Of a stretch of DNA of 64,000 bases, positions 1 through 64,000 are shown piece by piece. Origin of the DNA: an uncultured Oscillospiraceae bacterium (lineage in GTDB: Bacteria > Bacillota > Clostridia > Oscillospirales > Oscillospiraceae); the NCBI GenBank assembly GCA_947581795.1, contig CANPVS010000001.1:124001-188000 (forward strand), in the 5' to 3' direction. Positions within the stretch are counted from its first letter, which is position 1. Each line of letters starts with the position of its first letter. Under the pieces are notes generated by a model that saw nothing but the letters and a program-made list of their open reading frames with translations, did no database searches and had not been told where the DNA came from. A program made the translations under genes and the position numbers.

Positions 1-2
1 CC

Positions 3-968
3 GAGGCTGAGGCCGCGAAGAGCCACACCTCTACCTTCAAAGCCGCTCTGGACGAGGCCATCGCTGCCGCGAAGAAGGTCGTCGAGGAGGCTGCCACCGT
101 TGAGGCGGTGAAGGAAGGCGAGACCGCTCTGGCCGCCGCTCTCGTGGGCGCCGCCGAAGACACCGAGACTCTGGCCACCCTGCAGAAGGCTCTGAAGGAG
201 CAGATCGACTTGGCTCTGGCCGAGCAGGCTCCTGAAAATGGCCACTCCAACGAGTACCTGACTGAGCTGACCGTCGTGATCGCCGCTGGCATCGCCGCTC
301 AGAGCTCCACTGTGACGGCCGACATCCAGGCCGCTACCCGCAACATCGCCGCCCTGCTGCTGAAGGCTGCCGACGATACCGCGAAGAAGGCCGCTTATGA
401 CGCCGCGAAGGCCGATTTGGCCAAGGCGAAGGAAGAGGCCGCGGCTGTTGACGCGAGCAAGTGGACGAAGGAGTCCTACGCGGCTGTTCAGGCTGCCCTG
501 ACGGCTGCCAACGCGCTGCCCGAGACCGCTGGCACCGATGAGATGGTCAATGCCGCGAAGGCGATCCGCGACGCGATCGCGAAGCTGATCGACAAGTCCA
601 CCGTACCCGGCGCTCCCGCGTCCGGCACCGGTTGGGTCGTGTTCGACGGTGATTACTACTACTACAGAGACGGCAAGCTCGTGACCGGGTGGATCTTCAC
701 CGGCTCCAAGCACGGCCTGTGGTACTACACCGACTCTGACGGCAAGCTGGTCACCGGCTTCCAGCAGGTCACCGGAACGAAGTACGACGGCTGGTACTAC
801 TTCCAGCCCAGCAATGAGAACGGCTGCATCGGCGCGGTCCTGTCCGGCTGGCAGCAGGTTCCCGGGTTTGGCTGGGGTTACTTCAGCACGCAGCACAACG
901 GTCACTGGGGCGCTTGCACCTACACCGACGTGCAGGGCGACTACGTGAACTATCAGCCCGTCAAGTAA
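3..968 (+). CDS. Secreted FIVAR / cell-wall-binding repeat protein (5' end outside window)
   Basis: The reading frame is open from base 3, so the start and signal peptide lie outside the window. The visible part has an Ala/Lys/Glu-rich helical region (to about base 600) resembling FIVAR-type stalk domains of Gram-positive surface proteins. A short Pro/Ala linker follows, then aromatic wall-binding repeats (DGDYYYYRDGKLVTGW, GWYYFQPSNENG, YFSTQHNGHWGAC) of the choline-binding-like type. The last repeats closely resemble those ending the endolysin at 5752-6675, so both probably bind the same wall polymer. A hairpin terminator follows at 1007. Function beyond surface attachment is unknown; surface location is an inference from architecture. 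Confidence 0.8.
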   Translation, partial: EAEAAKSHTSTFKAALDEAIAAAKKVVEEAATVEAVKEGETALAAALVGAAEDTETLATLQKALKEQIDLALAEQAPENGHSNEYLTELTVVIAAGIAAQSSTVTADIQAATRNIAALLLKAADDTAKKAAYDAAKADLAKAKEEAAAVDASKWTKESYAAVQAALTAANALPETAGTDEMVNAAKAIRDAIAKLIDKSTVPGAPASGTGWVVFDGDYYYYRDGKLVTGWIFTGSKHGLWYYTDSDGKLVTGFQQVTGTKYDGWYYFQPSNENGCIGAVLSGWQQVPGFGWGYFSTQHNGHWGACTYTDVQGDYVNYQPVK

Positions 969-1006
969 GACAACACCGGGTAAACCAAACATAGCAACCT
1001 AATGGA

Positions 1007-1037
1007 GGGAGCAGGGTCTCTGGCCCTGCTCCCTTTC
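1007..1037 (+). terminator. Rho-independent terminator after the surface protein
   Basis: GGGAGCAGGG and CCCTGCTCCC form a perfect 10-bp stem with a 7-nt loop, followed by TTT. It lies about 40 nt after the stop codon. The T tract is short, so efficiency is uncertain. Confidence 0.6.
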
Positions 1038-1040
1038 AAG

Positions 1041-1150
1041 TCAGAAGAGCTTTGAAGATTCGAGGCTCCGGCGAGCCAGATCCTCTCATCGGTCAAAGCT
1101 CTTCTTCCTTCTCCCCACGCGACCCGCTGCGCTGGGCTCGCGCGGGGACC
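1041..1150 (+). repeat. Family B two-hairpin repeat, copy B1
   Basis: The first hairpin has arms AGAAGAGCTTTGA and TCAAAGCTCTTCT, a perfect 13-bp inverted repeat, enclosing a small GGCT/AGCC hairpin and the invariant CTCATCGG. The second hairpin is CCCCACGCGACCC / GGGCTCGCGCGGGG around GCTGCGCT. The same layout recurs at 2098-2208, 42805-42917 (inverted) and 60031-60141, with stem changes that keep pairing. Confidence 0.8.
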
Positions 1151-1185
1151 CCAGAAAATGCGATACTCCATAAGGAGGCGGAATC

Positions 1186-2028
1186 ATGGATACAATCAGA
1201 GTGACGACCAGCCCGCGGGTGACGCGGCGGGAAGAGGGCGTCCCCATGACAGAGGAGAATATCCGGGGATTTTTGGACTACCTGCTGGAAAGCGGCCGGA
1301 CGGCGGACACGGTGGAACGCTATCGCCGTGAGCTGGAGCGGCTGGCCCATGCGCTGCCCGAGGACGGGCGCATCCGGCGTGGTACCCTGGAAGCCTGCCG
1401 GGAGGCGCTGCTGGCGGAGGGGTTCGCGCCCCGGACGGCCAATATCCATATCTCCGCCGCCAACTCCTATGTGGAGTACATGGGCCACCGGGAGTACCAG
1501 CTGCGGGACACGCTGGAGACGGAGGCGTCCGTGGCTCCGGAGCTGACCCGGAACGAGTACATACATCTGCTGCAGACGGCGCAGCTGTTGGGCCGGGAGA
1601 GAGTATATCTGCTGATCAAGGTGTTCGCCAACGCGGACCTGCCGGTGCAGGAGCTGCCGAAGATCACGGCGGAGGCGGCGAAAGCGGGGCAGGCAGTGAT
1701 AGGCGAGGGGAAGAGCCGGAAGCTGATCCGGCTGCCCAAGTGCCTGTGCCAGGAGATCACCTCCTATGCCGAGCGGAACGGGATAAAAGAGGGCCCGGTG
1801 TTCCTGACGAAGGACCGGACGCCGATGGATAGGACGTCGGTGACCAGCTCGATCCGGGAGCTGTGCGCTGTGGCGAAGATCCCGGCGGAGAAGGGGAACC
1901 CCCGGTGCCTGCGGAAGCTGTACCAGGCGGGGCGGAAGGCCATCGAGGACAACGTGGCCATGCTGGTGGAGCAGGCCCTGGAGCGGCAGATGGACGAGGA
2001 ACAATTGACAGTAGCTTGGGATGTATAA
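1186..2028 (+). CDS. Tyrosine recombinase/integrase-family protein with degenerate active site
   Basis: This 280-aa protein has the two-part layout of phage integrases: an N-terminal SAM-like core-binding region (about residues 21-105, with 'TADTVERYRREL' and 'RTANIHISAANSYVEYMG') and a C-terminal catalytic-like domain. The usual Arg-I motif (LRVSEL) reads LPVQEL with Pro153, the HxLR motif reads RCLR (His replaced by Arg240, Arg243 kept), and no C-terminal nucleophilic Tyr is visible; the protein ends TVAWDV. It is therefore probably not a working recombinase and may be a DNA-binding descendant. The start at 1186 has AGGAGG 8 nt upstream. It lies between two copies of repeat B and upstream of a phage fibre/lysis cassette. 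Family assignment is from motifs only. Confidence 0.7.
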   Translation: MDTIRVTTSPRVTRREEGVPMTEENIRGFLDYLLESGRTADTVERYRRELERLAHALPEDGRIRRGTLEACREALLAEGFAPRTANIHISAANSYVEYMGHREYQLRDTLETEASVAPELTRNEYIHLLQTAQLLGRERVYLLIKVFANADLPVQELPKITAEAAKAGQAVIGEGKSRKLIRLPKCLCQEITSYAERNGIKEGPVFLTKDRTPMDRTSVTSSIRELCAVAKIPAEKGNPRCLRKLYQAGRKAIEDNVAMLVEQALERQMDEEQLTVAWDV

Positions 2029-2064
2029 GGCAGGAGCGGCGCTTGAAGCGCCGCTCCTACCTTA
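2026..2064 (+). terminator. Long hairpin overlapping the integrase-like stop codon
   Basis: TAAGG and CCTTA close a near-perfect hairpin whose core is AGGAGCGGCGCTT / AGCGCCGCTCCT with a tiny loop. The stop codon TAA forms the first bases of the stem. No T tract follows, so it may protect the mRNA end rather than terminate. Confidence 0.45.
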
Positions 2065-2065
2065 T

Positions 2066-2473
2066 GGAGGCTCCCTTGTGTAAAGGGAGCTGGCAGCGTC
2101 AGAAGGGCTTTGAAGATTCGCGGCCTTGGCAAGCCAGGCCCCCTCATCGGTCAAAACCCTTCTTTCTTCTCCCCATGAAACCCACTTCGTTGGGCTTTCA
2201 TGGGGGCCCATTCAAGCGAGACTGAGAGAGATACAGCGGGTTCTGTTTTTTCTCTCCCCCAGTCACATCGTCGGAACACGCAGGCCAGGTCTCCCTTTGC
2301 CGCAAGCGGCAAAGCTCGAGTGGCCCGCGGCTCCTTCTCTTCCCCACGCGACCCGCTTTGCTGGGCTCGCGTGGGGACCCCCAAAGGCGCTGACAGCCCC
2401 CTCGTCAGAGGGGGCCTTTACAATCCCTCAGTCATGCTTTGCATGACAGCCCCCTTTACACAAGGGGGCCTCC
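2066..2473. repeat. Composite palindromic repeat (family A ends, two family B hairpins inside)
   Basis: The outer ends are inverted copies: GGAGGCTCCCTTGTGTAAAG on the left and CTTTACACAAGGGGGCCTCC on the right. Inside are a family B copy (2098-2208), a lone B second hairpin (2331-2381, CCCCACGCGACCC/GGGCTCGCGTGGGG) and a family A half (2387-2417, ending CCCTCGTCAGAGGGGGCC). This fills almost all of the 558-bp gap between the integrase-like gene and the phage cassette; I see no gene in it. Confidence 0.7.
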
Positions 2474-2481
2474 ATGATGTA

Positions 2482-2508
2482 GGACGTGCGAAGGCGCGTC
2501 CTTTTTTG
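2482..2508 (+). terminator. Rho-independent terminator
   Basis: GGACGTGC-GAAG-GCGCGTCC (one G-U pair) is followed by TTTTTT. It isolates the phage cassette from upstream transcription. Confidence 0.75.
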
Positions 2509-2586
2509 TATCTAATGAGAATTTGGGGAGGCGATTTTTGGGAACGGCAGTGGTAAGGTCTAATCCCGAGAAAAGGAGGGCGTGAT

Positions 2587-2754
2587 ATGGACGAGAAGAG
2601 CATGACCCCGCTGCAGAAGGAGATCAACGAGGCGTTCCAGTGCGTGAGCATCGTGCAGGCGGCAGGGGACGCGGTGGACCTTATCGCGTCGGCACGGGCC
2701 CATCTGCGCAGGGCGTTCGAGCTGGCGGCGGCGAAGGAGGAGAAGGATGGCTGA
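2587..2754 (+). CDS. Small phage-cassette protein, 55 aa
   Basis: ATG at 2587 follows AAAAGGAGG with 7-nt spacing, a strong ribosome site. The 55-aa product begins [17 protein letters not shown], is acidic and helical, and ends in an EEKDG tail. Its stop overlaps the next start by 8 nt (ATGGCTGA), indicating translational coupling to the collagen-like fibre gene. I recognise no family; position suggests a minor tail or fibre-associated protein. Confidence 0.65.
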
Positions 2755-3346
2755 CAAAGCGATAGGCGATCTGCCGGAAGCGGGCGCGCTATACGACGAT
2801 TCGCTGCTGGTGGTGGAACAGCAGTCCGAGGCGCGGAGCATCCGTGGGTCGCTGGTAAAACAGTATGTGGACGAGGCGGCACAGCCCTACGTGGACGAAG
2901 CGGCCAAGAGCGCCAGGGACTCGGAGATCAGCAGAGAGGCCGCGATGAAAGCACAACAGGCAATCGAGAATATGACGGTGAGCGCGTCCACGCTGCCCGC
3001 CGGGAGCGACGCCACGGCGACAAAGTCTACAACAGGGGACTCATTTTCCATCCGGTTCGGGATCCCGCGCGGTCCGCAGGGAGCGGCAGGTCCGGCGGGC
3101 CCGCAGGGAAAGGAAGGCCCGCAGGGAATCCAAGGGCAGAAGGGGGAGACCGGAGATACCGGCCCGGAAGGCCCTCCTGGTATCCAGGGACCGCCGGGTC
3201 CGGCTGGGACAGCCACCGTCGTCCCGACGGAAGGGGCCTATGTGTTCAGCGTGGAGGAAGGTCACCTTATTCTGCACTACACGGGAGAGAAAGCGCCGGA
3301 CTTCTCCATTGGAGAGGACGGGCACCTGTATTTCAACGTGGCCTGA
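2747..3346 (+). CDS. Collagen-like phage tail-fibre protein
   Basis: This 199-aa protein has an N-terminal region (1-100) beginning [12 protein letters not shown], with a short Ala-rich helical segment. A Gly-X-Y tract (about residues 103-152: [13 protein letters not shown] and onward) follows, then a small C-terminal beta-rich head ([23 protein letters not shown]). The N-terminal 'IGDLP...DDSLLVVEQ' segment is typical of phage fibre attachment regions. Gly-X-Y repeats in phage proteins form trimeric triple helices. It is coupled to the 55-aa gene upstream and followed by a second collagen-like fibre gene. Specific receptor unknown. Confidence 0.8.
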
Positions 3347-3371
3347 TAATAACAAAAAAGGAGAGTTTTAT

Positions 3372-4685
3372 ATGCCTACAGTAGATCTGGGTGAAGTCGT
3401 CGGGCCGCAGGGTCCCCAGGGAGAGCGTGGTCCGGAAGGCCCGACTGGCCCCGTCGGTCCGGAGGGAAAACAGGGGCCTGTGGGGCCGGCCGGGGGAGTG
3501 GATTCCGTGAATGGCTCACAGGGCGATGTAGTTATTGGTAATGTAAATCTGTTTGCCATGTGTAATTCTATGGCGGCAATGATAGATTCAACGGGCGAAC
3601 CATATCCGAGTAGTTATGCCAATCCTTCCTTGACTGATTATATACCAGTGAATGAGGGCGATATATTTACTGTTCAAAACTGGATAACAGCCGATCCTGG
3701 TGATAAAAATTATGTAATGATAGATTCGTGTTTTTACACGGATAAAACCGGTTCGTCACTGATACCAGGTGCGTTTAAACGTTACGTTGGTGGGGTTCCC
3801 GGTTATAACCATGTCGTTTATCAGATAGGACCCGCGCCATCCGGAGCGAAGTATCTTCGTGTTGCTTGCAGATTGTACAATGATGGGCGTGTTAAATTGG
3901 AACGCGGTACCGTCGCAACAGACTGGTCCCCAGCACCTGAGGACTACCTCGGCCCGTTCAACGCATACAACATTCCCAACATGCATCGTAATATCTTCCG
4001 AGGTAAGAATCTCGGTTCTACGCTCACCGATACGCAGAAAGCAGCGATAGCTGCTGGCACGTTTGAGGGGCTTTATTTGGGTGACTACTGGACGATAAAC
4101 GGCCACACCTGGCGAATCGTAGACTTTGACTACTGGTACGGCCAGGGTGATACGTCCTGCACCACACACCACGTGGTCGTGATGCCCGACGCCCCGCTGT
4201 ACTTTTGTCCGATGAACAACAAGATCGAAGAGGCCAACACCGTTGAGGGTGGTTATGCGCTTTCCGAGATGCGTCAAACCGGCCTCGATCAGGCTAAGGA
4301 AATAGCGACGACCGATTTTGGAACGAACGTGCTGAACCACCGGATCATCATCAGCAATGCCGTCAAGGACGGTCATGTGTCCGGTTATCTCTGGGACGAC
4401 TCGACCGTCGAACTTTGCTCCGAGTGGCAGATGTATGGTGCTTCTGTTTATAATGCTATGAACGATGGTGCGACTCGTCCTACACTGTTCACCATCGATC
4501 AGAAGCAGTTCGCACTGATGCAAGCTGTTCCCTGGTTTATCAACCCCGCACGTCAGAATTTCTGGCTGCGTGACGTCGTCTCGTCGTCAGGCTTTGCCAA
4601 TGTGGCCTACGGCGGCTATGCGGCCGGAAGTGGCGCTAGTAATACGGGCGGGGTTCGCCCATCTTTCGGTGTTACTGGCAATTAG
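3372..4685 (+). CDS. Phage receptor-binding fibre with C-type-lectin-like, DGR-target-like C terminus
   Basis: ATG at 3372 follows AAAAAGGAGAG. The 437-aa protein starts with a Gly-X-Y collagen tract (residues 8-42), then a beta-rich middle, and ends in a formylglycine-generating-enzyme/C-type-lectin-like fold. The end reads NFWLRDVVSSSGFANV, then a stretch rich in Gly/Ala/Tyr/Ser/Asn, then GGVRPSFGV. The WLR...GVRP layout is characteristic of variable proteins diversified by diversity-generating retroelements and of DUF6273 domains. The variable-looking codons (GCC TAC GGC GGC TAT GCG GCC GGA AGT) are what A-mutagenesis of an AAC/AAT-rich template would give. No template repeat or reverse transcriptase is seen in this window. 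The stretch around 3540-3960 is visibly richer in A+T than its neighbours, consistent with modular acquisition. Confidence 0.75.
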   Translation: MPTVDLGEVVGPQGPQGERGPEGPTGPVGPEGKQGPVGPAGGVDSVNGSQGDVVIGNVNLFAMCNSMAAMIDSTGEPYPSSYANPSLTDYIPVNEGDIFTVQNWITADPGDKNYVMIDSCFYTDKTGSSLIPGAFKRYVGGVPGYNHVVYQIGPAPSGAKYLRVACRLYNDGRVKLERGTVATDWSPAPEDYLGPFNAYNIPNMHRNIFRGKNLGSTLTDTQKAAIAAGTFEGLYLGDYWTINGHTWRIVDFDYWYGQGDTSCTTHHVVVMPDAPLYFCPMNNKIEEANTVEGGYALSEMRQTGLDQAKEIATTDFGTNVLNHRIIISNAVKDGHVSGYLWDDSTVELCSEWQMYGASVYNAMNDGATRPTLFTIDQKQFALMQAVPWFINPARQNFWLRDVVSSSGFANVAYGGYAAGSGASNTGGVRPSFGVTGN

Positions 4686-4703
4686 AAAAAGGAGGAATAG
4701 AAA

Positions 4704-5093
4704 ATGGACGATTTCTACGATGATCATAGCCCGACTGAGCCCAGTCCCTATGACCCACTGACGCCTATAGAACCTGAGCCGGTGGAAGAGATACTGTATG
4801 CGGTCACGTTGTCCGACGGAACTACGCTTTCCGATCTGCATCTCAACGGAAACAACTTCGTATCCGACACCCCCGTGACGAAAGAACAGTTCGACTATAA
4901 CTGCTCTCCTGTGACTATTTCAGATGGAGAAATCACCGAGACTTACGAGAATATGGAGCTGGTTCATCTTCAGACTACGAACGGGCAGTATTACTTCGTG
5001 TTGCGGGATATTCCGCCGGAGGAGCTCTGGAAACGAAAGGTCACGGCGGATGTGCAGTACATCAGCATGATGACTGAAGTGGAGCTGGATTAA
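4704..5093 (+). CDS. Phage-cassette protein of unknown function
   Basis: This 129-aa acidic protein starts at ATG 4704, 8 nt after AAGGAGG. Its N terminus is Asp/Pro/Glu-rich (MDDFYDDHSPTEPSPYDPL) and the rest is predicted beta-rich (AVTLSDGTTLSDLHLNGNNF, MELVHLQTTNGQYYFVLRDI). It lies 18 nt after the variable fibre gene and before xkdX, so a fibre accessory or chaperone role is possible. Many variable-protein genes are followed by a small accessory gene, but this one does not look like Avd. No family recognised. Confidence 0.6.
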   Translation: MDDFYDDHSPTEPSPYDPLTPIEPEPVEEILYAVTLSDGTTLSDLHLNGNNFVSDTPVTKEQFDYNCSPVTISDGEITETYENMELVHLQTTNGQYYFVLRDIPPEELWKRKVTADVQYISMMTEVELD

Positions 5094-5105
5094 AGGAGGA
5101 CAAGC

Positions 5106-5246
5106 ATGGAGCATAGTGCAAAATACGAAGAGGTTCTTGGGTTCTATAAAAATCATCTCTGGAGCGAGCGGATGACCCGGAACGCAGTCGTAAAGGGCTG
5201 GATAACGGAGGAAGAGTTCCAGGAAATCACCGGGAAGAAGTCATAA
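5106..5246 (+). CDS. xkdX: XkdX family phage protein
   Basis: A 46-aa protein starting at ATG 5106 after AAAGGAGGACAAGC. The pattern FYKNHLWSERMTRNAVVKGW followed by ITEEEFQEITG matches the XkdX family of PBSX-like phages (W...M..NAV.KGWIT.EE..EITG). XkdX sits between tail-fibre and lysis genes in many Firmicutes prophages, exactly as here. Its molecular role is not established. Confidence 0.85.
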   Translation: MEHSAKYEEVLGFYKNHLWSERMTRNAVVKGWITEEEFQEITGKKS

Positions 5247-5268
5247 CGATCGACGGGAGAGCGATAAA

Positions 5269-5526
5269 ATGAGCGATGCTGTGTTGTCCGCCCTTATTAC
5301 CGGCGGACTGGCTTTGGCGGGTATCGTGATCACCGTCCGGGCCGGCAATAATGAGCTCCAGCATAAGATCGAGGTCTCGCAGGCGATAACGGATACCAAA
5401 CTGGATGAACTGACACGAGAGGTCCGCCTGCACAACAATTTTGCGCAGAGGGTACCCGTGCTGGAGGAGAAGATGGACTCCGCCAATCACCGGATAGCCG
5501 ACCTGGAGAGCAGGGGCGGAAAATAA
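5269..5526 (+). CDS. Membrane-anchored coiled-coil phage protein, possible lysis accessory
   Basis: This 85-aa protein has one N-terminal membrane segment (about residues 4-24, VLSALITGGLALAGIVITV) and a long charged helix with heptad character (ELQHKIEVSQAITDTKLDEL through VLEEKMDSANHRIADLE). This architecture resembles XhlA-type or holin-associated proteins. It lies immediately before the holin. The exact family is not certain. Confidence 0.6.
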   Translation: MSDAVLSALITGGLALAGIVITVRAGNNELQHKIEVSQAITDTKLDELTREVRLHNNFAQRVPVLEEKMDSANHRIADLESRGGK

Positions 5527-5540
5527 GGAGGGAGGTACAT

Positions 5541-5765
5541 ATGATGAAGCTCAACGACAAGGTATATGACGTTCTCAAGTGGGTGGCGATGATCGTCATC
5601 CCGGCGCTGGCCACGGCTTACGTGGGCCTCGCGGGCGTGTGGGGCTGGCCCTATCCCAACGAGTTGGCCAAGACGGCGGCCATCGTGGACACGCTGCTGG
5701 GCGCGCTGCTGGGCATCAGCACAGCCCAGTACAACAAGGAGGTAAATAGAGATGACATCGGCTAA
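5541..5765 (+). CDS. Phage holin
   Basis: A 74-aa protein with a short charged N terminus (MMKLNDKVYDVLK), a first membrane segment (WVAMIVIPALATAYVGLA), a turn (WGWPYPNE) and a second membrane segment (AAIVDTLLGALLGIS), ending in a charged tail. The pattern matches small r1t/Dp-1-like holins of Firmicutes phages, which permeabilise the membrane for endolysin release. A strong ribosome site (AAGGAGGGAGG) precedes it. It overlaps the endolysin start by 14 nt, a normal holin-lysin arrangement. Confidence 0.85.
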   Translation: MMKLNDKVYDVLKWVAMIVIPALATAYVGLAGVWGWPYPNELAKTAAIVDTLLGALLGISTAQYNKEVNRDDIG

Positions 5766-6675
5766 ACAGGTGGTAGACATCGCGCTGACTGAGGTGGGCT
5801 ATCGCGAGAAGGCGAGCAACTCCAACCTGGACAGCAAAACCGGCAACAGCGGTTCCGCCAACTGGACCAAGTACGCCAGGGACCTGGCGAGCGCCGGGTA
5901 TTACAACGGAAACAAGAACGGATTCGAGTGGTGCGACGTGTTCGTGGACTGGTGCTTTTTCAAGGCGTTCGGCAAGACCGAGGGGCAGCGCATCCAGTGC
6001 CAGACCGGGGAGCTGGGTGCGGCGTGTCCTTACTCCGCCGGGTATTACAAGGTCCAGGGGCGGTATGATAAAAACCCGAAGGTGGGCGACCAGATATTCT
6101 TCCAGCAGGGCAACAGTTTGGTGCACACGGGGATCGTGGTGGACGTCACAGACAGCGAGGTGACCACGGTGGAGGGCAACAGCGGCAACCAGGTAAAGAA
6201 GAACGTTTACAGCCGACGCAGCGCCTACATCGCCGGGTACGGGCACCCCTGGTACGACAGTGCTTCCGGCGGCTGGCTCCATGAAAATGGCGGGTGGAAG
6301 TTCAGGAACCCCGCCACGGGTGAGCTCGTGGCCGATATGTGGGTAGGCACCAACAAGGGCCTGTGGTATTACATCGGCGAGGACGGCATGCTGTGCCACG
6401 GTGGGCTCACGTTCGTACACGAGTGCAAGGGCATCAATGAGAGCGGCGCGGACCAGGGGGTGTTCCCGGCCGGGTGGTTCTACTTCCAGCCGGACAACGA
6501 AAACGGGACTATCGGGGCGATGAAGACCGGGGAGCAGGTCGTTGTGAAGTCCACCACGGAGAAGGTGGCCGGGGCCAATGTGGCGGTATTCAGCGAAAGG
6601 CATGACGGCCACTTCGGCGCGTGCGTGAGCATGAACGGGAAAGCGATGAAGAATTACACGGACCTGCCGGCATGA
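5752..6675 (+). CDS. CHAP-domain endolysin with wall-binding repeats
   Basis: The 307-aa protein starts at ATG 5752 inside the holin gene. Residues 1-165 form a CHAP/NlpC-like cysteine amidase or peptidase. The catalytic Cys is in FEWCDVFVDWCF, the His in LVHTGIVVDV, and the assisting acidic residue in TVEGNSG. The C-terminal half carries aromatic wall-binding repeats (GGWLHENGGWKFRN, GLWYYIGEDGML, GWFYFQPDNENGTIGAM, FSERHDGHFGAC) that mirror the surface protein ending at 968. It would cleave peptidoglycan at the end of a lytic cycle; with no other phage structural genes around, it may now be domesticated or belong to a remnant. Bond specificity is not deducible. Confidence 0.9.
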   Translation: MTSAKQVVDIALTEVGYREKASNSNLDSKTGNSGSANWTKYARDLASAGYYNGNKNGFEWCDVFVDWCFFKAFGKTEGQRIQCQTGELGAACPYSAGYYKVQGRYDKNPKVGDQIFFQQGNSLVHTGIVVDVTDSEVTTVEGNSGNQVKKNVYSRRSAYIAGYGHPWYDSASGGWLHENGGWKFRNPATGELVADMWVGTNKGLWYYIGEDGMLCHGGLTFVHECKGINESGADQGVFPAGWFYFQPDNENGTIGAMKTGEQVVVKSTTEKVAGANVAVFSERHDGHFGACVSMNGKAMKNYTDLPA

Positions 6676-6679
6676 GGGC

Positions 6680-6708
6680 AAAAAGTCCCGCCGCGAAAGC
6701 GGCGGGAC
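6680..6708 (-). terminator. Terminator of the blaI-envelope operon
   Basis: On the minus strand GTCCCGCCGC-TTTC-GCGGCGGGAC is followed by TTTTT. It lies 17 nt after the last gene of the operon. Confidence 0.85.
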
Positions 6709-6724
6709 CGGAGAAAGACGATGC

Positions 6725-7954
6725 TCACATGATCGCCTGACCCTGCATGAACCAATAATTGCAGGCGAGGAAGAATATTAGCTCGGCCAGCAGGAGCAGC
6801 GCCCGGATACAGGGGTTCTTGAGCCGGCCCACGCACAGGTAGAGGGGCAGGCAGCCCAGCATGTACCGGCCGCCGCTGATAAGCCAGCCGGCGGTATAGC
6901 ACATGCCCAGGTATGCCGTGCCGTAGAGGATGTAAGCGTTGTCCAGCTCCCGGCGCCAGCCCGCAATGAGGAGCGCGGCGGCCAGGAAGTAGAGGACCGC
7001 CTGGGGCCAGTAGATCCAGTTGGCCAGGTCGGGGTACTTCACGCCCATGGTGAACTGCTGGGCCAGGGTGTCCCCCAGCCACTGGACGGACTGGTACCAG
7101 GGGGCGGCGGCCTCATAGCCCTGGAAGGCGAAGAAGCTGCCGCACACGGCCTTGTTGATGTAAAGATATATGCCGAAGCCCAGGATGGGGCCCGCCAGGG
7201 CCAGCATCCGGGGCGGCCATTTTTTATCTTCGCGGGCCGCCCGCCAGGCGCAGTAGACCCCGGGGAGGAGAAGGAGCATGCCCTGGATGCGGGTCAGGGC
7301 GCAGAGAAAGCCCACGCATCCCGCCTCCAGCCACCGCCGCTCCCGGAGGAAGTACAGGCACGACACGGTCAGCAGCAGGAAGAGGCCCTCGGTGAACACG
7401 CCTTGGGCGAAGAAACCGAAGGGGTAGAGCCAGTAAGCGAGGAGCGCCGCGCCCGGGTGGGCGCACTCTTTTTTTGCCAGCTTCGCCAAGAGCACGGCGG
7501 AAAAACCGTAGCACACCTGGGAGATGAGCATGGCCGCCAAGGGCAGTCGGCCGCCCAGGAGGGCGCCCACGAAGCGGATGGTCAGGGGGTACAGGGGATA
7601 GAACACGATGGCGTTGGCCATGTCTCCCGTGGGGACATAGCCGTTTTCAGCGATGAAGAGGTAATAGGTGGCGTCGCCGGCCTTGGTGAATCGGGCCCAG
7701 TAGTGGACGAAAAAACCGGCGGCGGTGTGGTTCAGAGCCACGTAGGCGGCGAAGGAGCCCAGCCACAGGACGGCGAGAGAGGCGGGAAAGATACACCACC
7801 AGGGCCAGTTGACGGGGCTGGCCTTCTCCGGCAGGGGGCGGAGGGCCGGGGCTTTCAGCTCCACGCCCAGAAGCTCCCGGAGAGCGCGGATGGCCAGCAG
7901 GGCGAGCAGCGCCAGCATGAGAGCGCTGGACGACAGCCAGAGTATCAGTCGCAT
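6725..7954 (-). CDS. PIG-V-like (GT-C) membrane mannosyltransferase
   Basis: This 409-aa polytopic protein has about 9-10 membrane segments. It carries the PIG-V/mannosyltransferase-II signature: a loop with DATYYLFIAENGY and FYPLYPLTIR, where the Asp is the expected catalytic residue of GT-C enzymes. Bacterial members transfer mannose or another sugar from a polyprenyl-phosphate donor on the outer face of the membrane. It is the last gene of a five-gene operon with BlaI, BlaR1, another GT-C-like protein and an acyltransferase, implying a job in decorating a wall polymer, lipid or protein. Donor and acceptor are unknown. Confidence 0.75.
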   Translation of the reverse strand: MRLILWLSSSALMLALLALLAIRALRELLGVELKAPALRPLPEKASPVNWPWWCIFPASLAVLWLGSFAAYVALNHTAAGFFVHYWARFTKAGDATYYLFIAENGYVPTGDMANAIVFYPLYPLTIRFVGALLGGRLPLAAMLISQVCYGFSAVLLAKLAKKECAHPGAALLAYWLYPFGFFAQGVFTEGLFLLLTVSCLYFLRERRWLEAGCVGFLCALTRIQGMLLLLPGVYCAWRAAREDKKWPPRMLALAGPILGFGIYLYINKAVCGSFFAFQGYEAAAPWYQSVQWLGDTLAQQFTMGVKYPDLANWIYWPQAVLYFLAAALLIAGWRRELDNAYILYGTAYLGMCYTAGWLISGGRYMLGCLPLYLCVGRLKNPCIRALLLLAELIFFLACNYWFMQGQAIM

Positions 7955-7979
7955 AAATGACCTCCCAAGGAAAGGCGGC

Positions 7980-9119
7980 TCAGGTAACGGTCGGGGCGCG
8001 GTCCCGGTTCAGCCGGCGCAGGAGTTTGTCCAGATACTTGTAGAATAGCTCCAGCAGCACCGACGAGCCCAGGGACAGGGCCAGGAGAATGGCCAGGTCG
8101 ATCCACACGCAGCGGGTGCAGTAGACCAGCTTGGCGGGGCCCAGGAAGTAATAGCAGAAGAAGGTGTGGATGAGCCAGATGTTGGTGCTGTGTTGGCCCA
8201 GGAAGGCGAAGACGAGCTTGAGGCCGCGGAGGCTGTCGAAGAAGGCGGAGAGGAACACTGCCAGGGCGGGCACCAGGACCACGTCGGCGTTGGCCATGTC
8301 CGTCACCACGTAGGCCCGGCAGAAGAGCACCGCCGCCGCGCCTGCAAAGGCGGTCAGGGGCCGCAGCCACACCGGCATCCGGACGCAGAGGCGGTCCTTC
8401 AGGGCGGCGAGCAGATCATATTTGGCGAAGACGACGCCGGAAAAGAAGGCGGGAGCGTATTTGTTCAGTTCGAAGAAGCGGTAGTAGTAGAGGTTGGAAC
8501 TGAGGCCCGCCAGGGCGGGAATTTTGGCCAGCCCCGGCGCCACGGCCTGGGACAGGATGTCGATGCCAAACACCAAAAAGACGTCCCGGAGGAGGCTGGC
8601 GCGCTTTTCTGTGGCGTGGCAGAAGAGACATCCCAGGGGCAGCACGCACAAATAGGCGCCAAAGAACCACCACTCGCTGTTGAAGGTGGCCTTGTAGCCG
8701 GTGAAGTTGCCCGCCAGGTCGATGAGCAGCTGCTTGGCGGAGGTGAACTGGAACCGGACGCAGAAGGGGCGGAGCGCATCCGTGCCGTCGGCGAAAAAGA
8801 GGAGACCGATCGGGACGAAGATGACGAATACCTTCCAATATTTCCGGTAGAGGCTCGCAATGGCGTCCAGCAGCCGGAAGGAGCCGGCCTGCCGGCGCTT
8901 ATAGAGGCCGTAGCCGCCCAGGAAGAAAAACAGGGGCACGCATACCAGCGCGTTCAGCGCCAGCTCTCCCAGCCAGCCCTTCTCCACGAAGCCGGGGATC
9001 AGGGAGACGAACCCGGGAAAGTTCAATGGCCAGCGGTCGCCGGTATAGGCCAGGTGGTGCAGCAGCATGAAGAGGATGGCCGCGCCCTTCAGGGCCTTCG
9101 TGTCCTGCCGTGTGAACAT
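7980..9119 (-). CDS. Acyltransferase-3 family membrane protein
   Basis: The 379-aa protein begins MFTRQDTKALKGAAILFMLL and continues HHLAYTGDRW, the helix-1 His motif typical of the acyltransferase-3 (OafA/NodX-like) family. About ten membrane helices follow, with 'PLFFFLGGYGLYKRRQ' and 'GQHSTNIWLIHTFF' as family landmarks. Such enzymes move acetyl or other acyl groups across the membrane onto surface glycans. It lies 15 nt after the upstream glycosyltransferase and 25 nt before the PIG-V-like gene, in one operon. Acyl donor and acceptor unknown. Confidence 0.8.
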   Translation of the reverse strand: MFTRQDTKALKGAAILFMLLHHLAYTGDRWPLNFPGFVSLIPGFVEKGWLGELALNALVCVPLFFFLGGYGLYKRRQAGSFRLLDAIASLYRKYWKVFVIFVPIGLLFFADGTDALRPFCVRFQFTSAKQLLIDLAGNFTGYKATFNSEWWFFGAYLCVLPLGCLFCHATEKRASLLRDVFLVFGIDILSQAVAPGLAKIPALAGLSSNLYYYRFFELNKYAPAFFSGVVFAKYDLLAALKDRLCVRMPVWLRPLTAFAGAAAVLFCRAYVVTDMANADVVLVPALAVFLSAFFDSLRGLKLVFAFLGQHSTNIWLIHTFFCYYFLGPAKLVYCTRCVWIDLAILLALSLGSSVLLELFYKYLDKLLRRLNRDRAPTVT

Positions 9120-9134
9120 ATCCCGCGCCTCCTC

Positions 9135-10361
9135 TCAGGTGTTGAAGTACATGTGCATGGCCCCGTAGACGTTGAACGCAACGGCGAGACCGCCGACGAG
9201 AAGCTCCCAGGTGGCCGGGCGCTTCGTCCCCCGCCTGGCCAGGAACATATAGGCGAAGGGCAGCATGTCGCAGGTGTAGCGGGCGCCGAACTGCCAGGCG
9301 CCCAGGGTCCGGTGCATACAGGTGAGCAGAAGCTCCAGGAGCATCCCCGCGGCCAGAAGGATATCCCCAAAGGCCAGATCCTTTTTGACCGCCAAGATCA
9401 GAAAACGGATGAGGTAGATGAGGAACAGGGGATTGGCGACATAGAACATGAACCCCTGGAAGAGGGGGATGTCCAAAAGCCCGTCCTGAAAGCGGATGGG
9501 CTCGAAGAGCAGCCGCTTCAGGTTCGGCCAGAGGTAGCTTATGTGGAACTGGCCGTGCTCGGCCCGCATGAACTCGGGGAGATAGTTGTGACCGAATTCC
9601 AGGGGGTCATGGAAGCGGACGAAATTGTAGGCCATGTAGCATGCGCCGATGAGGATGGGCCCGACGACGCATTTCCACTGGGCCAGGCAGCTTTTGAAAA
9701 AGCCGCCGTGCTGTTCCCGCTCCTCCCAGGCGAAGGCGAGGGCGAAGACGGGCAGGAAGATGGCGCTGAGAGGCCGGCAGCCCACCGCCAGGGCCAGGAA
9801 GGTGGTGGAGAGGGCCTTTCTGCTCTTCAAGGCGCAAAGCACCGCCGCGAGACACATCACCATGTTGAGGGCCTGGGCCTGGAACCACACGCCGGCGTTG
9901 GTGGTCATCCACATCATGTTGCTGCCCCAGACGCACACCAGCGCCCAGAAGGCGGAGATCCGGGGGCTCCGGCCCACCGTAAGCATGATTTCATAGGCCA
10001 GGGCAGCGGCGATCAGGCCGTAGCAGCCGATGATCACGTTGTTGGGCGTCTCCAGGCCGAACAGCGCCACGAAGGGCAGCATAAGCACCGAGGGCAGCGG
10101 TGGGAAGGACACATAGTACCGGCCCTGGTAGATGGCCAGTTCCAGGTAGGTGTAGTTCTCCGGGTCGGCCACGTAGGTCCGGCCCTGGAGCCAGTTCCAG
10201 GCCTGGAGAGAGTAGCTGTCCCAGTACTGATGCTGGAACAGCGTCCCGCCCATGAGGTCACTCAAAAGGAAATATCCCAGCCCCATCACGGCCAGCAGCG
10301 CCAGGAGTGTGCGGCTCCGCTCGGGGAAGGCTTTGTTCAGTTTGTTCGTTTCCATAGGCAT
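9135..10361 (-). CDS. Polytopic GT-C-like glycosyltransferase
   Basis: The 408-aa product (MPMETNKLNKAFPER start) has about ten hydrophobic helices. The first extracellular loop contains QYWDSYSLQAWNWLQGR and a YYVSFPPLPSVLMLP segment, reminiscent of ArnT/PMT-type GT-C enzymes that use lipid-linked sugars. The start at 10361 is 1 nt after the blaR1 stop, so translation is probably coupled; no separate strong ribosome site is visible, and Met at 10355 is an alternative. The gene is the third in the blaI operon. The assignment to GT-C rests on topology and loop motifs. Confidence 0.6.
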   Translation of the reverse strand: MPMETNKLNKAFPERSRTLLALLAVMGLGYFLLSDLMGGTLFQHQYWDSYSLQAWNWLQGRTYVADPENYTYLELAIYQGRYYVSFPPLPSVLMLPFVALFGLETPNNVIIGCYGLIAAALAYEIMLTVGRSPRISAFWALVCVWGSNMMWMTTNAGVWFQAQALNMVMCLAAVLCALKSRKALSTTFLALAVGCRPLSAIFLPVFALAFAWEEREQHGGFFKSCLAQWKCVVGPILIGACYMAYNFVRFHDPLEFGHNYLPEFMRAEHGQFHISYLWPNLKRLLFEPIRFQDGLLDIPLFQGFMFYVANPLFLIYLIRFLILAVKKDLAFGDILLAAGMLLELLLTCMHRTLGAWQFGARYTCDMLPFAYMFLARRGTKRPATWELLVGGLAVAFNVYGAMHMYFNT

Positions 10362-10362
10362 T

Positions 10363-11775
10363 TCAAGAGAATAGTGAGCCGCTGTCGGCGGGCTCGGGCG
10401 CCGGGGTCGCCGGCGAAGTGGGCGTGAGGGGGTCCGGGCCATCATGGACAGGCGTGGGGAGCGTCTCGGCCGTCCAGAGGACGGGAGAGGGCGTGGGCTC
10501 GGCGGGGATATTATCTGGCGTGGGGAGCGGGTGTTCTTCCTCCGTGTCCGGCGTGGGGACCGGCTCCGCCTCCATGGGGGCGGGGGTGCTCCCCGGGGGC
10601 GGCGTGGGCGTGACCGGGTCGGGGTCCGTCACGGCTGGCTCCTCCGTCACAGGCCGGGGCGTGGACGGGGCCCATACCAAGGCCTGATAGACCTGCGCCG
10701 GGGGCGCGGGTGAGGCTGTGGGGAGCACCGGGGCGGAGGGCTCCGGCGTGGGGAAAACCGTCTCGCGGACGGGTTCTGCCGTGGGATCAGGGGCGACGAG
10801 CAAGTCGGTTTCCTGGGGCGGCGGAGTGGGCGCCGCGTACAGGGCGGAGACAGGATGCGGGGACCAGTGCTCCGATTCCGGATGGGCGGCGTTTTCCGCC
10901 GCGGCGGCGAACACCGTGGCGGAGGAGAGCACCAGCGCTGCGGCCAGCGCCACGCTCACGTCCCCGGCGGGGCGAAAGCGCATGATCTGGCGTATCCGCT
11001 CCCGGACAGCCATGGCCCCGAAGCCGCTGAGCAGCGGGTCCGGCGCACGGCGCTCCTCCATGGCGATGAGCGCCATGGCATAGGAGGCACGGCCGTCCCG
11101 TGTCCGGCGGAGGACCGCCTCGTCGCAGGTAAGCTCTATGTCCCGGCCCGCCAGGATATACATGACCCAGGCCAGGGGGTTGAACCAGTGCAGGCACAAA
11201 GCCAGAGCCAGCAGATATTTGAAGGGGATATGCCCCCGGCGGATATGAGTCAGCTCGTGGGCCAGGATGTAGCCCAACTGCCGCCGGTCCCGGCGGTCCA
11301 GATCGGAGGGAAGCAATATCACCGGCCGGAAAAAGCCGTAGGTCAGGGGCGTGCCCAGACCCTGGCACAGACGGACGGACACAGTCCGATGGGGTACCAG
11401 GCCGCGACACAGCCGTTCCACGCCCGGGTCATGGAGGGGCAGAGCCTCCCGGTAGCGGCGAAGGCTCATAAGGTGGCCCCGCAGGAGCCACCCGGCGCAG
11501 ACCGCCGCGCCGGCCAGCCACAGGACCGTCGCCCAGGGGAAACGGGCCGCCGCTGGAGCAGGGGCCGCCTGGGCCACAGCGCGGTACACCGCGGACACCG
11601 GCGCCGCCGGGGCGGGCACGGTGAGGCTGAGGGGCAGGACCATCCGCGCCGCCGCCACCAGCCACAGCGCCGTGAAGGTCCGCTTGGGCAGCCGCTCCAG
11701 GGCCAGGGCCCGCAGAAGCGCCGTGAAGGCGATGAGTACTGAGGCGTGGGCCGTCATCTCCAGGAGCGTGGTCAT
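10363..11775 (-). CDS. BlaR1/MecR1-type M56 metallopeptidase with Pro/Thr-rich tail, no penicillin sensor
   Basis: The 470-aa protein has N-terminal membrane helices, then a cytoplasmic gluzincin domain with HELTH (173-177) and the downstream ELTCDEA (214-220), the M56 zinc-site pattern. It ends with a membrane helix at about 273-290. The usual extracellular penicillin-binding sensor domain is absent; instead there are about 180 residues rich in Pro, Thr and Glu. In the family, signal reception triggers cleavage of the BlaI-type repressor. Here the signal cannot be a beta-lactam bound by the classic sensor. The gene overlaps blaI by 4 nt (ATGA) and is followed directly by envelope-modifying genes. 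Confidence 0.9.
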   Translation of the reverse strand: MTTLLEMTAHASVLIAFTALLRALALERLPKRTFTALWLVAAARMVLPLSLTVPAPAAPVSAVYRAVAQAAPAPAAARFPWATVLWLAGAAVCAGWLLRGHLMSLRRYREALPLHDPGVERLCRGLVPHRTVSVRLCQGLGTPLTYGFFRPVILLPSDLDRRDRRQLGYILAHELTHIRRGHIPFKYLLALALCLHWFNPLAWVMYILAGRDIELTCDEAVLRRTRDGRASYAMALIAMEERRAPDPLLSGFGAMAVRERIRQIMRFRPAGDVSVALAAALVLSSATVFAAAAENAAHPESEHWSPHPVSALYAAPTPPPQETDLLVAPDPTAEPVRETVFPTPEPSAPVLPTASPAPPAQVYQALVWAPSTPRPVTEEPAVTDPDPVTPTPPPGSTPAPMEAEPVPTPDTEEEHPLPTPDNIPAEPTPSPVLWTAETLPTPVHDGPDPLTPTSPATPAPEPADSGSLFS

Positions 11776-12128
11776 TTTAAGTCCTCCACCAGCTTTTTGA
11801 GGCCGTCGATCTCCTCCCGGCTCAGGCGTTTGCGGCCCAACAGGGAGGCCACCAGCCGGTCCGCCGCCCCGCCGTACATCTTATCCACCAGCTCGTCGGT
11901 GGCGTAGGCCTGAGCCTCCTCCCGGCTGACCAGGGCGTGGCAGAGAAAGCCCGGCTCGGAGCGGGCAACGGCTCCCTTGTCCAGGCACTTCTTGATGACT
12001 GTGTAGGTGGTGGTCTTGGACCAGCCCACCTGCTCGCCCAGGACCTGGGCGATGGTCTTGGCGCTGGCGTCGCCCCGGTCCCACAGGACCTCCATCACCC
12101 GCAGCTCTGAATCGAACAGCGTTATCAT
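11772..12128 (-). CDS. blaI: BlaI/MecI family repressor
   Basis: This 118-aa winged-helix protein begins MITLFDSELRVMEVLWDRGD and contains SAKTIAQVLGEQVGWSKTTT as the recognition helix region, plus a C-terminal dimerisation helix (VDKMYGGAADRLVASLLG), standard for BlaI/MecI. Met at 12128 is preferred because GGAAGG lies 9 nt upstream; the Met at 12134 is only 3 nt from it. Family members repress their own operon and are cleaved by the partner M56 peptidase. Two dyads in the promoter region are its likely operators. Confidence 0.9.
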   Translation of the reverse strand: MITLFDSELRVMEVLWDRGDASAKTIAQVLGEQVGWSKTTTYTVIKKCLDKGAVARSEPGFLCHALVSREEAQAYATDELVDKMYGGAADRLVASLLGRKRLSREEIDGLKKLVEDLK

Positions 12129-12144
12129 AGACATGACCTTCCAT

Positions 12145-12199
12145 TTCTATCCAAATAGAATCATATCTATATTCTATGCTGGTAGAAGCTGTTTGTCAA
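12145..12199 (-). promoter_or_regulatory. blaI operon promoter with two dyad operators
   Basis: On the minus strand TTGACA (12194-12199), a 17-nt spacer and TAGAAT (12171-12176) make a near-consensus sigma-A promoter. Two inverted repeats of the form TTCTAT-N4-ATAGAA occur: 12145-12160 is perfect and 12172-12187 has one mismatch. The upstream one covers the -10 element and spacer and the other lies just past the start site; their centres are 27 bp apart. This is the expected layout for BlaI autorepression. Confidence 0.8.
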
Positions 12200-12228
12200 G
12201 AAGAAACGCCGCCCTCCCGGGCGGCGGA
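12200..12228 (-). terminator. Terminator after the DUF4173 gene
   Basis: Minus-strand CCGCCGCCC-GGGA-GGGCGGCG is followed by TTTCTTCTT. It separates the DUF4173 operon from the blaI promoter. Confidence 0.75.
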
Positions 12229-12232
12229 ATTC

Positions 12233-13690
12233 TTATTTTGCGGCAAGGCAGGCGCTGAGGCCCCGGTGAGTCCAGGGGATATCCCGGTGCGTGGCCTCCA
12301 GCCGGGCGATGGCGTCGTCCAGGTCAGGGTCCGCGCAGCCCGCCGCCTTCAGGTCCCGTAGGGCGGGAAGGGCATTGGCGGAGAGGGAGGATAAATATGT
12401 TATGTCTACTTCTTTCAACTGTCCGGACAGGTAGTGGTCCACATTATAATTGGTAATGACGCGGCCTGGTCCGACAAGGCACAGCAGGCACCACAGAGCC
12501 AGGGCGAAACCGCCCGCCGCCCGGAAGAAGTTAAAATCGGGGCGGTACAGCTTCCACACCGCCGCCAGGATGCAGAAGGCGATGACGGCCATGGCCCAGA
12601 GGGTGGCCAGGCGCAGCACGCTCAGGCCGTAAACATGGATATAGAGCTGCATCCGCCGGAAGGCGGAGGCCAATATCACGGCGGTCAGGGCCAGCAGAAG
12701 CCCCAGCAGCGCCCGCAGAAGTTTCCCGCCGGGGGAGGCAAAGCGGGCCTTGTCCGCGGCCAGCAGGCACAGGGTCATGTTGATGGCCGCCACAGCCACC
12801 AATTGGAAGAATCCCGAGCGGGCGTATTCCGCCCAGCCCCCGGCCATGGCCGCCTCCGACCCACCGCCGAAGAGGTATTTTATCTGGATATAGCAGAAAA
12901 TTATGTAAACCATATCCAGTAATCCAATCACCGGCAGGAACAGTGCCGCCCGGCGAGGCTTGGGAGAAGGGGTTTCCTCTCCAGGCGCGGGGGCCTCCCG
13001 GATGTAATAGAGGGCCGAAGCCAGGCCCAGCGCCAGGGGCAGCACCCGCACTGCCCGCATGACGGCGTCCTCCGGCAGGGCGGACAGGTCCAGCCGGGCG
13101 AAGAGGCCGCCGAACACCGCGTCCGCGCTGGCGAGAAGCCATAGGACTACCCCCAGCATCGGAACGGCGATCAGCAGGCCCAGAGCGGCCTGGCCCAGCC
13201 GCCGCTTGCCGCCATGGAACGCCCGGCCCAGGGCCCGGAAGGGGCAGCCCAGGCGGCCGAAGAAGGCGATGAAGCTGAGGAACGCCGTGGCCAATAGGGC
13301 ACTGGCCCGGCCGGGGGCCAGTTGGCCGGACAGGGCAAAGGTGGCCATGGCGGCGGTGAGGAGGATGGTAAAGCAGTTTATCAGCGTGAACCAGTTTGAA
13401 TCGTACAGCGCCGCGCTCACGCCCAGGGCCAGGGCCGCCGCCGTGCAGAAGACGCTCCCGGCATTGATATGTGCCTTGCGGCCCAGGACGAGAAATACCG
13501 CCGCGAAGTGGACCGCCACCAGGACCAGCACTCCCAGGTGGGGCAGGCCGAAGTCCACCAGCCGCCCCGGGTCGAAGCAGGTCCAGAACAGCCACGCCAG
13601 GCCCAGCGCCAGGGCAGGGATGGCCCCGTCACGCCAGGTCAGGGGCGGAGTATTAGTTTCCATAATGTTGCTCTTTGCTGTCTCGTCCAC
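12233..13690 (-). CDS. DUF4173-domain polytopic membrane protein
   Basis: This 485-aa protein has roughly twelve membrane helices and ends with a soluble motif (NYNVDHYLSGQLKEVDITYL followed by ALPALRDL) seen in DUF4173 proteins. A GTG start at 13690 has GGGAGG 8 nt upstream. It is the last gene of a three-gene operon (DUF2975, HTH regulator, DUF4173) with a 3-nt gap after the regulator. No biochemical role is known; a link to membrane or cell-size adjustment is only guesswork. Confidence 0.75.
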   Translation of the reverse strand: MDETAKSNIMETNTPPLTWRDGAIPALALGLAWLFWTCFDPGRLVDFGLPHLGVLVLVAVHFAAVFLVLGRKAHINAGSVFCTAAALALGVSAALYDSNWFTLINCFTILLTAAMATFALSGQLAPGRASALLATAFLSFIAFFGRLGCPFRALGRAFHGGKRRLGQAALGLLIAVPMLGVVLWLLASADAVFGGLFARLDLSALPEDAVMRAVRVLPLALGLASALYYIREAPAPGEETPSPKPRRAALFLPVIGLLDMVYIIFCYIQIKYLFGGGSEAAMAGGWAEYARSGFFQLVAVAAINMTLCLLAADKARFASPGGKLLRALLGLLLALTAVILASAFRRMQLYIHVYGLSVLRLATLWAMAVIAFCILAAVWKLYRPDFNFFRAAGGFALALWCLLCLVGPGRVITNYNVDHYLSGQLKEVDITYLSSLSANALPALRDLKAAGCADPDLDDAIARLEATHRDIPWTHRGLSACLAAK

Positions 13691-13693
13691 CGC

Positions 13694-13897
13694 TCATTCC
13701 TCCCGGAATTCCAGGATGTCCCCGGGCTGACAGTCCAGAGCCCGGCAGATGGCGTCCAGGGTGGAAAACCGCACAGCCTTGGCCTTTCCCGTCTTGAGGA
13801 CGGAGAGATTGGCGATGGTGAGGCCCACCCGCTCCGCCAGCTGGGTGAGGCTCATGTGCCGCTTGGCAAGCATCACATCTAAGTTTACATAAATCAT
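13694..13897 (-). CDS. XRE/Cro-type HTH regulator (YozG-like)
   Basis: A 67-aa single-domain HTH protein: MLAKRHMSLTQLAERVGLTI, then ANLSVLKTGKAKAVRFSTLD and AICRALDCQPGDILEF. This is the compact regulator usually encoded next to DUF2975 membrane proteins. It is cotranscribed with the DUF2975 gene upstream (10-nt gap) and DUF4173 downstream. An 8-bp perfect palindrome in the operon promoter (14438-14455) is a candidate operator, suggesting autoregulation. Confidence 0.85.
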   Translation of the reverse strand: MIYVNLDVMLAKRHMSLTQLAERVGLTIANLSVLKTGKAKAVRFSTLDAICRALDCQPGDILEFREE

Positions 13898-13907
13898 AAC
13901 TTCGCCC

Positions 13908-14387
13908 TCATATGGTCAGGTCGTTCTCGTCCTGCAGGTCGGCGGCCTTCAATGTCAGGTGGCTCAGCGCCGCCGCGGCGGCGGTGGCGGTCACGCCTAT
14001 CACGGCGACGACCAGCAGGAGTACGTAGAACCACTCGCTGCCATTGGCGAAGGGTATGCCGTCCCGGAAATAGGCGTAAAGGCCCCACAGGATGACCAGC
14101 ACCGTGTCCGTCAGGGCGCAGAGACTGATGCGCCGGAGGCCTTTGGCGTTCTCCACGCAGAAGCTGTTGTTTTTGCCGATGCGGGCCAGAATGCGCCAGG
14201 CGTCGATCATGGAGATCAGCACCGGTATCAGCAGGCAGAAACGCAGCAGGCATACCGGCCGATCCCAGCCTGGCTCGATGAAAGACAGGATGAATTCCTT
14301 TCCGAACCAGTAGAGGAAGAAAAGCCACACCGCACCGCACAGGACCACCACGGCGCGCAGGAGAATGGAGAGTTCTTTCTGTTTCAT
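13908..14387 (-). CDS. DUF2975 membrane protein
   Basis: A 159-aa protein with four membrane helices and the internal segment FCVENAKGLRRISLCAL, typical of DUF2975 ('F...N...LR.I..'). DUF2975 proteins are nearly always paired with a small HTH regulator, as here, and may modulate it at the membrane. First gene of its operon; the start is preceded by GGAGGTG. Specific function unknown. Confidence 0.85.
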   Translation of the reverse strand: MKQKELSILLRAVVVLCGAVWLFFLYWFGKEFILSFIEPGWDRPVCLLRFCLLIPVLISMIDAWRILARIGKNNSFCVENAKGLRRISLCALTDTVLVILWGLYAYFRDGIPFANGSEWFYVLLLVVAVIGVTATAAAAALSHLTLKAADLQDENDLTI

Positions 14388-14412
14388 GGTAAATCACCTC
14401 CGATGTGGCATC

Positions 14413-14455
14413 AGGATAGCATGGATATTACCGAATGTCAATAAAAATTTATTGA
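14413..14455 (-). promoter_or_regulatory. Promoter and palindromic operator of the DUF2975-HTH-DUF4173 operon
   Basis: Minus-strand TTGACA (14436-14441), 17-nt spacer, TATCCT (14413-14418). A perfect 8-bp inverted repeat, TCAATAAA-AA-TTTATTGA (14438-14455), overlaps the -35 box. A bound repressor would block polymerase; the HTH protein of the operon is the natural candidate. Confidence 0.65.
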
Positions 14456-14492
14456 TTTTCGATAAAAATGGAAGCAGAGGAGTAAATAATAA

Positions 14493-14603
14493 GCCTCCCT
14501 CTGACGAGGGAGGTGGCGCGGCGCAGCCGCGACGAAGGGAGAGAATTTAATATCTCTCCCCCAGTCTCGCTGTCGCTCGACAGCCCCCTCGTCAGAGGGG
14601 GCC
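14493..14603. repeat. Family A palindromic repeat, copy A2
   Basis: Terminal inverted ends GCCTCCCTCTGACGAGGG and CCCTCGTCAGAGGGGGCC surround a GGCGCGGCGCAGCC core, GGGAGAGA and its inverse TCTCTCCC. No coding capacity. Same family as 17528, 25686 and 36671. With flanking A+T-rich sequence it fills the 14388-14620 gap. Confidence 0.8.
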
Positions 14604-14620
14604 GAATAATGGGGTGCGGT

Positions 14621-15244
14621 CTATTTCTCTACGATAAAAATATTTTCCCCTCTGGGACCGGTGTTGCGGCGGAGGATAGGCAGGTCCGAGAGAAGGCGCT
14701 CCGCGGCCGGGGCATCGTAGGGGTGAAAGACCATACCGCTGGCGTATTGGATGCTGCCGTCCGGCAGGACAGTGTGCTCCCGGGACAGGTCACCCTCGTC
14801 CGGCGTGTCGAAGGCCAGCAGGAGCAGGCCGCCGGGACGGGTGATGCGCGTAAGCTCTTGAAGGGCTGTTTCCGCGTCGGGGACCGCCATGTGGTCCAGC
14901 ACGGAAAAGCAGACCACGGCATCGAAGGACCCGTCGGGGAAACCTGTGTCCAGGACGCTGGCGGTCTTATGTCCGGCCAGCTTGAGGCCGTACCGCGCCA
15001 GGACCCGCCCGGTGATCTCCACCGCCGTTTGGGACACATCGAGGGCCGTCACGTCAAAGCCATTGGAGGCCAGCGCCAGAGCATACGCCCCATAGCCGCA
15101 CCCGGCATCGCAGACAGAGCGGACATGATGCTCCCGGAAGAATTCTATTTCCGGAGAAGTCAGACGGTAATAGGGCTTGGCATAGGACAGAAAGTCCCGG
15201 TCCCTATCCCGTTTCCAGCTCCGCTCCCAAAAGTCCTCCGGCAT
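14621..15244 (-). CDS. Class I SAM-dependent methyltransferase
   Basis: A 207-aa Rossmann methyltransferase. Motif I is VCDAGCGYGAYALALA, motif II acidic residue in VTALDVS, motif IV in FDAVVCFSVLDHM, then a post-motif RPGGLLLLAFDTP. Substrate not deducible; the closest general type is the UbiE/Methyltransf_11 group. Met at 15244 is preferred since GAGGAGGG directly abuts the earlier ATG at 15250 and lies 6 nt from this one. Its promoter diverges from the ylmC-like gene. Confidence 0.85.
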   Translation of the reverse strand: MPEDFWERSWKRDRDRDFLSYAKPYYRLTSPEIEFFREHHVRSVCDAGCGYGAYALALASNGFDVTALDVSQTAVEITGRVLARYGLKLAGHKTASVLDTGFPDGSFDAVVCFSVLDHMAVPDAETALQELTRITRPGGLLLLAFDTPDEGDLSREHTVLPDGSIQYASGMVFHPYDAPAAERLLSDLPILRRNTGPRGENIFIVEK

Positions 15245-15273
15245 ATCCATCCCTCCTCTGTGTCGATATGCCG

Positions 15274-15302
15274 ATTATATGCCCTGCCGCGAAAAATGTA
15301 AA
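15274..15302 (-). promoter_or_regulatory. Promoter of the methyltransferase gene
   Basis: Minus-strand TTTACA (15297-15302), 17-nt spacer, TATAAT (15274-15279), about 30 nt before the start. Confidence 0.7.
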
Positions 15303-15356
15303 TCGTCCGCATGTTTTCGACAGGGGGCGCATACATACTATGGGAGGGATATGGAT

Positions 15357-15638
15357 ATGCTCAGCAGGTTTTCGGATTTTCGGTACAAGGAGGTCATCAA
15401 CGTCCGCTCCGGCCAGCGGCTGGGGTACGTGTGCGACGCGCTGTTCACCACCCAGGAGGGGCGCATCACGGCCTTGGTGGTGCCGGGGAAGGCCAAGTAT
15501 TTTGGCATGTTCGGCCGGGAGGAGGACTATGTGCTCCCCTGGGAGTGCATCAGCCGCATCGGGGACGACCTCATCCTGGTGGAGTCGGAGCACGGCATCC
15601 GCCGGGAAAAACGGCCCAAAAGAGCCCTGTTTTCGTGA
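15357..15638 (+). CDS. YlmC/YmxH family PRC-barrel sporulation protein
   Basis: A 93-aa protein (MLSRFSDFRYKEVINVRSGQ, continuing LGYVCDALFTTQEGRITALV and ending with VESEHGIRREKRPK) matching the YlmC/YmxH PRC-barrel family found in spore formers. B. subtilis relatives are linked to sporulation, but the molecular role is unclear. Met at 15357 is chosen because GGGAGGG is 8 nt away; the earlier ATG at 15351 is only 2 nt away. It lies just upstream of the rpsB promoter. Confidence 0.85.
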   Translation: MLSRFSDFRYKEVINVRSGQRLGYVCDALFTTQEGRITALVVPGKAKYFGMFGREEDYVLPWECISRIGDDLILVESEHGIRREKRPKRALFS

Positions 15639-15646
15639 AAAAATGC

Positions 15647-15675
15647 TTGAAATGGTTGGACAATGCTGATATAAT
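15647..15675 (+). promoter_or_regulatory. rpsB-tsf promoter
   Basis: TTGAAA (15647-15652), 17-nt spacer, perfect TATAAT (15670-15675). It gives a leader of about 110 nt containing GC-rich repeats (GGGTCCCGCAAGGGTGGCC) that could fold; autoregulation by S2 through this leader is possible but not shown. Confidence 0.8.
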
Positions 15676-15791
15676 ATTCCAGCTTGCCTATTACGCACGG
15701 ATGCTGACGCACGGCCGGGTCCCGCAAGGGTGGCCGCAAGGGTGAGGCGTCCGGAGGGTAAAAACTGAATAAATAAGGAGGAAAAAACGTA

Positions 15792-16553
15792 ATGGCAGTA
15801 GTAACTATGAAGCAGCTCCTGGAGGCTGGCGTCCACTTCGGTCACCAGACCCGCCGCTGGAACCCCAAGATGGCGGAGTACATTTACCTGGAGCGCAACG
15901 GCATCTATATCATCGACCTGCAGAAGACCGCGAAGAAGCTGGAGGAGGCTTACGCCTTCGTCCGCCAGCTCGCCGAGAGCGGCCAGTCCATCCTGTTCGT
16001 GGGCACCAAGAAGCAGGCCCATGACGCGGTGGCCGAGGAGGCCAGCCGGGTGGGCCAGTACTACGTGAACGCCCGCTGGCTGGGCGGCATGCTCACCAAC
16101 TTCAAGACCATGCGCACCCGCGTGGACCGTCTGAACCAGCTCAAGCGCATGCAGGAGGACGGCACCTTCGATATGCTGCCCAAGAAGGAAGTCATGAAGC
16201 TCATGGGCGAGCAGGCCAAACTGGAGAAGTACCTGGGCGGCGTGAAGGACATGAAGAAGCTCCCCGGCGCCCTGTTCGTGATAGACCCCCGGAAGGAGCA
16301 CAACGCCATCGCCGAGGCCCGCAAGCTCCACATCCCCATCGTGGCCATCGTGGACACCAACTGCGACCCCGACGAGATCGACTACGTCATCCCCGGCAAC
16401 GACGACGCCATCCGCGCCATCCGGTTGATCTCCAACGCCATGGCCAACGCCGTGCAGGAGGGCCGCCAGGGCCTGGACGCCGAGAACGCTGAGGCAGAGG
16501 CTCCCGCTGCTGAAGTTACCGAGGAAGAGACCGCTAAGGAGGAAGAGGAATAA
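15792..16553 (+). CDS. rpsB: 30S ribosomal protein S2
   Basis: A 253-aa protein with canonical S2 sequence: [27 protein letters not shown]-like [26 protein letters not shown] and [20 protein letters not shown]. Binds 16S rRNA and is needed for S1-independent initiation complexes. The C terminus carries an acidic Ala/Glu tail. Ribosome site AGGAGG lies 9 nt upstream. The stop overlaps the tsf start by 1 nt (TAATG), the usual rpsB-tsf operon. Confidence 0.99.
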
Positions 16554-17470
16554 TGGCTGCTGTTACCGCGAAAATGGTCAATGACCTGCGCCAGAGCACC
16601 GGCGCAGGGCTCATGGATTGCAAGAAGGCTCTGGTCGCCTGCGACGGCGACATGGACAAGGCTGTCGACTACCTGCGCGAGAAAGGTCTCGCCAGCGCCG
16701 GCAAGAAGGCCGGCCGCATCGCGGCCGAAGGCATGGCCTACGCCACCGTCATCGACGGCGTCGGCGTGGTGGTGGAGGTCAACTGCGAGAGCGACTTTGT
16801 CGCCAGCAACGAGCTGTTCACCGGCTTCGTGAAGGACCTGGCCAAGGTCATCGCCAAGGAAAACCCCGCCGACGTGGAGGCCCTGCAGAACTGCAAGTGG
16901 GTGGACGGCAAGACCACCGTGGCCGACGCCAAGAACGAGGTGTTCCTGTCCCTGCGGGAGAACATGCAGATCCGCCGCTTCGCCCGCGTGGCCGAGGGCG
17001 TGAACGTGCCCTACGTGCACATGAACGGCAAGGTGGGCGTGCTGGTGACCCTGGACACCGCCTCTACCGCTGACGCCACCATCGAGCTGGGCAAGGACGT
17101 GGCCATGCAGATCTGCGCCATGCGTCCCCAGTACTTGGACAAGTCCGTGGTGGACGAGGCTTTCATCGCCCATGAGAAGGAAGTCCGCCTGGCCCAGGCC
17201 ATGCAGGACCCCAAGAACGCCAAGAAGCCCGAGGCCATCATCGAGAAGATCGTCATGGGCGGCATCGAGAAGTACTACAAGGAGATCTGCCTCCTGCAGC
17301 AGGCCTACGTGAAGGGCGAGGGCGAGGACGTGGCCGCTCACGTCGCCGCCGTGGCCAAGGAAGTGGGCGCGCCCATCGCCGTGAAGAGCTATATCCGCTT
17401 CGAGAAGGGCGAGGGCATCGAAAAGCGTCAGGACGACCTGGCCGCCGAAGTGGCCAAGATGATCGGCTGA
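16553..17470 (+). CDS. tsf: Elongation factor Ts
   Basis: A 305-aa protein with the N-terminal UBA-like domain (VNDLRQSTGAGLMDCKKALV) and the two core subdomains (VVVEVNCESDFVASNELF; YIRFEKGEGIEKRQDDLAAE at the end). It is the guanine-nucleotide exchange factor for EF-Tu. Length is normal for Clostridia. Translationally coupled to rpsB; a strong terminator follows. Confidence 0.99.
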   Translation: MAAVTAKMVNDLRQSTGAGLMDCKKALVACDGDMDKAVDYLREKGLASAGKKAGRIAAEGMAYATVIDGVGVVVEVNCESDFVASNELFTGFVKDLAKVIAKENPADVEALQNCKWVDGKTTVADAKNEVFLSLRENMQIRRFARVAEGVNVPYVHMNGKVGVLVTLDTASTADATIELGKDVAMQICAMRPQYLDKSVVDEAFIAHEKEVRLAQAMQDPKNAKKPEAIIEKIVMGGIEKYYKEICLLQQAYVKGEGEDVAAHVAAVAKEVGAPIAVKSYIRFEKGEGIEKRQDDLAAEVAKMIG

Positions 17471-17492
17471 GACGAACGATAGCAAACGTAAG

Positions 17493-17524
17493 AGAGGCGC
17501 TCCGAACGGGGCGCCTCTTTTTTA
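17493..17524 (+). terminator. rpsB-tsf terminator
   Basis: AGAGGCGC / GCGCCTCT stem with a 10-nt loop followed by TTTTTT. Confidence 0.9.
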
Positions 17525-17527
17525 TTT

Positions 17528-17582
17528 TCTCTCCCTCAGTCAGCGCCAAAGGCGCTGACAGCCCCCTCGTCAGAGGGGGCCA
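17528..17582. repeat. Family A repeat, half copy A3
   Basis: Only the right half of the element: CTCTCCCTCAGTCAGCGCC, its inverse GGCGCTGAC, then CCCTCGTCAGAGGGGGCC. It lies directly after the tsf terminator and before the plsC promoter. Confidence 0.75.
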
Positions 17583-17603
17583 TGTTATAGGGCGGTCATT
17601 GAT

Positions 17604-17632
17604 TTGACACCACTCAGGATATGGGGTAAAAT
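17604..17632 (+). promoter_or_regulatory. plsC promoter
   Basis: TTGACA (17604-17609), 17-nt spacer, TAAAAT (17627-17632), 30 nt before the start codon. Confidence 0.8.
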
Positions 17633-17662
17633 CGGAGGGAAGAAACAGAGAGGAGGGCCGGG

Positions 17663-18484
17663 ATGAAGAGGCGTGACGACGGGCTGGGAAAGGTATTCTG
17701 GCCCTATTATATCGGCGCGGCGGTCATCTGCGCGGTGCTGGGGTATATATACCACTGGAACGTGTGGATGTGGCTGGGCATGTTCGTCTGCTGGACGGTG
17801 ACGCTAGTGGTGGCGTGGGCGCTGGTCGTGTGGGTCCTGTCACTGACGGTGGACCTCAACAAACCCGTGAAGGAGGACCACCCCGGGGCCCGGCGGATCA
17901 TCATCAGCTTCATCGGGATCCTGTGCCGCATCGGGCGGCTCCGCATCCACGTGACCGGCTGGGAGAACATCCCGGAGGGGCGGTTTTTGCTGGTGGGGAA
18001 CCACCGTAGCAACTATGACCCCATCCTCACCATCTGGGCCCTGCGGCAGAAGGGCATAAACATCGCCTTCATCACCAAGCCGGAGAACATGAAGATACCC
18101 CTGGTGCGGTACATCCACATGGGCAACTACCTGGTCATCGACCGGGACGACCCCCGCAAGGCCATCGCCACCATCAACGCCGCGGCGGAGCTATTGGAAA
18201 ACGACGTGGTGAGCGTGGGCGTGTACCCCGAGGGCACCCGCAGCAAGGCCAAAGAGATGCTGCCCTTCCACAACGCCGTGTTCAAAATCGTCCAGAAGGC
18301 GAAGGCGCCCCTGGTGGTGGCCGCCGTCACCGGCACGGAGAACATCAGCAAAAATATGCCTTGGCGGCAAACGGACGTGTATCTGAACTTCTGCGCCTGC
18401 CTGCCCGACGCGGCGGCTATGTCCACCAAGGATATGAGCGAGCGGACGCGGGAGCTTCTCCAGACCGCCATGGGCGCGGACTGA
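17663..18484 (+). CDS. plsC: 1-acyl-sn-glycerol-3-phosphate acyltransferase (PlsC family)
   Basis: A 273-aa protein with two N-terminal membrane helices (about residues 10-70) and the acyltransferase motifs NHRSNYDP (NHX4D), FITKPENMKIPLVRYI and YPEGTRSK. It would acylate lysophosphatidate to phosphatidate in phospholipid synthesis. Own promoter, strong GAGGAGGG ribosome site, monocistronic by appearance. The N-terminal helices make it slightly longer than the shortest PlsC forms. Confidence 0.88.
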   Translation: MKRRDDGLGKVFWPYYIGAAVICAVLGYIYHWNVWMWLGMFVCWTVTLVVAWALVVWVLSLTVDLNKPVKEDHPGARRIIISFIGILCRIGRLRIHVTGWENIPEGRFLLVGNHRSNYDPILTIWALRQKGINIAFITKPENMKIPLVRYIHMGNYLVIDRDDPRKAIATINAAAELLENDVVSVGVYPEGTRSKAKEMLPFHNAVFKIVQKAKAPLVVAAVTGTENISKNMPWRQTDVYLNFCACLPDAAAMSTKDMSERTRELLQTAMGAD

Positions 18485-18491
18485 GGCGTTT

Positions 18492-18520
18492 TTGCATTTG
18501 TTTGGCAAATGTGATATAAT
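18492..18520 (+). promoter_or_regulatory. Promoter of the 18560 membrane-protein gene
   Basis: TTGCAT (18492-18497), 17-nt spacer, TATAAT (18515-18520). The spacer includes the inverted pair CATTTG/CAAATG around TTTGG. Confidence 0.75.
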
Positions 18521-18559
18521 ATACCTATCTAGAGCGTCGCCCGAAAGGAGGGAAGGCGT

Positions 18560-19249
18560 TTGAAAAAGCGTGAACGGAAAAAGGACAAGCCCCGGACGGA
18601 CAGGCAGAAGAAGTCCCGGAAAAAGAAGATAGCCGCCGGCATCGCCGGTATGCTGCTGGCCGCGGGCGTGACCGTGAACGAGGCCTTCGACCCCAAGGAG
18701 CTGATGCAGAAGGCCCCCGCGGACAGAAACCCGATCCAGGAGCAGGCGGCAGCCGCCCAGGCCCGGCAGGTGATCCAGGCGGAGAGCTATGAGCGCATCT
18801 CCCTGGCCGACGCGGTGCGGGGCTGGTTCATCCGGCTGCCCGTGGCGGTGAAAGGCACCATTTTGCTGCCCCTGTGGGCCATCGGCGCCATACCCGTGGC
18901 GCTGGCCTCGGCGCTGTCGCCCCTGCGGTGGGCGGTGCTGACCCTGGCGCTGCAGGTGGCCATACTCATCGCCCTGTTCTGCGGTGTGTACAAGCTGGTA
19001 TTCCCCCATCGGAAGGTGCGGGAGCTGTTCCGGCGGAAGAACCTGCGCTGGCTGTTTTTGGGGGCGCTGACCGTGACACTGGCCAACATCCTGCTGACCC
19101 GGCTGTGGACCGACTGGCCCATATGGCGGGCGGTGATCCTGGCCCTGGTGGGCCTCGCCGTACTGTGCGTGCTCTATAAGCGCATATGCGGCGCGTTCAA
19201 GGCCCCGGAGCCGGAGGTCGTGAAGACCCGTCTCGTGGTGGACGGCTGA
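18560..19249 (+). CDS. Conserved-looking membrane protein of unknown function
   Basis: A 229-aa protein from a TTG start with GGAGGGAAG upstream. The first 33 residues are strongly basic (KKRERKKDKPRTDRQKKSRK), followed by a membrane helix, an Ala/Gln-rich linker, and three or four further hydrophobic helices (WAVLTLALQVAILIALFCGV; LFLGALTVTLANILL; AVILALVGLAVLCVL). The basic N terminus should be cytoplasmic and could contact nucleic acid or lipid headgroups. No family recognised. Own promoter and terminator. Confidence 0.65.
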   Translation: MKKRERKKDKPRTDRQKKSRKKKIAAGIAGMLLAAGVTVNEAFDPKELMQKAPADRNPIQEQAAAAQARQVIQAESYERISLADAVRGWFIRLPVAVKGTILLPLWAIGAIPVALASALSPLRWAVLTLALQVAILIALFCGVYKLVFPHRKVRELFRRKNLRWLFLGALTVTLANILLTRLWTDWPIWRAVILALVGLAVLCVLYKRICGAFKAPEPEVVKTRLVVDG

Positions 19250-19268
19250 ATGGAACAAAGACAAAAGG

Positions 19269-19302
19269 CGGGCCGCCGGAAACTTCCGGCGGCCCGTTTT
19301 TT
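19269..19302 (+). terminator. Strong Rho-independent terminator
   Basis: CGGGCCGCCGGAA and TTCCGGCGGCCCG are perfect inverted copies separated by AC, followed by TTTTTT. Confidence 0.9.
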
Positions 19303-19309
19303 GCCGTCG

Positions 19310-19338
19310 TTGACAAAGCCGGAGCAGGCGGATATACT
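19310..19338 (+). promoter_or_regulatory. Promoter of the Mrp/Nbp35-type ATPase gene
   Basis: TTGACA (19310-19315), 17-nt spacer, TATACT (19333-19338). Confidence 0.8.
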
Positions 19339-19377
19339 ACTGCGTAGAGCAAATTCCATTAATAGGAGTGTAACGTC

Positions 19378-20199
19378 ATGAGCGAAGAGTGTTCCCATAA
19401 CTGCGAAAATTGCGGCGTGGACTGCGCCCAGCGTTCGGAGCCGTCCAGCCTTCTGGAGCCCTTGAACGAGCTTTCCCGGGTGGGGAAGGTCATCGCCGTC
19501 GTCAGCGGCAAGGGCGGCGTGGGCAAGAGCATGGTCACCAGCATGCTGGCGGTGAGCGCCGCCAAGGCGGGGAAAAAGGTGGGCGTGCTGGACGCGGACA
19601 TCACCGGCCCCTCCATCCCCACGGCCTTCGGCGTCCACGGCCGGCCCTACGGCACCGAAAAGGGTATGCCCGCCCTGGTGAGCCGGGACGGCGTGAAGAT
19701 CATGAGCATCAACCTGCTTCTGGACAACGAGACCGACCCGGTGGTGTGGCGGGGGCCCATCATCGCCTCGGCGGTGAAGCAGTTCTGGACCGACGTCATC
19801 TGGGGCGACGTGGACTGCCTGTTCGTGGACATGCCTCCCGGGACCGGCGACGTGCCCCTCACGGTGTTCCAGTCTTTGCCCATCAGCGGCGTCGTGGTGG
19901 TCACCACGCCCCAGGACCTGGTGGGCATGATCGTAGAAAAGGCCGTAAACATGGCGAAGATGATGAACGTGCCCGTGCTGGGTCTCGTGGAGAACATGGC
20001 CTGGTACGAGTGCCCCTGCTGCGGGCAGAAGCTGCCCGTGTTCGGCCAGAGCCACGTGGAGGAGCAGGGCCTGCGTCTCGGCATCGGCAACACCGTAAGC
20101 CTTCCTCTGGACCCCGCGGTGGCGGCGGCCTGCGACGGCGGCCACGTGGAGGACGCGGACGTGTCCCGCCTGTGGGACTTCTCCCAGCGTCTGCTATAA
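19378..20199 (+). CDS. Mrp/Nbp35-family iron-sulfur carrier ATPase
   Basis: A 273-aa P-loop ATPase of the MinD/Mrp class with deviant Walker A GKGGVGKS (residues 43-50), VGVLDADITGPS, FVDMPPGTGD and a C-terminal CPCCG pair (near YECPCCGQKLP). The N terminus has a Cys cluster (CSHNCENCGVDC) similar to eukaryotic Nbp35. These proteins bind and transfer Fe-S clusters. Monocistronic with its own promoter. The presence of both cysteine sites supports cluster binding; client proteins unknown. Confidence 0.88.
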   Translation: MSEECSHNCENCGVDCAQRSEPSSLLEPLNELSRVGKVIAVVSGKGGVGKSMVTSMLAVSAAKAGKKVGVLDADITGPSIPTAFGVHGRPYGTEKGMPALVSRDGVKIMSINLLLDNETDPVVWRGPIIASAVKQFWTDVIWGDVDCLFVDMPPGTGDVPLTVFQSLPISGVVVVTTPQDLVGMIVEKAVNMAKMMNVPVLGLVENMAWYECPCCGQKLPVFGQSHVEEQGLRLGIGNTVSLPLDPAVAAACDGGHVEDADVSRLWDFSQRLL

Positions 20200-20221
20200 G
20201 AGGAAAAGAAACGTTAAAAGT

Positions 20222-20250
20222 ACCGCCCGGCTGTTCATCAGCCGGGCGGT
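20222..20250. terminator. Bidirectional terminator between Mrp and HTH genes
   Basis: ACCGCCCGGCTG-TTCAT-CAGCCGGGCGGT, perfect 12-bp stem. On the minus strand ACTTTT follows, so it mainly serves the HTH gene. Confidence 0.7.
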
Positions 20251-20450
20251 CAGTCGTCTTTATACTCCGCGATATCTTCCAGCTTGCAATTGAGTATCCG
20301 GCACAGCTGGGAGAGAGTGTAGGTGCTCACGTTCTCGTTCTTCCGCAGCCGGTCCAGCTGGCCGCTGCTCACGTGATAATCCCGTATGAGCTTGTATTGG
20401 GAGACGCCCCGGTCCCGCATAGTGGCCCAGAGCCGGTCGTAGACGATCAT
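20250..20450 (-). CDS. Small XRE-type HTH regulator
   Basis: A 66-aa HTH protein (MIVYDRLWATMRDRGVSQYK, then LIRDYHVSSGQLDRLRKNEN and LSQLCRILNCKLEDIAEY), a compact regulator type common in Clostridia. Met at 20450 is chosen over the GTG at 20462 because AAAGGTG lies about 9 nt upstream. It is transcribed divergently from the secreted repeat protein at 20564, and their -35 boxes overlap, so it probably controls that gene, itself, or both. Confidence 0.85.
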   Translation of the reverse strand: MIVYDRLWATMRDRGVSQYKLIRDYHVSSGQLDRLRKNENVSTYTLSQLCRILNCKLEDIAEYKDD

Positions 20451-20481
20451 ATGGCAAAGCACCTTTACTAGCTTTGCTCAT

Positions 20482-20532
20482 AGCATATTTTCTTATTCGT
20501 TTGTTGACAATAGCCCGTATTCGGGCTATAAT
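20482..20532. promoter_or_regulatory. Overlapping divergent promoters with a perfect operator palindrome
   Basis: Plus strand: TTGACA (20504-20509), 17-nt spacer, TATAAT (20527-20532). Minus strand: TTGTCA (20505-20510), 17-nt spacer, TATGCT (20482-20487). The two -35 boxes coincide. The plus-strand spacer is almost filled by TAGCCCG-TATT-CGGGCTA (20511-20528), a perfect 7-bp inverted repeat that also touches the -10. A repressor there would block the secreted protein gene and could still affect the HTH gene. Confidence 0.75.
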
Positions 20533-20563
20533 TTCGTCATCAAACGACGAGGAGGATATGGCG

Positions 20564-21403
20564 ATGAAAAAGCTGTTTTTGAGGTGCCTGTGCCTGTGTA
20601 TGGTACTGACAGCGGCGCTGAGCATGGGGACGTATGCCCTGGCGGACGGTGAATTTGAGGAAGTGACGGCCGTAGACAATGACGAGTGCGCCGTCACCAT
20701 CACGGACATCGACCCGGACGATATGTGGGGCTATACATTGAAGGCGCTGCTGGAAAACAAGTCTGCTGACAAGACTTATGTTTTCTCTGTGGAGACGGCA
20801 TTCGTAAACGGCGTGGAATGCGACCCGTTTTTTGGCAGTGAAGTGGCGTCGGGGAAGAAGTCCAATGAGGATATCAGCTTTGACCTGGACACGTTGGAGG
20901 AAAACGGCGTGGGCGAGCCCACGGACATAGAACTCATCTTCCGGGTACATGATTCTGACGACTGGATGGCGGACGATGTGGCCTATGAGACAGTACATGT
21001 CTATCCCAAAGGAGAGGAAGAGGCCCAGTTTTTCCAGCGTCCGGCCCAGGATACGGATACAGTTCTGGTAGATAACGACGATATCTCCGTCATTGTCACC
21101 GGCTATGAACCTGACAGCCTCTGGGGCTACGCTGTAAAGCTGTTTCTGGTCAATAAGACCGATAGGACCTTGGTGTTTACCGCAGATAATACCTCTGTAA
21201 ACGGCTTCATGTTGGACCCTTATTATGGACATGAGCTGAAGCCGGGAAAGTGCTGCTTCGACGAGATGACCTGGTTCGACTCGGATTTGGAGGACAACGG
21301 GATCGAGACAGTGGAGGACATCGAATTCTCTCTGCGTGTATATGACAGCGACGACTGGACGGCGGATGACATTTTCAATGATGTCCTGACGCTGACACCC
21401 TGA
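20564..21403 (+). CDS. Secreted protein with two tandem homologous domains
   Basis: The 279-aa product has a signal peptide (MKKLFLRCLCLCMVLTAALS, cleavage near YALA-DG). Two repeats of about 110-120 residues follow. Each begins VDND, continues with MWGYTLKALLENKSADKTYVF or LWGYAVKLFLVNKTDRTLVF, then VNG...DPFFG / VNG...DPYYG, and closes with DSDDWMADD / DSDDWTADD. This is an internal duplication of a beta-sandwich-like unit; no family name is certain. Met at 20564 is 8 nt from GGAGGA; Met at 20558 is only 2 nt away. Control by the adjacent HTH gene is likely. Confidence 0.7.
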   Translation: MKKLFLRCLCLCMVLTAALSMGTYALADGEFEEVTAVDNDECAVTITDIDPDDMWGYTLKALLENKSADKTYVFSVETAFVNGVECDPFFGSEVASGKKSNEDISFDLDTLEENGVGEPTDIELIFRVHDSDDWMADDVAYETVHVYPKGEEEAQFFQRPAQDTDTVLVDNDDISVIVTGYEPDSLWGYAVKLFLVNKTDRTLVFTADNTSVNGFMLDPYYGHELKPGKCCFDEMTWFDSDLEDNGIETVEDIEFSLRVYDSDDWTADDIFNDVLTLTP

Positions 21404-21411
21404 GAAGGTAC

Positions 21412-21453
21412 AAAAAGCCCCCGCCTGGCGGGTATGCCGGGCGGGGGCTTTTT
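21412..21453. terminator. Bidirectional terminator between convergent genes
   Basis: AAAAAGCCCCCGCC ... GGCGGGGGCTTTTT with an internal GCGGGTATGCCGG region; A and T tracts flank both sides, so it can serve the secreted protein gene and ridA. Confidence 0.9.
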
Positions 21454-21461
21454 GTGTCGGT

Positions 21462-21839
21462 TCAGTGCAGGGCGGCGACGATCTCGATCTCGCACAGGAC
21501 CTTCTTGGGTAGCTCCTTCACCGCCACGCAGGAGCGGGCGGGTTTGCCGATGAAATACTGGGCGTACACGCCGTTGAAGGCGGCGAAGTCGGCCATGTCG
21601 GCCAGGAAACAGGTGGTCTTCACCACGTCCTCAAAGGTCAGGCCGTTGGCCTTCAATATGGCGGCGATGTTTTGGCAGGCCCGGTGGGTCTGCTCCTCGA
21701 TGGTCCCGCCCACGATCTCGCCGGTGCCGGGCATGAGGGGGACCTGGCCGGAGGCGAAGAGGAAGCCGTTCGCCTTCACGGCCTGGGAGTAGGGGCCGAT
21801 AGCCTCGGGGGCGTCGGGGGTATAGGTCTTTTCCAGCAT
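21462..21839 (-). CDS. ridA: RidA family 2-iminobutanoate/2-iminopropanoate deaminase
   Basis: A 125-aa YjgF/RidA protein: EAIGPYSQAVKANGFLFASG at the N terminus and the signature ARSCVAVKELPK with the substrate-binding Arg near the C terminus (then CEIEIVAAL). It hydrolyses reactive enamine/imine intermediates released by threonine dehydratase. It sits 19 nt after ilvA in the same operon, so producer and detoxifier of the intermediate are co-expressed. Confidence 0.93.
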   Translation of the reverse strand: MLEKTYTPDAPEAIGPYSQAVKANGFLFASGQVPLMPGTGEIVGGTIEEQTHRACQNIAAILKANGLTFEDVVKTTCFLADMADFAAFNGVYAQYFIGKPARSCVAVKELPKKVLCEIEIVAALH

Positions 21840-21858
21840 GGTATGCGCTCCTTTCCTG

Positions 21859-23049
21859 TCAGCTCAGAAGGGGATAGCCCTTGCTGAGCAGCGATTTTTT
21901 GATATGGGCCACGTGCTCCGCGTCCCTGGTCTCCAGGACCATGGTGACGGTGCAAGTGCCCACGGACACGTGCTCGGCCTCCCGGGCGTGGTGGATGCGC
22001 ACCACGTTGGCCCCGGTCTGGGATACTATTTTAAGAAGATCGATGAGGCTGCCGGGCTTGTCGGCCACCTCCACGGAAAGCTCCACGATGCGGCCGGACT
22101 TCACCAGGCCCTTGGTGATGACCCGGGACAGGGTGGTCACGTCCACGTTGCCGCCGGACACCACGCACACGGTCTTTAAGGCGGCGGCATCCACCTTCCC
22201 GAACATGCAGGCGGCCACGGAGGCGGCGCCGGCGCCCTCGGCCACGGTCTTCTGATTCTCCATGAGGGAGAGGATGGCGGCGCATATCTCGTCCTCGTTC
22301 ACGGTGACGATCTCGTCCACGTACTGCTGGCACAGCTCGAAGGTGATCTTGCCGGGGGTGAGGACCCGGATGCCGTCGGCGATGGTGTCCCGGTCGGGGA
22401 CGGTGACGATCTTCCCCATGCGGACGGACTCGTACATGGAGCCCACCGCCTCGGCCTGGACGCCCACTACACGGCAGGAGGGCTTCAGGCTCTTCACGGC
22501 GAAGGCGATGCCGGAGATGAGTCCGCCGCCGCCGATGGGACAGACGATCTGCTCCACGTCGTGCAGCTGCTCCAGTATCTCCAGGCCGATGGTGCCCTGC
22601 CCGGCGATGACGTAGGGGTCGTTGAAGGGGTGGGCGAAGGTGTAGCCGTTCTCCTCGGCGAGACGGGCTGCCTCCCGGGCTGCGTCGTCATAGACGCCGG
22701 GGACGAGCACCACCTCCGCGCCGTAGCTCCGGGTGGCCTCCACCTTGCTGATGGGGGCGCCGGCGGGCATGCAGATGATGGACCGGATGCCAAGACGGGA
22801 GGCGGACAGGGCGATGCCCTGGGCGTGGTTGCCGGCGGAGCAGGCGATGACGCCCTTTGCCGCTTCTTCCGGGGCCAGTGAGCGTATCTTGTTGTAGCTG
22901 CCCCGGAGCTTGAAGGAGCCGGTCAGCTGCAGGTTCTCCGCCTTGATGTAGAGGTTTTTCCCGATGCGGGGGGCGTTCTCCAGAGGCGTGCGCCGGGCGA
23001 TGCCCCGCAGGGCCGACTGGGCGTCCCATATCATGTCAAGGGTGAGCAT
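21859..23049 (-). CDS. ilvA: Threonine ammonia-lyase with ACT domain
   Basis: A 396-aa PLP fold-type II enzyme: GSFKLRGSYNKI contains the PLP Lys, SAGNHAQGIALSA is the phosphate/Asn loop, and PIGGGGLISGIAFAV the glycine loop. The C-terminal 80 residues form one ACT domain (IVELSVEVADKPGSLIDLL). It converts threonine to 2-oxobutanoate and ammonia. Length and single ACT domain match the shorter TdcB/IlvA1-type catabolic/biosynthetic enzyme rather than the two-ACT form. The start at 23049 has AGGAGG; the reading frame extends further upstream but without support. Operon: abcF-ydcF-ilvA-ridA. Confidence 0.93.
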   Translation of the reverse strand: MLTLDMIWDAQSALRGIARRTPLENAPRIGKNLYIKAENLQLTGSFKLRGSYNKIRSLAPEEAAKGVIACSAGNHAQGIALSASRLGIRSIICMPAGAPISKVEATRSYGAEVVLVPGVYDDAAREAARLAEENGYTFAHPFNDPYVIAGQGTIGLEILEQLHDVEQIVCPIGGGGLISGIAFAVKSLKPSCRVVGVQAEAVGSMYESVRMGKIVTVPDRDTIADGIRVLTPGKITFELCQQYVDEIVTVNEDEICAAILSLMENQKTVAEGAGAASVAACMFGKVDAAALKTVCVVSGGNVDVTTLSRVITKGLVKSGRIVELSVEVADKPGSLIDLLKIVSQTGANVVRIHHAREAEHVSVGTCTVTMVLETRDAEHVAHIKKSLLSKGYPLLS

Positions 23050-23060
23050 GGCAGACCTCC

Positions 23061-23795
23061 TTATCCCATCCCGAAGACCCAGAGCTTCCACATGGCGAAG
23101 GCCTCCCGGACGGCGTAATTGACGAACAGGGGGAAGATGCTTGTTTTGGCGGCCACCAAAACGGGCTCACAGCCCATTTTCTCCGCCATATAGCCCAGCC
23201 GGTGCAGGTGGTACTCGCTGGAGAGGATGGCCACCCGGCCGGGGTCGGGGCCCAACAGGGCCAGGGAGTTTTGGATGTTCTCAAAGCTGTCCCGGGCCTG
23301 GTCCTCCAGAATGAGCCGGGCCGGGTCCACGCCCCGGGCCGTGAACCAATCGAACATGGCTTGGGCCTCGGGCAGGTCCTCCCCGGGACCCTGGCAGCCG
23401 GTGAGGACGGCGTCGCTGTCGGGGTTTTCCTCCAGCCAGGCGAGCGCCATCTTGAGCCGGTCTGTCATCGACCGGGAGGGGACGGTGCCGTTGAGCCCCG
23501 CGCCGCAGACGATCAGGTGGTCCGCGGCGGTGTCGGCATCGGAGCGGCAGTCCGCCAGCACCGGTATCTCCGCCGCCAGAAAGCAGATGGAGCCGATAAG
23601 CAGAAAGACGACGAGGGCGATGCGGGCGGTCCTGGCGGCCTTGGTAGTCTTCCCCGCAAGCAGGGCAAATATCGCCAGCGCCGCCGCGCCCGCTAAGAGC
23701 AGCAGTGCCGTCGTCCGGTAGCCCACCAGGGCGAAGGCGAAGAATGCTGCCAGCGCGGCCAGCAGGCCGGAGCCGATAAAAAGCGCCTTTTTCAT
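23061..23795 (-). CDS. YdcF/SanA-like DUF218 membrane protein
   Basis: A 244-aa protein with two or three N-terminal membrane helices and a DUF218 domain: DHLIVCGAGLNGTVPSRSMT, DAVLTGCQGPGEDLPEAQAM, LILEDQARDSFENIQNSLAL and ILSSEYHLHRLGYMA. DUF218 proteins such as SanA/YdcF/ElyC act at the envelope; ElyC affects peptidoglycan lipid-carrier homeostasis in E. coli. The start ATG overlaps the ABC-F stop (ATGA). Whether it acts on undecaprenyl carriers here is an inference. Confidence 0.85.
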   Translation of the reverse strand: MKKALFIGSGLLAALAAFFAFALVGYRTTALLLLAGAAALAIFALLAGKTTKAARTARIALVVFLLIGSICFLAAEIPVLADCRSDADTAADHLIVCGAGLNGTVPSRSMTDRLKMALAWLEENPDSDAVLTGCQGPGEDLPEAQAMFDWFTARGVDPARLILEDQARDSFENIQNSLALLGPDPGRVAILSSEYHLHRLGYMAEKMGCEPVLVAAKTSIFPLFVNYAVREAFAMWKLWVFGMG

Positions 23796-25660
23796 TGTTC
23801 CGCCAGGGCCTCCCACTCCTCGTAGAGGGCGTCCAGCTGTTCCTGGACGCCGGCGCGTTCCTCGGAAAGCTCCATGAGCTTCTGGTAGTCGGCGGCGTGT
23901 TCCTCCTCCCGGGCGGACACGTCCGCGAGGGCGGCCTCCAGCTTTTCGATCTCCCGCTCCACTTTTGCCAGCCGCTTGGCTGGGTCCGCGGTCCGCAGGG
24001 GCCGGGGGGCCTTTGCCTTGGGCTCGTGGTGCTTGGCGATTTGGGTGAGCTCCGCCTGGCGGGCTTTGTAGGCCTCGAATTCCGTGTAGCCGCCGGGAAA
24101 GTCTGTGAGCACGCCGTTTTTCAGCTCCCAGACCCGGGTGGCGAACCGGTCAGTGAACCAGCGGTCGTGGCTGACAAACAGCAGGGTGCCGCCGTAATCG
24201 TCCAGGGCCTGCTCGATCCACTCCCGGCTGGCGATGTCCAGGTGGTTGGTGGGCTCGTCCAGGATGAGGAGGTTGATGTCCGACTTCATGAGCATGCAAA
24301 GCCGCAGGCGGCTCTGTTCCCCGCCGGAGAGGCTCCCCACGGTCTTGAACACGTCCTCGCCGGTGAAGTTGAAGGCGGCGAGGCGGTCCCTTGCGTCCTG
24401 GGGCAGGGCCTTGTCCTCGTAGATGAGGGTGTCCACCAGGGTGCGCTCGGGATGGGAGAAGGTCACCTGCTGGGGCAGATAGGCCGCCCGGATGGCGGGG
24501 CCCAGGCGGGTGTAGCCCGTGTCCGGGGTCACCTCGCCCAGGATGATCTTCACCAGGGTGGACTTGCCGCTGCCGTTGTCGCCCATGACGGCCACATGCT
24601 CGCCGGGGCGGATGAGAAGGTCCAGGTGCTCAAAAAGAAGCTTCTCGCCGTAGGATTTGCCCAGGTCCTGAGCCACCAGCACCTCGTCGCCGAAGAAATC
24701 CCGCTCCTTGAACCGGACGGAGAGCTTTCGCGCCTGGGTGGGCTTGGGGGCTGTTTGCAGCTTGGCGATGCGCTTTTCCATGGAGAAGGCACGCTTGTAG
24801 AGCTTGTCGTTGCCCAGAAACGCCCACAGGCGCAAGTCCTTGGCCGCCTCCTCCAGGTGGGCGATCTCCCGCTGGCTCTTTTCATACTGGCGGAGCATCT
24901 CCTGGTACCGGCGCTGCTTCTCCTGGATGTAGAAGCTGTAGCTGCCGGCGTAGAACTGGCACACGCCCCCGTCCAGCTCGATGGTCCGCTGGGTCACGTT
25001 GTCCAAGAACCACCGGTCGTGGCTCACGGTGAGGACGGTGCCCTTGAATTTGGCGAGAAATCCCTCCAGCCACTGGGTGCTCTTCAGGTCCAGGTGGTTG
25101 GTGGGCTCGTCCAGAAGGAGAATGTCCGTGTCCTCCAGGAGCAGCCGGGCCAGGTTGACCCTGGTCTTCTCCCCGCCGGAGAGACTGTCGAAAGGCTGGG
25201 CCCGCATGGCGGCGGACAGGTCCAGGCCGTTAGCCACCCGGTCCCGCTCGAAGTCGGAGTTATACCCGCCCAGCCGGTCGTATTCCGCCGCCAAGCGGTC
25301 ATATTTGGCCAGGGTCGCCGGGGAGGCGTCCGTGGCCATGGCCGCCTCCAGGGCGGTCATCTTCTCCTTGATGTCGTCCAGGTGGCGGACGGCGGAGCGC
25401 AGCACGTCCTCGGTGGTGTAGCCCTCCGGATAAATGGGTATCTGGCTGATAAGGCCGATACGCTTTCCGGCGGCCAGGACCACCTCTCCCTCATCGGGCT
25501 CCAGAGCGCCGGTGAGGATGCGCAGGAGGGTGGTCTTTCCCGCCCCGTTGGGGCCCAGGAGCGCCACCCGCTCGCCGGACTGTATATCAAAGCTGACGCC
25601 CCGGAGGATCTCCGTGCCGCCAAAGCCTTTTTTTATGTTTTGCAATGAGATGTCTATCAT
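23792..25660 (-). CDS. ABC-F family ATPase (YdiF-like)
   Basis: A 622-aa soluble tandem-ATPase. The first nucleotide domain has LLGPNGAGKTT (34-44), LSGGEKTR (160-167) and LLLDEPTNHLDL; the second has GDNGSGKST (360-368), LSGGEQSR and LILDEPTNHLDI. A charged linker (the P-site tRNA interaction motif region) lies between them and a C-terminal coiled coil after residue 550 (KRLAKVEREIEKLEAALADV). No membrane segments, so it is a ribosome-associated translation factor rather than a transporter. Length and C-terminal coil match YdiF. First gene of its operon; no strong ribosome site seen. Confidence 0.92.
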   Translation of the reverse strand: MIDISLQNIKKGFGGTEILRGVSFDIQSGERVALLGPNGAGKTTLLRILTGALEPDEGEVVLAAGKRIGLISQIPIYPEGYTTEDVLRSAVRHLDDIKEKMTALEAAMATDASPATLAKYDRLAAEYDRLGGYNSDFERDRVANGLDLSAAMRAQPFDSLSGGEKTRVNLARLLLEDTDILLLDEPTNHLDLKSTQWLEGFLAKFKGTVLTVSHDRWFLDNVTQRTIELDGGVCQFYAGSYSFYIQEKQRRYQEMLRQYEKSQREIAHLEEAAKDLRLWAFLGNDKLYKRAFSMEKRIAKLQTAPKPTQARKLSVRFKERDFFGDEVLVAQDLGKSYGEKLLFEHLDLLIRPGEHVAVMGDNGSGKSTLVKIILGEVTPDTGYTRLGPAIRAAYLPQQVTFSHPERTLVDTLIYEDKALPQDARDRLAAFNFTGEDVFKTVGSLSGGEQSRLRLCMLMKSDINLLILDEPTNHLDIASREWIEQALDDYGGTLLFVSHDRWFTDRFATRVWELKNGVLTDFPGGYTEFEAYKARQAELTQIAKHHEPKAKAPRPLRTADPAKRLAKVEREIEKLEAALADVSAREEEHAADYQKLMELSEERAGVQEQLDALYEEWEALAEQ

Positions 25661-25685
25661 AAGGTTAAACTGCCTTTTCTTATTC

Positions 25686-25796
25686 GGCCCCCTCTGACGA
25701 GGGGGCTGTCGGCGCAGCCGACTGGGGGAGAGAAATTATCTGTCTCTCCCTCCGTCGCGGCTATCGCCGCGCCACCTCCCTCGTCAGAGGGAGGCT
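25686..25796. repeat. Family A palindromic repeat, copy A4
   Basis: GGCCCCCTCTGACGAGGGGG at the left and CCTCCCTCGTCAGAGGGAGG at the right, each with its own inner hairpin (GTCGGCGCAGCCGAC; GTCGCGGCTATCGCCGCG). Lies between the PBP stop and the ABC-F start. Confidence 0.8.
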
Positions 25797-25809
25797 AAGA
25801 GGAAGGATC

Positions 25810-27132
25810 TTACCCGCCTGCTTTTTGCACGGCTTTTTGCAGCGTGGCGTTGGCGATGGGGGAGGCCACGTAGTAGCCGCCGCCGGCCCGCTCCGCCATG
25901 ACCACGAAGGCATAGGGGGCGTTGGCGTTGGTGATGAAGCCGGCGAACCAGGCGTGGGTGCCGCCGTTGGTCTCGGCGGTGCCGGTCTTGGCGTGCATCT
26001 CCAGGCCGGGGTATGTACCGGCGCCGTACTCATACTGCACGTTGTAGCCCATCATCTCGGCAATGGTCTGGGCGGTGGAGGGGTTCATGAGCTGGACAGA
26101 ACCGGCGCTCTCCCCGTAAAGGAGGGTGGGCTCCACGCACAGCCCGCCGTTGGCGATGGCGCCGATGAGCCGCAGGAAGGCGTAGGGGTTCACCAGATCC
26201 TGATACTGGCCGATGCCCTCCCAGGCCGCGTCTCCCTGCCCCGGGCCAGCGGGCACGCTGCCCGCGGTGGTGGGTATCTTGCCGTTGAGCATATGGGAGG
26301 TGGTGAGGCCGTACTTCTCGGCGTACTGGCTGATAATGTCCCCTCCCAGCTGGGAGGCGATCTCCCCGAAGGCACAGTTGCAGGAGTGGGCCAGGGCCTG
26401 TTCCACGGTGATGGTCCCATGGACGCCGGAGCACTTCACCCGCTGGCCGCCGATGATGGTGTCCCCGTCGCAGTAGAAGGTCTGCTGCCAGATGTCGGGG
26501 ATGTTTTCCAGGGCGGCCGCCAATGTCACCAGCTTGAACACGGAGCCGGGGGTGAAGGTGGAGCTGAGGGCCCGGTTGATGAAGGCGCCCTCGTAATCGG
26601 GGTCGTTGGGGTCGAAGGTGATGCCCTGCTCCGGGTCCCAGGTGGGGGTGGAGACCATGCAGATGATCTCCCCGGTGCGGTAGTTGTAGACCAGCACCGT
26701 GCCCTTCTTGCCCGAGAGGGCGTTATAGGCCGCGGCGCACACGTCCGCGTCCAGGGTGAGCTTCATGTTGGCCGCCTTGGCGGTGGTGCCGGTGAAGAAG
26801 GAGTAGTTCACGAAGTCCGCCCGGTACATGGACAATATGCTGGTGCCCACGTTGCCGCCCAGGTCGCCCACCGCGTGCAGGCAGGCCCGGCGGATATCAG
26901 AGTCGTCAGCGTAGTGGAAGCCCTCGTCGCTGGCGGTGGCCAGGACAAGGCCGTTCCTGTCCGACACGGAGCCCCGGTTCAGGACCCCGTCGGAGTAGAT
27001 GCTCCGGTTGGCGTAGAAAGTGGCCCAGTCGTCCCCGTCCACGGCGAGACGATAAATGAACACGCCGGTGCCGGCGATGGTGAGGGCCACCAGAAGCAGC
27101 ACCGCGAAGGCGCGGGTGGTGACTTTTCTCAT
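25810..27132 (-). CDS. Class B penicillin-binding protein (PbpA/FtsI-like transpeptidase)
   Basis: A 440-aa protein with an N-terminal membrane anchor (AVLLLVALTIAGTGVFIY), a short non-catalytic region with SDRNGLVLA, and a transpeptidase domain having all three motifs: SVFK in TPGSVFKL, SCN in AHSCNCAFG, and KTG in AKTGTAE. It cross-links peptidoglycan. The compact length resembles actinobacterial PbpA. It overlaps the upstream FHA-SEDS gene by 4 nt, giving a cognate glycosyltransferase/transpeptidase pair. Confidence 0.92.
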   Translation of the reverse strand: MRKVTTRAFAVLLLVALTIAGTGVFIYRLAVDGDDWATFYANRSIYSDGVLNRGSVSDRNGLVLATASDEGFHYADDSDIRRACLHAVGDLGGNVGTSILSMYRADFVNYSFFTGTTAKAANMKLTLDADVCAAAYNALSGKKGTVLVYNYRTGEIICMVSTPTWDPEQGITFDPNDPDYEGAFINRALSSTFTPGSVFKLVTLAAALENIPDIWQQTFYCDGDTIIGGQRVKCSGVHGTITVEQALAHSCNCAFGEIASQLGGDIISQYAEKYGLTTSHMLNGKIPTTAGSVPAGPGQGDAAWEGIGQYQDLVNPYAFLRLIGAIANGGLCVEPTLLYGESAGSVQLMNPSTAQTIAEMMGYNVQYEYGAGTYPGLEMHAKTGTAETNGGTHAWFAGFITNANAPYAFVVMAERAGGGYYVASPIANATLQKAVQKAGG

Positions 27133-28940
27133 GCGCGCCCTCCCCGGTAGTAGCCGTCGTCAGGCTCGTCGTAGTAACCGTCCTGGTCATCATAGTAGCC
27201 GTCGCCGGGGTCGTCCTCCCCGTCGTCCACACCCGCGCCGCCGGTGAAATGCTCCGGCCGCACCACGGCGAAGCTGGCGTTGGCCCGGGTGTCGCTGCCC
27301 TTGACGAAGGCCAGCAGCATCCAGCAGGCCAGTAAGCTGGTACCGCCCATGGACACGAAGGGGAAAGTAACGCCCGTGAAGGGCAGGATGTCCATGGCGC
27401 CGAACACGTTCAGGCACAGCTGCACCAGCATCATGCTCACTGCCCCGGCGGCGGCGATGCAGAAGTAGGAGGACCGGCCCGCGGAGGCGTTTTTCACCAC
27501 GAAGCCCGCCAGAGCCAGCAGGGACGCCACGCAGCACAGGGCCGTGATGAGCCCCAGCTCCTCGCACAGCACCGCGAACACCAGGTCCGTCTCCGCGGCG
27601 ATGATGCCGATGAACCAGCCTGCCCCGGCCCCGTGGCCGAACAGGCCGCCGCTGGCCGCGGCGGACAGGGCCCGGGACTGCTGATAGCCCCGGTAGTCCA
27701 CGTCCTCCCACACGTGGCCCCAGGTCTCGAACCGGGCCACCACATGGGGCTTCACCGTCACCACCAGCAGCACGCCCAGAACCGCCCCCGCCACGGCCAG
27801 GAACACCGTGGCGAAGCTGCCCGAGCGCATGAAGGAGATGACCAGGAACGTGACGAAAAACACCAGCGCCGTGCCGAAGTCGCCCATGAGGGCCAGAAGG
27901 CCCACGCACCCGGCGGAGAAGCCGATGTAGAAGATCAGGTTCCGGTTCACGAACAGCCGGTCCAGCGTGGCCGCCCCGGCGTAGATGTACAGGACCTTCA
28001 CCAGCTCCGAGGGCTGGATGGTGAGGCTGCCGATGTGGATCCAGCTCCGGGCGCCGTTGTCCACCGGCGCCAGCACCAGCGTCACCAAAAGCATCCCGAT
28101 GGCGGCGATGAAGGCGTACAGCCGCACGGACTTGACCCGGTCCAGATTGCGTATCCACAGGCACATGAACACGTAAAGGCCGATGGCGGCCAGAAGCAGG
28201 ATGATCTGCTTGAGCATGTCGTCCGGGGTCTTGGAGGCCGCCACGGACAGGCCCACACTGGAGAGGAAGAGCGCCAGGATCTCCGGCTCAAAGCCCCGCT
28301 GGCCCGAGGCCCGCAGGACGATGAAGTAGCCCCACTGGACCGTGGCCAGCACGGCGAAGGCCATGATGACACCCAGGCCCGCGTCCGGGTCGTTGATAAG
28401 ATGCTGGAGGAGCAAAATGGCCTGGAATAGCGTGAGGAACAGCAGAGTCACGGAGGGCATCACCCGCCGGCCGGGAGCGTGGCGGTATTTGAGAAGCGAC
28501 GCCCGCTCCTGCTCCGTCAGATCCACGAACCGGGCGGACACCTGGCCAAGGGTCAGCACGTCCGCGTCCTGGATAGCCGCGCCGCCCACGGGCACGGTCT
28601 CGCCGTTGACGTAGGTGTTCGCCTTCTTGCCCAGGTTGTAGACCGTCCAGGAACCCTCGGGGGTGCGGATGAGGCAGGCGTGCAGCCGCTCCACGGAGGG
28701 GTCGTCCACCCGGCCGTCCACGCTCTTGGCCCGGCCCAGGATGCACTCCCAGTGGCGCAGGGGCACCATCACATTGCCGTTGAGGTAGAGGTAGGCCCAT
28801 GTCTCCGGGTCGTACCGCTCCCGGAGCATGCTCACGATGCACCGGGCCACGATGAGCACGGCCAGGGCGGGCAGCACATAGCGGGATATATCGGCGATGC
28901 GGGGGGCATACTCGCCGAAGATGAACGTGACCAGTTTCAC
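27129..28940 (-). CDS. FHA-domain/FtsW-RodA (SEDS) fusion protein
   Basis: A 603-aa protein from a GTG start (AAAGGAG 7 nt upstream; no earlier start is supported). Residues 18-38 form a membrane helix. Residues about 55-140 form an FHA domain with ILGR, SVERLH and NLGKKANTYVNG in the expected order. Residues 160-570 form the ten-helix SEDS glycosyltransferase (VLAPVDNGARSWIHIGSLTI; LMGDFGTALVFF; GVTFPFVSMGGTSLL). The C terminus is an Asp/Tyr/Gly-rich tail. SEDS proteins polymerise lipid II; FHA domains bind phosphothreonine. The fusion implies Ser/Thr-kinase control of wall synthesis. Confidence 0.9.
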   Translation of the reverse strand: MKLVTFIFGEYAPRIADISRYVLPALAVLIVARCIVSMLRERYDPETWAYLYLNGNVMVPLRHWECILGRAKSVDGRVDDPSVERLHACLIRTPEGSWTVYNLGKKANTYVNGETVPVGGAAIQDADVLTLGQVSARFVDLTEQERASLLKYRHAPGRRVMPSVTLLFLTLFQAILLLQHLINDPDAGLGVIMAFAVLATVQWGYFIVLRASGQRGFEPEILALFLSSVGLSVAASKTPDDMLKQIILLLAAIGLYVFMCLWIRNLDRVKSVRLYAFIAAIGMLLVTLVLAPVDNGARSWIHIGSLTIQPSELVKVLYIYAGAATLDRLFVNRNLIFYIGFSAGCVGLLALMGDFGTALVFFVTFLVISFMRSGSFATVFLAVAGAVLGVLLVVTVKPHVVARFETWGHVWEDVDYRGYQQSRALSAAASGGLFGHGAGAGWFIGIIAAETDLVFAVLCEELGLITALCCVASLLALAGFVVKNASAGRSSYFCIAAAGAVSMMLVQLCLNVFGAMDILPFTGVTFPFVSMGGTSLLACWMLLAFVKGSDTRANASFAVVRPEHFTGGAGVDDGEDDPGDGYYDDQDGYYDEPDDGYYRGGRA

Positions 28941-29014
28941 GAAAGTCTCCTTTCCCAGAGGGTGAAAAGGGCCCGGCGCGGGAAAGTTTTCCGGCCGGAC
29001 CCGGAACAATCATA

Positions 29015-29048
29015 TTGACATTATACGATATTGTAACTAAAATGTAAA
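29015..29048. promoter_or_regulatory. Interleaved divergent promoters
   Basis: Plus strand: TTGACA (29015-29020), 17-nt spacer, TAAAAT (29038-29043). Minus strand: TTTACA (29043-29048), 17-nt spacer, TATAAT (29020-29025). Each -35 sits on or beside the other's -10, so two polymerases cannot bind at once. One drives the NusG-II gene, the other the FHA-SEDS/PBP operon. Confidence 0.75.
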
Positions 29049-29050
29049 CT

Positions 29051-29410
29051 ATGAAAGGCAAAACGTGGAAGGGAAAATCGGTGTTCTGGGCGGGGCTGTT
29101 CGCCGCGCTGGCCCTGGGTGGCCTGGGGCTGTATCTGCTCCATCCCGGCGGGACCCGGGCGGCGCTGTATATCGACGGGGAGCTCTATGACACCATCGAC
29201 CTGGCCGCCGTGGCGGCGCCCTATGAGCGGACCATCCGGAGCGAGTGGGGCTGGAACACTATACGGGTGAGCCACGGGGCCATCCAGGTGGTGGACGCGG
29301 ACTGCCCCGGCCACGACTGCGTGGAGCAGGGGGCAATATCCGACGGGGCCATCCCCATCGTGTGCCTGCCCCACCGGCTGGTGATAGAGATAGAGCAAGA
29401 CGATGAGTAA
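29051..29410 (+). CDS. NusG domain II-containing membrane-anchored protein
   Basis: A 119-aa protein: basic N terminus, one membrane helix (FWAGLFAALALGGLGLYLL) and an extracytoplasmic NusG-II-like domain with VVDADCPGHDCVEQGAIS and PIVCLPHRLVIEI. These proteins are typically encoded beside Gx transporters, as here. ATG 29051 is only about 8 nt after the -10 box, so the mRNA would be nearly leaderless; GTG at 29081 has GGAAGGG 7 nt upstream and is a real alternative, though it loses the basic residues expected before the helix. Function unknown; the paired Cys suggest disulfide or metal/redox chemistry. Confidence 0.85.
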   Translation: MKGKTWKGKSVFWAGLFAALALGGLGLYLLHPGGTRAALYIDGELYDTIDLAAVAAPYERTIRSEWGWNTIRVSHGAIQVVDADCPGHDCVEQGAISDGAIPIVCLPHRLVIEIEQDDE

Positions 29411-29909
29411 GACGCGTAAGCTGGTATTCATGGCACTGCTCACGGCGCTGGAGCTGACCATATGGGTCATCGAGGGCCAGATCCCCGCGCCCATCCCCGT
29501 GCCGGGGGTGAAGCTGGGGCTGGCCAGCGTGATAACCCTCACCGCCATGGCGGCCCTGGGGCGAAAAGAGGCGGGGATCATCCTGCTGGCCCGCATCCTG
29601 CTGGGGACGCTGTTCGCGGGAAGCCCCGCGGCCATGCTGTTCTCCCTGGCGGGCGGGGCCCTGTCCTGGGCCGTGATGGCGGCGCTCATCGGGGCGTTTC
29701 CGGAGAAGCTCCTGTGGGTGGTGAGCGTGTTCGGGGCCATCGGCCACAACGCCGGGCAGCTTTTGGCGGCCCTTCTGGTGACGGGCACCCCGGGCATACT
29801 GTGGTACGGCCCGGCGCTGCTGGCGGCCGCCGTCATCACCGGCGTATTCACCGGCCTGGGGGCCATGTACCTGACCCGGGCCCTGCGGGCCTACACAGGG
29901 CGGAAATGA
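29403..29909 (+). CDS. Gx transporter family membrane protein (HepI-like)
   Basis: A 168-aa protein with five or six helices and the motif GVKLGLASVITLTAM (the GxKLGLAN-like signature of the Gx transporter/'heptaprenyl diphosphate synthase component I' group). It overlaps the NusG-II gene by 8 nt (ATGAGTAA). In many Clostridia this pair neighbours FAD:protein FMN transferase or polyprenyl synthase genes; none is present here. The transported substrate is not established. Confidence 0.85.
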   Translation: MSKTRKLVFMALLTALELTIWVIEGQIPAPIPVPGVKLGLASVITLTAMAALGRKEAGIILLARILLGTLFAGSPAAMLFSLAGGALSWAVMAALIGAFPEKLLWVVSVFGAIGHNAGQLLAALLVTGTPGILWYGPALLAAAVITGVFTGLGAMYLTRALRAYTGRK

Positions 29910-29921
29910 GAAGGAGATACT

Positions 29922-30722
29922 ATGGGTCTTGACAGACGTCAACTGAAGAAAGAGGCCAGAACGGCCATAGGAAACGCCCGGCCCCGGCCCTACTGGGTGT
30001 GCCTGGTCTATATGCTCATCGGGACACTGCTGAGCGTGCTGACCATGAGCCTGGACGGCAGCATCGAGGCCTACAGGCAGATGTTTCTGTCCGTCCGGGC
30101 GGGCATACCCACCCTCGTGCAGCCGCGGCCCATGGCCGGGGCTATGGGCTGGGTGCTGGACGTGGCGCTGCAGGTCATGGGCGCGGTGCTGGCCGTGGGC
30201 TTCGTGATCTACGCCATGCGCCTGTGGCGGCATGTCCGCGCCGGGGTGGGGGACCTGTTCGACGGGTTTGGGGTGTTCTTCCGGGCGGTGTGGATCCAGT
30301 TTCTGCCCTCGCTGCTGGTGGGGCTGTGGTCCATGATCTACGCCTTTCCCGCCGCGACGCTCGTGGTCATGACGGGCCAGAGCTGGTGGATGATCGCGCT
30401 GCTGCCCCTGATGGCGCCGGCCATCATGGCGGCCTACTCCTACCGGCTGGCCGCATACGTGATGCTGGACCACCCCGAGATGGGGTGCTTCCAGTGCGTG
30501 GCCCAGAGCAAGTATATGATGCAGGGCCGCCGGTGGGAGCTTTTCAAGCTGGATATGAGCTTCCTGGGCTGGGCGCTTCTGTGCTGCGTCCCGGTGATCG
30601 GGTGGCTTTTGGCCCTGTGGGTGTATGTGTACGTCCAGGTGACGGAGGCCGGATACTACGAGAAGGCGGCCGCCCAGGCCATGCCCGGCTGGGCGCCTCC
30701 CATCAACTCGCCGGAGCAGTGA
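29922..30722 (+). CDS. DUF975 membrane protein
   Basis: A 266-aa protein with N-terminal LDRRQLKKEARTAI and about six membrane helices, plus SYRLAAYVMLDHPEMGCFQC and QSKYMMQGRRWELFKLDMSF, the hallmark C-terminal segment of DUF975. The family has no known function. It follows the Gx transporter by 12 nt and ends at a bidirectional terminator. Confidence 0.85.
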   Translation: MGLDRRQLKKEARTAIGNARPRPYWVCLVYMLIGTLLSVLTMSLDGSIEAYRQMFLSVRAGIPTLVQPRPMAGAMGWVLDVALQVMGAVLAVGFVIYAMRLWRHVRAGVGDLFDGFGVFFRAVWIQFLPSLLVGLWSMIYAFPAATLVVMTGQSWWMIALLPLMAPAIMAAYSYRLAAYVMLDHPEMGCFQCVAQSKYMMQGRRWELFKLDMSFLGWALLCCVPVIGWLLALWVYVYVQVTEAGYYEKAAAQAMPGWAPPINSPEQ

Positions 30723-30724
30723 AG

Positions 30725-30762
30725 AAAAAAGCAGCAGACGGCGGCGCCGCTGCTGCTTTTTT
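30725..30762. terminator. Bidirectional terminator
   Basis: AAAAAAGCAGCAG ... CTGCTGCTTTTTT with an inner CGGCGCCG core, between convergent DUF975 and rodA-like genes. Confidence 0.9.
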
Positions 30763-30764
30763 GG

Positions 30765-31925
30765 TCAGAACTCCGAGGAGTAGGCCCGGAACTGAGTGGG
30801 TTTTGGCCGGTATCGTATGCCGGAGACGATGCCCATGGCGGCAAACATGGTGACGAGGGACGAGCCGCCGTAGCTGAAGAAGGGGAGCGTCAGGCCGATG
30901 ACCGGGGTGAGCCCGGTGCACATGCCCACGCTGTTGAACAGCTGGAAGCAGATCACGGCCGCCATGCCGATGCACACCAGCATGCCGAAGGTGCTGTGGC
31001 AGCGCACGCCCACGTACACGCACCGGATGATGATGGCCGCCAGCAGCAGTATGACCACGATGCAGCCGACCATGCCCATCTCCTCGCCGATGCAGGCGAA
31101 GATGTAGTCGGCGTGCTTGCTTCGCAGGCCGCCCTCCGCCGTCTGGGTCTGGGTGCCCTGATAGAGGCCCGTGCCCCAGAGACGGCCCGAGGACAGGGCC
31201 AGCCGGGCCCGGGTGGGCTCCCAGCTCAGGCCGTAGCCGCTGGGGTCGATCTGCTCCTGCATATAGGGCAGGAGGATACGTATCTTCTGGTTGTCGCTGA
31301 GCACATAGTTCCAGGCAAGGGGGATGGCGAGAGCCATGGCCGCGCCGCCGAAGAGGAACCAGTATAGCTTGATCCCCGCGGCGAACACCATCACCACGAA
31401 CACGAAAAAGAACACCAGGGCGTTGCCCAGGTCGCTGGAGATGACCATGTACATGCCGAACAGAAGCAGCAGGTGGCCCACCAGCTGGAACACGGACAGG
31501 GGCGAGGAGAGGCTCCGGTATTCCTTCAGGTATGTGATGTGCTTGGCTGTGAGGACGATGTAGATGACCTTGACGACCTCCGCCGGCTGGATGCCGATGC
31601 CCAGAAAGCGGAGCCAGGCCCGGTTGCCGGTGTCGTCCTTGTAGCCCAGGGGCGTCAGCAGCAGGGCGATGAGACCGAACTCCGCCACCAGCAGCAGCGG
31701 CCACTGGTCGGCGAAGATGTCCGCGTCGATGAGGGTGAATAGAAAGTAGAGGACGACGCCGATGACCAGGGCGAAGGACTGGACGTAGATGTAGGAGGAC
31801 CCCATGGTGCGGGTGGCGCTGGATATGGCCACCAGGCCCATGACGGACGCGGCGAGGCACAGGGTGAACAGCAGCATGTCGGCCCGCTTGAGAAACTCGC
31901 GCACGATGGCCATCTTCGTCTTCAA
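30765..31925 (-). CDS. RodA/FtsW (SEDS) peptidoglycan glycosyltransferase
   Basis: A 386-aa ten-helix SEDS protein starting at TTG 31925 (AAAGGAGG 8 nt upstream). Landmarks are TGNRAWLRFLGIGIQPAEVV, SSDLGNALVFFFVFVVMV, GLRSKHADYIFACIGEEMG and LTPVIGLTLPFFSYGGSS. It polymerises lipid II for elongation. It lacks the FHA extension of the second SEDS protein at 27129 and has no adjacent PBP. Monocistronic with a clear promoter. Confidence 0.92.
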   Translation of the reverse strand: MKTKMAIVREFLKRADMLLFTLCLAASVMGLVAISSATRTMGSSYIYVQSFALVIGVVLYFLFTLIDADIFADQWPLLLVAEFGLIALLLTPLGYKDDTGNRAWLRFLGIGIQPAEVVKVIYIVLTAKHITYLKEYRSLSSPLSVFQLVGHLLLLFGMYMVISSDLGNALVFFFVFVVMVFAAGIKLYWFLFGGAAMALAIPLAWNYVLSDNQKIRILLPYMQEQIDPSGYGLSWEPTRARLALSSGRLWGTGLYQGTQTQTAEGGLRSKHADYIFACIGEEMGMVGCIVVILLLAAIIIRCVYVGVRCHSTFGMLVCIGMAAVICFQLFNSVGMCTGLTPVIGLTLPFFSYGGSSLVTMFAAMGIVSGIRYRPKPTQFRAYSSEF

Positions 31926-31971
31926 GGGCTCGTCCTCCTTTCCGGGGCAAGAGGCCCCGTTTGTCCCGGAT

Positions 31972-32000
31972 AGTATAGCACACAAGAAGCTGTGTGGCAA
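31972..32000 (-). promoter_or_regulatory. Promoter of the rodA-like gene
   Basis: Minus-strand TTGCCA (31995-32000), 17-nt spacer, TATACT (31972-31977). Confidence 0.75.
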
Positions 32001-32031
32001 TTAACAATTCATTAAGAAAGAGATAGAAGCG

Positions 32032-32715
32032 ATGGCAGATCACACCGGACACCGGCAGCGGATGCGGGAGAGATTTCTCCGCTGCGGCCTGGACAATTTC
32101 AACGACCTGAACGTGCTGGAGCTGCTGCTGTTTTACGCGGTGCCCCGGCAGGACACCAACCTCCTGGCCCACCGGCTCCTGGACGCCTTCGGCACTCTGG
32201 ACGGGGTGTTCGACGCCTCCGTGGAGGCCCTGAAGAGCGTGGAGGGCATCGGAGATGTGACGGCGGCCCTCATCCACCTGGTGCCGGAGGCCGCCCGGCG
32301 GTACTGGATATGCAAGTCCGGGCCGGGCGAGATATTAGCAGACAGCGAGGCGGCGGGAAAATATCTGCTGCCCCGGTTCTTCGCCAGCCGGAACGAGACC
32401 ATGTATCTCGTATGCATGGACGCCAAACTCAAAGTGCTGGACTGCCGGGAGGTGGGCCAGGGCAGCACCACCTCCGTGCACCTGGACCTGCGGCGCATCA
32501 CCCAGATCGCCTTGGGGCAGAACGCCTCCGCCGTGCTGCTGGCCCACAACCACACCAGCGGCATCGCCCTGCCCTCCCAGGAGGACGTCGCCGTCACCCT
32601 CAAAGTCCGGGACCTGCTGGCCCAGGTGGGCGTGACGCTCACGGACCACATCGTGGTGGCGGGGGACGATTTCGTGTCCATGGCCGACAGCGGCTATCTG
32701 CCCCCGCAGAGCTGA
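32032..32715 (+). CDS. radC: RadC family JAMM-domain protein
   Basis: A 227-aa protein: N-terminal helix-hairpin-helix region (LDAFGTLDGVFDASVEALKS, VEGIGDVTAALI) and a JAMM/MPN metal site with LLAHNHTSGIALPSQED (family consensus HNHPSG..PS..D). Here the Pro of HPSG is Thr; the metal-binding His and Asp are kept. RadC proteins were once linked to DNA repair; the real role is unclear. Monocistronic. Confidence 0.9.
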   Translation: MADHTGHRQRMRERFLRCGLDNFNDLNVLELLLFYAVPRQDTNLLAHRLLDAFGTLDGVFDASVEALKSVEGIGDVTAALIHLVPEAARRYWICKSGPGEILADSEAAGKYLLPRFFASRNETMYLVCMDAKLKVLDCREVGQGSTTSVHLDLRRITQIALGQNASAVLLAHNHTSGIALPSQEDVAVTLKVRDLLAQVGVTLTDHIVVAGDDFVSMADSGYLPPQS

Positions 32716-33148
32716 CCGGCCGGAGCAAAATGCAAGAGAATCCGTCCGGTCTGGCAGAGAGCAGCGTGATTATGCAAACCGGTGTGAAAGGTGCTGATTA
32801 TGTAAAATAAAAAATTGAAACTATTTGTTTCTTTACACGTTAGACGAATTTGAAAAAATTGGTAAATCCAGACGAAACGCCCGTGATACCGTCGGTCAAT
32901 GAGTGTTCAAATGTCTGTTCAAAATGTCGATAACTTTCTGCATTAGAAATGAAATCAAATGTTATGTAGAGCAAATTATGGGGTTTCCTAAAAGAGGAAA
33001 AGGCTGAAAAGGCGGGGGTTTGACGGGATGGGCGGCGGATGTATGCGGGCGGATATGCGGAAGAAAATGCGCACGGCCCGCTGCAAATCCGGCGAAATTG
33101 CAAGACATAATACGGTTTGTAATCATAGGCCGAACGGGAGATTTCCTG
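32716..33148. other. Non-coding gap without recognised feature
   Basis: No supported gene. The middle (about 32800-33000) is A+T-rich compared with the surroundings and contains a short direct repeat, TGTTCAAATGTC followed at once by TGTTCAAAATGTC (32904-32928). A structured RNA cannot be excluded. Confidence 0.5.
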
Positions 33149-33178
33149 TTGACTTCTTTAGGGGGGCTATGCTACAAT
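33149..33178 (+). promoter_or_regulatory. tRNA-Thr promoter
   Basis: TTGACT (33149-33154), 18-nt spacer, TACAAT (33173-33178), 17 nt before the tRNA. Confidence 0.75.
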
Positions 33179-33194
33179 ATCTGGGCGCGAAAAT

Positions 33195-33270
33195 GCTAGT
33201 GTAGCTCAGTCGGTAGAGCAGCTGATTCGTAATCAGCAGGTCGTGTGTTCGAGTCACATCACTAGCTCCA
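33195..33270 (+). tRNA. tRNA-Thr (anticodon CGT)
   Basis: Complete cloverleaf: acceptor GCTAGTG/CACTAGC, D stem GCTC/GAGC, anticodon stem GCTGA/TCAGC with loop TTCGTAA (anticodon CGT, reads ACG), T arm GTGTG-TTCGAGT-CACAT, discriminator T and encoded CCA. Confidence 0.95.
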
Positions 33271-33315
33271 GCAAAAGTCCGCAATCACGATGGATTGCGG
33301 ACTTTTGCTTTTTGT
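33271..33315 (+). terminator. tRNA-Thr terminator
   Basis: GCAAAAGTCCGCAATC and GATTGCGGACTTTTGC form a perfect 16-bp stem followed by TTTTT. Confidence 0.9.
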
Positions 33316-33395
33316 GGCATTCGCGCGCATTTGTAGTTTTGGTGCTCATTTGGTGCTTATTCATGCGCCAAGGCCGGAAGGGGGCGAGGCGCGGG

Positions 33396-33457
33396 TTGAA
33401 TCCGCCCGGGCGGTTTGGTATAATGCTTACAATATAATTTTACGTAAATTTTACGTA
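33396..33457 (+). promoter_or_regulatory. Promoter and downstream palindrome of the GH5-like gene
   Basis: TTGAAT (33396-33401), 17-nt spacer beginning CCGCCCGGGCGG (itself palindromic), TATAAT (33419-33424). A perfect 8-bp inverted repeat, TACGTAAA-T-TTTACGTA (33441-33457), lies 10 nt after the expected start site, a roadblock-type operator position. Confidence 0.65.
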
Positions 33458-33485
33458 GAATATATCCGAGAGGGAGGATATGTCC

Positions 33486-35138
33486 ATGAAAAAACTGCTG
33501 GCCGTATTTTTGGCGCTGGCGCTGGTGAGAGGCGTGTTTACGGGCGCCGCCTATGCAGATGATACCAGGAAGATAGAGCTCACGGAGGTGCAGGCCCAGG
33601 AGCCCTGGTATCTGCCCATGGATGAGGTGGGGACCTACGACACCGGCATCATCACCGACGAGATACGCGCCGCCTGCACGCTGGGCGACGTCACCGCCGG
33701 CGCGCTCCCCTACTGGACAGGCTTCATCCTGGAGAATAAGATATTCTACAATTTTTATCCCGACGAGCAGTGGGCCGAGTACACTCCCGGCGGCCGGTAC
33801 TGGACGGAGGACGAGATCCGCCACCAGGCGGAGGAGGGCTTCAACTGCGTGCGGGCCGTGTACAGCTTTTCCTATCTGTCCGATCCCGACGACGTGTGGA
33901 ACATCAACATGGCGGAGCTGGAGCAGCTGGACGAGCTCCTGGGTTGGTGCATGAAATACAGTATACACCTGATGCTGAGCATCACGGGCCTGCCCGGTAT
34001 GGCCGGGACGGACCGGTGGGAAGAGGATATCGCCTATAACGACGCCCTGTTCACCGACCCGGCGACGCAGGAGATCTTTGCCGCTTACTGGAAGATGCTG
34101 TCCCGGCGGTACGCTGACATCCCCAGCGGGGCCCTCAGTTTTGAGCTGGAGGCGGAGGGGAGCTGCATGACGCCGGAGGGCGGCCCGGATATGGAACGGT
34201 TTTATAATGCCCTGGCCCCCATCGCCCAGAGCATCTGGGAAGACCGGGCGGACCGTATCGTCATCGTGAACGACAACGACAAAAACGTGCCGGAGCAGCT
34301 CGCGGCCATCGGCTGCTGCCTCTCCCTGCACGCCCACGTCTATAACCACACCGGCGCGGAGGAGGATTGGTTTGGGCTCACGGATGTGGAGTACCGCTGG
34401 CCCATGGAGTACATCCCCCGCTATTTCTGGCCGGAGAACGGCTCGCTGAAGCTGGAGGCGGAGAGCGCCTTCCAGGAGGGGACTGTGACGGCCTGCGTCA
34501 ATGTTCTTGCCGGCGAGGCGCCGGAGATATGGTGCGACGGGGCGGCCGTCCCCGCGGAGGCCGCCGTGAACGACCACGGCGTCACGACCCTGACGGCGAG
34601 CGTCCCGGAGGGAACAAAGGAGATAGCCATTGCGCCGGAGGGAGACGACTTCAATGTGGAGCTGATTCTGGTGGATCTCAAACAGGAGGGCCGGGAGCGG
34701 GTGCAGTTGAATGTGCCTCTCGTCGGCTATGTGACGGAGGAGCAGTTCCCCACATTCCTGGTGGGCGACGACGGAGCGGTGACGAACCTGACCGGCCACA
34801 GCCTAGACGGGGAGGCCATCTATGAGGGCTATATGCAAAAATTTGTGGAGTGCGCGGAGAAGTATCACGTGGGCTTCATCGAGACGGAGGTGGGCACCGA
34901 TACTACGGTGCTCAGCGTGGAGGAGTATCTGGCGTATCACGAAATGATGCTGAGCACTCTGAAAGACCACGGCATCAGCTGGATGTACAACTGTGAGCAC
35001 AACATATTCGCGCCGAAGGAGCTGATGTGGCTCAACGGCGAGAACGATCCCATTCCCTTCCAGCACTTCTCCCAGTGGGAGGACAGCCCCTACTGGGTCA
35101 ACGACGACGTGACGGAGCTGCTGAAGGCGTATCAGTGA
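33486..35138 (+). CDS. Secreted glycoside hydrolase family 5-like protein with insertion
   Basis: The 550-aa protein has a signal peptide (residues 1-24, ends AYA-DD) and a TIM-barrel layout: GFNCVRAVYSFSY, WCMKYSIHLMLSITGL, SFELEAEG (219-225 region) and HAHVY. In GH5 enzymes the acid/base is E in an NEP motif; here E224 is preceded by Ala and followed by Gly. A second Glu in GFIETEVG (E468) fits the nucleophile strand. Between them is a roughly 130-residue beta-rich insertion (about 315-440). Met at 33486 is 8 nt from GGGAGG. Polysaccharide-degrading activity is plausible, not certain. Own promoter and terminator. Confidence 0.65.
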   Translation: MKKLLAVFLALALVRGVFTGAAYADDTRKIELTEVQAQEPWYLPMDEVGTYDTGIITDEIRAACTLGDVTAGALPYWTGFILENKIFYNFYPDEQWAEYTPGGRYWTEDEIRHQAEEGFNCVRAVYSFSYLSDPDDVWNINMAELEQLDELLGWCMKYSIHLMLSITGLPGMAGTDRWEEDIAYNDALFTDPATQEIFAAYWKMLSRRYADIPSGALSFELEAEGSCMTPEGGPDMERFYNALAPIAQSIWEDRADRIVIVNDNDKNVPEQLAAIGCCLSLHAHVYNHTGAEEDWFGLTDVEYRWPMEYIPRYFWPENGSLKLEAESAFQEGTVTACVNVLAGEAPEIWCDGAAVPAEAAVNDHGVTTLTASVPEGTKEIAIAPEGDDFNVELILVDLKQEGRERVQLNVPLVGYVTEEQFPTFLVGDDGAVTNLTGHSLDGEAIYEGYMQKFVECAEKYHVGFIETEVGTDTTVLSVEEYLAYHEMMLSTLKDHGISWMYNCEHNIFAPKELMWLNGENDPIPFQHFSQWEDSPYWVNDDVTELLKAYQ

Positions 35139-35147
35139 TAAAAATGA

Positions 35148-35186
35148 CAGGGCGGGACTGTCCGCGGATGGTCCCGCCCTGTTTTT
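35148..35186 (+). terminator. Terminator of the GH5-like gene
   Basis: CAGGGCGGGAC and GTCCCGCCCTG stem with a 12-nt loop followed by TTTTT. Confidence 0.88.
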
Positions 35187-35242
35187 ATCCGCTGTGGGTC
35201 CGAAAAGCCGGAAAATTTATGGATTTAAAGTCTATTTTGCCC

Positions 35243-35271
35243 TTGCATTCCGTCATATTTCATGGTAGAAT
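35243..35271 (+). promoter_or_regulatory. Promoter of the MsmX/UgpC ATPase gene
   Basis: TTGCAT (35243-35248), 17-nt spacer, TAGAAT (35266-35271). The start site near 35278 leaves a leader of about 220 nt. Confidence 0.75.
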
Positions 35272-35277
35272 GCCTTT

Positions 35278-35498
35278 GTAGAGCCATGCGTTTTAGGCAC
35301 AATTACATAACTTGTCAAAACAGGTCCTCCGGCGTTACTCCTCTACTATAGCGCCGCGGGACCGTAAAAAAGGAGGATATGACCCTTCCGCCGGGCCGGC
35401 GGTGCGGCAGTGTGGAGACCTGTCGTAACGTCCGCGGGGTATCGCTCTTCGCGGGCAAGGGGGAATTTGCGGAGGCATTTCCCTTACGGCTCAAAGCT
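35278..35498 (+). promoter_or_regulatory. Long structured leader with alternative pairings near a ribosome site
   Basis: A hairpin (35323-35363: GGTCCTCCGGCG paired with CGCCGCGGGACC, loop containing ACTCCTCT) sits directly before AAAAAAGGAGGAT (35365-35378). TCCTCC at 35325-35330 in the left arm could instead pair with GGAGGA at 35372-35377, so the two folds are mutually exclusive. An in-frame ATG at 35379 follows that site with only 2-nt spacing and would extend the ATPase by 40 unconserved-looking residues. Translation control is inferred. Confidence 0.45.
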
Positions 35499-36617
35499 AT
35501 GGCAACTGTGACCCTGAAAAACATCAAGAAGGTCTACGACAACAAGGTGACCGCCGTCCACGATTTCAACCTGGAGATCGCGGACAAGGAGTTCATCGTA
35601 CTGGTCGGCCCCTCCGGCTGCGGCAAGTCCACCACCCTTCGGATGGTCGCCGGCCTGGAGGACATCAGCGACGGCGACCTGTACATCGGAGACCGCCGCG
35701 TCAACGACGTGGAGCCCAAGGACCGCGATATCGCGATGGTCTTCCAGTCCTATGCTCTGTATCCTCACATGACCGTGTACGACAACATGGCTTTCGCCCT
35801 GAAGCTGCGCAAGATGCCGAAGGACGAGATCGACCGCCGGGTGAAGGAGGCCGCGGCCATCCTGGACATCACCCAGTACCTGGACCGTAAGCCCAAGGCG
35901 CTGTCCGGCGGCCAGCGGCAGCGTGTGGCCATCGGCCGCGCCATCGTCCGTGAGCCCCAGGTGTTCCTGATGGACGAACCTCTGTCCAACCTGGACGCCA
36001 AGCTCCGTAACCAGATGCGCGCCGAGATCATCAAGCTGCGCCAGCGTATCGACACCACCTTTATCTATGTTACCCATGACCAGACTGAGGCCATGACCCT
36101 GGGCGACCGTATCGTCATCATGAAGGACGGCTTCATCCAGCAGATCGGCACGCCTCAGGAGGTCTTCGACTCCCCCACCAACATGTTCGTGGCCGGCTTC
36201 ATCGGCACGCCCCAGATGAACTTCTTCGACGGCAAGGTCGTCAAGAGCGGCGACGGCTATGAGCTGCACACCCACGGCGCCGTCATGGAGCTGACCCAGG
36301 CCGCCCAGGCCAAGCTGAAGGCCCAGGGCATCACCGAGAAGGACGTCACCGTCGGCATCCGTCCCGAGCATGTGCATCTGGCCGACGCCAGCAAGTCCAC
36401 CCTGGGCGCCAAGGTGGACGTGTCCGAGATGATGGGCTCCGAGATCTACCTGCACGTGGACGCTGACGGCAAGGACGTGGTCCTGCGCATCCCCTCCACG
36501 GAGCTGCCCAGCGAGTGGCGCGCCGGCATCCCCTATGGGACCCAGATCGCCTTCACCTTCCCGCCTGAGCTGCTGCATCTGTTCGACCCGGAGACGGAGA
36601 AAAATCTCCTGCTCTAA
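35499..36617 (+). CDS. ugpC: Carbohydrate ABC importer ATPase (MsmX/UgpC/MalK type)
   Basis: A 372-aa MalK-type ATPase: GPSGCGKST Walker A, Q-loop in MVFQSYALYPHMTV, signature LSGGQRQR, Walker B VFLMDEPLSNLD, H-loop TYVTHDQTEAMTLG-type segment, and a C-terminal TOBE regulatory domain (VTVGIRPEHVHLAD). It energises sugar importers. No permease or binding-protein gene is nearby, so it probably acts as a shared ATPase for several sugar systems, as MsmX does. The start at 35499 matches family N termini (MATVTLKNIKKVYDN) but has no good ribosome site close by. Confidence 0.92.
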   Translation: MATVTLKNIKKVYDNKVTAVHDFNLEIADKEFIVLVGPSGCGKSTTLRMVAGLEDISDGDLYIGDRRVNDVEPKDRDIAMVFQSYALYPHMTVYDNMAFALKLRKMPKDEIDRRVKEAAAILDITQYLDRKPKALSGGQRQRVAIGRAIVREPQVFLMDEPLSNLDAKLRNQMRAEIIKLRQRIDTTFIYVTHDQTEAMTLGDRIVIMKDGFIQQIGTPQEVFDSPTNMFVAGFIGTPQMNFFDGKVVKSGDGYELHTHGAVMELTQAAQAKLKAQGITEKDVTVGIRPEHVHLADASKSTLGAKVDVSEMMGSEIYLHVDADGKDVVLRIPSTELPSEWRAGIPYGTQIAFTFPPELLHLFDPETEKNLLL

Positions 36618-36630
36618 TACTTATACATCC

Positions 36631-36660
36631 AAAAGGCCCGGACGAAAGTCCGGGTCTTTT
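36631..36660 (+). terminator. Terminator of the MsmX/UgpC gene
   Basis: AAAAGGCCCGGAC-GAAA-GTCCGGGTCTTTT. Confidence 0.88.
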
Positions 36661-36670
36661 CCTTGTGGAC

Positions 36671-36791
36671 GCCTCCCTCTGACGAGGGAGGTGGCGCGGC
36701 GCCAGCCGCGACGGAGGGAGAGATAGATATTTGTTTTCTCTCCCTCAGTCACTGCCTTACGGCGGTGCCAGCCCCCTCGTCAGAGGGGGCC
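36671..36791. repeat. Family A palindromic repeat, copy A5
   Basis: GCCTCCCTCTGACGAGGGAG on the left and CCCTCGTCAGAGGGGGCC on the right, with inner GGCGCGGCGCCAGCC and GCCTTACGGCGGTGCC hairpins. Lies between the ATPase terminator and the first sigma gene. Confidence 0.8.
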
Positions 36792-36870
36792 TTCCAAAAT
36801 GTTTTTGATTTTTTAATATGCGACTTTACAAGTTTTTTGTTGACTATAAGGGTGAAAGGGGGCGAGGGCG

Positions 36871-37437
36871 TTGGAAGACGCACGGATCGTGGACCTGTAC
36901 TGGGCCAGGGACGAGCGGGCCGTGGCGGAGTCGGCGGCGAAATACGGCGGCTACTGCCTCACCGTGGCCCGGAATATCCTCTCCGATGGGGAGGACGCGC
37001 GGGAGTGCGTCAACGACACCTGGCTGGGAGCCTGGAACGCCATGCCGGAGGACCGGCCCGTCCGGCTGAGGGCGTACCTCGCCGCCATCACCCGGCGGGT
37101 GGCCATCAACCGCTGGAAGGCCGCCCGGACCCGGAAGCGGGGCGGGGGCGAGACGCCCCTGGTCATCGAAGAGCTTTCGGAATGCGTTCCCGGTGGGGAG
37201 AGCGTGGAGGCCCGGCTGGAGGCGGAGGAGCTGGGCCGGGCGGTGGCCGCCTTCGTCCGGACCCTGCCGGACACGGAGCGGCGGGTGTTTCTCTGCCGGT
37301 ACTGGTATCTGGATGGCGTGGACGCCATCGCCGGGGCCTTCGGGTTTTCCCGGAGCAAGGTGAAGTCCATGCTGGCCCGGACGAGGAAGAAGCTGCTGGC
37401 CTGGTTGCGGAAGGAGGGGTTATACGATGGTGGGTGA
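36871..37437 (+). CDS. ECF-like RNA polymerase sigma factor (first copy)
   Basis: A 188-aa protein from TTG 36871 with AAAGGGGG upstream. Region 2: ARNILSDGEDARECVNDTWLGAWN and RLRAYLAAITRRVAINRWKA. Region 4: LPDTERRVFLCRYWYLDGVD then SRSKVKSMLARTRKKL. This group is always followed by a DUF4179-type membrane protein, here overlapping by 11 nt, which is expected to be its anti-sigma factor. A near-identical arrangement follows at 38529. The signal is unknown. Confidence 0.9.
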   Translation: MEDARIVDLYWARDERAVAESAAKYGGYCLTVARNILSDGEDARECVNDTWLGAWNAMPEDRPVRLRAYLAAITRRVAINRWKAARTRKRGGGETPLVIEELSECVPGGESVEARLEAEELGRAVAAFVRTLPDTERRVFLCRYWYLDGVDAIAGAFGFSRSKVKSMLARTRKKLLAWLRKEGLYDGG

Positions 37438-38425
37438 AAAGCTTTTGGAGGCCTTCGCCTGGGTGGACCCGGCGCTGGTGGATGACGCCCGGACGGCTGC
37501 GGAGCGGCGGGGCGGCATGGGCCGCAGGGCCCTGGCCATCGCCCTGGCGGCGGCGCTGGTGCTGGCCCTGGGGACCGCGGCCTACGGCTATTTCAGCGGG
37601 GCGGATTGGTTCAAAGACTGGTTTCAGAACCGGGGCCGGGAGCCCCTCACCCAGGGACAGGAGGCCTATATCGAGGACGCGGCCGTGGACGTGGGCCAGA
37701 GCGTGACGGCGGGCGGCTGGACGGTGACGGCCCAGACCGCTCTGGCGGACAACTATGATCTATGCGTAAAGACCCGCATCGACCCGCCCGCGGGCGCGGA
37801 CACGGCGGACAACTACATGCTGGAGGACGCGGTTCTCCTGAACGGCGACGGAAAGGAGATACGCTTCTCCCGGAGCACAGGGGATGTGCGGGGCTTTCAG
37901 GAGGCGGGGGTCTTCTATTGCATCTGGTCGCTGAGCGTGGAGCCCGGAAGCGGCGGGGCGACATTTTTGAACGTCCGGCCGCTGACATTGGAGTTTGGAA
38001 AGATCAAAACGGACAATGAGACGGTGGCGGAGGGGCCTTGGCGCTTTGAACTGGACCTGCCCGCGGAGGGGACAAAAGCGGTGGAGCTTTTGGATGAGCC
38101 CTTCCCCTGCAAGGGCCGGACCGTGGAAGACTATACGGAGGCCGGGGTCGTGGAGAGCTATTACGATATCACGCTCCTGTCCCTGCAGGTCAGGCCCCTG
38201 CGCATCCAGGCGCAGTACCGGAGCGAGAGAGAGGAAAAGTTCGGGGACGGGCTGACCATCTCCGTGGTGCTGAAGGACGGCACCGTGGTCCCCACCGGGA
38301 CGAGGGGCGGCAGCTTCGGCAGCCATCTAACCGACTGCAGCTTTGAGCTGGCGGCTCCGGTCCTGCCGGAGGAGATCGCCTATATCCAGCTCCCGGCGGG
38401 ATACACCGTGCCCATGCCGCAATAA
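37427..38425 (+). CDS. DUF4179-like membrane anti-sigma protein (first copy)
   Basis: A 332-aa protein: short cytoplasmic N terminus (MVGEKLLEAFAWVDPALVDD), one membrane helix (ALAIALAAALVLALGTAAYG) and a large extracytoplasmic beta-rich domain (VTAGGWTVTAQTALADNYDL and a C-terminal TYVPMP-like end). The arrangement sigma-then-DUF4179 matches known anti-sigma operons. N-terminal 'DPALV' and the WTVT segment are shared with the second copy at 39083. Ends at a hairpin terminator. Confidence 0.8.
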   Translation: MVGEKLLEAFAWVDPALVDDARTAAERRGGMGRRALAIALAAALVLALGTAAYGYFSGADWFKDWFQNRGREPLTQGQEAYIEDAAVDVGQSVTAGGWTVTAQTALADNYDLCVKTRIDPPAGADTADNYMLEDAVLLNGDGKEIRFSRSTGDVRGFQEAGVFYCIWSLSVEPGSGGATFLNVRPLTLEFGKIKTDNETVAEGPWRFELDLPAEGTKAVELLDEPFPCKGRTVEDYTEAGVVESYYDITLLSLQVRPLRIQAQYRSEREEKFGDGLTISVVLKDGTVVPTGTRGGSFGSHLTDCSFELAAPVLPEEIAYIQLPAGYTVPMPQ

Positions 38426-38440
38426 GTTGACATAATATAA

Positions 38441-38468
38441 AAATGTCGGGTCTGACCCGGCATTTTTT
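38441..38468 (+). terminator. Terminator between the two sigma/anti-sigma pairs
   Basis: ATGTCGGGT-CTG-ACCCGGCAT with one G-U, followed by TTTTTT. Confidence 0.8.
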
Positions 38469-38528
38469 CTGTTATAATGCGACCGGGAGCCGATTTTTAC
38501 GACTGGATAGGTGAAAGGGGGCGGGACA

Positions 38529-39086
38529 GTGAAGGACGGACAGATCGTGGACCTCTATTGGGCGAGAGACGAGCGGGCCCTGGCGGAGACGGAGGCGAAG
38601 TACGGCGGGTATTGCCTCGCCATCGCCCGAAATATCCTCTCCGACGGGGCGGACGCGGAGGAGTGCGTCAACGACACGTGGCTGGGGGCCTGGAACGCCA
38701 TGCCGGACGCGCGGCCAAACGCCCTCGCCGCCTTTCTGGGGAAGATCACCCGGCGGCTGGCCCTGGACCGGTGGCGGGCCAAATACGCCGCCAAGCGGGG
38801 CGGGGGCGAGGTGCCCCTGGTATTGGACGAGCTCGCCGAGTGCGCTCCGGCGGGGGAGGGGCCGGAGGAGGCCCTGGCCGCCCGGGTGCTGGCGGAGGCG
38901 GTGAACGCCTTTCTCCGGAGCCTGCCTCCGGTGGAGATGGGGGTGTTCCTGCGCCGGTACTGGTATCTGGAGAGCGTGAAGGACACCGCCCAGCGGCTGG
39001 GTTTTTCCCAAAGCAAGGTGAAATCCATGCTGGCCCGGACGCGGAGGAAACTGAAAGATTATCTGGAAAAGGAGGGGCTATTATGA
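38529..39086 (+). CDS. ECF-like RNA polymerase sigma factor (second copy)
   Basis: A 185-aa paralogue of the 36871 product from GTG 38529. The N termini (QIVDLYWARDERALAETEAK versus RIVDLYWARDERAVAESAAK) and region 4 (SQSKVKSMLARTRRKL) are nearly the same; region 4 inner helix differs (ESVKDTAQRLGFS). The leaders also match (TAGGTGAAAGGGGGCG versus AAGGGTGAAAGGGGGCG), suggesting a common promoter type. Overlaps its anti-sigma gene by 4 nt (ATGA). Confidence 0.9.
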   Translation: MKDGQIVDLYWARDERALAETEAKYGGYCLAIARNILSDGADAEECVNDTWLGAWNAMPDARPNALAAFLGKITRRLALDRWRAKYAAKRGGGEVPLVLDELAECAPAGEGPEEALAARVLAEAVNAFLRSLPPVEMGVFLRRYWYLESVKDTAQRLGFSQSKVKSMLARTRRKLKDYLEKEGLL

Positions 39087-40102
39087 AAGGGAATGAGTGG
39101 CTTTTGCAAGCCATCGGCGAGGCGGACCCGGCGCTGGTGCAGGCGGCGGGGGAGATGGGCCCGGTCCGGCGGGGCCATGGGCGCAGGGCGCTGGTGGTTG
39201 GACTCGCGGCCGTGCTGGTGCTGGCCCTGGGGGCCACGGCCTACGGGGTCTGCAGCGACTGGTTCGTGGGCTTTTTCGCGGAGCGCGCCGGCAAAGACCT
39301 GACGGAGAGCCAGGCCGCTGCCGTGGAGGCCCTGACCACTGTGGTGGACCAGAGCCAGACCGTGGACGGCTGGACGGTCACCGTGGACAAGGCCATCGCC
39401 ACGCGGCACGACGCCTACATCAAGCTGGATGTGACCGCCCCGGAGGGGACGGCGCTGGACCCGGAGGAGCAGAATTACGACTGCGACGTGGAGATATCCG
39501 GATTCAACACGGAGGACACCCCTGAGGAGGGCGTGACCGGCTATGGCCTGCAGATGACCATGTTCAAGGACGAGGGCATGGGGGAAAACGAGGGCGCCAT
39601 CCTTCTGGAGCTGGACCGCACCGCCACCGCCGCCAGCGCCCTGGACCTGGCCGACGGAAAGGAGCGGACCGTCACCGTGAAGGACCTGCGGGTGTGGGAC
39701 CTGGACGAGGAGAGCCATAAGACCGAGCAGACGCTGGTGGAGGGAACGTGGCGGTTCACCTTCGCCCTGCCCGCGGCGGAGGAGATCGAGCTGCTGGATG
39801 GGACTGTCAGTGTATTGGCGAAAAATCCCTCCACCGGGAACAAGGAGGACGTAGGGATCAGCAGCCTACGCCTGACGGCGCTGGGGGCGACGGTGGAGTA
39901 TATCACCGCCTATGATTATATCCAGCCTTTCGACGACATGACCGTGACCATGGCCGACGGCTCCACCGTCACCGGCAGAGAGGGGGCAAACAGCGCCAGG
40001 GACTTCGGCAAGGTCTGTTCCTTCCAGTTCGACGTGCCCATCGATCTGGGCCAGGTGGATCACGTGACCTTCCAGGGCGTGGAGATCAGAATGCCGAAAT
40101 AA
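39083..40102 (+). CDS. DUF4179-like membrane anti-sigma protein (second copy)
   Basis: A 339-aa paralogue of the 37427 product: cytoplasmic MKGNEWLLQAIGEADPALVQ, one membrane helix (ALVVGLAAVLVLALGATAYG) and an extracytoplasmic domain (QTVDGWTVTVDKAIATRHDA; DLRVWDLDEESHKTEQTLVE; FDVPIDLGQVDHVTFQGVEI). The sensor domain is much more divergent than the membrane and N-terminal parts, as expected for two pairs that sense different signals. Confidence 0.8.
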   Translation: MKGNEWLLQAIGEADPALVQAAGEMGPVRRGHGRRALVVGLAAVLVLALGATAYGVCSDWFVGFFAERAGKDLTESQAAAVEALTTVVDQSQTVDGWTVTVDKAIATRHDAYIKLDVTAPEGTALDPEEQNYDCDVEISGFNTEDTPEEGVTGYGLQMTMFKDEGMGENEGAILLELDRTATAASALDLADGKERTVTVKDLRVWDLDEESHKTEQTLVEGTWRFTFALPAAEEIELLDGTVSVLAKNPSTGNKEDVGISSLRLTALGATVEYITAYDYIQPFDDMTVTMADGSTVTGREGANSARDFGKVCSFQFDVPIDLGQVDHVTFQGVEIRMPK

Positions 40103-40159
40103 AGGGAAGGCCCCGCCCCATTGTGCACCGGCCTATAAAAAGTGGACAGCAGACAAAAG

Positions 40160-40193
40160 CCCCCTGTCGTAGGAGAATGACTGCGACAGGGGG
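40160..40193 (-). terminator. Probable terminator of the Spo0A-C-like gene
   Basis: CCCCCTGTCG / CGACAGGGGG, 10-bp stem with a 14-nt loop; on the minus strand GCTTTTG follows. Confidence 0.55.
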
Positions 40194-40210
40194 TATTGTT
40201 ACAGGCAAGG

Positions 40211-40246
40211 TGGAAGAGCTTTGACCGATGCATAGTCCTTTTGACG
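40211..40246 (-). repeat. Family B repeat remnant, copy B6
   Basis: Minus-strand CATCGGTCAAAGCTCTTCC matches the right arm of the first B hairpin; the rest of the element is missing. Confidence 0.5.
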
Positions 40247-40249
40247 TGG

Positions 40250-40888
40250 TCAGTGACCGGGGAAAGCGAGGGGCCGTGTCTCCCGCTGGCCCCAGTCCAG
40301 ACGCTGGCCGCACCGGTCGCAGTAGTTCTGGCGGTCCCGTTCCACGGCGACCCCGCAGGCGGGACAAACGGGAAAGACCATGCAGCCGGAGGCGTATTGC
40401 CGCTCCATCACCATGGAGACCGGCGCCGGGATGCTCTTCCGGATCGCCTCGTCGATGAACTGGTATGGGAAGTCGGGCGTCACCGGCGTCTTCGCCGGCT
40501 CTTGAAAGAGAAGACTGGGATATCGGTCTATGGCGGTGTAGTAGGGAAGGTCGAGCCTGGAATAGACGGCCAGGTAGTGGAGCATCTCTCTGGGCGTGGG
40601 GGCCTGCTTCACAGACTGGCCGATATAAAAAGCGGTCAGATCCTGCTCCGCCATCGCGTCCCAGCACAGGCGTGTGAGGCGCTCAATGCTCTTGGTGACG
40701 GCGGCGGTCCTCAGGCGGAGGAGCTTTGCCACAGGCGGATAGACCAGTTTGGTGACGCGGATATCCTCCGCGGCGATATGCTGCTCGAAGATAAGGCTGC
40801 CGGTGATATCGATGGCGAGGGCGAGGGGTCGGATATCCGAGCGCACGGGACCGAGGATCCTGCGCACAATGACCTCGCCGCTCGCCAT
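40250..40888 (-). CDS. Spo0A C-terminal-like DNA-binding protein with zinc ribbon
   Basis: A 212-aa protein. Residues about 40-80 (VTKLVYPPVAKLLRLRTAAV then TKSIERLTRLCWDAM) resemble the sigma-interaction and recognition helices of the Spo0A effector domain (YP.IA......V.R.IR....W). The C terminus is a four-cysteine zinc ribbon (C175, C178, C190, C193: CPACGVAV...YCDRCG). There is no receiver domain. The upstream region (40929-40978) has GACAAA boxes 10 bp apart that resemble 0A boxes. It may be a sporulation-linked regulator competing with or supplementing Spo0A; the assignment is motif-based. Confidence 0.6.
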   Translation of the reverse strand: MASGEVIVRRILGPVRSDIRPLALAIDITGSLIFEQHIAAEDIRVTKLVYPPVAKLLRLRTAAVTKSIERLTRLCWDAMAEQDLTAFYIGQSVKQAPTPREMLHYLAVYSRLDLPYYTAIDRYPSLLFQEPAKTPVTPDFPYQFIDEAIRKSIPAPVSMVMERQYASGCMVFPVCPACGVAVERDRQNYCDRCGQRLDWGQRETRPLAFPGH

Positions 40889-40928
40889 AGCCGGAACTCA
40901 CCTCATCCGAAGGGATTTTGTTCCATAA

Positions 40929-40978
40929 TATGACAAAAAACGACAATCACACGTTTTGTGACAAAAGCGGACAAAAAT
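40929..40978 (-). promoter_or_regulatory. Tandem 0A-box-like sites upstream of the Spo0A-C-like gene
   Basis: GACAAA-type cores begin at 40932, 40942 (GACAAT), 40960 and 40970, i.e. two pairs each with 10-bp spacing. The best, TATGACAAA and TGTGACAAA, match 8 of 9 bases of the 0A box (TTYGACAAA on this strand). Spo0A binds such tandem sites one helical turn apart. Confidence 0.5.
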
Positions 40979-41013
40979 TCTAATATCTTCCAATTCTTCG
41001 GAGAGATAGGACA

Positions 41014-41052
41014 ATAAAAAACGTGACCGCAAAGCATGCTTTGCGGCCACGT
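41014..41052 (-). terminator. Terminator of the patatin gene
   Basis: Minus-strand ACGTGGCCGCAAAGC / GCTTTGCGGTCACGT followed by TTTTTT. Confidence 0.88.
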
Positions 41053-41063
41053 CTATGTATGTT

Positions 41064-42176
41064 TTACAGTTCCGCGAGACACTGGTCCACGGCCTCGCTG
41101 CCCAGGCCGGCCAGCAGCTCCTCTTCGGTGTAGACCCGCCAGCGGTCTGCCTCCCGGCGCGCCGCCGCGGCGTCCAGCAGCGCCGCCGCCAGCTCCCGGT
41201 AGCCGCCATCCACTGCGTCCAGCTTCTTCGCCAGGGCGGGCAGGCGCTTTTCGTGTATCTCCCGCAGGGACGCGTCCCGCCCCGCCGGGGAGCGCTGCAC
41301 CGCGGCGCAGAGAAACTGCCGCGCCTCATCCTCGCTCCACTGGCCGTCGATGTAATAGCGCGTCCCCAGCAGCCCGTAGAGCATGCGCATGGCGTCGTAG
41401 TAGCCCAGGCGCAGGTTATGCCTGCTCTGCTCCGCCTCGAACTCCAAAATGCCGCCCAGCTCATCCTTATCCCTGGGTGCCAGGGTGTGTACCGCCGTTC
41501 CCTCGGGGATGCGCACGGGCCGCATGATGCCGGGGCCATAAAGGCGCATGGCGATGATGTCTGTCCAGCCGTTTTCGATGAGCACGTGCAGGGGCAGCAC
41601 GTCCCGCAGTCCGCCGTCGGCGTAAAGCTTGCCCTCCATCCGCTCGGCCCGGAACGCGGGCAGATAGGCGCTGGCCAGGAGCATGTCGTACAGCGTGTTG
41701 TCGTCCAGGTCCTTGGCCCGCAGCTCCAGCTCCTTCTGGTCGGAGACGGAGAACGTGACGATATAGAGCTCCCGGGCGGCGGCGCGGATGACCTCCGGGT
41801 CCACCAGCTCCTTGATCCAGTTCCGGAGCGGCGTCACGTCCAGACCCCGGTTGCGGATGACGGCGCCGATCTTGTCCACGACGCTTCTCAGGTCCAACTC
41901 CCGCAGCTCGCCCTTTAAAAGGCCGCTCATCTCCTCGTCGTCCACGTCCATGACCTCGGAGTAGCGGATGGTGGCCCAGACTTCCTCGGCCTTGGCGTGG
42001 TCGCCCATGGTGATGAGCGCGCCGTTGAGGGCCCCCACGGACGTGCCCGCCACGGCGGCGATATTCAGACCCGCCTCCTCCAGCGCCTTCCACGCGCCGA
42101 TCTGGTAAGCGCCCCGGGCGCCGCCGCCCTCCAGCGCCAGCGCGTAGGGACGGCCAGTGTCGAACTGAAGCTTCAT
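41064..42176 (-). CDS. Patatin-like phospholipase
   Basis: A 370-aa protein with the complete patatin active site: oxyanion hole GGGARG (residues 17-22), nucleophile Ser46 in GTSVGA, and the Asp in YADGGLRDVLP. It would hydrolyse acyl-ester lipids. The last 110 residues are helical and Ala/Glu-rich, outside the core. Start at 42176 has GGGAGG 6 nt upstream; no signal peptide, so it is cytoplasmic or secreted by another route. Monocistronic. Confidence 0.9.
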   Translation of the reverse strand: MKLQFDTGRPYALALEGGGARGAYQIGAWKALEEAGLNIAAVAGTSVGALNGALITMGDHAKAEEVWATIRYSEVMDVDDEEMSGLLKGELRELDLRSVVDKIGAVIRNRGLDVTPLRNWIKELVDPEVIRAAARELYIVTFSVSDQKELELRAKDLDDNTLYDMLLASAYLPAFRAERMEGKLYADGGLRDVLPLHVLIENGWTDIIAMRLYGPGIMRPVRIPEGTAVHTLAPRDKDELGGILEFEAEQSRHNLRLGYYDAMRMLYGLLGTRYYIDGQWSEDEARQFLCAAVQRSPAGRDASLREIHEKRLPALAKKLDAVDGGYRELAAALLDAAAARREADRWRVYTEEELLAGLGSEAVDQCLAEL

Positions 42177-42302
42177 AGTGTACCTCCCGGTCGTTCGGTG
42201 TTTTTTCATTATACCCGCTGCCGGCCCAAAGCGCAAGGCTGTGCCCAGGGAAGCATGTCGGCCGAAATGCCGTGTCTGTAGAGGCGTACTCTTGCGAACA
42301 GA

Positions 42303-42332
42303 TAAAAGGGGAGCGGGATCGCTCCCGCTCCT
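42303..42332 (-). terminator. Terminator of the double-glycine peptide gene
   Basis: Minus-strand GGAGCGGG / CCCGCTCC around AGCGAT, followed by CCTTTT. Confidence 0.7.
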
Positions 42333-42380
42333 GGCCGCTGGCTGCCGTTTCTTCGCTTATGGCTGCCGCTCCTTATGTCC

Positions 42381-42590
42381 TCATGATTTGGGGGTGAACG
42401 AATAGCAGATCCCCTTGCCTGACGCCAGCTCCAGCATGAAGTTCTGGTTTTTAATAAAGGGACAGTTTGGGCCGCTGCTCGCGCAATTGACGCAGCTACC
42501 CGTCGGCAGGTTTAGCCCGGAATATTCGAGCAGCTCCCCGCCGGCGACTTCTTCCAGCTTCTTCTCGTCCAGTTTCTTTTCCTCGCTCAT
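42381..42590 (-). CDS. Double-glycine leader peptide, candidate bacteriocin or RiPP precursor
   Basis: A 69-aa peptide with an excellent ribosome site (GGGAGG, 8 nt). Residues 1-18 (MSEEKKLDEKKLEEVAGG) are a classic double-glycine leader: charged, with LxxxxLxxVAGG. The 51-residue core has four cysteines (C33, C36, C43, C62) in GSCVNCASSGPNC and GICYSF, plus Ser/Thr. Such leaders are cut by C39 peptidase-ABC exporters. No exporter, C39 peptidase, radical SAM, lanthipeptide synthase or immunity gene lies next to it, so maturation would be in trans. It has its own terminator. The precursor assignment is inferred from the leader. Confidence 0.65.
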   Translation of the reverse strand: MSEEKKLDEKKLEEVAGGELLEYSGLNLPTGSCVNCASSGPNCPFIKNQNFMLELASGKGICYSFTPKS

Positions 42591-42804
42591 GGTATGTTCC
42601 TCCCTGTTTTTAAATTTATATATCGCGCCGTATCATACCGCTATGCTAACGGAACACCGGGCGGCCGTCAATGGCCGTGTCCCGAATCGACAAAATCACG
42701 ACTCGAATTGCACTTCCGTGGGCGGCTGATCCCGCGTTCCGAATAAAAAGCGGGAGCAGCGGATGCTGCTCCCGGAAATAATGGGGAAGAGGAAGATAAT
42801 TACA

Positions 42805-42917
42805 GGGCTCCCGCAAAAGCCCAATGAAGTGGGTTTTGCGGGAAAAAGGAAAAAGACCGCTGACCGATGAATAGGCCTTGCTCGCAAGGACTATGAATCC
42901 TCAGGGGTCTTCTGACG
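42805..42917 (-). repeat. Family B two-hairpin repeat, copy B4 (inverted)
   Basis: On the minus strand: AGAAGACCCCTGA ... TCAGCGGTCTTT, then CCCGCAAAACCC-ACTTCATT-GGGCTTTTGCGGG. Both stems differ in sequence from B1 and B2 but still pair. 42591-42804 holds no gene that I can support. Confidence 0.8.
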
Positions 42918-42918
42918 T

Positions 42919-43041
42919 GTGACTGGACTTGAACCAGCGGCCCTGCCGCGCAAGCGACGGCAGGGCCGTGCGGCGGATGGCCCCACTCGCTCCCGCCTTC
43001 GGCGGAACCGCTCGGGGATGCCAACAGGAGGCCGCTGGTTC
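42919..43041. repeat. tRNA-Pro-derived inverted fragments
   Basis: 42919-42942 is identical over 24 nt to the T-arm and variable region of the intact tRNA-Pro (43104-43127). 43025-43041 (CAGGAGGCCGCTGGTTC) is the same tRNA region in the opposite orientation. The two share GAACCAGCGGCC/GGCCGCTGGTTC as a 12-bp inverted repeat around a GC-rich hairpin (CCCTGCCG...CGGCAGGG). Neither copy is a full tRNA. Confidence 0.65.
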
Positions 43042-43053
43042 TGCGTCCACGAA

Positions 43054-43096
43054 AATAAAAAACCGGGAAGCAGTTAGTACTGCTTTCCCGGTTTTT
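43054..43096 (-). terminator. tRNA-Pro terminator
   Basis: Minus-strand AACCGGGAAAGCAG / CTGCTTCCCGGTT (one bulge) followed by TTTTTATTTT. Confidence 0.85.
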
Positions 43097-43172
43097 GGTC
43101 CGAGTGACTGGACTTGAACCAGCGGCCTCCTGAACCCCATTCAGGCGCGATACCAAACTTCGCCACACCCGG
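43096..43172 (-). tRNA. tRNA-Pro (anticodon GGG)
   Basis: Acceptor CCGGGTG/CACTCGG (one G-U), D stem GCGA/TCGC, anticodon stem CCTGA/TCAGG with loop ATGGGGT (anticodon GGG, reads CCC), T arm GCTGG-TTCAAGT-CCAGT, discriminator A and encoded CCA. Confidence 0.92.
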
Positions 43173-43187
43173 TCGTTTCGCTCAAAT

Positions 43188-43216
43188 ATAGTAGCACAAC
43201 GCCCCCGAAAAAGCAA
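43188..43216 (-). promoter_or_regulatory. tRNA-Pro promoter
   Basis: Minus-strand TTGCTT (43211-43216), 17-nt spacer, TACTAT (43188-43193), 15 nt before the tRNA. Confidence 0.7.
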
Positions 43217-43313
43217 GAGGCAATTTCACCTTCATGCCGGAAAAACCAAACAGTTCCGGCCCCTTGGAGAAAACGCCGGAAACAGCCGGGGGCCCCGCCG
43301 CATATTCTTATGG

Positions 43314-43353
43314 AGGTTAACCTATTGCGCACTGATTTAAAGTGGTGTATAAT
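43314..43353 (+). promoter_or_regulatory. gltBD promoter with adjacent palindrome
   Basis: TTGCGC (43325-43330), 17-nt spacer, TATAAT (43348-43353). A perfect palindrome AGGTTAACCT (43314-43323) abuts the -35, a typical activator position; no activator gene is adjacent. Confidence 0.65.
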
Positions 43354-43434
43354 CACTAAGACAATCTCATTTATAATATTAGTATAAGTTTACATATACC
43401 CTTGCCGCGCAAGGCGGCGGGAGGGAGGAACCCT

Positions 43435-46400
43435 ATGGAAAAGACGGACGGCCTCTGGCGGCCGGAATTCGAGCACGACGCCTGCGGTATCGGCGCGGTG
43501 GTGGACATCAAGGGACGGCAGTCCCGGGCCACCGTGGACGACGCTTTGAAGATCGTGGAAAAGCTGGAGCACCGGGCGGGCAGAGACGCGGCCGGCGAGA
43601 CCGGCGACGGCGTGGGCATCCTGGTACAGGTGTCCCATAACTTCTTCAAGAAGGCCGCCGCGGAGTGCGGCATCGAACTGGGGGCTGCCGGGGATTACGG
43701 CGTGGGCATGTTCTTCTTCCCCCAGGACGTGGTGCGCCGCCGCCAGGCCATGAAGATGTTCGAGGTCATCGTGGGCAAGGAGGGGATGCGCCTTCTGGGC
43801 TGGCGGGAGGTGCCCACCTGCCCGGAGATCCTGGGCAAGAAGGCCCGGGACTGCATGCCCTACATCATCCAGTGCTTCGTGGAGCGGCCAAAGGACGTGC
43901 GCACGGGCCTGCCTTTCGACCAGCGACTCTACGTGGCCCGGCGGGTGTTCGAGCAGAGCAACGACAACACCTATGTGGTCAGCCTGTCCAGCCGGACGGT
44001 GGTCTATAAGGGCATGTTCCTGGTCCACCAGCTCCGGGGGTTCTACAAGGACCTGCAGAGCGAGGACTACACCTCCGCCATCGCCATGGTCCACTCCCGC
44101 TTCTCCACCAACACCACCCCCAGCTGGGAGCGGGCCCACCCCAACCGGTTCATCCTCCACAACGGCGAGATCAACACCATCCGGGGCAACGTGGACCGTA
44201 TGCTGGCCCGGGAGGAGACCATGAGCTCCGCGGTCATGCGGGAGAACATGGACAAGATATTCCCGGTCATCGACCCCAACGGCTCCGACTCGGCCATGCT
44301 GGACAACACCCTGGAATTTCTGGTGATGAACGGCATGCCCCTGCCCCTGGCCATGATGATCACCATCCCCGAGCCCTGGAAGAACGACAAGATGATCGAC
44401 CGGAAGAAGCGGGACCTGTACCGCTATTACGCCACCATGATGGAGCCCTGGGACGGCCCGGCCTCGGTGCTGTTCTCCGACGGCGAGCTGGTGGGGGCCA
44501 TCCTGGACCGGAACGGCCTGCGCCCCAGCCGGTACTATCTCACCGACGACGACAGGCTCATCCTGGCCTCCGAGGTGGGCGTACTGGATATCCCCGAGGA
44601 GCACATCACCCTCAAGAGCCGCCTCCAGCCGGGCAAGATGCTGCTCGTCGACACCCGCCGGGGCAAGGTGATGCAGGACAGCGACCTCAAGAGCCTCTAC
44701 GCCTCCCGCCAGCCCTACGGCGAGTGGCTGGACCAGAACCTGGTGCGGCTGCAGGACCTGCCCATCCCCAACAAGAAGGTGGACGTGCACACCCAGGCGG
44801 TGCGGGACCGGCTCTACCGGGCCTTCGGCTATACCTACGAGGAGGTCAAGGACGCCATCCTCCCCATGGCCCGCACCGGCGCTGAGCCCACCGCCGCCAT
44901 GGGCAGCGACACGCCCCTGGCCGTGCTCTCGGAGCAGTACCCGCCCCTTTTCCACTACTTCAAACAGCAGTTCGCCCAGGTGACCAACCCGCCCATCGAC
45001 TCCATCCGGGAGGAGTGCGTCACGGACACCACCGTGTACGTGGGCTCCGACGGCAACCTTTTGGAGGAGCGGGCGGAAAACTGCAACGTCCTGCAGATCG
45101 AGAACCCCATCCTCACGGGCATCGACCTTCTGAAGATCAAGGCCATGCACCGGGACGGGTTCCACGTGGAGACCGTGAGCCTCCTCTACTATAAGAATAC
45201 CCCCCTGGAGCGGGCCATGGACCGGCTCTTCATCGAGTGCGACAAGGCCTACCGCCATGGGGCCAACATCCTTATCCTGTCCGACCGGGGCGTGGATGAG
45301 AACCACGTGGCCATCCCGTCGCTGCTGGCCGTGTCCGCCATGGAGCAGCACCTGGTCCGCACGAAAAAGCGCACCAGCGTGTCCATCATCCTGGAGAGTG
45401 CGGAGCCCAGGGATGTGCACCACTTCGCCCTGCTTCTGGGCTACGGCGCCCGGGCCATCCAGCCCTATCTCGCCCACGAGTGCATCGCCGAATGCATCGC
45501 TCTGGGGCTGCTGGACAAGGACGAGCACACCGCCATCGACGATTACAACAAGGCCATATTGAGCGGGATCGTGAAGATCGCCTCCAAGATGGGCATCTCC
45601 ACCATCCAGTCCTACCAGTCCTCCCAGATCTTCGAGGCGGTGGGCATCGGCAAGGAAGTCACCGACAAGTACTTCACCAACACCGTGAGCCGCGTGGGCG
45701 GCATCGGTCTGGAGGACATCGGCCGGGCGGTGGAGTTCCACCACAGCCAGGCCTTCGACCCCCTGGACCTGGGGGTGGACACCACCCTCAACAGCGTGGG
45801 CATGTATAAGCTCCGCTCCGGCGCCAACAGCGAGAGCCACCTCATCGACCCGGCCACCGTGGTGGCCCTGCGGGAGGCTACCCATGAGGGCAGCTACGAG
45901 CGGTTCAAGGAGTATTCCGCGCTGGCGGCCCGGGCGGGCGCGCCCCACAACCTGCGTGGGGTCATGGAATTCGCCTGGGACCCCAAGGGCGGCGTGCCCC
46001 TGGACGAGGTGGAGAGCGTGGACTCCATCGTCAAGCGATTCAAAACCGGCGCCATGAGCTACGGCGCCATCTCCCAGGAGGCCCACGAGTGCCTGGCCGT
46101 GGCCATGAACCGGCTGGGCGGCAAATCCAACTCCGGCGAAGGCGGCGAGCAGCCCGAGCGGTTCGGTACGGAGAAGAACAGCGCCATCAAACAGGTGGCC
46201 TCCGGCCGCTTCGGCGTTACCAGCCAGTATCTGTGCTCCGCCCAGGAGATACAGATCAAAATGGCCCAGGGCGCGAAACCCGGCGAGGGCGGCCATCTGC
46301 CCGGGAAGAAGGTATACCCCTGGATCGCCGCCACCCGGTACTCCACCCCCGGCGTGAGCCTCATCTCGCCCCCGCCTCACCATGATATCTACTCCATCGA

Positions 46401-47964
46401 GGACCTGGCCCAGCTCATCTTCGACCTGAAGAACGCCAACCGGGCCGCCCGTATCAGCGTGAAGCTGGTGAGCGAGGCGGGCGTGGGCACCATCGCCTCC
46501 GGCGTGGCCAAGGCCGGCGCCCAGGTGGTGCTCATCTCCGGCTATGACGGCGGCACCGGCGCGGCCCCCCGCAACTCCATCCAGAACGCGGGACTGCCCT
46601 GGGAGCTGGGGCTGGCGGAGGCCCACCAGACCCTCATCGCCAACGGCCTGCGGGAGCGGGTCATCCTGGAGGTGGACGGCAAGCTCATGAACGGCCGGGA
46701 CGTGGCCGTGGCGGCCATGCTGGGCGCGGAGGAGTTCGGCTTCGCCACCGCGCCGCTGATAACCCTGGGCTGCGTGATGATGCGGGTGTGCAACCTGGAT
46801 ACCTGCCCCGCGGGCATCGCCACCCAGAACCCGGACCTGCGCTGCCGGTTCTGCGGCAAGCCGGAGTACGTGATGAACTTCATGCGCTTCACGGCTCAGG
46901 AGCTCCGGGAGATCATGGCGAAACTGGGCGTGCGGACCGTGGACGAACTGGTGGGCCGGACGGACCTTCTCCGGGTCCGGGAGGACCTGCCCGGCGACCG
47001 GGCCAGGAGCATCGACCTGTCCGGCATTCTGAACGCCGGCCACACCCAGGAGAACGCCGTGCACCACCACGCCGAGGCGGATTACGACTTCCGCCTGGAG
47101 ACCACTTTGGACGAGAGCGTGCTGCTGCCGGCCTTCAAGAAGACCCTCAAGGACGGCAGCCCCAAGAAGGTGAGCGTGAACGTGTCCAGCACCAACCGGA
47201 CCTTCGGCACCATCCTGGGCTCTGAAATTACAAAGAAATTTGGAAACGCCCTGCCCGACGACACGGTGTTCATCGACGCCCGGGGCGGCGGCGGCCAGTC
47301 CTTCGGCTCCTTCCTGCCCAAGGGCATGACCATCCGCCTCACCGGCGACAGCAACGACTACATGGGCAAGGGCCTCAGCGGCGGCAAGATCATCGTCCGT
47401 CCGCCGGAAAACAGCCGCATCAACGCCGGCGAGAACATCATCATCGGCAACGTGGCCCTCTACGGCGCCACCTCCGGCGAGGCTTACATCAACGGCATGG
47501 CAGGCGAGCGGTTCTGCGTGCGCAACTCCGGCGCCAAGGCGGTGGTGGAGGGCGTGGGCGACCACGGCTGCGAGTATATGACCGGCGGCTGCGCCGTGAT
47601 ATTGGGCCCTACGGGGAAGAACTTCGCCGCAGGCATGTCCGGGGGCATCGCCTATGTGCTGGACGAGCGGTTCGAGCTGTATCTGCAGCTGAACAAGGAC
47701 ATGGTCACCATGAGCTCCGTCACGGCCAAGCATGACGTGGCCCAGCTGCGGGAGATGATCGAGGCCCATGTGGCCGCCACCGGCTCCGCCCGGGGCAGGA
47801 CCGTCCTGGAGAACTGGGACGACATGCTGCCGCTCTTTAAAAAGATCACCCCCAACGATTACAGCAAGATGCTCACCGCCATCAGCAAGCTGGAGGAAAA
47901 GGGCATGCCCCGGCAGCAGGCGGAGCTGGAGGCGTTCTACACCGTGCAGAAGGGAGGCATGTAA
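43435..47964 (+). CDS. gltB: Glutamate synthase large subunit
   Basis: A 1509-aa protein of normal GltB length. It has a short propeptide and the glutaminase Cys at residue 17 (HDACGIGAVV, expected to become the N terminus after processing). Next come the class II amidotransferase domain, central domain, FMN/2-oxoglutarate synthase domain (GAMSYGAISQEAHECLA; NSGEGGEQPERFG; GYDGGTGAAPRNS) and the 3Fe-4S motif C-X5-C-X4-C (CVMMRVCNLDTCPAG). The C-terminal GXGXG beta-helix domain completes it. It makes two glutamates from glutamine and 2-oxoglutarate. RBS GGGAGGAACCCT. Forms an operon with gltD, 3-nt gap. Confidence 0.98.
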   Translation: MEKTDGLWRPEFEHDACGIGAVVDIKGRQSRATVDDALKIVEKLEHRAGRDAAGETGDGVGILVQVSHNFFKKAAAECGIELGAAGDYGVGMFFFPQDVVRRRQAMKMFEVIVGKEGMRLLGWREVPTCPEILGKKARDCMPYIIQCFVERPKDVRTGLPFDQRLYVARRVFEQSNDNTYVVSLSSRTVVYKGMFLVHQLRGFYKDLQSEDYTSAIAMVHSRFSTNTTPSWERAHPNRFILHNGEINTIRGNVDRMLAREETMSSAVMRENMDKIFPVIDPNGSDSAMLDNTLEFLVMNGMPLPLAMMITIPEPWKNDKMIDRKKRDLYRYYATMMEPWDGPASVLFSDGELVGAILDRNGLRPSRYYLTDDDRLILASEVGVLDIPEEHITLKSRLQPGKMLLVDTRRGKVMQDSDLKSLYASRQPYGEWLDQNLVRLQDLPIPNKKVDVHTQAVRDRLYRAFGYTYEEVKDAILPMARTGAEPTAAMGSDTPLAVLSEQYPPLFHYFKQQFAQVTNPPIDSIREECVTDTTVYVGSDGNLLEERAENCNVLQIENPILTGIDLLKIKAMHRDGFHVETVSLLYYKNTPLERAMDRLFIECDKAYRHGANILILSDRGVDENHVAIPSLLAVSAMEQHLVRTKKRTSVSIILESAEPRDVHHFALLLGYGARAIQPYLAHECIAECIALGLLDKDEHTAIDDYNKAILSGIVKIASKMGISTIQSYQSSQIFEAVGIGKEVTDKYFTNTVSRVGGIGLEDIGRAVEFHHSQAFDPLDLGVDTTLNSVGMYKLRSGANSESHLIDPATVVALREATHEGSYERFKEYSALAARAGAPHNLRGVMEFAWDPKGGVPLDEVESVDSIVKRFKTGAMSYGAISQEAHECLAVAMNRLGGKSNSGEGGEQPERFGTEKNSAIKQVASGRFGVTSQYLCSAQEIQIKMAQGAKPGEGGHLPGKKVYPWIAATRYSTPGVSLISPPPHHDIYSIEDLAQLIFDLKNANRAARISVKLVSEAGVGTIASGVAKAGAQVVLISGYDGGTGAAPRNSIQNAGLPWELGLAEAHQTLIANGLRERVILEVDGKLMNGRDVAVAAMLGAEEFGFATAPLITLGCVMMRVCNLDTCPAGIATQNPDLRCRFCGKPEYVMNFMRFTAQELREIMAKLGVRTVDELVGRTDLLRVREDLPGDRARSIDLSGILNAGHTQENAVHHHAEADYDFRLETTLDESVLLPAFKKTLKDGSPKKVSVNVSSTNRTFGTILGSEITKKFGNALPDDTVFIDARGGGGQSFGSFLPKGMTIRLTGDSNDYMGKGLSGGKIIVRPPENSRINAGENIIIGNVALYGATSGEAYINGMAGERFCVRNSGAKAVVEGVGDHGCEYMTGGCAVILGPTGKNFAAGMSGGIAYVLDERFELYLQLNKDMVTMSSVTAKHDVAQLREMIEAHVAATGSARGRTVLENWDDMLPLFKKITPNDYSKMLTAISKLEEKGMPRQQAELEAFYTVQKGGM

Positions 47965-47967
47965 GCC

Positions 47968-49350
47968 ATGGGAAAGGCCACAGGCTTTATGGAATACAGG
48001 CGGGCGGAGCGGCCCGTCTATGACCCGGCGGCCCGGACGGCGGATTTCGCCGAGTTCCACGGGGACCTGACCGAGGCGGAGCGCCAGGTCCAGGGGGCCC
48101 GGTGCATGAACTGCGGCGTGCCCTTCTGCCAGTCCGACTACGGCTGTCCGCTGCACAACCTCATCCCCGAGTGGAACGACGAGATCTTCCACGGCAACTG
48201 GCAGCACGCCCTGGACCGGCTTTTGAAGACCAACGGCTTCCCCGAGTTCACCGGCCGGGTGTGCCCGGCCCTGTGCGAGTCCGCCTGCGTGTGCGGCCTC
48301 TATGGGGACGCGCCCATATCCGTGAAGGACAACGAGCTGGCCATCATCGAGTATGGCTACGCCCACGGCCTGGTGAAGCCCCGGATCCCCGAGGTGCACA
48401 CCGGCAAAAAGGTGGCCGTGGTGGGCTCCGGCCCGGCGGGCCTCGCCGCGGCGGACCTATTGAACCAGCGGGGCCACTCCGTCACCGTCCTGGAGCGGGA
48501 CGACAGGGTGGGGGGACTTCTCATGTACGGCATCCCCAATATGAAGCTGGAAAAGTCCGTGGTGGACCGGCGCATTTTGCGCATGGAGACCGAGGGCATC
48601 ACCTTCCTCACCGGCACGGACGCCGCGTCCCTCGCGGACCGGCTCATGGCGGAATACGACGCGGTGGTCCTGTGCTGCGGCGCCCGGAACGCCCGGGACG
48701 TGGAGGTGGAGGGCCGCGAGGCCAAGGGCATCTACCAGGCCCTGGACTATCTCACCGAGAGCACCCGGGCCCTGCTGGACGGCCGGGACAGCGGCATCAC
48801 CGCCAAGGGCAAAGACGTGGTGGTCATCGGCAACGGCGACACCGCCACCGACTGCGTGGCCACCGCCATCCGCCAGGGGGCGGCCTCCGTCACCCAGCTG
48901 GTGCGGAAGGCGGCGGCCTCCCCGGCGAAGGTCTGGCCCTACCATGTCCGCTCGGGCAAGCCTGACTACGGCCAGGAGGAGGCTCTCGCCAGGTTCGGGA
49001 AGGACCCCCGGGTCTATAAGACCGTAGCGAAAAAGCTGGTGACCGGCGAGGACGGCCAGCTCACCGCCGTCGTCGTGGACACGGACGGGAAGGAGCAGAC
49101 CCTGCCCGCGGGGCTCATCCTCATCGCGGCGGGCTTCACCGGGGCGGAGGCGCCTTTGGCGGAGGCCTTCGGCCTGGAGCTGGACGGCAAAGGCCGTCTG
49201 GGCGGCGCGGACCACCGTACCTCCAACGAGAAGATATTCGCCGCCGGCGACATGCGCAAAGGCGCGTCCCTGGTGGCCACGGCTATCGCCGACGGCCGGG
49301 CCTGCGCCAAGGCGGTGGACCAGTTCCTGGAGGGCTACACCAACCTGTAA
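47968..49350 (+). CDS. gltD: Glutamate synthase small subunit
   Basis: A 460-aa FAD/NAD(P)H-binding subunit. The N-terminal cysteines form the two 4Fe-4S clusters (RCMNCGVPFCQS, GCPLHNLIPEWN, RVCPALCESACVCG). FAD motif is VAVVGSGPAGLAAADLL and the NAD(P) motif is VVVIGNGDTATDCVATA. It delivers electrons to GltB. The start at 47968 lies 3 nt after gltB with GGGAGGC in its end. Terminator follows. Confidence 0.97.
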   Translation: MGKATGFMEYRRAERPVYDPAARTADFAEFHGDLTEAERQVQGARCMNCGVPFCQSDYGCPLHNLIPEWNDEIFHGNWQHALDRLLKTNGFPEFTGRVCPALCESACVCGLYGDAPISVKDNELAIIEYGYAHGLVKPRIPEVHTGKKVAVVGSGPAGLAAADLLNQRGHSVTVLERDDRVGGLLMYGIPNMKLEKSVVDRRILRMETEGITFLTGTDAASLADRLMAEYDAVVLCCGARNARDVEVEGREAKGIYQALDYLTESTRALLDGRDSGITAKGKDVVVIGNGDTATDCVATAIRQGAASVTQLVRKAAASPAKVWPYHVRSGKPDYGQEEALARFGKDPRVYKTVAKKLVTGEDGQLTAVVVDTDGKEQTLPAGLILIAAGFTGAEAPLAEAFGLELDGKGRLGGADHRTSNEKIFAAGDMRKGASLVATAIADGRACAKAVDQFLEGYTNL

Positions 49351-49365
49351 AAGCAGCTTATTCAC

Positions 49366-49396
49366 AGCCCCGGAGGCAAGACCTCCGGGGCTTTCC
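49366..49396 (+). terminator. gltBD terminator
   Basis: AGCCCCGGAGG and CCTCCGGGGCT stem with loop CAAGA, followed by TTCC and then a TTTTTT tract. Confidence 0.85.
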
Positions 49397-49426
49397 TACT
49401 TTTTTAGGGGGAAAACCATAAATTGA

Positions 49427-49455
49427 TTGCAATCTGATACAAGTGATACTATAAT
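49427..49455 (+). promoter_or_regulatory. Promoter of the amino-acid ABC importer operon
   Basis: TTGCAA (49427-49432), 17-nt spacer, TATAAT (49450-49455). Just after the start site is an inverted repeat CGTCCGC-GGC-GCGGACG (49463-49479), which could be an operator or mRNA hairpin. Confidence 0.8.
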
Positions 49456-49502
49456 AGTAAAGCGTCCGCGGCGCGGACGAGACCAGAAAACGGAGACTTA
49501 TC

Positions 49503-50186
49503 TTGAGCGAACGGGTATTGAACATCCTCATAACGTCCTTCCCCCGCATCCTGGGCCAGGGGCTGCTGGTGACCATCCCTTTGACGGCCATATCCTTTGC
49601 CCTGGCGCTGGTGATCGCGGTCATCTGCGCCATGGTCCAGATCGCGGACGTGAAGGGCCTGAAACAGATCGTCCGGTTCTACATCTGGATCATACGGGGC
49701 ACGCCCCTGCTGGTGCAGCTGTACCTCGTGTACTTTGGCCTTCCCGACCTCGGCATCGCATTGCCTGCGTTCCCCTGCGCGGTGGCGGTGTTCGCTCTGA
49801 ACGAGGGGGCCTACTGCGCCGAGACGGTCCGGGCCTCCATCGAGGCGGTGCCCAGGGGCCAGATGGAGGCGGGCTACTGCGTGGGAATGAGCTACATACA
49901 GATCATGCGCCGCATCGTCCTGCCCCAGGCCTTCCGCACCGCCTTCCCGCCCCTGTCGAACTCCCTCATCAGCATGGTGAAGGACACCTCCCTCGCAGCC
50001 AACATCACCGTGACGGAGATGTTTATGACCACCCAGCGGGTGGCGGGGCGCACATACGAGCACCTGGCGCTGTACGCCGAGGTGGCCCTCATCTATCTCA
50101 TCTTCTGCACGGTCATCACCTGGCTGCAGCGGCTGGGGGAGAAGAAGCTGAACGCCATGAACGGGGGGAATGTGATCCGTGCTTGA
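49503..50186 (+). CDS. Polar amino-acid ABC transporter permease
   Basis: A 227-aa HisM/GlnP-type permease with five membrane helices, FYIWIIRGTPLLVQLYLVYF (family signature RGTPLLVQ) and the EAA loop EAGYCVGMSYIQIMRRIVLP. TTG start at 49503, GGAGA 7 nt upstream. Overlaps the ATPase gene by 8 nt. The operon order permease-ATPase-binding protein is complete for a homodimeric-permease importer. Confidence 0.93.
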   Translation: MSERVLNILITSFPRILGQGLLVTIPLTAISFALALVIAVICAMVQIADVKGLKQIVRFYIWIIRGTPLLVQLYLVYFGLPDLGIALPAFPCAVAVFALNEGAYCAETVRASIEAVPRGQMEAGYCVGMSYIQIMRRIVLPQAFRTAFPPLSNSLISMVKDTSLAANITVTEMFMTTQRVAGRTYEHLALYAEVALIYLIFCTVITWLQRLGEKKLNAMNGGNVIRA

Positions 50187-50928
50187 GGTGAAGGGACTGC
50201 GTAAGAGCTTCGGCGGCAGCGAGATACTGAAGGGCGTGGACCTCTCCATCGGCAAGGGCGACGTGCTGGCGGTGCTGGGCCCCTCCGGCGGCGGCAAGAC
50301 CACTCTCCTGCGGTGCCTCAACTACCTGGAGCGGGCCGACGCCGGGACCATGACTTTCCTGGACCGGACCATGGATATGCCTACCCTCTCCCGGAAGGAT
50401 GTGGCCGCCTACCGGCGGCACACGGCCTTCGTGTTCCAGAGCTTCAACCTATTTGCCAACAAGACCGCGCTGCAAAACGTCACAGAGGGCCTCATCGTGG
50501 CCCGGAAAATGCCGAAGCGGGAGGCGGAGGAGCGGGCCATGGCCGCCCTGGAGCGGGTGGGCCTGGCCGACAAGGGCAGCGCCTATCCCAGTCAGCTCTC
50601 CGGCGGCCAGCAGCAGCGGGTGGCCATCGCCCGGGCCGTGGCCGGGCAGCCGGATGTGATATTCTTCGACGAACCTACCAGCGCCCTGGACCCGGAACTC
50701 ATCGGCGGGGTGCTGGACGTGATACGCGCCCTGGCGGAGGACGGCATGACCATGATCGTGGTGACCCACGAGATCAACTTCGCCAGGAATGTGTCCACCC
50801 GCGTCCTCTTTATGGACGGGGGCAAGGCCCTGGCGGAGGAGCCCACGGCGGCGTTTTTCCAAGAGCAGAAATTGGAGCGGGTCCAAAGCTTTCTCCGCTC
50901 CCTGGACAGAAAGGAAGGAGAACTATGA
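50179..50928 (+). CDS. Polar amino-acid ABC transporter ATPase
   Basis: A 249-aa GlnQ-type ATPase: GPSGGGKTT Walker A, Q-loop AFVFQSFNLFANKTAL, signature LSGGQQQR, Walker B VIFFDEPTSALDPEL, H-loop IVVTHEINFA. GTG start at 50179 within the permease end; stop overlaps the binding-protein start (ATGA). Energises the importer. Confidence 0.94.
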   Translation: MLEVKGLRKSFGGSEILKGVDLSIGKGDVLAVLGPSGGGKTTLLRCLNYLERADAGTMTFLDRTMDMPTLSRKDVAAYRRHTAFVFQSFNLFANKTALQNVTEGLIVARKMPKREAEERAMAALERVGLADKGSAYPSQLSGGQQQRVAIARAVAGQPDVIFFDEPTSALDPELIGGVLDVIRALAEDGMTMIVVTHEINFARNVSTRVLFMDGGKALAEEPTAAFFQEQKLERVQSFLRSLDRKEGEL

Positions 50929-51746
50929 AGAAACTTATGGCTATGCTCTGCCTCGCGGCCCTGTGCCTGGGGCTGCTGGGCGGGAGCGCTCTCGCGGCAG
51001 ACGACGACCTGCTGGCCGCCATCCAGGACAAGGGCGAGCTGGTCATCGCCATGGAGGGCACCTGGTCCCCCTGGACCTACCATGACGAGGACGACGTGCT
51101 TGTTGGCTACGACGTGGAGGTGGGCCGGTGCATCGCCGAGCACCTGGGCGTGGAGGCCAAATTCGTGGAGAGCGAGTGGAGCGGCCTGTTCGCCGGGCTG
51201 GATTCCGGCCGTTACGACCTGGTCATCAACGGCGTGGACATCACCGACGAGCGCAGCGAGAAGTACGACTTCACCGACCCCTACGCCTACGACCGCACGG
51301 CGCTGGTGGTCCGCGAGGACAACATCGATATTACTTCTTTTGAGGACTTGAAGGGTAAAACAACGTCCAACAGCATCGGCAGCACCTATATGGAGCTGGC
51401 GGAGGACTACGGCGCCACCTGCGAAGGGGTGGAGTCCCTGGGCGAGACCATGCAGATGGTCCAGGCCGGCCGTGTGGACGCCACGCTGAACGCGGAGTCC
51501 TCCGTGGCCGACTACTTCAACGCCCAGCCCGACGCGCCGCTGAAGATCGTCGCCTATACGGCTGAGGCCAACCGCATCGCCATCCCCATGCGCAAGGGTG
51601 CCGAGACCGCCAGCCTGATGGACGCGGTGAACGAGGCTATCGCCGCCATGCGGGAGGACGGGACGCTGGCAGAGCTGAGCGAAAAGTACTTCGGTGCCGA
51701 CATCACCGCCGACCCGGCGGCCAGCCCCGCTCCGGCGGAGAAGTAA
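50925..51746 (+). CDS. Amino-acid ABC transporter substrate-binding protein
   Basis: A 273-aa class F (SBP_bac_3) protein: signal peptide (MKKLMAMLCLAALCLGLLGG, ending SALA-ADDD), then GELVIAMEGTWSPWTYHDED, LVGYDVEVGRCIAEHLGVEA, RYDLVINGVDITDERSEKYD. Substrate is probably a polar or basic amino acid or cystine-type ligand; not resolvable. Unusually, there is no lipobox cysteine, so the protein may be soluble or held by an uncleaved signal. A Pro/Ala tail ends the protein. Confidence 0.92.
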   Translation: MKKLMAMLCLAALCLGLLGGSALAADDDLLAAIQDKGELVIAMEGTWSPWTYHDEDDVLVGYDVEVGRCIAEHLGVEAKFVESEWSGLFAGLDSGRYDLVINGVDITDERSEKYDFTDPYAYDRTALVVREDNIDITSFEDLKGKTTSNSIGSTYMELAEDYGATCEGVESLGETMQMVQAGRVDATLNAESSVADYFNAQPDAPLKIVAYTAEANRIAIPMRKGAETASLMDAVNEAIAAMREDGTLAELSEKYFGADITADPAASPAPAEK

Positions 51747-51759
51747 AAGGAGAACGGCT

Positions 51760-52809
51760 ATGAAAAAGATCGCTGTACTGTTTCTGTGCCTTACGCTCCT
51801 GCTCTCGGGCTGCGCCGTGAGCTCCATCGCGCCGGGCGAGGCGGGCGTGCGCTACGGCCTGGGCGGCCTGTGGGCGTCCGTGGACGGCGAGCCCGCCCTG
51901 GACCTTTCCGACATGAACGTCGTGGTGGAGACGGCGAAGAACGACACCACCACCGGCGCGCGGCTGTATTTTGAAAATGAGGGCGAGATGTTCGCCGAGC
52001 TCATCGTCACCGCGGACAGCGAGCGGGTGGCCATCGTGGCCAACGGCCGGTCCAGCGGCACGAAGGTCTATACCGTCACGGACCCGGACACGGTCCAGGC
52101 GGTGGCGGAGGCCATCGACGGACTGATCGCTGAGCCCCTGCCCGACTTCGAGAATATGACCGACGAGGAGTGGGAGGCCTATATGGCCCAGCTGGAGGAG
52201 CAATTGGGCGACGAGCTGCCCGAGGAGCCCGAGATGAGCGAGGAGGAGATGCAGGCCGCCATGGAACAGGCGGAGCAGATGTCCGCGCTCATGGAAAAGT
52301 GCCTCACTGAGGCAGAGCCCAGGGAGATCAACGGCGAGACCTATGAGGGCATGGACCTGCGCTTCACCGAGGAGAACGTGGCCGAACTGCTGCGCATCCG
52401 GGATATGGAGGGCGCGGCTCAGTCCCTGGAGGAGGGCGGCCTGGGCATCAACGTCATCGGCGGCCTGTACAGCGGCCCGACGGGCGGCACCTATGTGGAG
52501 CTGACCATGGGGCTGGATATCCCCGGCACCGGCCTTGTGGGCGTGCATCTGACGGCGGACGGGACCGTGGACGGCGTCTCCACCATCGGTGTGGACGTGT
52601 CCGGGAACGGCGAGGAGGTCGCCAGCTTCGGCGTGGACCTGCTGGGCGGCGGCGTGAAGGACGCCCCCTGGCTGGAGGTGGACCTGTCCGAGGCCGCGGA
52701 CCTCACCGGCATGACCGGGGAGGAGCTGGAGACCGAGGTCCTGACCCTCCTGGGCAGCCTGTTCGGTCAGGCGCTGGCGGGCTTCGCTATCGCCGCCGCC
52801 AACGGCTGA
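51760..52809 (+). CDS. Lipoprotein of unknown function downstream of the amino-acid importer
   Basis: A 349-aa protein with a lipoprotein signal (LFLCLTLLLSGCAVS; Cys at residue 19). It then has a mixed alpha/beta segment (VVVETAKNDTTTGARLYFEN), a strongly acidic Met/Glu-rich helix (MSEEEMQAAMEQAEQMSALM), and a Gly/Val/Asp-rich beta C-terminal region (TGLVGVHLTADGTVDGVSTI). RBS AAAAGGAGAACGGCT. It lies 13 nt after the binding-protein gene in the same operon, so it may be surface-anchored and supply the anchor missing from that protein. No family recognised. Confidence 0.7.
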   Translation: MKKIAVLFLCLTLLLSGCAVSSIAPGEAGVRYGLGGLWASVDGEPALDLSDMNVVVETAKNDTTTGARLYFENEGEMFAELIVTADSERVAIVANGRSSGTKVYTVTDPDTVQAVAEAIDGLIAEPLPDFENMTDEEWEAYMAQLEEQLGDELPEEPEMSEEEMQAAMEQAEQMSALMEKCLTEAEPREINGETYEGMDLRFTEENVAELLRIRDMEGAAQSLEEGGLGINVIGGLYSGPTGGTYVELTMGLDIPGTGLVGVHLTADGTVDGVSTIGVDVSGNGEEVASFGVDLLGGGVKDAPWLEVDLSEAADLTGMTGEELETEVLTLLGSLFGQALAGFAIAAANG

Positions 52810-52830
52810 GATCAGCTTTAAATGAAACAG

Positions 52831-52858
52831 CCGGGAGAGGACTTGCATCCTCTCCCGG
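52831..52858. terminator. Terminator between convergent genes
   Basis: CCGGGAGAGGA-CTTGCA-TCCTCTCCCGG with TTTATATTT on the plus side and TGTTTCATTT on the minus side. Confidence 0.75.
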
Positions 52859-52874
52859 TTTATATTTGTTCGGT

Positions 52875-55268
52875 TCAGGGGTTCAGGCAGTGGCCCTGGG
52901 CGTCGAAGGTGTAGCTCCTGCTCCCTATCTTGTAGGTGCCGCCCGCGTAGGCGCGGCCATAGAACCCGTTGTGGTTCGGGTCGAAGTAGTACCAGGTGCC
53001 GTCTATATGCTTCCACCCGGTCATCACGTGCCCGTAGGTGCCATCGTGGGCCTCGCTGAAGTAGTAAAGCCCGTCGTCCGACCGGCCCAGGGCTATCCGG
53101 GTCAGACCCTCGTACATCTTCCCGTCCGGGCCCATGAAGTACCACACCTTGGCGTCATACAGCCAGGCGTTGGCCACCATCTTGCCCTGGGGCCACTTCC
53201 CCGCCTTGTTGAAATAGTACCACGTGCCGTTGATGTACTGCCAGCCGGTCATCATCCGGCCGTAGGAACCGTCGTGCTTCTCGTTGAAGTAGTACCAGCC
53301 GTCGTCCGACCGGCCCAGGGCTATCTGGTCAAAGCCCTCCTTCATCCGCCCATCCGGGTCCAGGAAGTACCACGCGCCGTCATACAGCCACTTGTCGTGG
53401 AGCATCGCGCCGCTCTTCTTGTCGAAGTAGTACCAGCCGTCGTCAATGACCTTCCAACCGGTGACCATGGCGCCGTTGTCGTTCAGATAATAGCGCTGTC
53501 CCTTATCCGTGACCCAGTCGGATGCGACCATGGCGCCGTCTTTATAGTAGCGCCAGGCGCCGGATTCCCATTGCCAGCCGTTTTTCTGGTCCGGCCTCTG
53601 TGCGGCGGGGTCCGGGAGCGAAGGCTGTGCGGGCCTGGTGGGCGTGCTCTCGCTGTATTTCACGCCCATCTTGGCGGCATACTGCCGGGCCGTGCCCTTT
53701 CCGGTCCCGTAGACGGTGACCGTGTTAAACAGCTCATCCTCCCCGTAGGTGAAGGCGGCCCCGTCGATGATCAGGTCCTTCAGGCTCCGGCACTCGGCAA
53801 AAGCGTAATCGCCTATGGAGGTGACGGTGGACGGAACGACCACCGCCGTCAGGCCCACACACGCCCGGAAGCAGCCGGCGCCGATGGACGTGACGCCCTT
53901 GGGGATGGTCACGCTGGAGAGGGAACTGCAGCCGAAGAACGTCCGGTCCGGCAGGGCCGTGACGCTGGAGGGGATGGACACGCTTTCAAGGTCGGCGCAG
54001 CTCAAAAACGCCTCGTCGCCGATGGACGTGACACCCTCGGGGATGGCCGCGCTCCGCAAACCGGAGGAGGCAAAGGCCCGCTCGCCAATGGAGCGGACAC
54101 GGTCGGGGATGGTCACATCGGTGACGTCCCCGCGGTCAAAAAAGGCTCGGTCGCCGATGGACGTGACGCCGCTGGGGATGGTCACGCTGCCGCCGGGGCC
54201 CTGGTACTCCAGCAGAACGCCGTTCTCTATCACAAAGCTGCCCTTGGCCGCCAGCCAGGGGGTGTTGGAGAAAGCGTGGTCATACTGCTTTTGTACGGTG
54301 CCCAGGAAAGTCACGGTGGAGAGGTTGGTGCAGTCGGCGAAGGCATACTCCCCGATGGTCTTCACCGAGGCGGGAATGGTCACGCTCGCCGGGGTCGCGC
54401 AGCCCTCAAAGGCGCTGTGGTTGATCGTGACCACGGTGCTGGGGATGGGAAAGCTCCGAAGGCTGGCACAGCCCGCAAACGCGCGGCTGCCGATGAGGGT
54501 GATCTTTGACTGGCTGGGGCAGGAGACCGTCTGAAGAGCCACGCACTTGGCGAACAGGCCCGGCTGGATCGAGGTCATCCCGGCGGAGAGGCCGGCTTTT
54601 GTCAAGCTGCCGCAATAGGCGAAGGCGTCATGCTCCACGCTGGTCACGGTGTGGGGGATGGTGATGGACGTCAGAGCGCCGCACTCGGAAAACGCCTGGG
54701 CGCCGATGGTCTTCAGACCCGTGGGCAGACTGATGGACGTGAGGCTCCGGCACTGCTCAAAGGCGCCGCCGCCGATGCTCGTCACAGTGGACGGGATGGA
54801 GACGCTGGTGAGTTCGGTACACCGGGAGAAGGCGTAGCCGCCGATCTTCGTGACGCCGCTGTTGATCACCACAGTCGTTATGGGCTGCCCATTCCACGGA
54901 GCGCATGTTATGCTGTCGCCGGAACTGTAATCGCGCATCTCGCCACTGCCGCTGATGGTGAGTACGCTGCCGGTCAGGTCCCAGGTCACCCCACTGCCGC
55001 AGGTGCCGGAGGAGATGATCAGCGGCTCGTCCGCCGGCTCCTCCCCGGGCGCGGCGTATGTTTCGTCCTCAGGGGAGGCGAGAAGCGCCGGCGCCGCGTC
55101 CGATCCCTCTGTCTCAGGAGATTCCTCCACCGGGCCGGCAGGGGCCTCCTCTTCGATGGGGCTGACAGGCGCTTCACCCTCAAAGCCGTCCTCTGCCGCC
55201 AACGCGGGGACCGTCAGGCTGAAGATCATGGCCAAGGCGAGCAGCGCGCAAGTGATCCGTTTTTTCAT
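52875..55268 (-). CDS. BspA-type leucine-rich-repeat surface protein with wall-binding repeats
   Basis: A 797-aa secreted protein. Residues 1-24 are a signal peptide; 25-90 are an acidic Pro/Glu linker. From about residue 95 to 525 run LRR_5 (BspA-like, Treponema-type) repeats such as LTSVSIPSTVTSIGGGAFEQ and VTIPKGVTSIGAGCF, about 15 units. The last 240 residues are choline-binding-like aromatic repeats (GWYYFDKKSGAM, GTWYYFNKAG, GWKHIDGTWYYF). BspA-like proteins mediate adhesion to host or other bacteria; the repeats hold it to the wall. RBS GGAGG, 6 nt. Confidence 0.9.
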   Translation of the reverse strand: MKKRITCALLALAMIFSLTVPALAAEDGFEGEAPVSPIEEEAPAGPVEESPETEGSDAAPALLASPEDETYAAPGEEPADEPLIISSGTCGSGVTWDLTGSVLTISGSGEMRDYSSGDSITCAPWNGQPITTVVINSGVTKIGGYAFSRCTELTSVSIPSTVTSIGGGAFEQCRSLTSISLPTGLKTIGAQAFSECGALTSITIPHTVTSVEHDAFAYCGSLTKAGLSAGMTSIQPGLFAKCVALQTVSCPSQSKITLIGSRAFAGCASLRSFPIPSTVVTINHSAFEGCATPASVTIPASVKTIGEYAFADCTNLSTVTFLGTVQKQYDHAFSNTPWLAAKGSFVIENGVLLEYQGPGGSVTIPSGVTSIGDRAFFDRGDVTDVTIPDRVRSIGERAFASSGLRSAAIPEGVTSIGDEAFLSCADLESVSIPSSVTALPDRTFFGCSSLSSVTIPKGVTSIGAGCFRACVGLTAVVVPSTVTSIGDYAFAECRSLKDLIIDGAAFTYGEDELFNTVTVYGTGKGTARQYAAKMGVKYSESTPTRPAQPSLPDPAAQRPDQKNGWQWESGAWRYYKDGAMVASDWVTDKGQRYYLNDNGAMVTGWKVIDDGWYYFDKKSGAMLHDKWLYDGAWYFLDPDGRMKEGFDQIALGRSDDGWYYFNEKHDGSYGRMMTGWQYINGTWYYFNKAGKWPQGKMVANAWLYDAKVWYFMGPDGKMYEGLTRIALGRSDDGLYYFSEAHDGTYGHVMTGWKHIDGTWYYFDPNHNGFYGRAYAGGTYKIGSRSYTFDAQGHCLNP

Positions 55269-55349
55269 CTCTATCCTCCTTTGGGGCAGGCAATAAGGCG
55301 CATGTCACCCTGCTTTCTGTGTGATGCGATATATTGAAATATGTTTGAT

Positions 55350-55378
55350 ATGATACTATAGATTTCGACCTTTTTCAA
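55350..55378 (-). promoter_or_regulatory. Promoter of the BspA-like gene
   Basis: Minus-strand TTGAAA (55373-55378), 17-nt spacer, TATCAT (55350-55355). Confidence 0.7.
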
Positions 55379-55523
55379 GGAATTAGTTTTTGGTAAGCGC
55401 CCCATAAGCGGCATGGCCCGGGCCATTTTGCCGGGAAAATTTTCTGTCACAGGTGCAAAACACGCATTATTATGTTATAATACCTCCTTGCTATTAAAGA
55501 ACACGGGATACCGGGAGGACGAT

Positions 55524-56786
55524 TTGGAGCGGCTCAAGGAGACAATGAAGCGGGTGGCCTACGGGCTGGGCTCGTTTATCAAATGGGGCCTGCTGGCCAC
55601 GCTGAGCGGTGTGGTGGTGGGCGCGGCGGCCGTGGCCTTCCACTGGTGCATCGGCACGGCGTCGGCCCTGCGGACCATGTATCCCTGGCTCATATGGCTG
55701 CTGCCGGTGTGCGGTGTGGCAGTGGTGTGGCTCTACAATGTCTGCGGCATGGCGGACTACCGGGGCACCAACGCCATCATCACGGCAGTGCGGGACGGGG
55801 AATCCGTGCCCCTTCGCATGGCGCCGCTCATCTTCGTCTCCACGGTGATGACCCACCTGGTGGGCGGCTCCGCGGGCCGGGAGGGCGCGGCGCTGCAGCT
55901 GGGCGGCTCCATGGCCGGCTGGGCCGGAAGAGTGCTCCATCTGGATGAGAAGGACGAGCGCGTCATGGTCATGTGCGGCATGGCCGCGGCTTTTTCCGCC
56001 CTGTTCGGAACCCCCATCACGGCGGCCATCTTCGCCTTGGAGGTGGTGAGCGTGGGGGTCATGTACTACGCCGCCATCGTGCCCTGTCTCATCGCCTCCG
56101 TGAGCGGGCTCATCCTGGCCCAGGCGTTGGGGCTTCACGGTCTCGTGGGCTACGCCGCCGGGGAGATACCGGCCCTCACGGGCGTGAGCATGGCCCAGAG
56201 CGTGGGTCTCGGCGTGCTGTGCGCGGCGGTGTCCGTCCTCTTCTGCGAGGTCATGCACGTGGGCGGCGCCCTCTATAAAAAATACATACCCAACACCCTG
56301 GTCCGGGGCGCCGTGGGCGGCGCGCTGGTGCTGGGGCTGCTGCTGGTCATCCCCGACAGCTGGCTCTACATGGGCGCGGGGGACGAGCTCATCCGAAAGC
56401 TCCTGGGGGGCCAGACCATATGGTACGCCTTCCTGGTGAAGTTGGTGCTGACGGCCCTGACCATGGGGGCGGGCTTCCGGGGCGGCGAGATCGTCCCCGC
56501 CATGTGCGTGGGCGCGGCCTTCGGGACCTGGATGGGGCCCATGCTGGGCATGCCCCACGGCTTCGCCGGGGCGCTTGGCATGGCGGCGGTGTTCTGCGGC
56601 GTCACCAACTGCCCGGTCACGTCCATGCTCCTGAGCTACGAGCTGTTCGGAGGGCAGGGCGTGGTGCTGTTCGCCCTGGGCTGCGCCGTGAGCTACATGC
56701 TCTCCGGCTACTACGGCCTCTACAGCGAGCAGAAGATCGTCTACTCCAAGCTGCGGGCGGAGTGGATCAACAAGAAAGCGATTTGA
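55524..56786 (+). CDS. ClC family chloride channel/transporter
   Basis: A 420-aa ten-helix protein. The conserved ClC segments are GGSAGREGAALQLGGSMAGW (GREGP-type motif with the gating Glu kept, Pro replaced by Ala) and GFRGGEIVPAMCVGAAFGTW (GGXFXP-type motif, here GGEIVP). TTG 55524 with GGGAGG 5 nt upstream is chosen; a TATAAT at 55476-55481 argues against longer starts. Met at 55545 is an alternative. Could move chloride or fluoride; the Glu at the gate suggests H+/anion exchange. No regulatory CBS domains. Confidence 0.85.
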   Translation: MERLKETMKRVAYGLGSFIKWGLLATLSGVVVGAAAVAFHWCIGTASALRTMYPWLIWLLPVCGVAVVWLYNVCGMADYRGTNAIITAVRDGESVPLRMAPLIFVSTVMTHLVGGSAGREGAALQLGGSMAGWAGRVLHLDEKDERVMVMCGMAAAFSALFGTPITAAIFALEVVSVGVMYYAAIVPCLIASVSGLILAQALGLHGLVGYAAGEIPALTGVSMAQSVGLGVLCAAVSVLFCEVMHVGGALYKKYIPNTLVRGAVGGALVLGLLLVIPDSWLYMGAGDELIRKLLGGQTIWYAFLVKLVLTALTMGAGFRGGEIVPAMCVGAAFGTWMGPMLGMPHGFAGALGMAAVFCGVTNCPVTSMLLSYELFGGQGVVLFALGCAVSYMLSGYYGLYSEQKIVYSKLRAEWINKKAI

Positions 56787-56815
56787 ATTTTACTTACATA
56801 AGAGGAGAAAGCATT

Positions 56816-58006
56816 ATGAATTTCGTATTTATTTCCCCCAATTTCCCCCAGGCCTACTGGAACTTCTGCGACCGGCTGAAGCGGGACGGCGTGAACGTGC
56901 TGGGCGTGGGCGACTGCCCCTATGAGGCGCTGGAGCCGGGCCTGCAGGGCGCCCTCACCGAGTACTACAAGGTGGACACCCTGGAGAACTATGACCAGGT
57001 GTTCCGGGCGGTGGCCTACTTCGCCTACCGGTACGGGAAGATCGACTGGCTGGAGTCCAACAACGAGTACTGGCTGGAGCAGGACGCCCAGCTGCGCACG
57101 GACTTCCACATCACCACCGGCGTGGACGCCAAGGGCGTGCAGGCCTTCAAGAGCAAGTCCGGCATGAAGGCCTATTACGCCAAGGCCGGCGTGCCCACCG
57201 CCCGCTGCCACAAGGTAAAGACAAAGGCGGCGGCGAAAAAGTTCATCCAGGAGGTTGGCTGGCCCGTCATCGTGAAGCCCGACAACGGCGTGGGCGCGAG
57301 CCACACCTGGAAGCTGGAGAAGGAGGAGGACCTGGACTGGTTCTTCAGGGAGAAGCCCGACGTGCCCTACGTGATGGAGGAGTTCGTCACCGGGGCCATC
57401 CGCTCCTACGACGCCATCCTGGATAGCAACTGCGAGCCCCTTATCGAGTCCTCGGCCCTGTTCCCGCCCTCCATCGCGGACATCGTGAACGACCAGGGGG
57501 ACCTGAGCTACTACGTGGTGGACAAGGTGCCGGAGGCGCTGGCAGACATGGGCCGCCGGACCGCCAAGGCCTTCGGGGCCCGGAACCGGTTCGTCCACTT
57601 CGAGTTCTTCGAGCTTTCCAAGGCCAAGCCCGGCCTGGGGAAGAAGGGCGGCTTCGTGGGCCTGGAGGTCAATATGCGTCCCGCCGGCGGCTACACCCCG
57701 GACATGATCAACTTTGCCCACAGCACGGACGTGTACCAGATCTGGGCAGACATGGTGGCCTTTGACGAGAGCCACGTGACCCCGGGCGGGCCGGACCACT
57801 TCTGCGCCTACTCCAGCCGCCGGGACGCCACAAAATATGTCCACACCCACGAGGAGATCATGGAGCGCTACGGCGAAAAGATGGCCCTGTGCCAGCGGAT
57901 GCCGGCGGCGCTGGCGGACGCCATGGGCGACCAGACCTACACCATCCACGCGGACACGGAGGCCGAGGCAAAGGAATTCATCCGCTTCGTCTCGAAGCGG
58001 GCCTGA
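56816..58006 (+). CDS. ATP-grasp carboxylate-amine ligase-like protein
   Basis: A 396-aa ATP-grasp enzyme: N-terminal pre-ATP domain (NFVFISPNFPQAYWNFCDRL), ATP-grasp motifs GWPVIVKPDNGVGASHTW and YVMEEFVTGAIRSYDAILDS, Mg/ATP-binding Glu and Asn in GLEVNMRPAGGYTPDMINFA. These ligases join a carboxylate and an amine (peptide-like) using ATP. Substrate unknown. RBS AGAGGAG. It is 16 nt upstream of an esterase gene, forming a two-gene unit. Confidence 0.85.
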   Translation: MNFVFISPNFPQAYWNFCDRLKRDGVNVLGVGDCPYEALEPGLQGALTEYYKVDTLENYDQVFRAVAYFAYRYGKIDWLESNNEYWLEQDAQLRTDFHITTGVDAKGVQAFKSKSGMKAYYAKAGVPTARCHKVKTKAAAKKFIQEVGWPVIVKPDNGVGASHTWKLEKEEDLDWFFREKPDVPYVMEEFVTGAIRSYDAILDSNCEPLIESSALFPPSIADIVNDQGDLSYYVVDKVPEALADMGRRTAKAFGARNRFVHFEFFELSKAKPGLGKKGGFVGLEVNMRPAGGYTPDMINFAHSTDVYQIWADMVAFDESHVTPGGPDHFCAYSSRRDATKYVHTHEEIMERYGEKMALCQRMPAALADAMGDQTYTIHADTEAEAKEFIRFVSKRA

Positions 58007-58022
58007 TATAAGGAGGAACCAT

Positions 58023-58760
58023 ATGACCACACGCTATTTCAAGGAGTACAGCCACATCCTGGGCCGGGACATGGAGTTCAAGATCTACGGCGAGGGCGGC
58101 AAGCTGTGCCTGGCCTTCCCGCCCCAGGACGGCCGGTTCTACGACTTTGAGAACTACGGCATGGTGGACACCATCGCCCCCTGGGTGGAGCAGGGCCGGG
58201 TCATGGTGGCGGGCGTGGACGCCATCGACGGCGAGACCTGGTCCAACCCCGGCGACCCCCGGTACCGGCTGGAGCTGCAGGAGCGGTGGTTCGCCTACGT
58301 GACGAACGAGCTGCTGCCCCGGCTCCACGAGCTGGGCTGCGACGACCGGAAGGCCATGACCACCGGGTGCAGCATGGGCGCGCTCCACGCGGCCAACTTC
58401 TTCTTCCGCCGGCCGGACCTGTTCGACACGGTCATCTCCCTGAGCGGGCTTTTCGACGCCAACTTCTTCTTCGGCGACTACCACGACGACCTGACCTACG
58501 CAAACTCCCCCCTGCAATTTTTGCCCAACATGCCCGAGGACCATCCCTACATCCAGCTCTACCGGGAGAGCAACATCATCCTCTGCTCCGGCCAGGGCGC
58601 CTGGGACGAGGAGATGATGGCCCACGAGCGGCGGCTGGAGTCCATCCTGCACGTGAAGGGCATCCCCGTCTGGGCCGACTACTGGGGCTACGACGTGTGC
58701 CACGACTGGCCCTGGTGGCGCAAGCAGCTGCCCTATTTCTTCTCCCACCTGCCCATCTGA
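58023..58760 (+). CDS. Alpha/beta-hydrolase esterase (esterase D/putative esterase type)
   Basis: A 245-aa hydrolase with nucleophile motif GCSMGA (GXSXG), the preceding strand KAMTTGCSMGALHAANFFFR, and a C-terminal His in GYDVCHDWPWWRKQL. Strong AAGGAGG RBS. It follows the ATP-grasp ligase by 16 nt. The pair suggests that one enzyme makes and the other trims or releases an ester or amide; the substrate is unknown. Confidence 0.82.
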   Translation: MTTRYFKEYSHILGRDMEFKIYGEGGKLCLAFPPQDGRFYDFENYGMVDTIAPWVEQGRVMVAGVDAIDGETWSNPGDPRYRLELQERWFAYVTNELLPRLHELGCDDRKAMTTGCSMGALHAANFFFRRPDLFDTVISLSGLFDANFFFGDYHDDLTYANSPLQFLPNMPEDHPYIQLYRESNIILCSGQGAWDEEMMAHERRLESILHVKGIPVWADYWGYDVCHDWPWWRKQLPYFFSHLPI

Positions 58761-58820
58761 CAATGAAAGACCGGTCCGTCCCCGGGCCGGTCTTACTATG
58801 ACCATAAGGAGCGATATGCC

Positions 58821-60047
58821 ATGAGCGCCACGGAGCGTTTTTTGCAATACGTGAAAATACACACCACCTCCGACGAGACGTCGGGGACCACGCCCTCCTC
58901 GGCCTGCCAGTGGGACCTGGCGAGGGTGCTTCAAAAGGAACTGACGGACCTGGGGCTGGAAGATCCCGCGCTGGATGAAAACTGCATCGTCACGGCCTTC
59001 ATCCCCGCCACACCGGGCCATGAGGCCGTCCCGGCCATTGGCTTTCTGGCCCATATGGACACCTCGCCCTCCTTCTCCGGGGAGAACGTGTGCCCGGTGC
59101 TGCATGAAAACTACGACGGCGGGGACGTGGTCCTGCCCAGGGAGGGCCGGGTCATCCGGGTAAGCGACTTCCCCTTTTTGAAGAGCCTTGCCGGGAAGAC
59201 ACTCATCACCGCCGACGGCTCCACCCTCCTGGGGGCGGACGACAAGGCCGGCGCGGCGGAGATCGTGGAGCTGTGCGCCCGGCTCATGGCGGGGGAGGTC
59301 CCCCACGGGCGCGTCTGCGTGGCCTTCACCCCCGACGAGGAGATCGGCCAGGGGCCGGACCACTTCGACGTGGCCGCCTTCGGGGCCCAGTACGCCTACA
59401 CCGTGGACGGGGGCGCGGTGGGCAGTATCGAGTACGAGAACTTCAACGCCGCCAGCGCGGTCATCTCCATCCAGGGCGTGTCGGTCCACCCCGGCTCCGC
59501 CAGGGGCGTCATGGAGAACGCCCTGCTCATTGCCCAGGAGATCAACGCCCGGCTCCCCGCGGAGGACGTCCCGGCAAAAACTTCTGGCTACCAGGGCTTC
59601 TTCCATCTGGATGGGCTCAAAGGCACCGCCGCGGCCGCCCAGATGGGCTACATCATCCGGGACCATGACCGGGAGAAGTTTGAAAAGCGCAAGGCCATGA
59701 TGCAGGAGGCCTGCGACGCCGTGGCCGCGGCCCATCCCACGGCGAAGGTGGTCCTGGATATGAGGGACAGCTACTACAACATGCGCCAGAAGATAGAGCC
59801 CTGTATGCACCTTATCGACAACGCCAAAAAGGCGGCGGAGATGGCCGGGGTGACGCCCACGGTGGAGCCCATCCGGGGCGGCACCGACGGGGCGCGCCTC
59901 AGCTTCATGGGCCTTCCCTGTCCCAACCTGGGCACCGGGGGCTACAGCTGCCACGGCCCGGCGGAGTGCGTTTGCGCCGAGGACATGGAGACCGTGGTGG
60001 AAATACTGCTCAATATCGTGAAGTTGTATGCGTCAGAAGTGCTTTGA
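58821..60047 (+). CDS. pepT: Peptidase T (tripeptide aminopeptidase)
   Basis: A 408-aa M20B metallopeptidase. Zinc-site landmarks: LAHMDTSPSFSG (HMDTSP), GADDKAGAAEIVE (the bridging Asp), TPDEEIGQGPDHFD (catalytic EE), YTVDGGAVGSIEYENFNAAS, and RGGTDGARLSFMGLPCPNLG near the end. Releases the N-terminal residue of tripeptides. Length is normal, but the last codons and the stop come from a family B repeat that begins at 60031. Confidence 0.95.
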   Translation: MSATERFLQYVKIHTTSDETSGTTPSSACQWDLARVLQKELTDLGLEDPALDENCIVTAFIPATPGHEAVPAIGFLAHMDTSPSFSGENVCPVLHENYDGGDVVLPREGRVIRVSDFPFLKSLAGKTLITADGSTLLGADDKAGAAEIVELCARLMAGEVPHGRVCVAFTPDEEIGQGPDHFDVAAFGAQYAYTVDGGAVGSIEYENFNAASAVISIQGVSVHPGSARGVMENALLIAQEINARLPAEDVPAKTSGYQGFFHLDGLKGTAAAAQMGYIIRDHDREKFEKRKAMMQEACDAVAAAHPTAKVVLDMRDSYYNMRQKIEPCMHLIDNAKKAAEMAGVTPTVEPIRGGTDGARLSFMGLPCPNLGTGGYSCHGPAECVCAEDMETVVEILLNIVKLYASEVL

Positions 60048-60141
60048 AGATTCGAGGCCCCGGCAAGCCAGGGCCACTCATCGGTCAAAGCCCTTCTTCC
60101 TTTCCACATGAAACCCGCTGCGCTGGGCTTTCATGTGGGCC
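60031..60141 (+). repeat. Family B two-hairpin repeat, copy B5, overlapping pepT
   Basis: AGAAGTGCTTTGA ... TCAAAGCCCTTCT (one mismatch), then CCACATGAAACCC-GCTGCGCT-GGGCTTTCATGTGG. The first 17 nt encode the pepT C terminus and stop. Confidence 0.85.
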
Positions 60142-60149
60142 ATATAAAG

Positions 60150-60181
60150 AAACGGCTGTTGCGAGTGCAACAGCCGTTTTT
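60150..60181. terminator. Terminator between pepT and the radical SAM gene
   Basis: AAACGGCTGTTGC-GAGT-GCAACAGCCGTTT followed by TT; flanked by A's on the left for the minus strand. Confidence 0.85.
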
Positions 60182-60194
60182 GTGCCTTTCTATA

Positions 60195-61076
60195 TTAGCA
60201 CTTTTCGATCCAGTGCTGGTCGTCGGGCTCGAAGACCACCTTTTCGTAGGCGGGCACGTCCATCAGTACGCCCGTCCAGTCGGAGTGGATGTCGCCGTTC
60301 TGCTTGATGATCACGTCGTAGAGGATGTCGTAGGTGATCCCGTCGGGGCCGGTCTCCTCGATGGTGGAGTAGGGCAGGGTCTTGTGATAGGTTATCTCCA
60401 CGCCGTCGTGCTCGAAGTGGTAGCCGTTGCGCATGCGGCAGCCCTCCAGGCCCTTGTAGGTGAAGTACTTCTTCAGGTCATGGAGGATGTGGTCGTCCTC
60501 CTCCCGGTACAGGTTCTCCGGGGTGGTGTCGGTGTAGTCGTAGCGGAACTGGATGGACACGCGCCGGCCCTTCCACCGCTCTACGAAGGCGGGCAGGTCC
60601 TGAGCGGGGTAGTTCTTCCACAGCACGCAGTTGACCCGGGCGGGGACGGGGAGCCGGCCGATGAGCTCGTCGGGGGACTCCTCCACGTATTTCTGCATGT
60701 GGCGGGAGATGTTGACGCATGTCACCTTGCCCTTGTTGCGTTCAAAGAAGGCCAGGACGTCGTCGGGGGACTGGTCCTCGAACACCGGCAGGGTGGTGTT
60801 GATGAACACCCGGTGGGTGGTGGGGATGCAGTCCAGCATGATCTGGAGGCTGTCCAGATTGGCCATGGGCTCGCCGCCGGTGAACACAAAGTCGCACCGG
60901 GGGGTGATGGCGTCCATGCGCTTGATGCTCCGGCATATCTTCTCCAGGCTGAAGCCCGTCATGTCGGCGTATTCCTGCTTGTTGATGCAGAAAGGGCAGT
61001 GGTTGCGGCAGTCGTAGGGCACGAACACGGTGACGGTGGCGCCGCCTTCTCTCGTCTTATAGGGGTGATGGGCCAT
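60195..61076 (-). CDS. Radical SAM protein of unknown function
   Basis: A 293-aa protein with the radical SAM cluster motif CX3CX2C in CRNHCPFC (near residue 23), preceded by VTVFVPYDCRNHCPFCINK, and the SAM-binding GGEP in FVFTGGEPMANLDSL. The C-terminal part (about 180-293) is not a known SPASM domain; few cysteines. Start at 61076 uses AGAGGT. It stands alone between pepT and sigG, so substrate is not suggested by context. Could be an activase or a peptide modifier. Confidence 0.8.
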   Translation of the reverse strand: MAHHPYKTREGGATVTVFVPYDCRNHCPFCINKQEYADMTGFSLEKICRSIKRMDAITPRCDFVFTGGEPMANLDSLQIMLDCIPTTHRVFINTTLPVFEDQSPDDVLAFFERNKGKVTCVNISRHMQKYVEESPDELIGRLPVPARVNCVLWKNYPAQDLPAFVERWKGRRVSIQFRYDYTDTTPENLYREEDDHILHDLKKYFTYKGLEGCRMRNGYHFEHDGVEITYHKTLPYSTIEETGPDGITYDILYDVIIKQNGDIHSDWTGVLMDVPAYEKVVFEPDDQHWIEKC

Positions 61077-61200
61077 GGGCGTGATACCTCTTGGTTTCCG
61101 CAAGATTTTTCCTCGCTGTGCCGAAACTCGGCAGGATATTTTACCATATTATATGGAAAAAGAAAAGGGGATGGCGCGTTTTTTTCTAAGGCCCGGCCGG

Positions 61201-61231
61201 TGAATCAAATCTGCCTCCGCTGGCAACACTA
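61201..61231 (+). promoter_or_regulatory. Possible forespore-type promoter of sigG
   Basis: TGAATC (61201-61206), 18-nt spacer, AACACTA (61225-61231). This is close to the sigma-F/G consensus (TGAATA, N17-18, CATACTA), matching 5 of 6 and 5 of 7 bases. Autoregulation by SigG is known in Bacillus. The match is suggestive, not decisive. Confidence 0.45.
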
Positions 61232-61268
61232 TCTTCGCCTCACAAGGCAAACGAGAGGGGATAGTCCG

Positions 61269-62048
61269 TTGCAATGCAAGGTGGAGATCTGCGGCGTGAA
61301 CACCGCCCGGCTGAAGGTGCTGAAAAACGAGGAGACGAGAGCCCTGCTGGTCCGGGCCAAGGCGGGGGACATGCAGGCGAGGGAGGAGCTCATCTCCGGG
61401 AACCTGCGCCTGGTGCTCAGCGTGATACAGAAGTTCGCCGGGCGGGGTGAGAACGTGGACGACCTGTTCCAGGTGGGCTGCATCGGCCTTATCAAGGCCA
61501 TCGATAACTTCGACATCGCCCAGGACGTGAAGTTTTCCACCTACGGGGTGCCCATGATTTCCGGGGAGATACGCCGGTATCTCCGGGACTCCGGGGCGGT
61601 GCGGGTGAGCAGGTCCCTGCGGGACACGGCCTACCGGGCCATGCAGGCCAAGGAGGCGTTTTTGGCGGAGAACCAGCGGGAGCCCTCCGTGGAGGACATC
61701 GCGAAGATGCTGGGGCTGGAGCCGGGGGACGTGGTCATGGCCCTGGACGCCATCTCCGACCCGGTGAGCCTTTTCGAGCCCGTCTACAACGACGGGGGCG
61801 AGAGCGTGGCGGTCATGGACCAGATCGGCGACAACAAGAACACCGACGCGGCCTGGCTGGAGCGCATCGCCCTCACCGAGGCGGTGGACAAGCTGGCGGA
61901 CCGGGAAAAGCGCATTTTGTCCATGCGCTTTTTCGACGGCCGGACTCAGATGGAGGTGGCCGCCGCCATCGGGATAAGCCAGGCCCAGGTGTCCCGCCTG
62001 GAGAAAAACGCCGTAGGCCAGATCAAAAAGGCCCTCTTCCCGGCGTAG
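61269..62048 (+). CDS. sigG: RNA polymerase sporulation sigma factor SigG
   Basis: A 259-aa sigma-70 factor of group SigF/SigG. The N-terminal KVEICGVNTARLKVLKNEET is the SigG signature, followed by region 2 (LRLVLSVIQKFAGRGENVDD, LFQVGCIGLIKAIDNFD), region 3, and region 4 (LADREKRILSMRFFDGRTQM, then SQAQVSRLEKNAVGQIKKAL). TTG start at 61269 has AGAGGGG 8 nt upstream and yields the usual 259-260 residues. Active in the forespore late in sporulation. Unlike the common Clostridia order, spoIIGA-sigE do not precede it here. Confidence 0.93.
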   Translation: MQCKVEICGVNTARLKVLKNEETRALLVRAKAGDMQAREELISGNLRLVLSVIQKFAGRGENVDDLFQVGCIGLIKAIDNFDIAQDVKFSTYGVPMISGEIRRYLRDSGAVRVSRSLRDTAYRAMQAKEAFLAENQREPSVEDIAKMLGLEPGDVVMALDAISDPVSLFEPVYNDGGESVAVMDQIGDNKNTDAAWLERIALTEAVDKLADREKRILSMRFFDGRTQMEVAAAIGISQAQVSRLEKNAVGQIKKALFPA

Positions 62049-62049
62049 G

Positions 62050-62081
62050 AAAAATAAGAGGCCGTCCGGCCTCTTATTTTT
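62050..62081 (+). terminator. sigG terminator
   Basis: AAAAATAAGAGGCC-GTCC-GGCCTCTTATTTTT; also functional on the minus strand for the hsdS remnant. Confidence 0.9.
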
Positions 62082-62095
62082 ATGGAAATAAGTAT

Positions 62096-62899
62096 TTATC
62101 CTGTAATTTTCTTCGCTGCTTCAATACGCTTGTCTGAATAACAAACGACATCCTTGATAACTCGCTTCTGAATGGCAGAAATCAATACCTCCATTGCCGG
62201 ATAATCTGGAGCGCCATTCTTTGTCGGCAGCATGATATCAAGGGCATCAGCGTCTTTCGCATAAAAATTGTGTCCATAATCAAACTTGCCAGTATGGGCA
62301 GCCTTATGGATGGCGGAGGTAACAAAAATAGCAGCCTTCATTGGGAGTGTTTCTGTATGTACAACTGCTACATGGTCATCGGCGCCGTATTGATAATTTC
62401 GGTATTTTGCTGACCCAAACATATCGATGGTCGTTGTATTCTTATCAAATACTTCCACGTCATTTCCGATGAACGCAGAAACTCCCTCTTCTGTTTCGCC
62501 GGCAGTGACAAAGGGGAGCGTTCCATCAATTCGGTCCTCGCTTTTCAGGCGCTTCCCGCGGGTAGACTTACCATATAGAGCTTCAAGATTATAATGCTCC
62601 CAACTAAAAGACGCATAGTCATCGATAGCATCCTCTTCTTCTTTGGACAATTTGTAATTGTCCAGTCCGCTTACTGTTAAGTAAGCGGACAGCTCCGCTA
62701 TGAAAGATTCCATAAAATCAAAGTCGATCTCACCATCTTTTTGTGGCAACTGAATGTATTTGTCTTTTACAACATTCCATCCACCCAGCTTATTTTTATA
62801 TGAATAAATTGGAAGATCCGTGACTTTGTTGATACACATGACTATGAATAAATATTGATTTCCTGTGATTATGTGTTCATCATAGTTCCAACGTATTGC
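62096..62899 (-). pseudogene. C-terminal fragment of a restriction-modification specificity subunit (HsdS/BcgI-B-like)
   Basis: About 268 in-frame residues resemble specificity subunits: the end of a first target-recognition region (LGGWNVVKDKYIQLPQKDGE, IDFDFMESFIAELSAYL, GLDNYKLSKEEEDAI) and a second one (PFVTAGETEEGVSAFIGNDV, GHNFYAKDADALDIMLPTKN), ending ISAIQKRVIKDVVCYSDKRI. No start codon or 5' part exists: the frame runs into the IS3 remnant at about 62900, which replaced the N terminus. The segment is strikingly A+T-richer than its neighbours, so it is acquired. No hsdM or hsdR partner is present. Confidence 0.75.
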
Positions 62900-63286
62900 A
62901 TAGTAGCCTACAAAACAGCGACACAACAGACTGTGAACCTTGTCCTGGACACCATACGGCTGGCGATGAAGAGGGAGAAAAAGAAGGTCGCCGCGGAACT
63001 CCACCTCCACAGCGACCAGGGATTTCAGTACACCACACAAGCATACTTTAACCTGACACAAGAATACGGCATAACGCCGTCTATGTCAAGGCGCGGGAAC
63101 TGCTACGATAATGCCATGGCTGAAAACTTCTTCTCCATCCTCAAAACAGAGTGCATTTACAGGCACAAGCCGAAAACTTTTCGGGAGGCTAATGAACGCA
63201 TTGACAGCTTTATCCACTTCTACAACCATGAGCGCATCCAGTTAAAGACTGGAGTGGCGCCGCTCTCGCTGCGCCACTCCGCTTAA
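62900..63286 (+). pseudogene. C-terminal fragment of an IS3-family transposase
   Basis: 129 residues of an IS3/IS150 OrfB integrase: second catalytic Asp in HLHSDQGFQYT, then YGITPSMSRRGNCYDNAMAE with the catalytic Glu in AENFFSILK, and HFYNHERIQLKTGVAPLSLR. The first Asp and the helix-turn-helix orf are missing; the frame opens straight out of the hsdS sequence. It cannot be an active transposase. Confidence 0.88.
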
Positions 63287-63351
63287 ATCTTATTTCCTAC
63301 GCAGGGACCTCTTCTTTTCCCTGTCCACTTTCCCTGGGGCAGTTCAGGAAA
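62900..63351 (+). mobile_element. Truncated IS3-family element (right end only)
   Basis: From the junction with hsdS to a probable right inverted end CACTTTCCCTGGGGCAGTTCA (63329-63351 region). The left end and first orf are absent, so the insertion was followed by a deletion or recombination that also removed the 5' part of hsdS. Confidence 0.65.
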
Positions 63352-63373
63352 GAGCCGGGGCGTTTGTTATCCG

Positions 63374-64000
63374 TTATTCCAACTCCAACGGCAGGCTCAA
63401 GAGATACTTGCCGTAATCGGTCATCTCCAGCTCTTTGCCGATGGCGAAGAGCTCCTTTGTGTCGATCCACTTCTGCCGCCAGGCGATCTCCTCCAGGCAG
63501 GCGATGTAGAACCCCTGCCGCTCCTGGACCGTCTGGACGAACTGGGCGGCGCTCAAAAGCCCCTCTGGGGAGCCGGTGTCCAGCCAGGCCATGCCCCGGC
63601 CCACCTGGATGACCTTGAGCCGTCCCTGCTTCAGGTACACGTTGTTGATGGACGTGATCTCGATCTCGCCCCGCCGGGAGGGGGAGATCTCCCGGGCGAT
63701 GTCCACCACGGTGTTGTCGTAGAAATAGAGGCCCGGCACCGCATAGCGGCTGCGGGGCTTGGCGGGCTTCTCCTGCAGGGACACCACCCGGCCGGACTTG
63801 TCGAACTCCACCACCCCGAACTGCCGGGGGTCCTTCACCGGGTAGCCGAAGACCATGGCCCCCTCGGTGAGGGCCGCGCCCCGGGCCAGGTAGCTGGAAA
63901 GGGCCTGCCCGTAGAACACGTTGTCCCCCAAAATGAGGCACACCGTGTCGTTCCCGATGAAATCCGCCCCCACGATAAAGGCGTCCGCCAGACCCCGGGG
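63374..64000 (-). CDS. rfbA: Glucose-1-phosphate thymidylyltransferase (5' end outside window)
   Basis: The last 208 residues of RfbA are visible; the frame stays open to base 64000 (GLADAFIVGADFIGNDTVCL). Landmarks: LILGDNVFYGQALSSYLARG, GYPVKDPRQFGVVEFDKSGR, RYAVPGLYFYDNTVVDIARE, EIEITSINNVYLKQGRLKVI, AWLDTGSPEGLLSAAQFVQT, EEIAWRQKWIDTKEL. It makes dTDP-glucose, first step to dTDP-rhamnose for surface polysaccharides. Other rfb genes presumably lie beyond the window. Confidence 0.95.
   Translation of the reverse strand, partial: PRGLADAFIVGADFIGNDTVCLILGDNVFYGQALSSYLARGAALTEGAMVFGYPVKDPRQFGVVEFDKSGRVVSLQEKPAKPRSRYAVPGLYFYDNTVVDIAREISPSRRGEIEITSINNVYLKQGRLKVIQVGRGMAWLDTGSPEGLLSAAQFVQTVQERQGFYIACLEEIAWRQKWIDTKELFAIGKELEMTDYGKYLLSLPLELE

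Follow-up and report, generated by a model that had tools for sequence, protein, structure and literature searches.

The operon described here probably serves as hub for a small regulon with scattered members, in which a BlaI-type repressor and an M56 membrane metalloprotease govern GT-C glycosyltransferases, the reading that best explains our observations as a whole; the wiring of BlaI/M56 to GT-C genes is itself well supported. Judged from sequence, a BlaI/M56 pair devoid of a sensor domain appears to control a conserved, scattered set of surface glycosyltransferase genes in uncultured gut bacteria. BlaI/BlaR1 is mostly taught as a drug-resistance switch, and a tie between BlaI/M56 and GT-C glycosylation genes was not found in the titles and abstract starts of the open-licence literature on BlaI.

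The preliminary description had placed five minus-strand genes between a single promoter and a single terminator. All of these elements were recovered at their coordinates, and the intergenic gaps, when re-measured, were −4, 1, 15, and 25 nt as claimed. The features are as follows, numbered within the window, which is the whole 64,000-nucleotide stretch of DNA analysed:

12207..12226, minus strand, terminator that ends the DUF4153 gene upstream and delimits the operon (scan)
12171..12199, minus strand, sigma-70-type promoter TTGACA-17-TAGAAT (consensus scan)
12172..12187, no strand, predicted operator 1, a palindrome of 16 bp (TTCTACCAGCATAGAA) that overlaps the −10 box
12145..12160, no strand, predicted operator 2, palindrome TTCTATTTGGATAGAA, located after the promoter and ahead of the blaI start
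11772..12134, minus strand, blaI, BlaI/MecI-type repressor (Pfam, orthologues)
10363..11775, minus strand, M56 membrane metalloprotease, equivalent to the BlaR1 protease part without the sensor (Pfam, NCBIfam)
11245..11259, minus strand, HELTH zinc motif, M56 residues 173-177 (orthologue reading)
10366..10905, minus strand, Pro/Thr/Ala-rich C-terminal tail, M56 residues 291-470, no sensor domain (Pfam, composition)
9135..10361, minus strand, GT1, predicted GT-C-fold glycosyltransferase, weakly LA_3751-like (structure model, weak NCBIfam score)
7980..9119, minus strand, acyltransferase-3, Acyl_transf_3 (Pfam)
6725..7954, minus strand, PIG-V-like protein, predicted GT-C fold (structure model, weak NCBIfam score)
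6680..6708, minus strand, intrinsic terminator GTCCCGCCGC-TTTC-GCGGCGGGAC-TTTTT after the last stop (scan; full stem by eye)

The operon promoter matches 11 of 12 positions of the sigma-70 consensus, in a scan that returned three promoter-like sites compared with 1.2 ± 1.1 in shuffled sequences. An internal promoter between the genes had been named earlier as refuting evidence; none of sigma-70 type was listed on the minus strand, where the only promoter-like site within the operon is a weak one at the blaI start (12153-12124). The terminator has a 10-bp stem, a TTTC loop, and a T5 run; weak terminator-like sites also lie within coding sequence, and the region total is 12 compared with 6.0 ± 2.2 in shuffles. 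Comparison with orthologues suggests that blaI and GT1 each likely start two codons further in, at 12128 and 10355, respectively.

Two 16-bp palindromes, TTCTAYNNNNRTAGAA, which the preliminary description does not mention, are found at the promoter, one covering the −10 box and the other a short way downstream of it. These predicted sites (12145-12187) provide the dyad operator at its own promoter that is a trait of the BlaI/MecI family. Perfect copies of the palindrome occur at only one further place in the same genome, again as a pair, and cover the promoter of a distant operon that encodes a PMT_2-type protein together with a paralogue of the PIG-V-like protein. When one mismatch was permitted, single operators gave 10 sites in this genome versus five for the reversed control and are therefore weaker evidence than pairs. 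The assembly is 84% complete, so further targets may be absent from the data. The same genome holds two paralogous BlaI systems with different operators, such as ACTAYN4RTAGT in one sister system. For one of the two, operator pairs were seen next to the cognate blaI in 20 of 20 genomes, and in 19 of these at no other place. Operator sequence apparently keeps the present system separate from its two sisters.

A BlaI/M56 pair of this type is present in 15 of 35 genomes of the genus (blaI itself was seen in 14; G325 has M56 only, at the end of a contig). Paired operators without mismatch were found in 10 of these 15 genomes and in none of the 20 lacking BlaI/M56, and the reversed control gave none in all 35. 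In 12 of the 15, operator pairs at remote sites (imperfect in two cases) precede GT-C genes or the gene of an M1-peptidase lipoprotein. A genome-wide search for perfect pairs revealed no remote site in the BlaI-bearing genomes G312, G317, and G323, and no operator lay within ~1.5 kb of two of nine M1 copies (G324 and G326) or three of nine PMT copies (G314, G307, and the second copy of G216).

Gene order in the genus, counted by tblastn, bears out the expected conservation of the neighborhood: of the 27 genomes that have the GT-C orthologue, 14 have M56 in the cluster, upstream of that gene. In 10 of the 27, at least 2 kb of DNA is available ahead of the GT gene and contains no BlaI/M56; regulation by BlaI/M56 is therefore dispensable. 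The acyltransferase, previously taken as an integral part of the system, is present in only 13 of the 27 clusters and is better regarded as accessory. PIGV was also found by tblastn in G294. Searching genome contigs with GT1 yielded 74 loci, of which 20 (L157-L176) are genus contigs counted in the genus survey; the other 54 (L177-L230) went through a tblastn screen. Another seven genus contigs are among them, and of these only L202 carries BlaI/M56. The 47 GT1-homologue loci outside the genus showed no BlaI/M56 in the fetched stretches, some of which are short; five of them, from Candidatus Fournierella, have a DUF4153-GT1-PIGV arrangement. The GT1 tree comprised all genus orthologues but that of G095 (26 of 27) and five outside rows.

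The family calls for three of the proteins were upheld by Pfam scores above cut-off: Penicillinase_R for BlaI (81.1 bits, cut-off 22.6), M56 (136.6 bits, cut-off 31), and Acyl_transf_3 (60.7 bits, cut-off 31). The alignment of BlaI to MecI spans query residues 8-116. In the M56 protein, HELTH is followed by ELTCD at residues 214-218, a 41-residue spacing that equals that of the BlaR1 zinc-site residues H201 and E242 (numbering from PMC9834060). The M56 proteins of G323, G312, and G317 have HEFVH as the motif, and TGL replaces SGF.

The absence of a β-lactam sensor, proposed at the outset, was confirmed in that the window protein has no transpeptidase match in Pfam; it scores 72.2 bits against NF000326, under the cut-off of 400. 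A sequence comparison of M56 with solved structures gave no match at 0.001. The Pro/Thr/Glu-rich tail reported earlier is also real (180 residues, 27% Pro). All 14 orthologues read keep the catalytic motifs and carry a tail of about 33-180 residues in the position of the BlaR1 sensor, as judged by length and composition; the M56 of G310 is cut by a contig end, and its tail was excluded. The tail shrinks to 33-39 residues in three orthologues and is therefore unlikely to be an essential sensor. A folded Pro-rich sensor was ruled out, as length varies from 33 to 180 residues and Pro content from 10 to 31% across orthologues.

These features bear on whether the system still serves a β-lactam or wall-damage response, in which M56 would sense peptidoglycan fragments or damage rather than the drug and the GT-C products would be protective. 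The ancestry of BlaI/M56 favors this idea, as does the interpretation of Clostridium thermocellum BlaI regulons as β-lactam responses by the authors of PMC8457756, and a Bacillus licheniformis paper bears the title "A Peptidoglycan Fragment Triggers beta-lactam Resistance". However, neither the operon genes nor the remote targets scanned contain a β-lactamase or PBP domain, and none of the 14 M56 orthologues has room for a PBP-type sensor. In our view, such a response is unlikely. The missing sensor and domains are compatible with sensing of wall damage.

GT1 and the PIG-V-like protein have no Pfam match at E 0.01, and structure prediction was therefore used. Both model as GT-C glycosyltransferases, a fold assignment that the predicted structures support; with the PIG-V-like model, Foldseek reached an E value no better than 1.5e-3. 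Residue D46 of GT1 is at least 90% conserved in 30 homologues, and D94 is invariant in 25 PIG-V-like sequences; the loops carrying them are inferred to be extracellular. The PIG-V-like protein of the window does not match the PIG-V profile Mannosyl_trans2 (GT76, PF04188), which five of 25 relatives do (best 4.2e-5). Scores against the LA_3751/LA_3752 putative glycosyltransferases (NF047440, 40.3 bits for GT1) and the AZOBR_p60025 family (NF046093, 29.3 bits for the PIG-V-like protein) are weak and below the cut-offs of 200 and 150, so neither protein is a member.

The GT-C enzymes might instead glycosylate proteins, in the manner of O-mannosylation, and not a polymer or lipid. A PMT_2 match in the remote operon and in nine of 25 PIG-V-like relatives, Pmt4 and OST among the best structural neighbors, and the secreted lipoprotein in the regulon of relatives all lean this way. 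Nevertheless, GT-C folds are common to polymer, lipid, and protein enzymes, the Listeria monocytogenes LTA enzyme GtlB is likewise listed as PMT-2 (PMC8035078), and identity to solved structures, at 6-14%, points to no acceptor. We regard protein glycosylation as a doubtful choice. Very unlikely, in our estimate, is a self-referential sensor, in which PMT-like GT-C enzymes of the regulon would modify the M56 tail rich in Pro and Thr, or a glycan touched by it, such that the switch would read the state of surface glycosylation and close a feedback loop; if true, a BlaR1-type protease would here respond to a signal of a new kind.

That BlaI/M56 controls itself alone, with the GT genes as readthrough passengers lacking a functional link, would fit the self-adjoining operators of the paralogous BlaI and the GT clusters that occur without BlaI, but it is highly improbable and was dropped as the main reading, as it is largely refuted by the same operator pair over the promoters of unlinked GT-C operons, exclusively in genomes with this BlaI/M56.

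We thus return to the regulon hub. The operon layout, operators, regulon conservation, predicted folds, and sensor absence were computed; repression, cleavage, signal, and chemistry we infer. As sequence and conservation suggest, BlaI dimers would repress the operon by binding the two palindromes that cover the −10 region and the start of its promoter, and would do the same at the second operator pair on the distant operon promoter. An envelope signal, perceived by the membrane part of M56, would activate the protease, which may cut BlaI and itself by the BlaR1 mechanism, given that the catalytic motifs and their spacing are kept. Derepression would yield more BlaI/M56 and several membrane glycosyltransferases with modeled GT-C folds. 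Using polyprenyl-phosphate donors, these enzymes could add sugars on the outer side of the membrane to a glycopolymer, glycolipid, or protein of the surface, and the acyltransferase-3, plus the M1-peptidase lipoprotein in relatives, would be accessory outputs. Of the surface-remodelling system under envelope control first proposed, the wiring stands because conserved gene order, the double-operator promoter, and remote operons with the same operator in relatives support it; the acyltransferase has been demoted to an accessory. If the scheme holds, surface decoration in uncultured gut Oscillospiraceae should be inducible, and the operon offers a concrete system for asking what is detected by M56 proteases that have no penicillin sensor.

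In the staphylococcal system, dyad operators lie over the promoter, and the repressor and protease genes are linked. The operon shares both traits with it, and with BlaI-BlaR1 and MecI-MecR1 of staphylococci and Bacillus it has in common a BlaI/MecI-type repressor and an M56 zinc protease whose HExxH and ExxxD motifs are equally spaced. It differs in having no penicillin-binding sensor domain and in its targets, which are predicted GT-C glycosyltransferases rather than a β-lactamase or PBP2a. C. thermocellum BlaI (PMC8457756) likewise has paired inverted-repeat operators at each target and a regulon of few operons (one to three, its own among them), whereas its half-sites (GTCTAT, GACTAT) differ and its targets are read as β-lactam response or hypothetical genes, compared with GT-C genes conserved across species here. 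CsbB-GtcA-YfhO and GtlA-GtcA-GtlB (PMC8035078) also employ a GT-C membrane transferase that works on the outer side of the membrane and is in one case of PMT-2 type. Unlike these multi-component transmembrane glycosylation systems, the operon has no linked GtrA flippase (two GtrA proteins above cut-off and a third match below it are all encoded elsewhere in the genome), and several GT-C genes would be under a BlaI/M56 switch.

An ORF check bore out the preliminary description of five minus-strand genes: blaI, a BlaR1-like membrane metalloprotease gene (M56), a GT-C-fold glycosyltransferase gene (GT1), an acyltransferase-3 gene (AT3), and a PIG-V-like gene (PIGV). The spacing also stood, with M56 overlapping blaI by 4 nt and GT1, AT3, and PIGV following after gaps of 1, 15, and 25 nt, as did the single promoter and the terminator after the final stop. 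The DUF4153 gene upstream of the operon is closed by a terminator of its own. The features concerned are as follows.

12199-12171 (-): operon promoter, TTGACA-17-TAGAAT
12233-14387 (-): genes for DUF4153 and DUF2975 membrane proteins, upstream of the operon
3240-6675 (+): cassette that we read as phage-like, abutting the operon terminator; collagen-repeat match (weak, below cut-off), small coiled-coil protein, CHAP-domain protein

A DUF4153 gene also lies near GT1 in five Fournierella contigs, and G326, a relative, has by eye a similar small ORF at the position matching the cassette.

The operon promoter region contains two 16-bp palindromes, TTCTAYNNNNRTAGAA, whose starts lie 27 nt apart, one over the −10 box and the other downstream of it. 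In the window's own genome, 84% complete and comprising 2.29 Mb in 62 contigs, perfect copies occurred at two places only, the window operon and contig C19 (33360-33393), and were paired at both. Allowing up to one mismatch gave 10 sites compared with 5 for the reversed pattern, so little weight attaches to an imperfect site on its own. At C19, the pair overlaps the −10 box of a TTGACA-17-TATATT promoter and ends just before the gene for a 433-aa PIG-V-like paralogue (PIGV2; 35% identity to the window protein), which shares its operon with a 492-aa PMT_2 protein (PMT). This operon is therefore a second, unlinked candidate target encoding the same type of enzyme. Divergent from it, a single ORF joins an ammonium transporter to a P-II domain (locus L012, 7226-9340, minus strand).

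We then compared 35 genomes of the genus, the relatives' contigs being rabbit-gut (Lapin) and other Oscillospiraceae MAGs. BlaI orthologues divided cleanly, with 14 genomes at 72-100% identity and the rest at 59% or less. Thirteen of the 14 carry blaI-M56-GT1 clusters, and in G310 a short contig carries blaI-M56; G325, where M56 stands ahead of PIGV2-GT1 at the edge of a contig, was taken as the 15th BlaI/M56 genome. Perfect paired operators were present in 10/35 genomes (reversed control, 0/35), all within these 15 and in none of the 20 others (Fisher 1.6e-5, a value that ignores kinship). At the family level, they occurred in 14/300 genomes, own included (reversed control, 0/300).

Remote operator pairs were found in 12 of the 15 BlaI/M56 genomes.

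Upstream of PIGV2-PMT: own genome, G326, G216, G294
Upstream of PMT: G310
Upstream of an M1-peptidase lipoprotein gene, perfect pair: G316, G311, G318, G319, G325
Upstream of an M1-peptidase lipoprotein gene, imperfect in one palindrome: G321 (1 mismatch), G320 (2 mismatches)

The genome-wide search, covering perfect pairs only, gave no remote pair in G312, G317, or G323. Where the remote pair is perfect (ten units), it always overlaps the −10 box and is preceded by a TTGAC −35 box. HExxH was present in 7/7 M1 proteins read, a lipobox-like start in 6/7, and a Pfam M1 match in 3/3 scanned. This M1-family peptidase lipoprotein, seen under an operator pair at L144 (7107-8504) and in relatives, had no match in the own genome. 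One G325 contig ends with operator-M1-PIGV2 and another starts with the PIGV2 end followed by PMT, so that operator-M1-PIGV2-PMT is likely a single operon. Counting against the regulon link, no operator lies within about 1.5 kb of 2/9 M1 copies and 3/9 PMT copies; another PMT copy, in G325, sits at a contig edge. Overall, the sequence comparisons lend good support to a BlaI/M56 switch that lacks a sensor domain and has a conserved, dispersed GT-C glycosyltransferase regulon.

GT1 orthologues (E below 1e-160) occur in 27/35 genomes, beside a fragmentary copy in G301 and a 35% homologue in G305. PIGV follows GT1 in 19 of the 27, an acyltransferase is in the cluster in 13, and PIGV2 precedes GT1 in 6. 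G316, G311, and G321 have blaI-M56-PIGV2-GT1-AT3-PIGV in one row; thus, the enzyme types split between C1 (the window contig) and C19 in the own genome are neighbors there. M56 lies upstream in 14/27, with blaI visible in 13. Of the remaining 13, three are remnant or undecided (G307 and G308, near contig ends, and G324), and ten have at least 2 kb upstream of GT1 with no BlaI/M56 there. In a 31-row GT1 tree, the rows with BlaI are scattered through a clade of 22 rows with incompletely resolved inner forks; G313, which lacks BlaI, nests with G312 and G317, which have it. G324 (L125, 1-264) retains one operator, a decayed second, and a short BlaI-like stretch before GT1, apparently a blaI remnant. 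From the tree and this remnant, we infer that BlaI/M56 was ancestral and lost several times. Outside the genus, 47 loci have GT1 homologues without BlaI/M56 in the stretch fetched.

Residues His-173, His-177, Glu-214, and Asp-218 of the window M56 are spaced as in BlaR1, where PMC9834060 gives His-201, His-205, Glu-242, and Asp-246. Eleven of 14 orthologues contain an LLSGFG stretch that resembles the autocleavage loop of BlaR1 (LSHS-F); the remaining three show TGL at this position. No sensor domain follows the protease part in the orthologues, only a tail, of 54-180 aa and 22-31% Pro in 11 (G325 incomplete at its start) and of 33-39 aa and 10-15% Pro in three. Because of this absence and the varying tail length and Pro content, the membrane part is likelier than the tail to be the sensor. 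The C-terminal regions of the own genome's two M56 paralogues are longer and, by eye, not rich in Pro.

These paralogues belong to two further BlaI/M56 pairs, L013 (contig C11) and L014 (contig C27), with their own operator types; the sister-pair promoter palindromes are CACTAYN4RTAGTG-type and GTCTATN5ATAGAC (C11). ACTAYN4RTAGT pairs occur in 20/35 genus genomes, each time beside the paralogous blaI (reversed control, 1/35), and away from it additionally in G322 only. Eleven genomes of other genera have paired TTCTAYN4RTAGAA sites at loci also holding M56. In one genome of another genus (G112; L045, 7234-8496), a same-type pair precedes an SLH-domain protein gene adjoining blaI-M56.

The window switch is a variant of the BlaI/BlaR1 kind, its M56 falling outside BlaR1 proper because it lacks the sensor domain. 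According to PMC8457756, the Clostridium thermocellum BlaI_0696 motif consists of GTCTAT inverted repeats with a 5-nt spacing, and paired sites were present at each target. The C11 operator matches this motif. The paired layout was thus already known for clostridial BlaI; compared with the system described there, that of the window differs in its operator letters and its GT-C targets.
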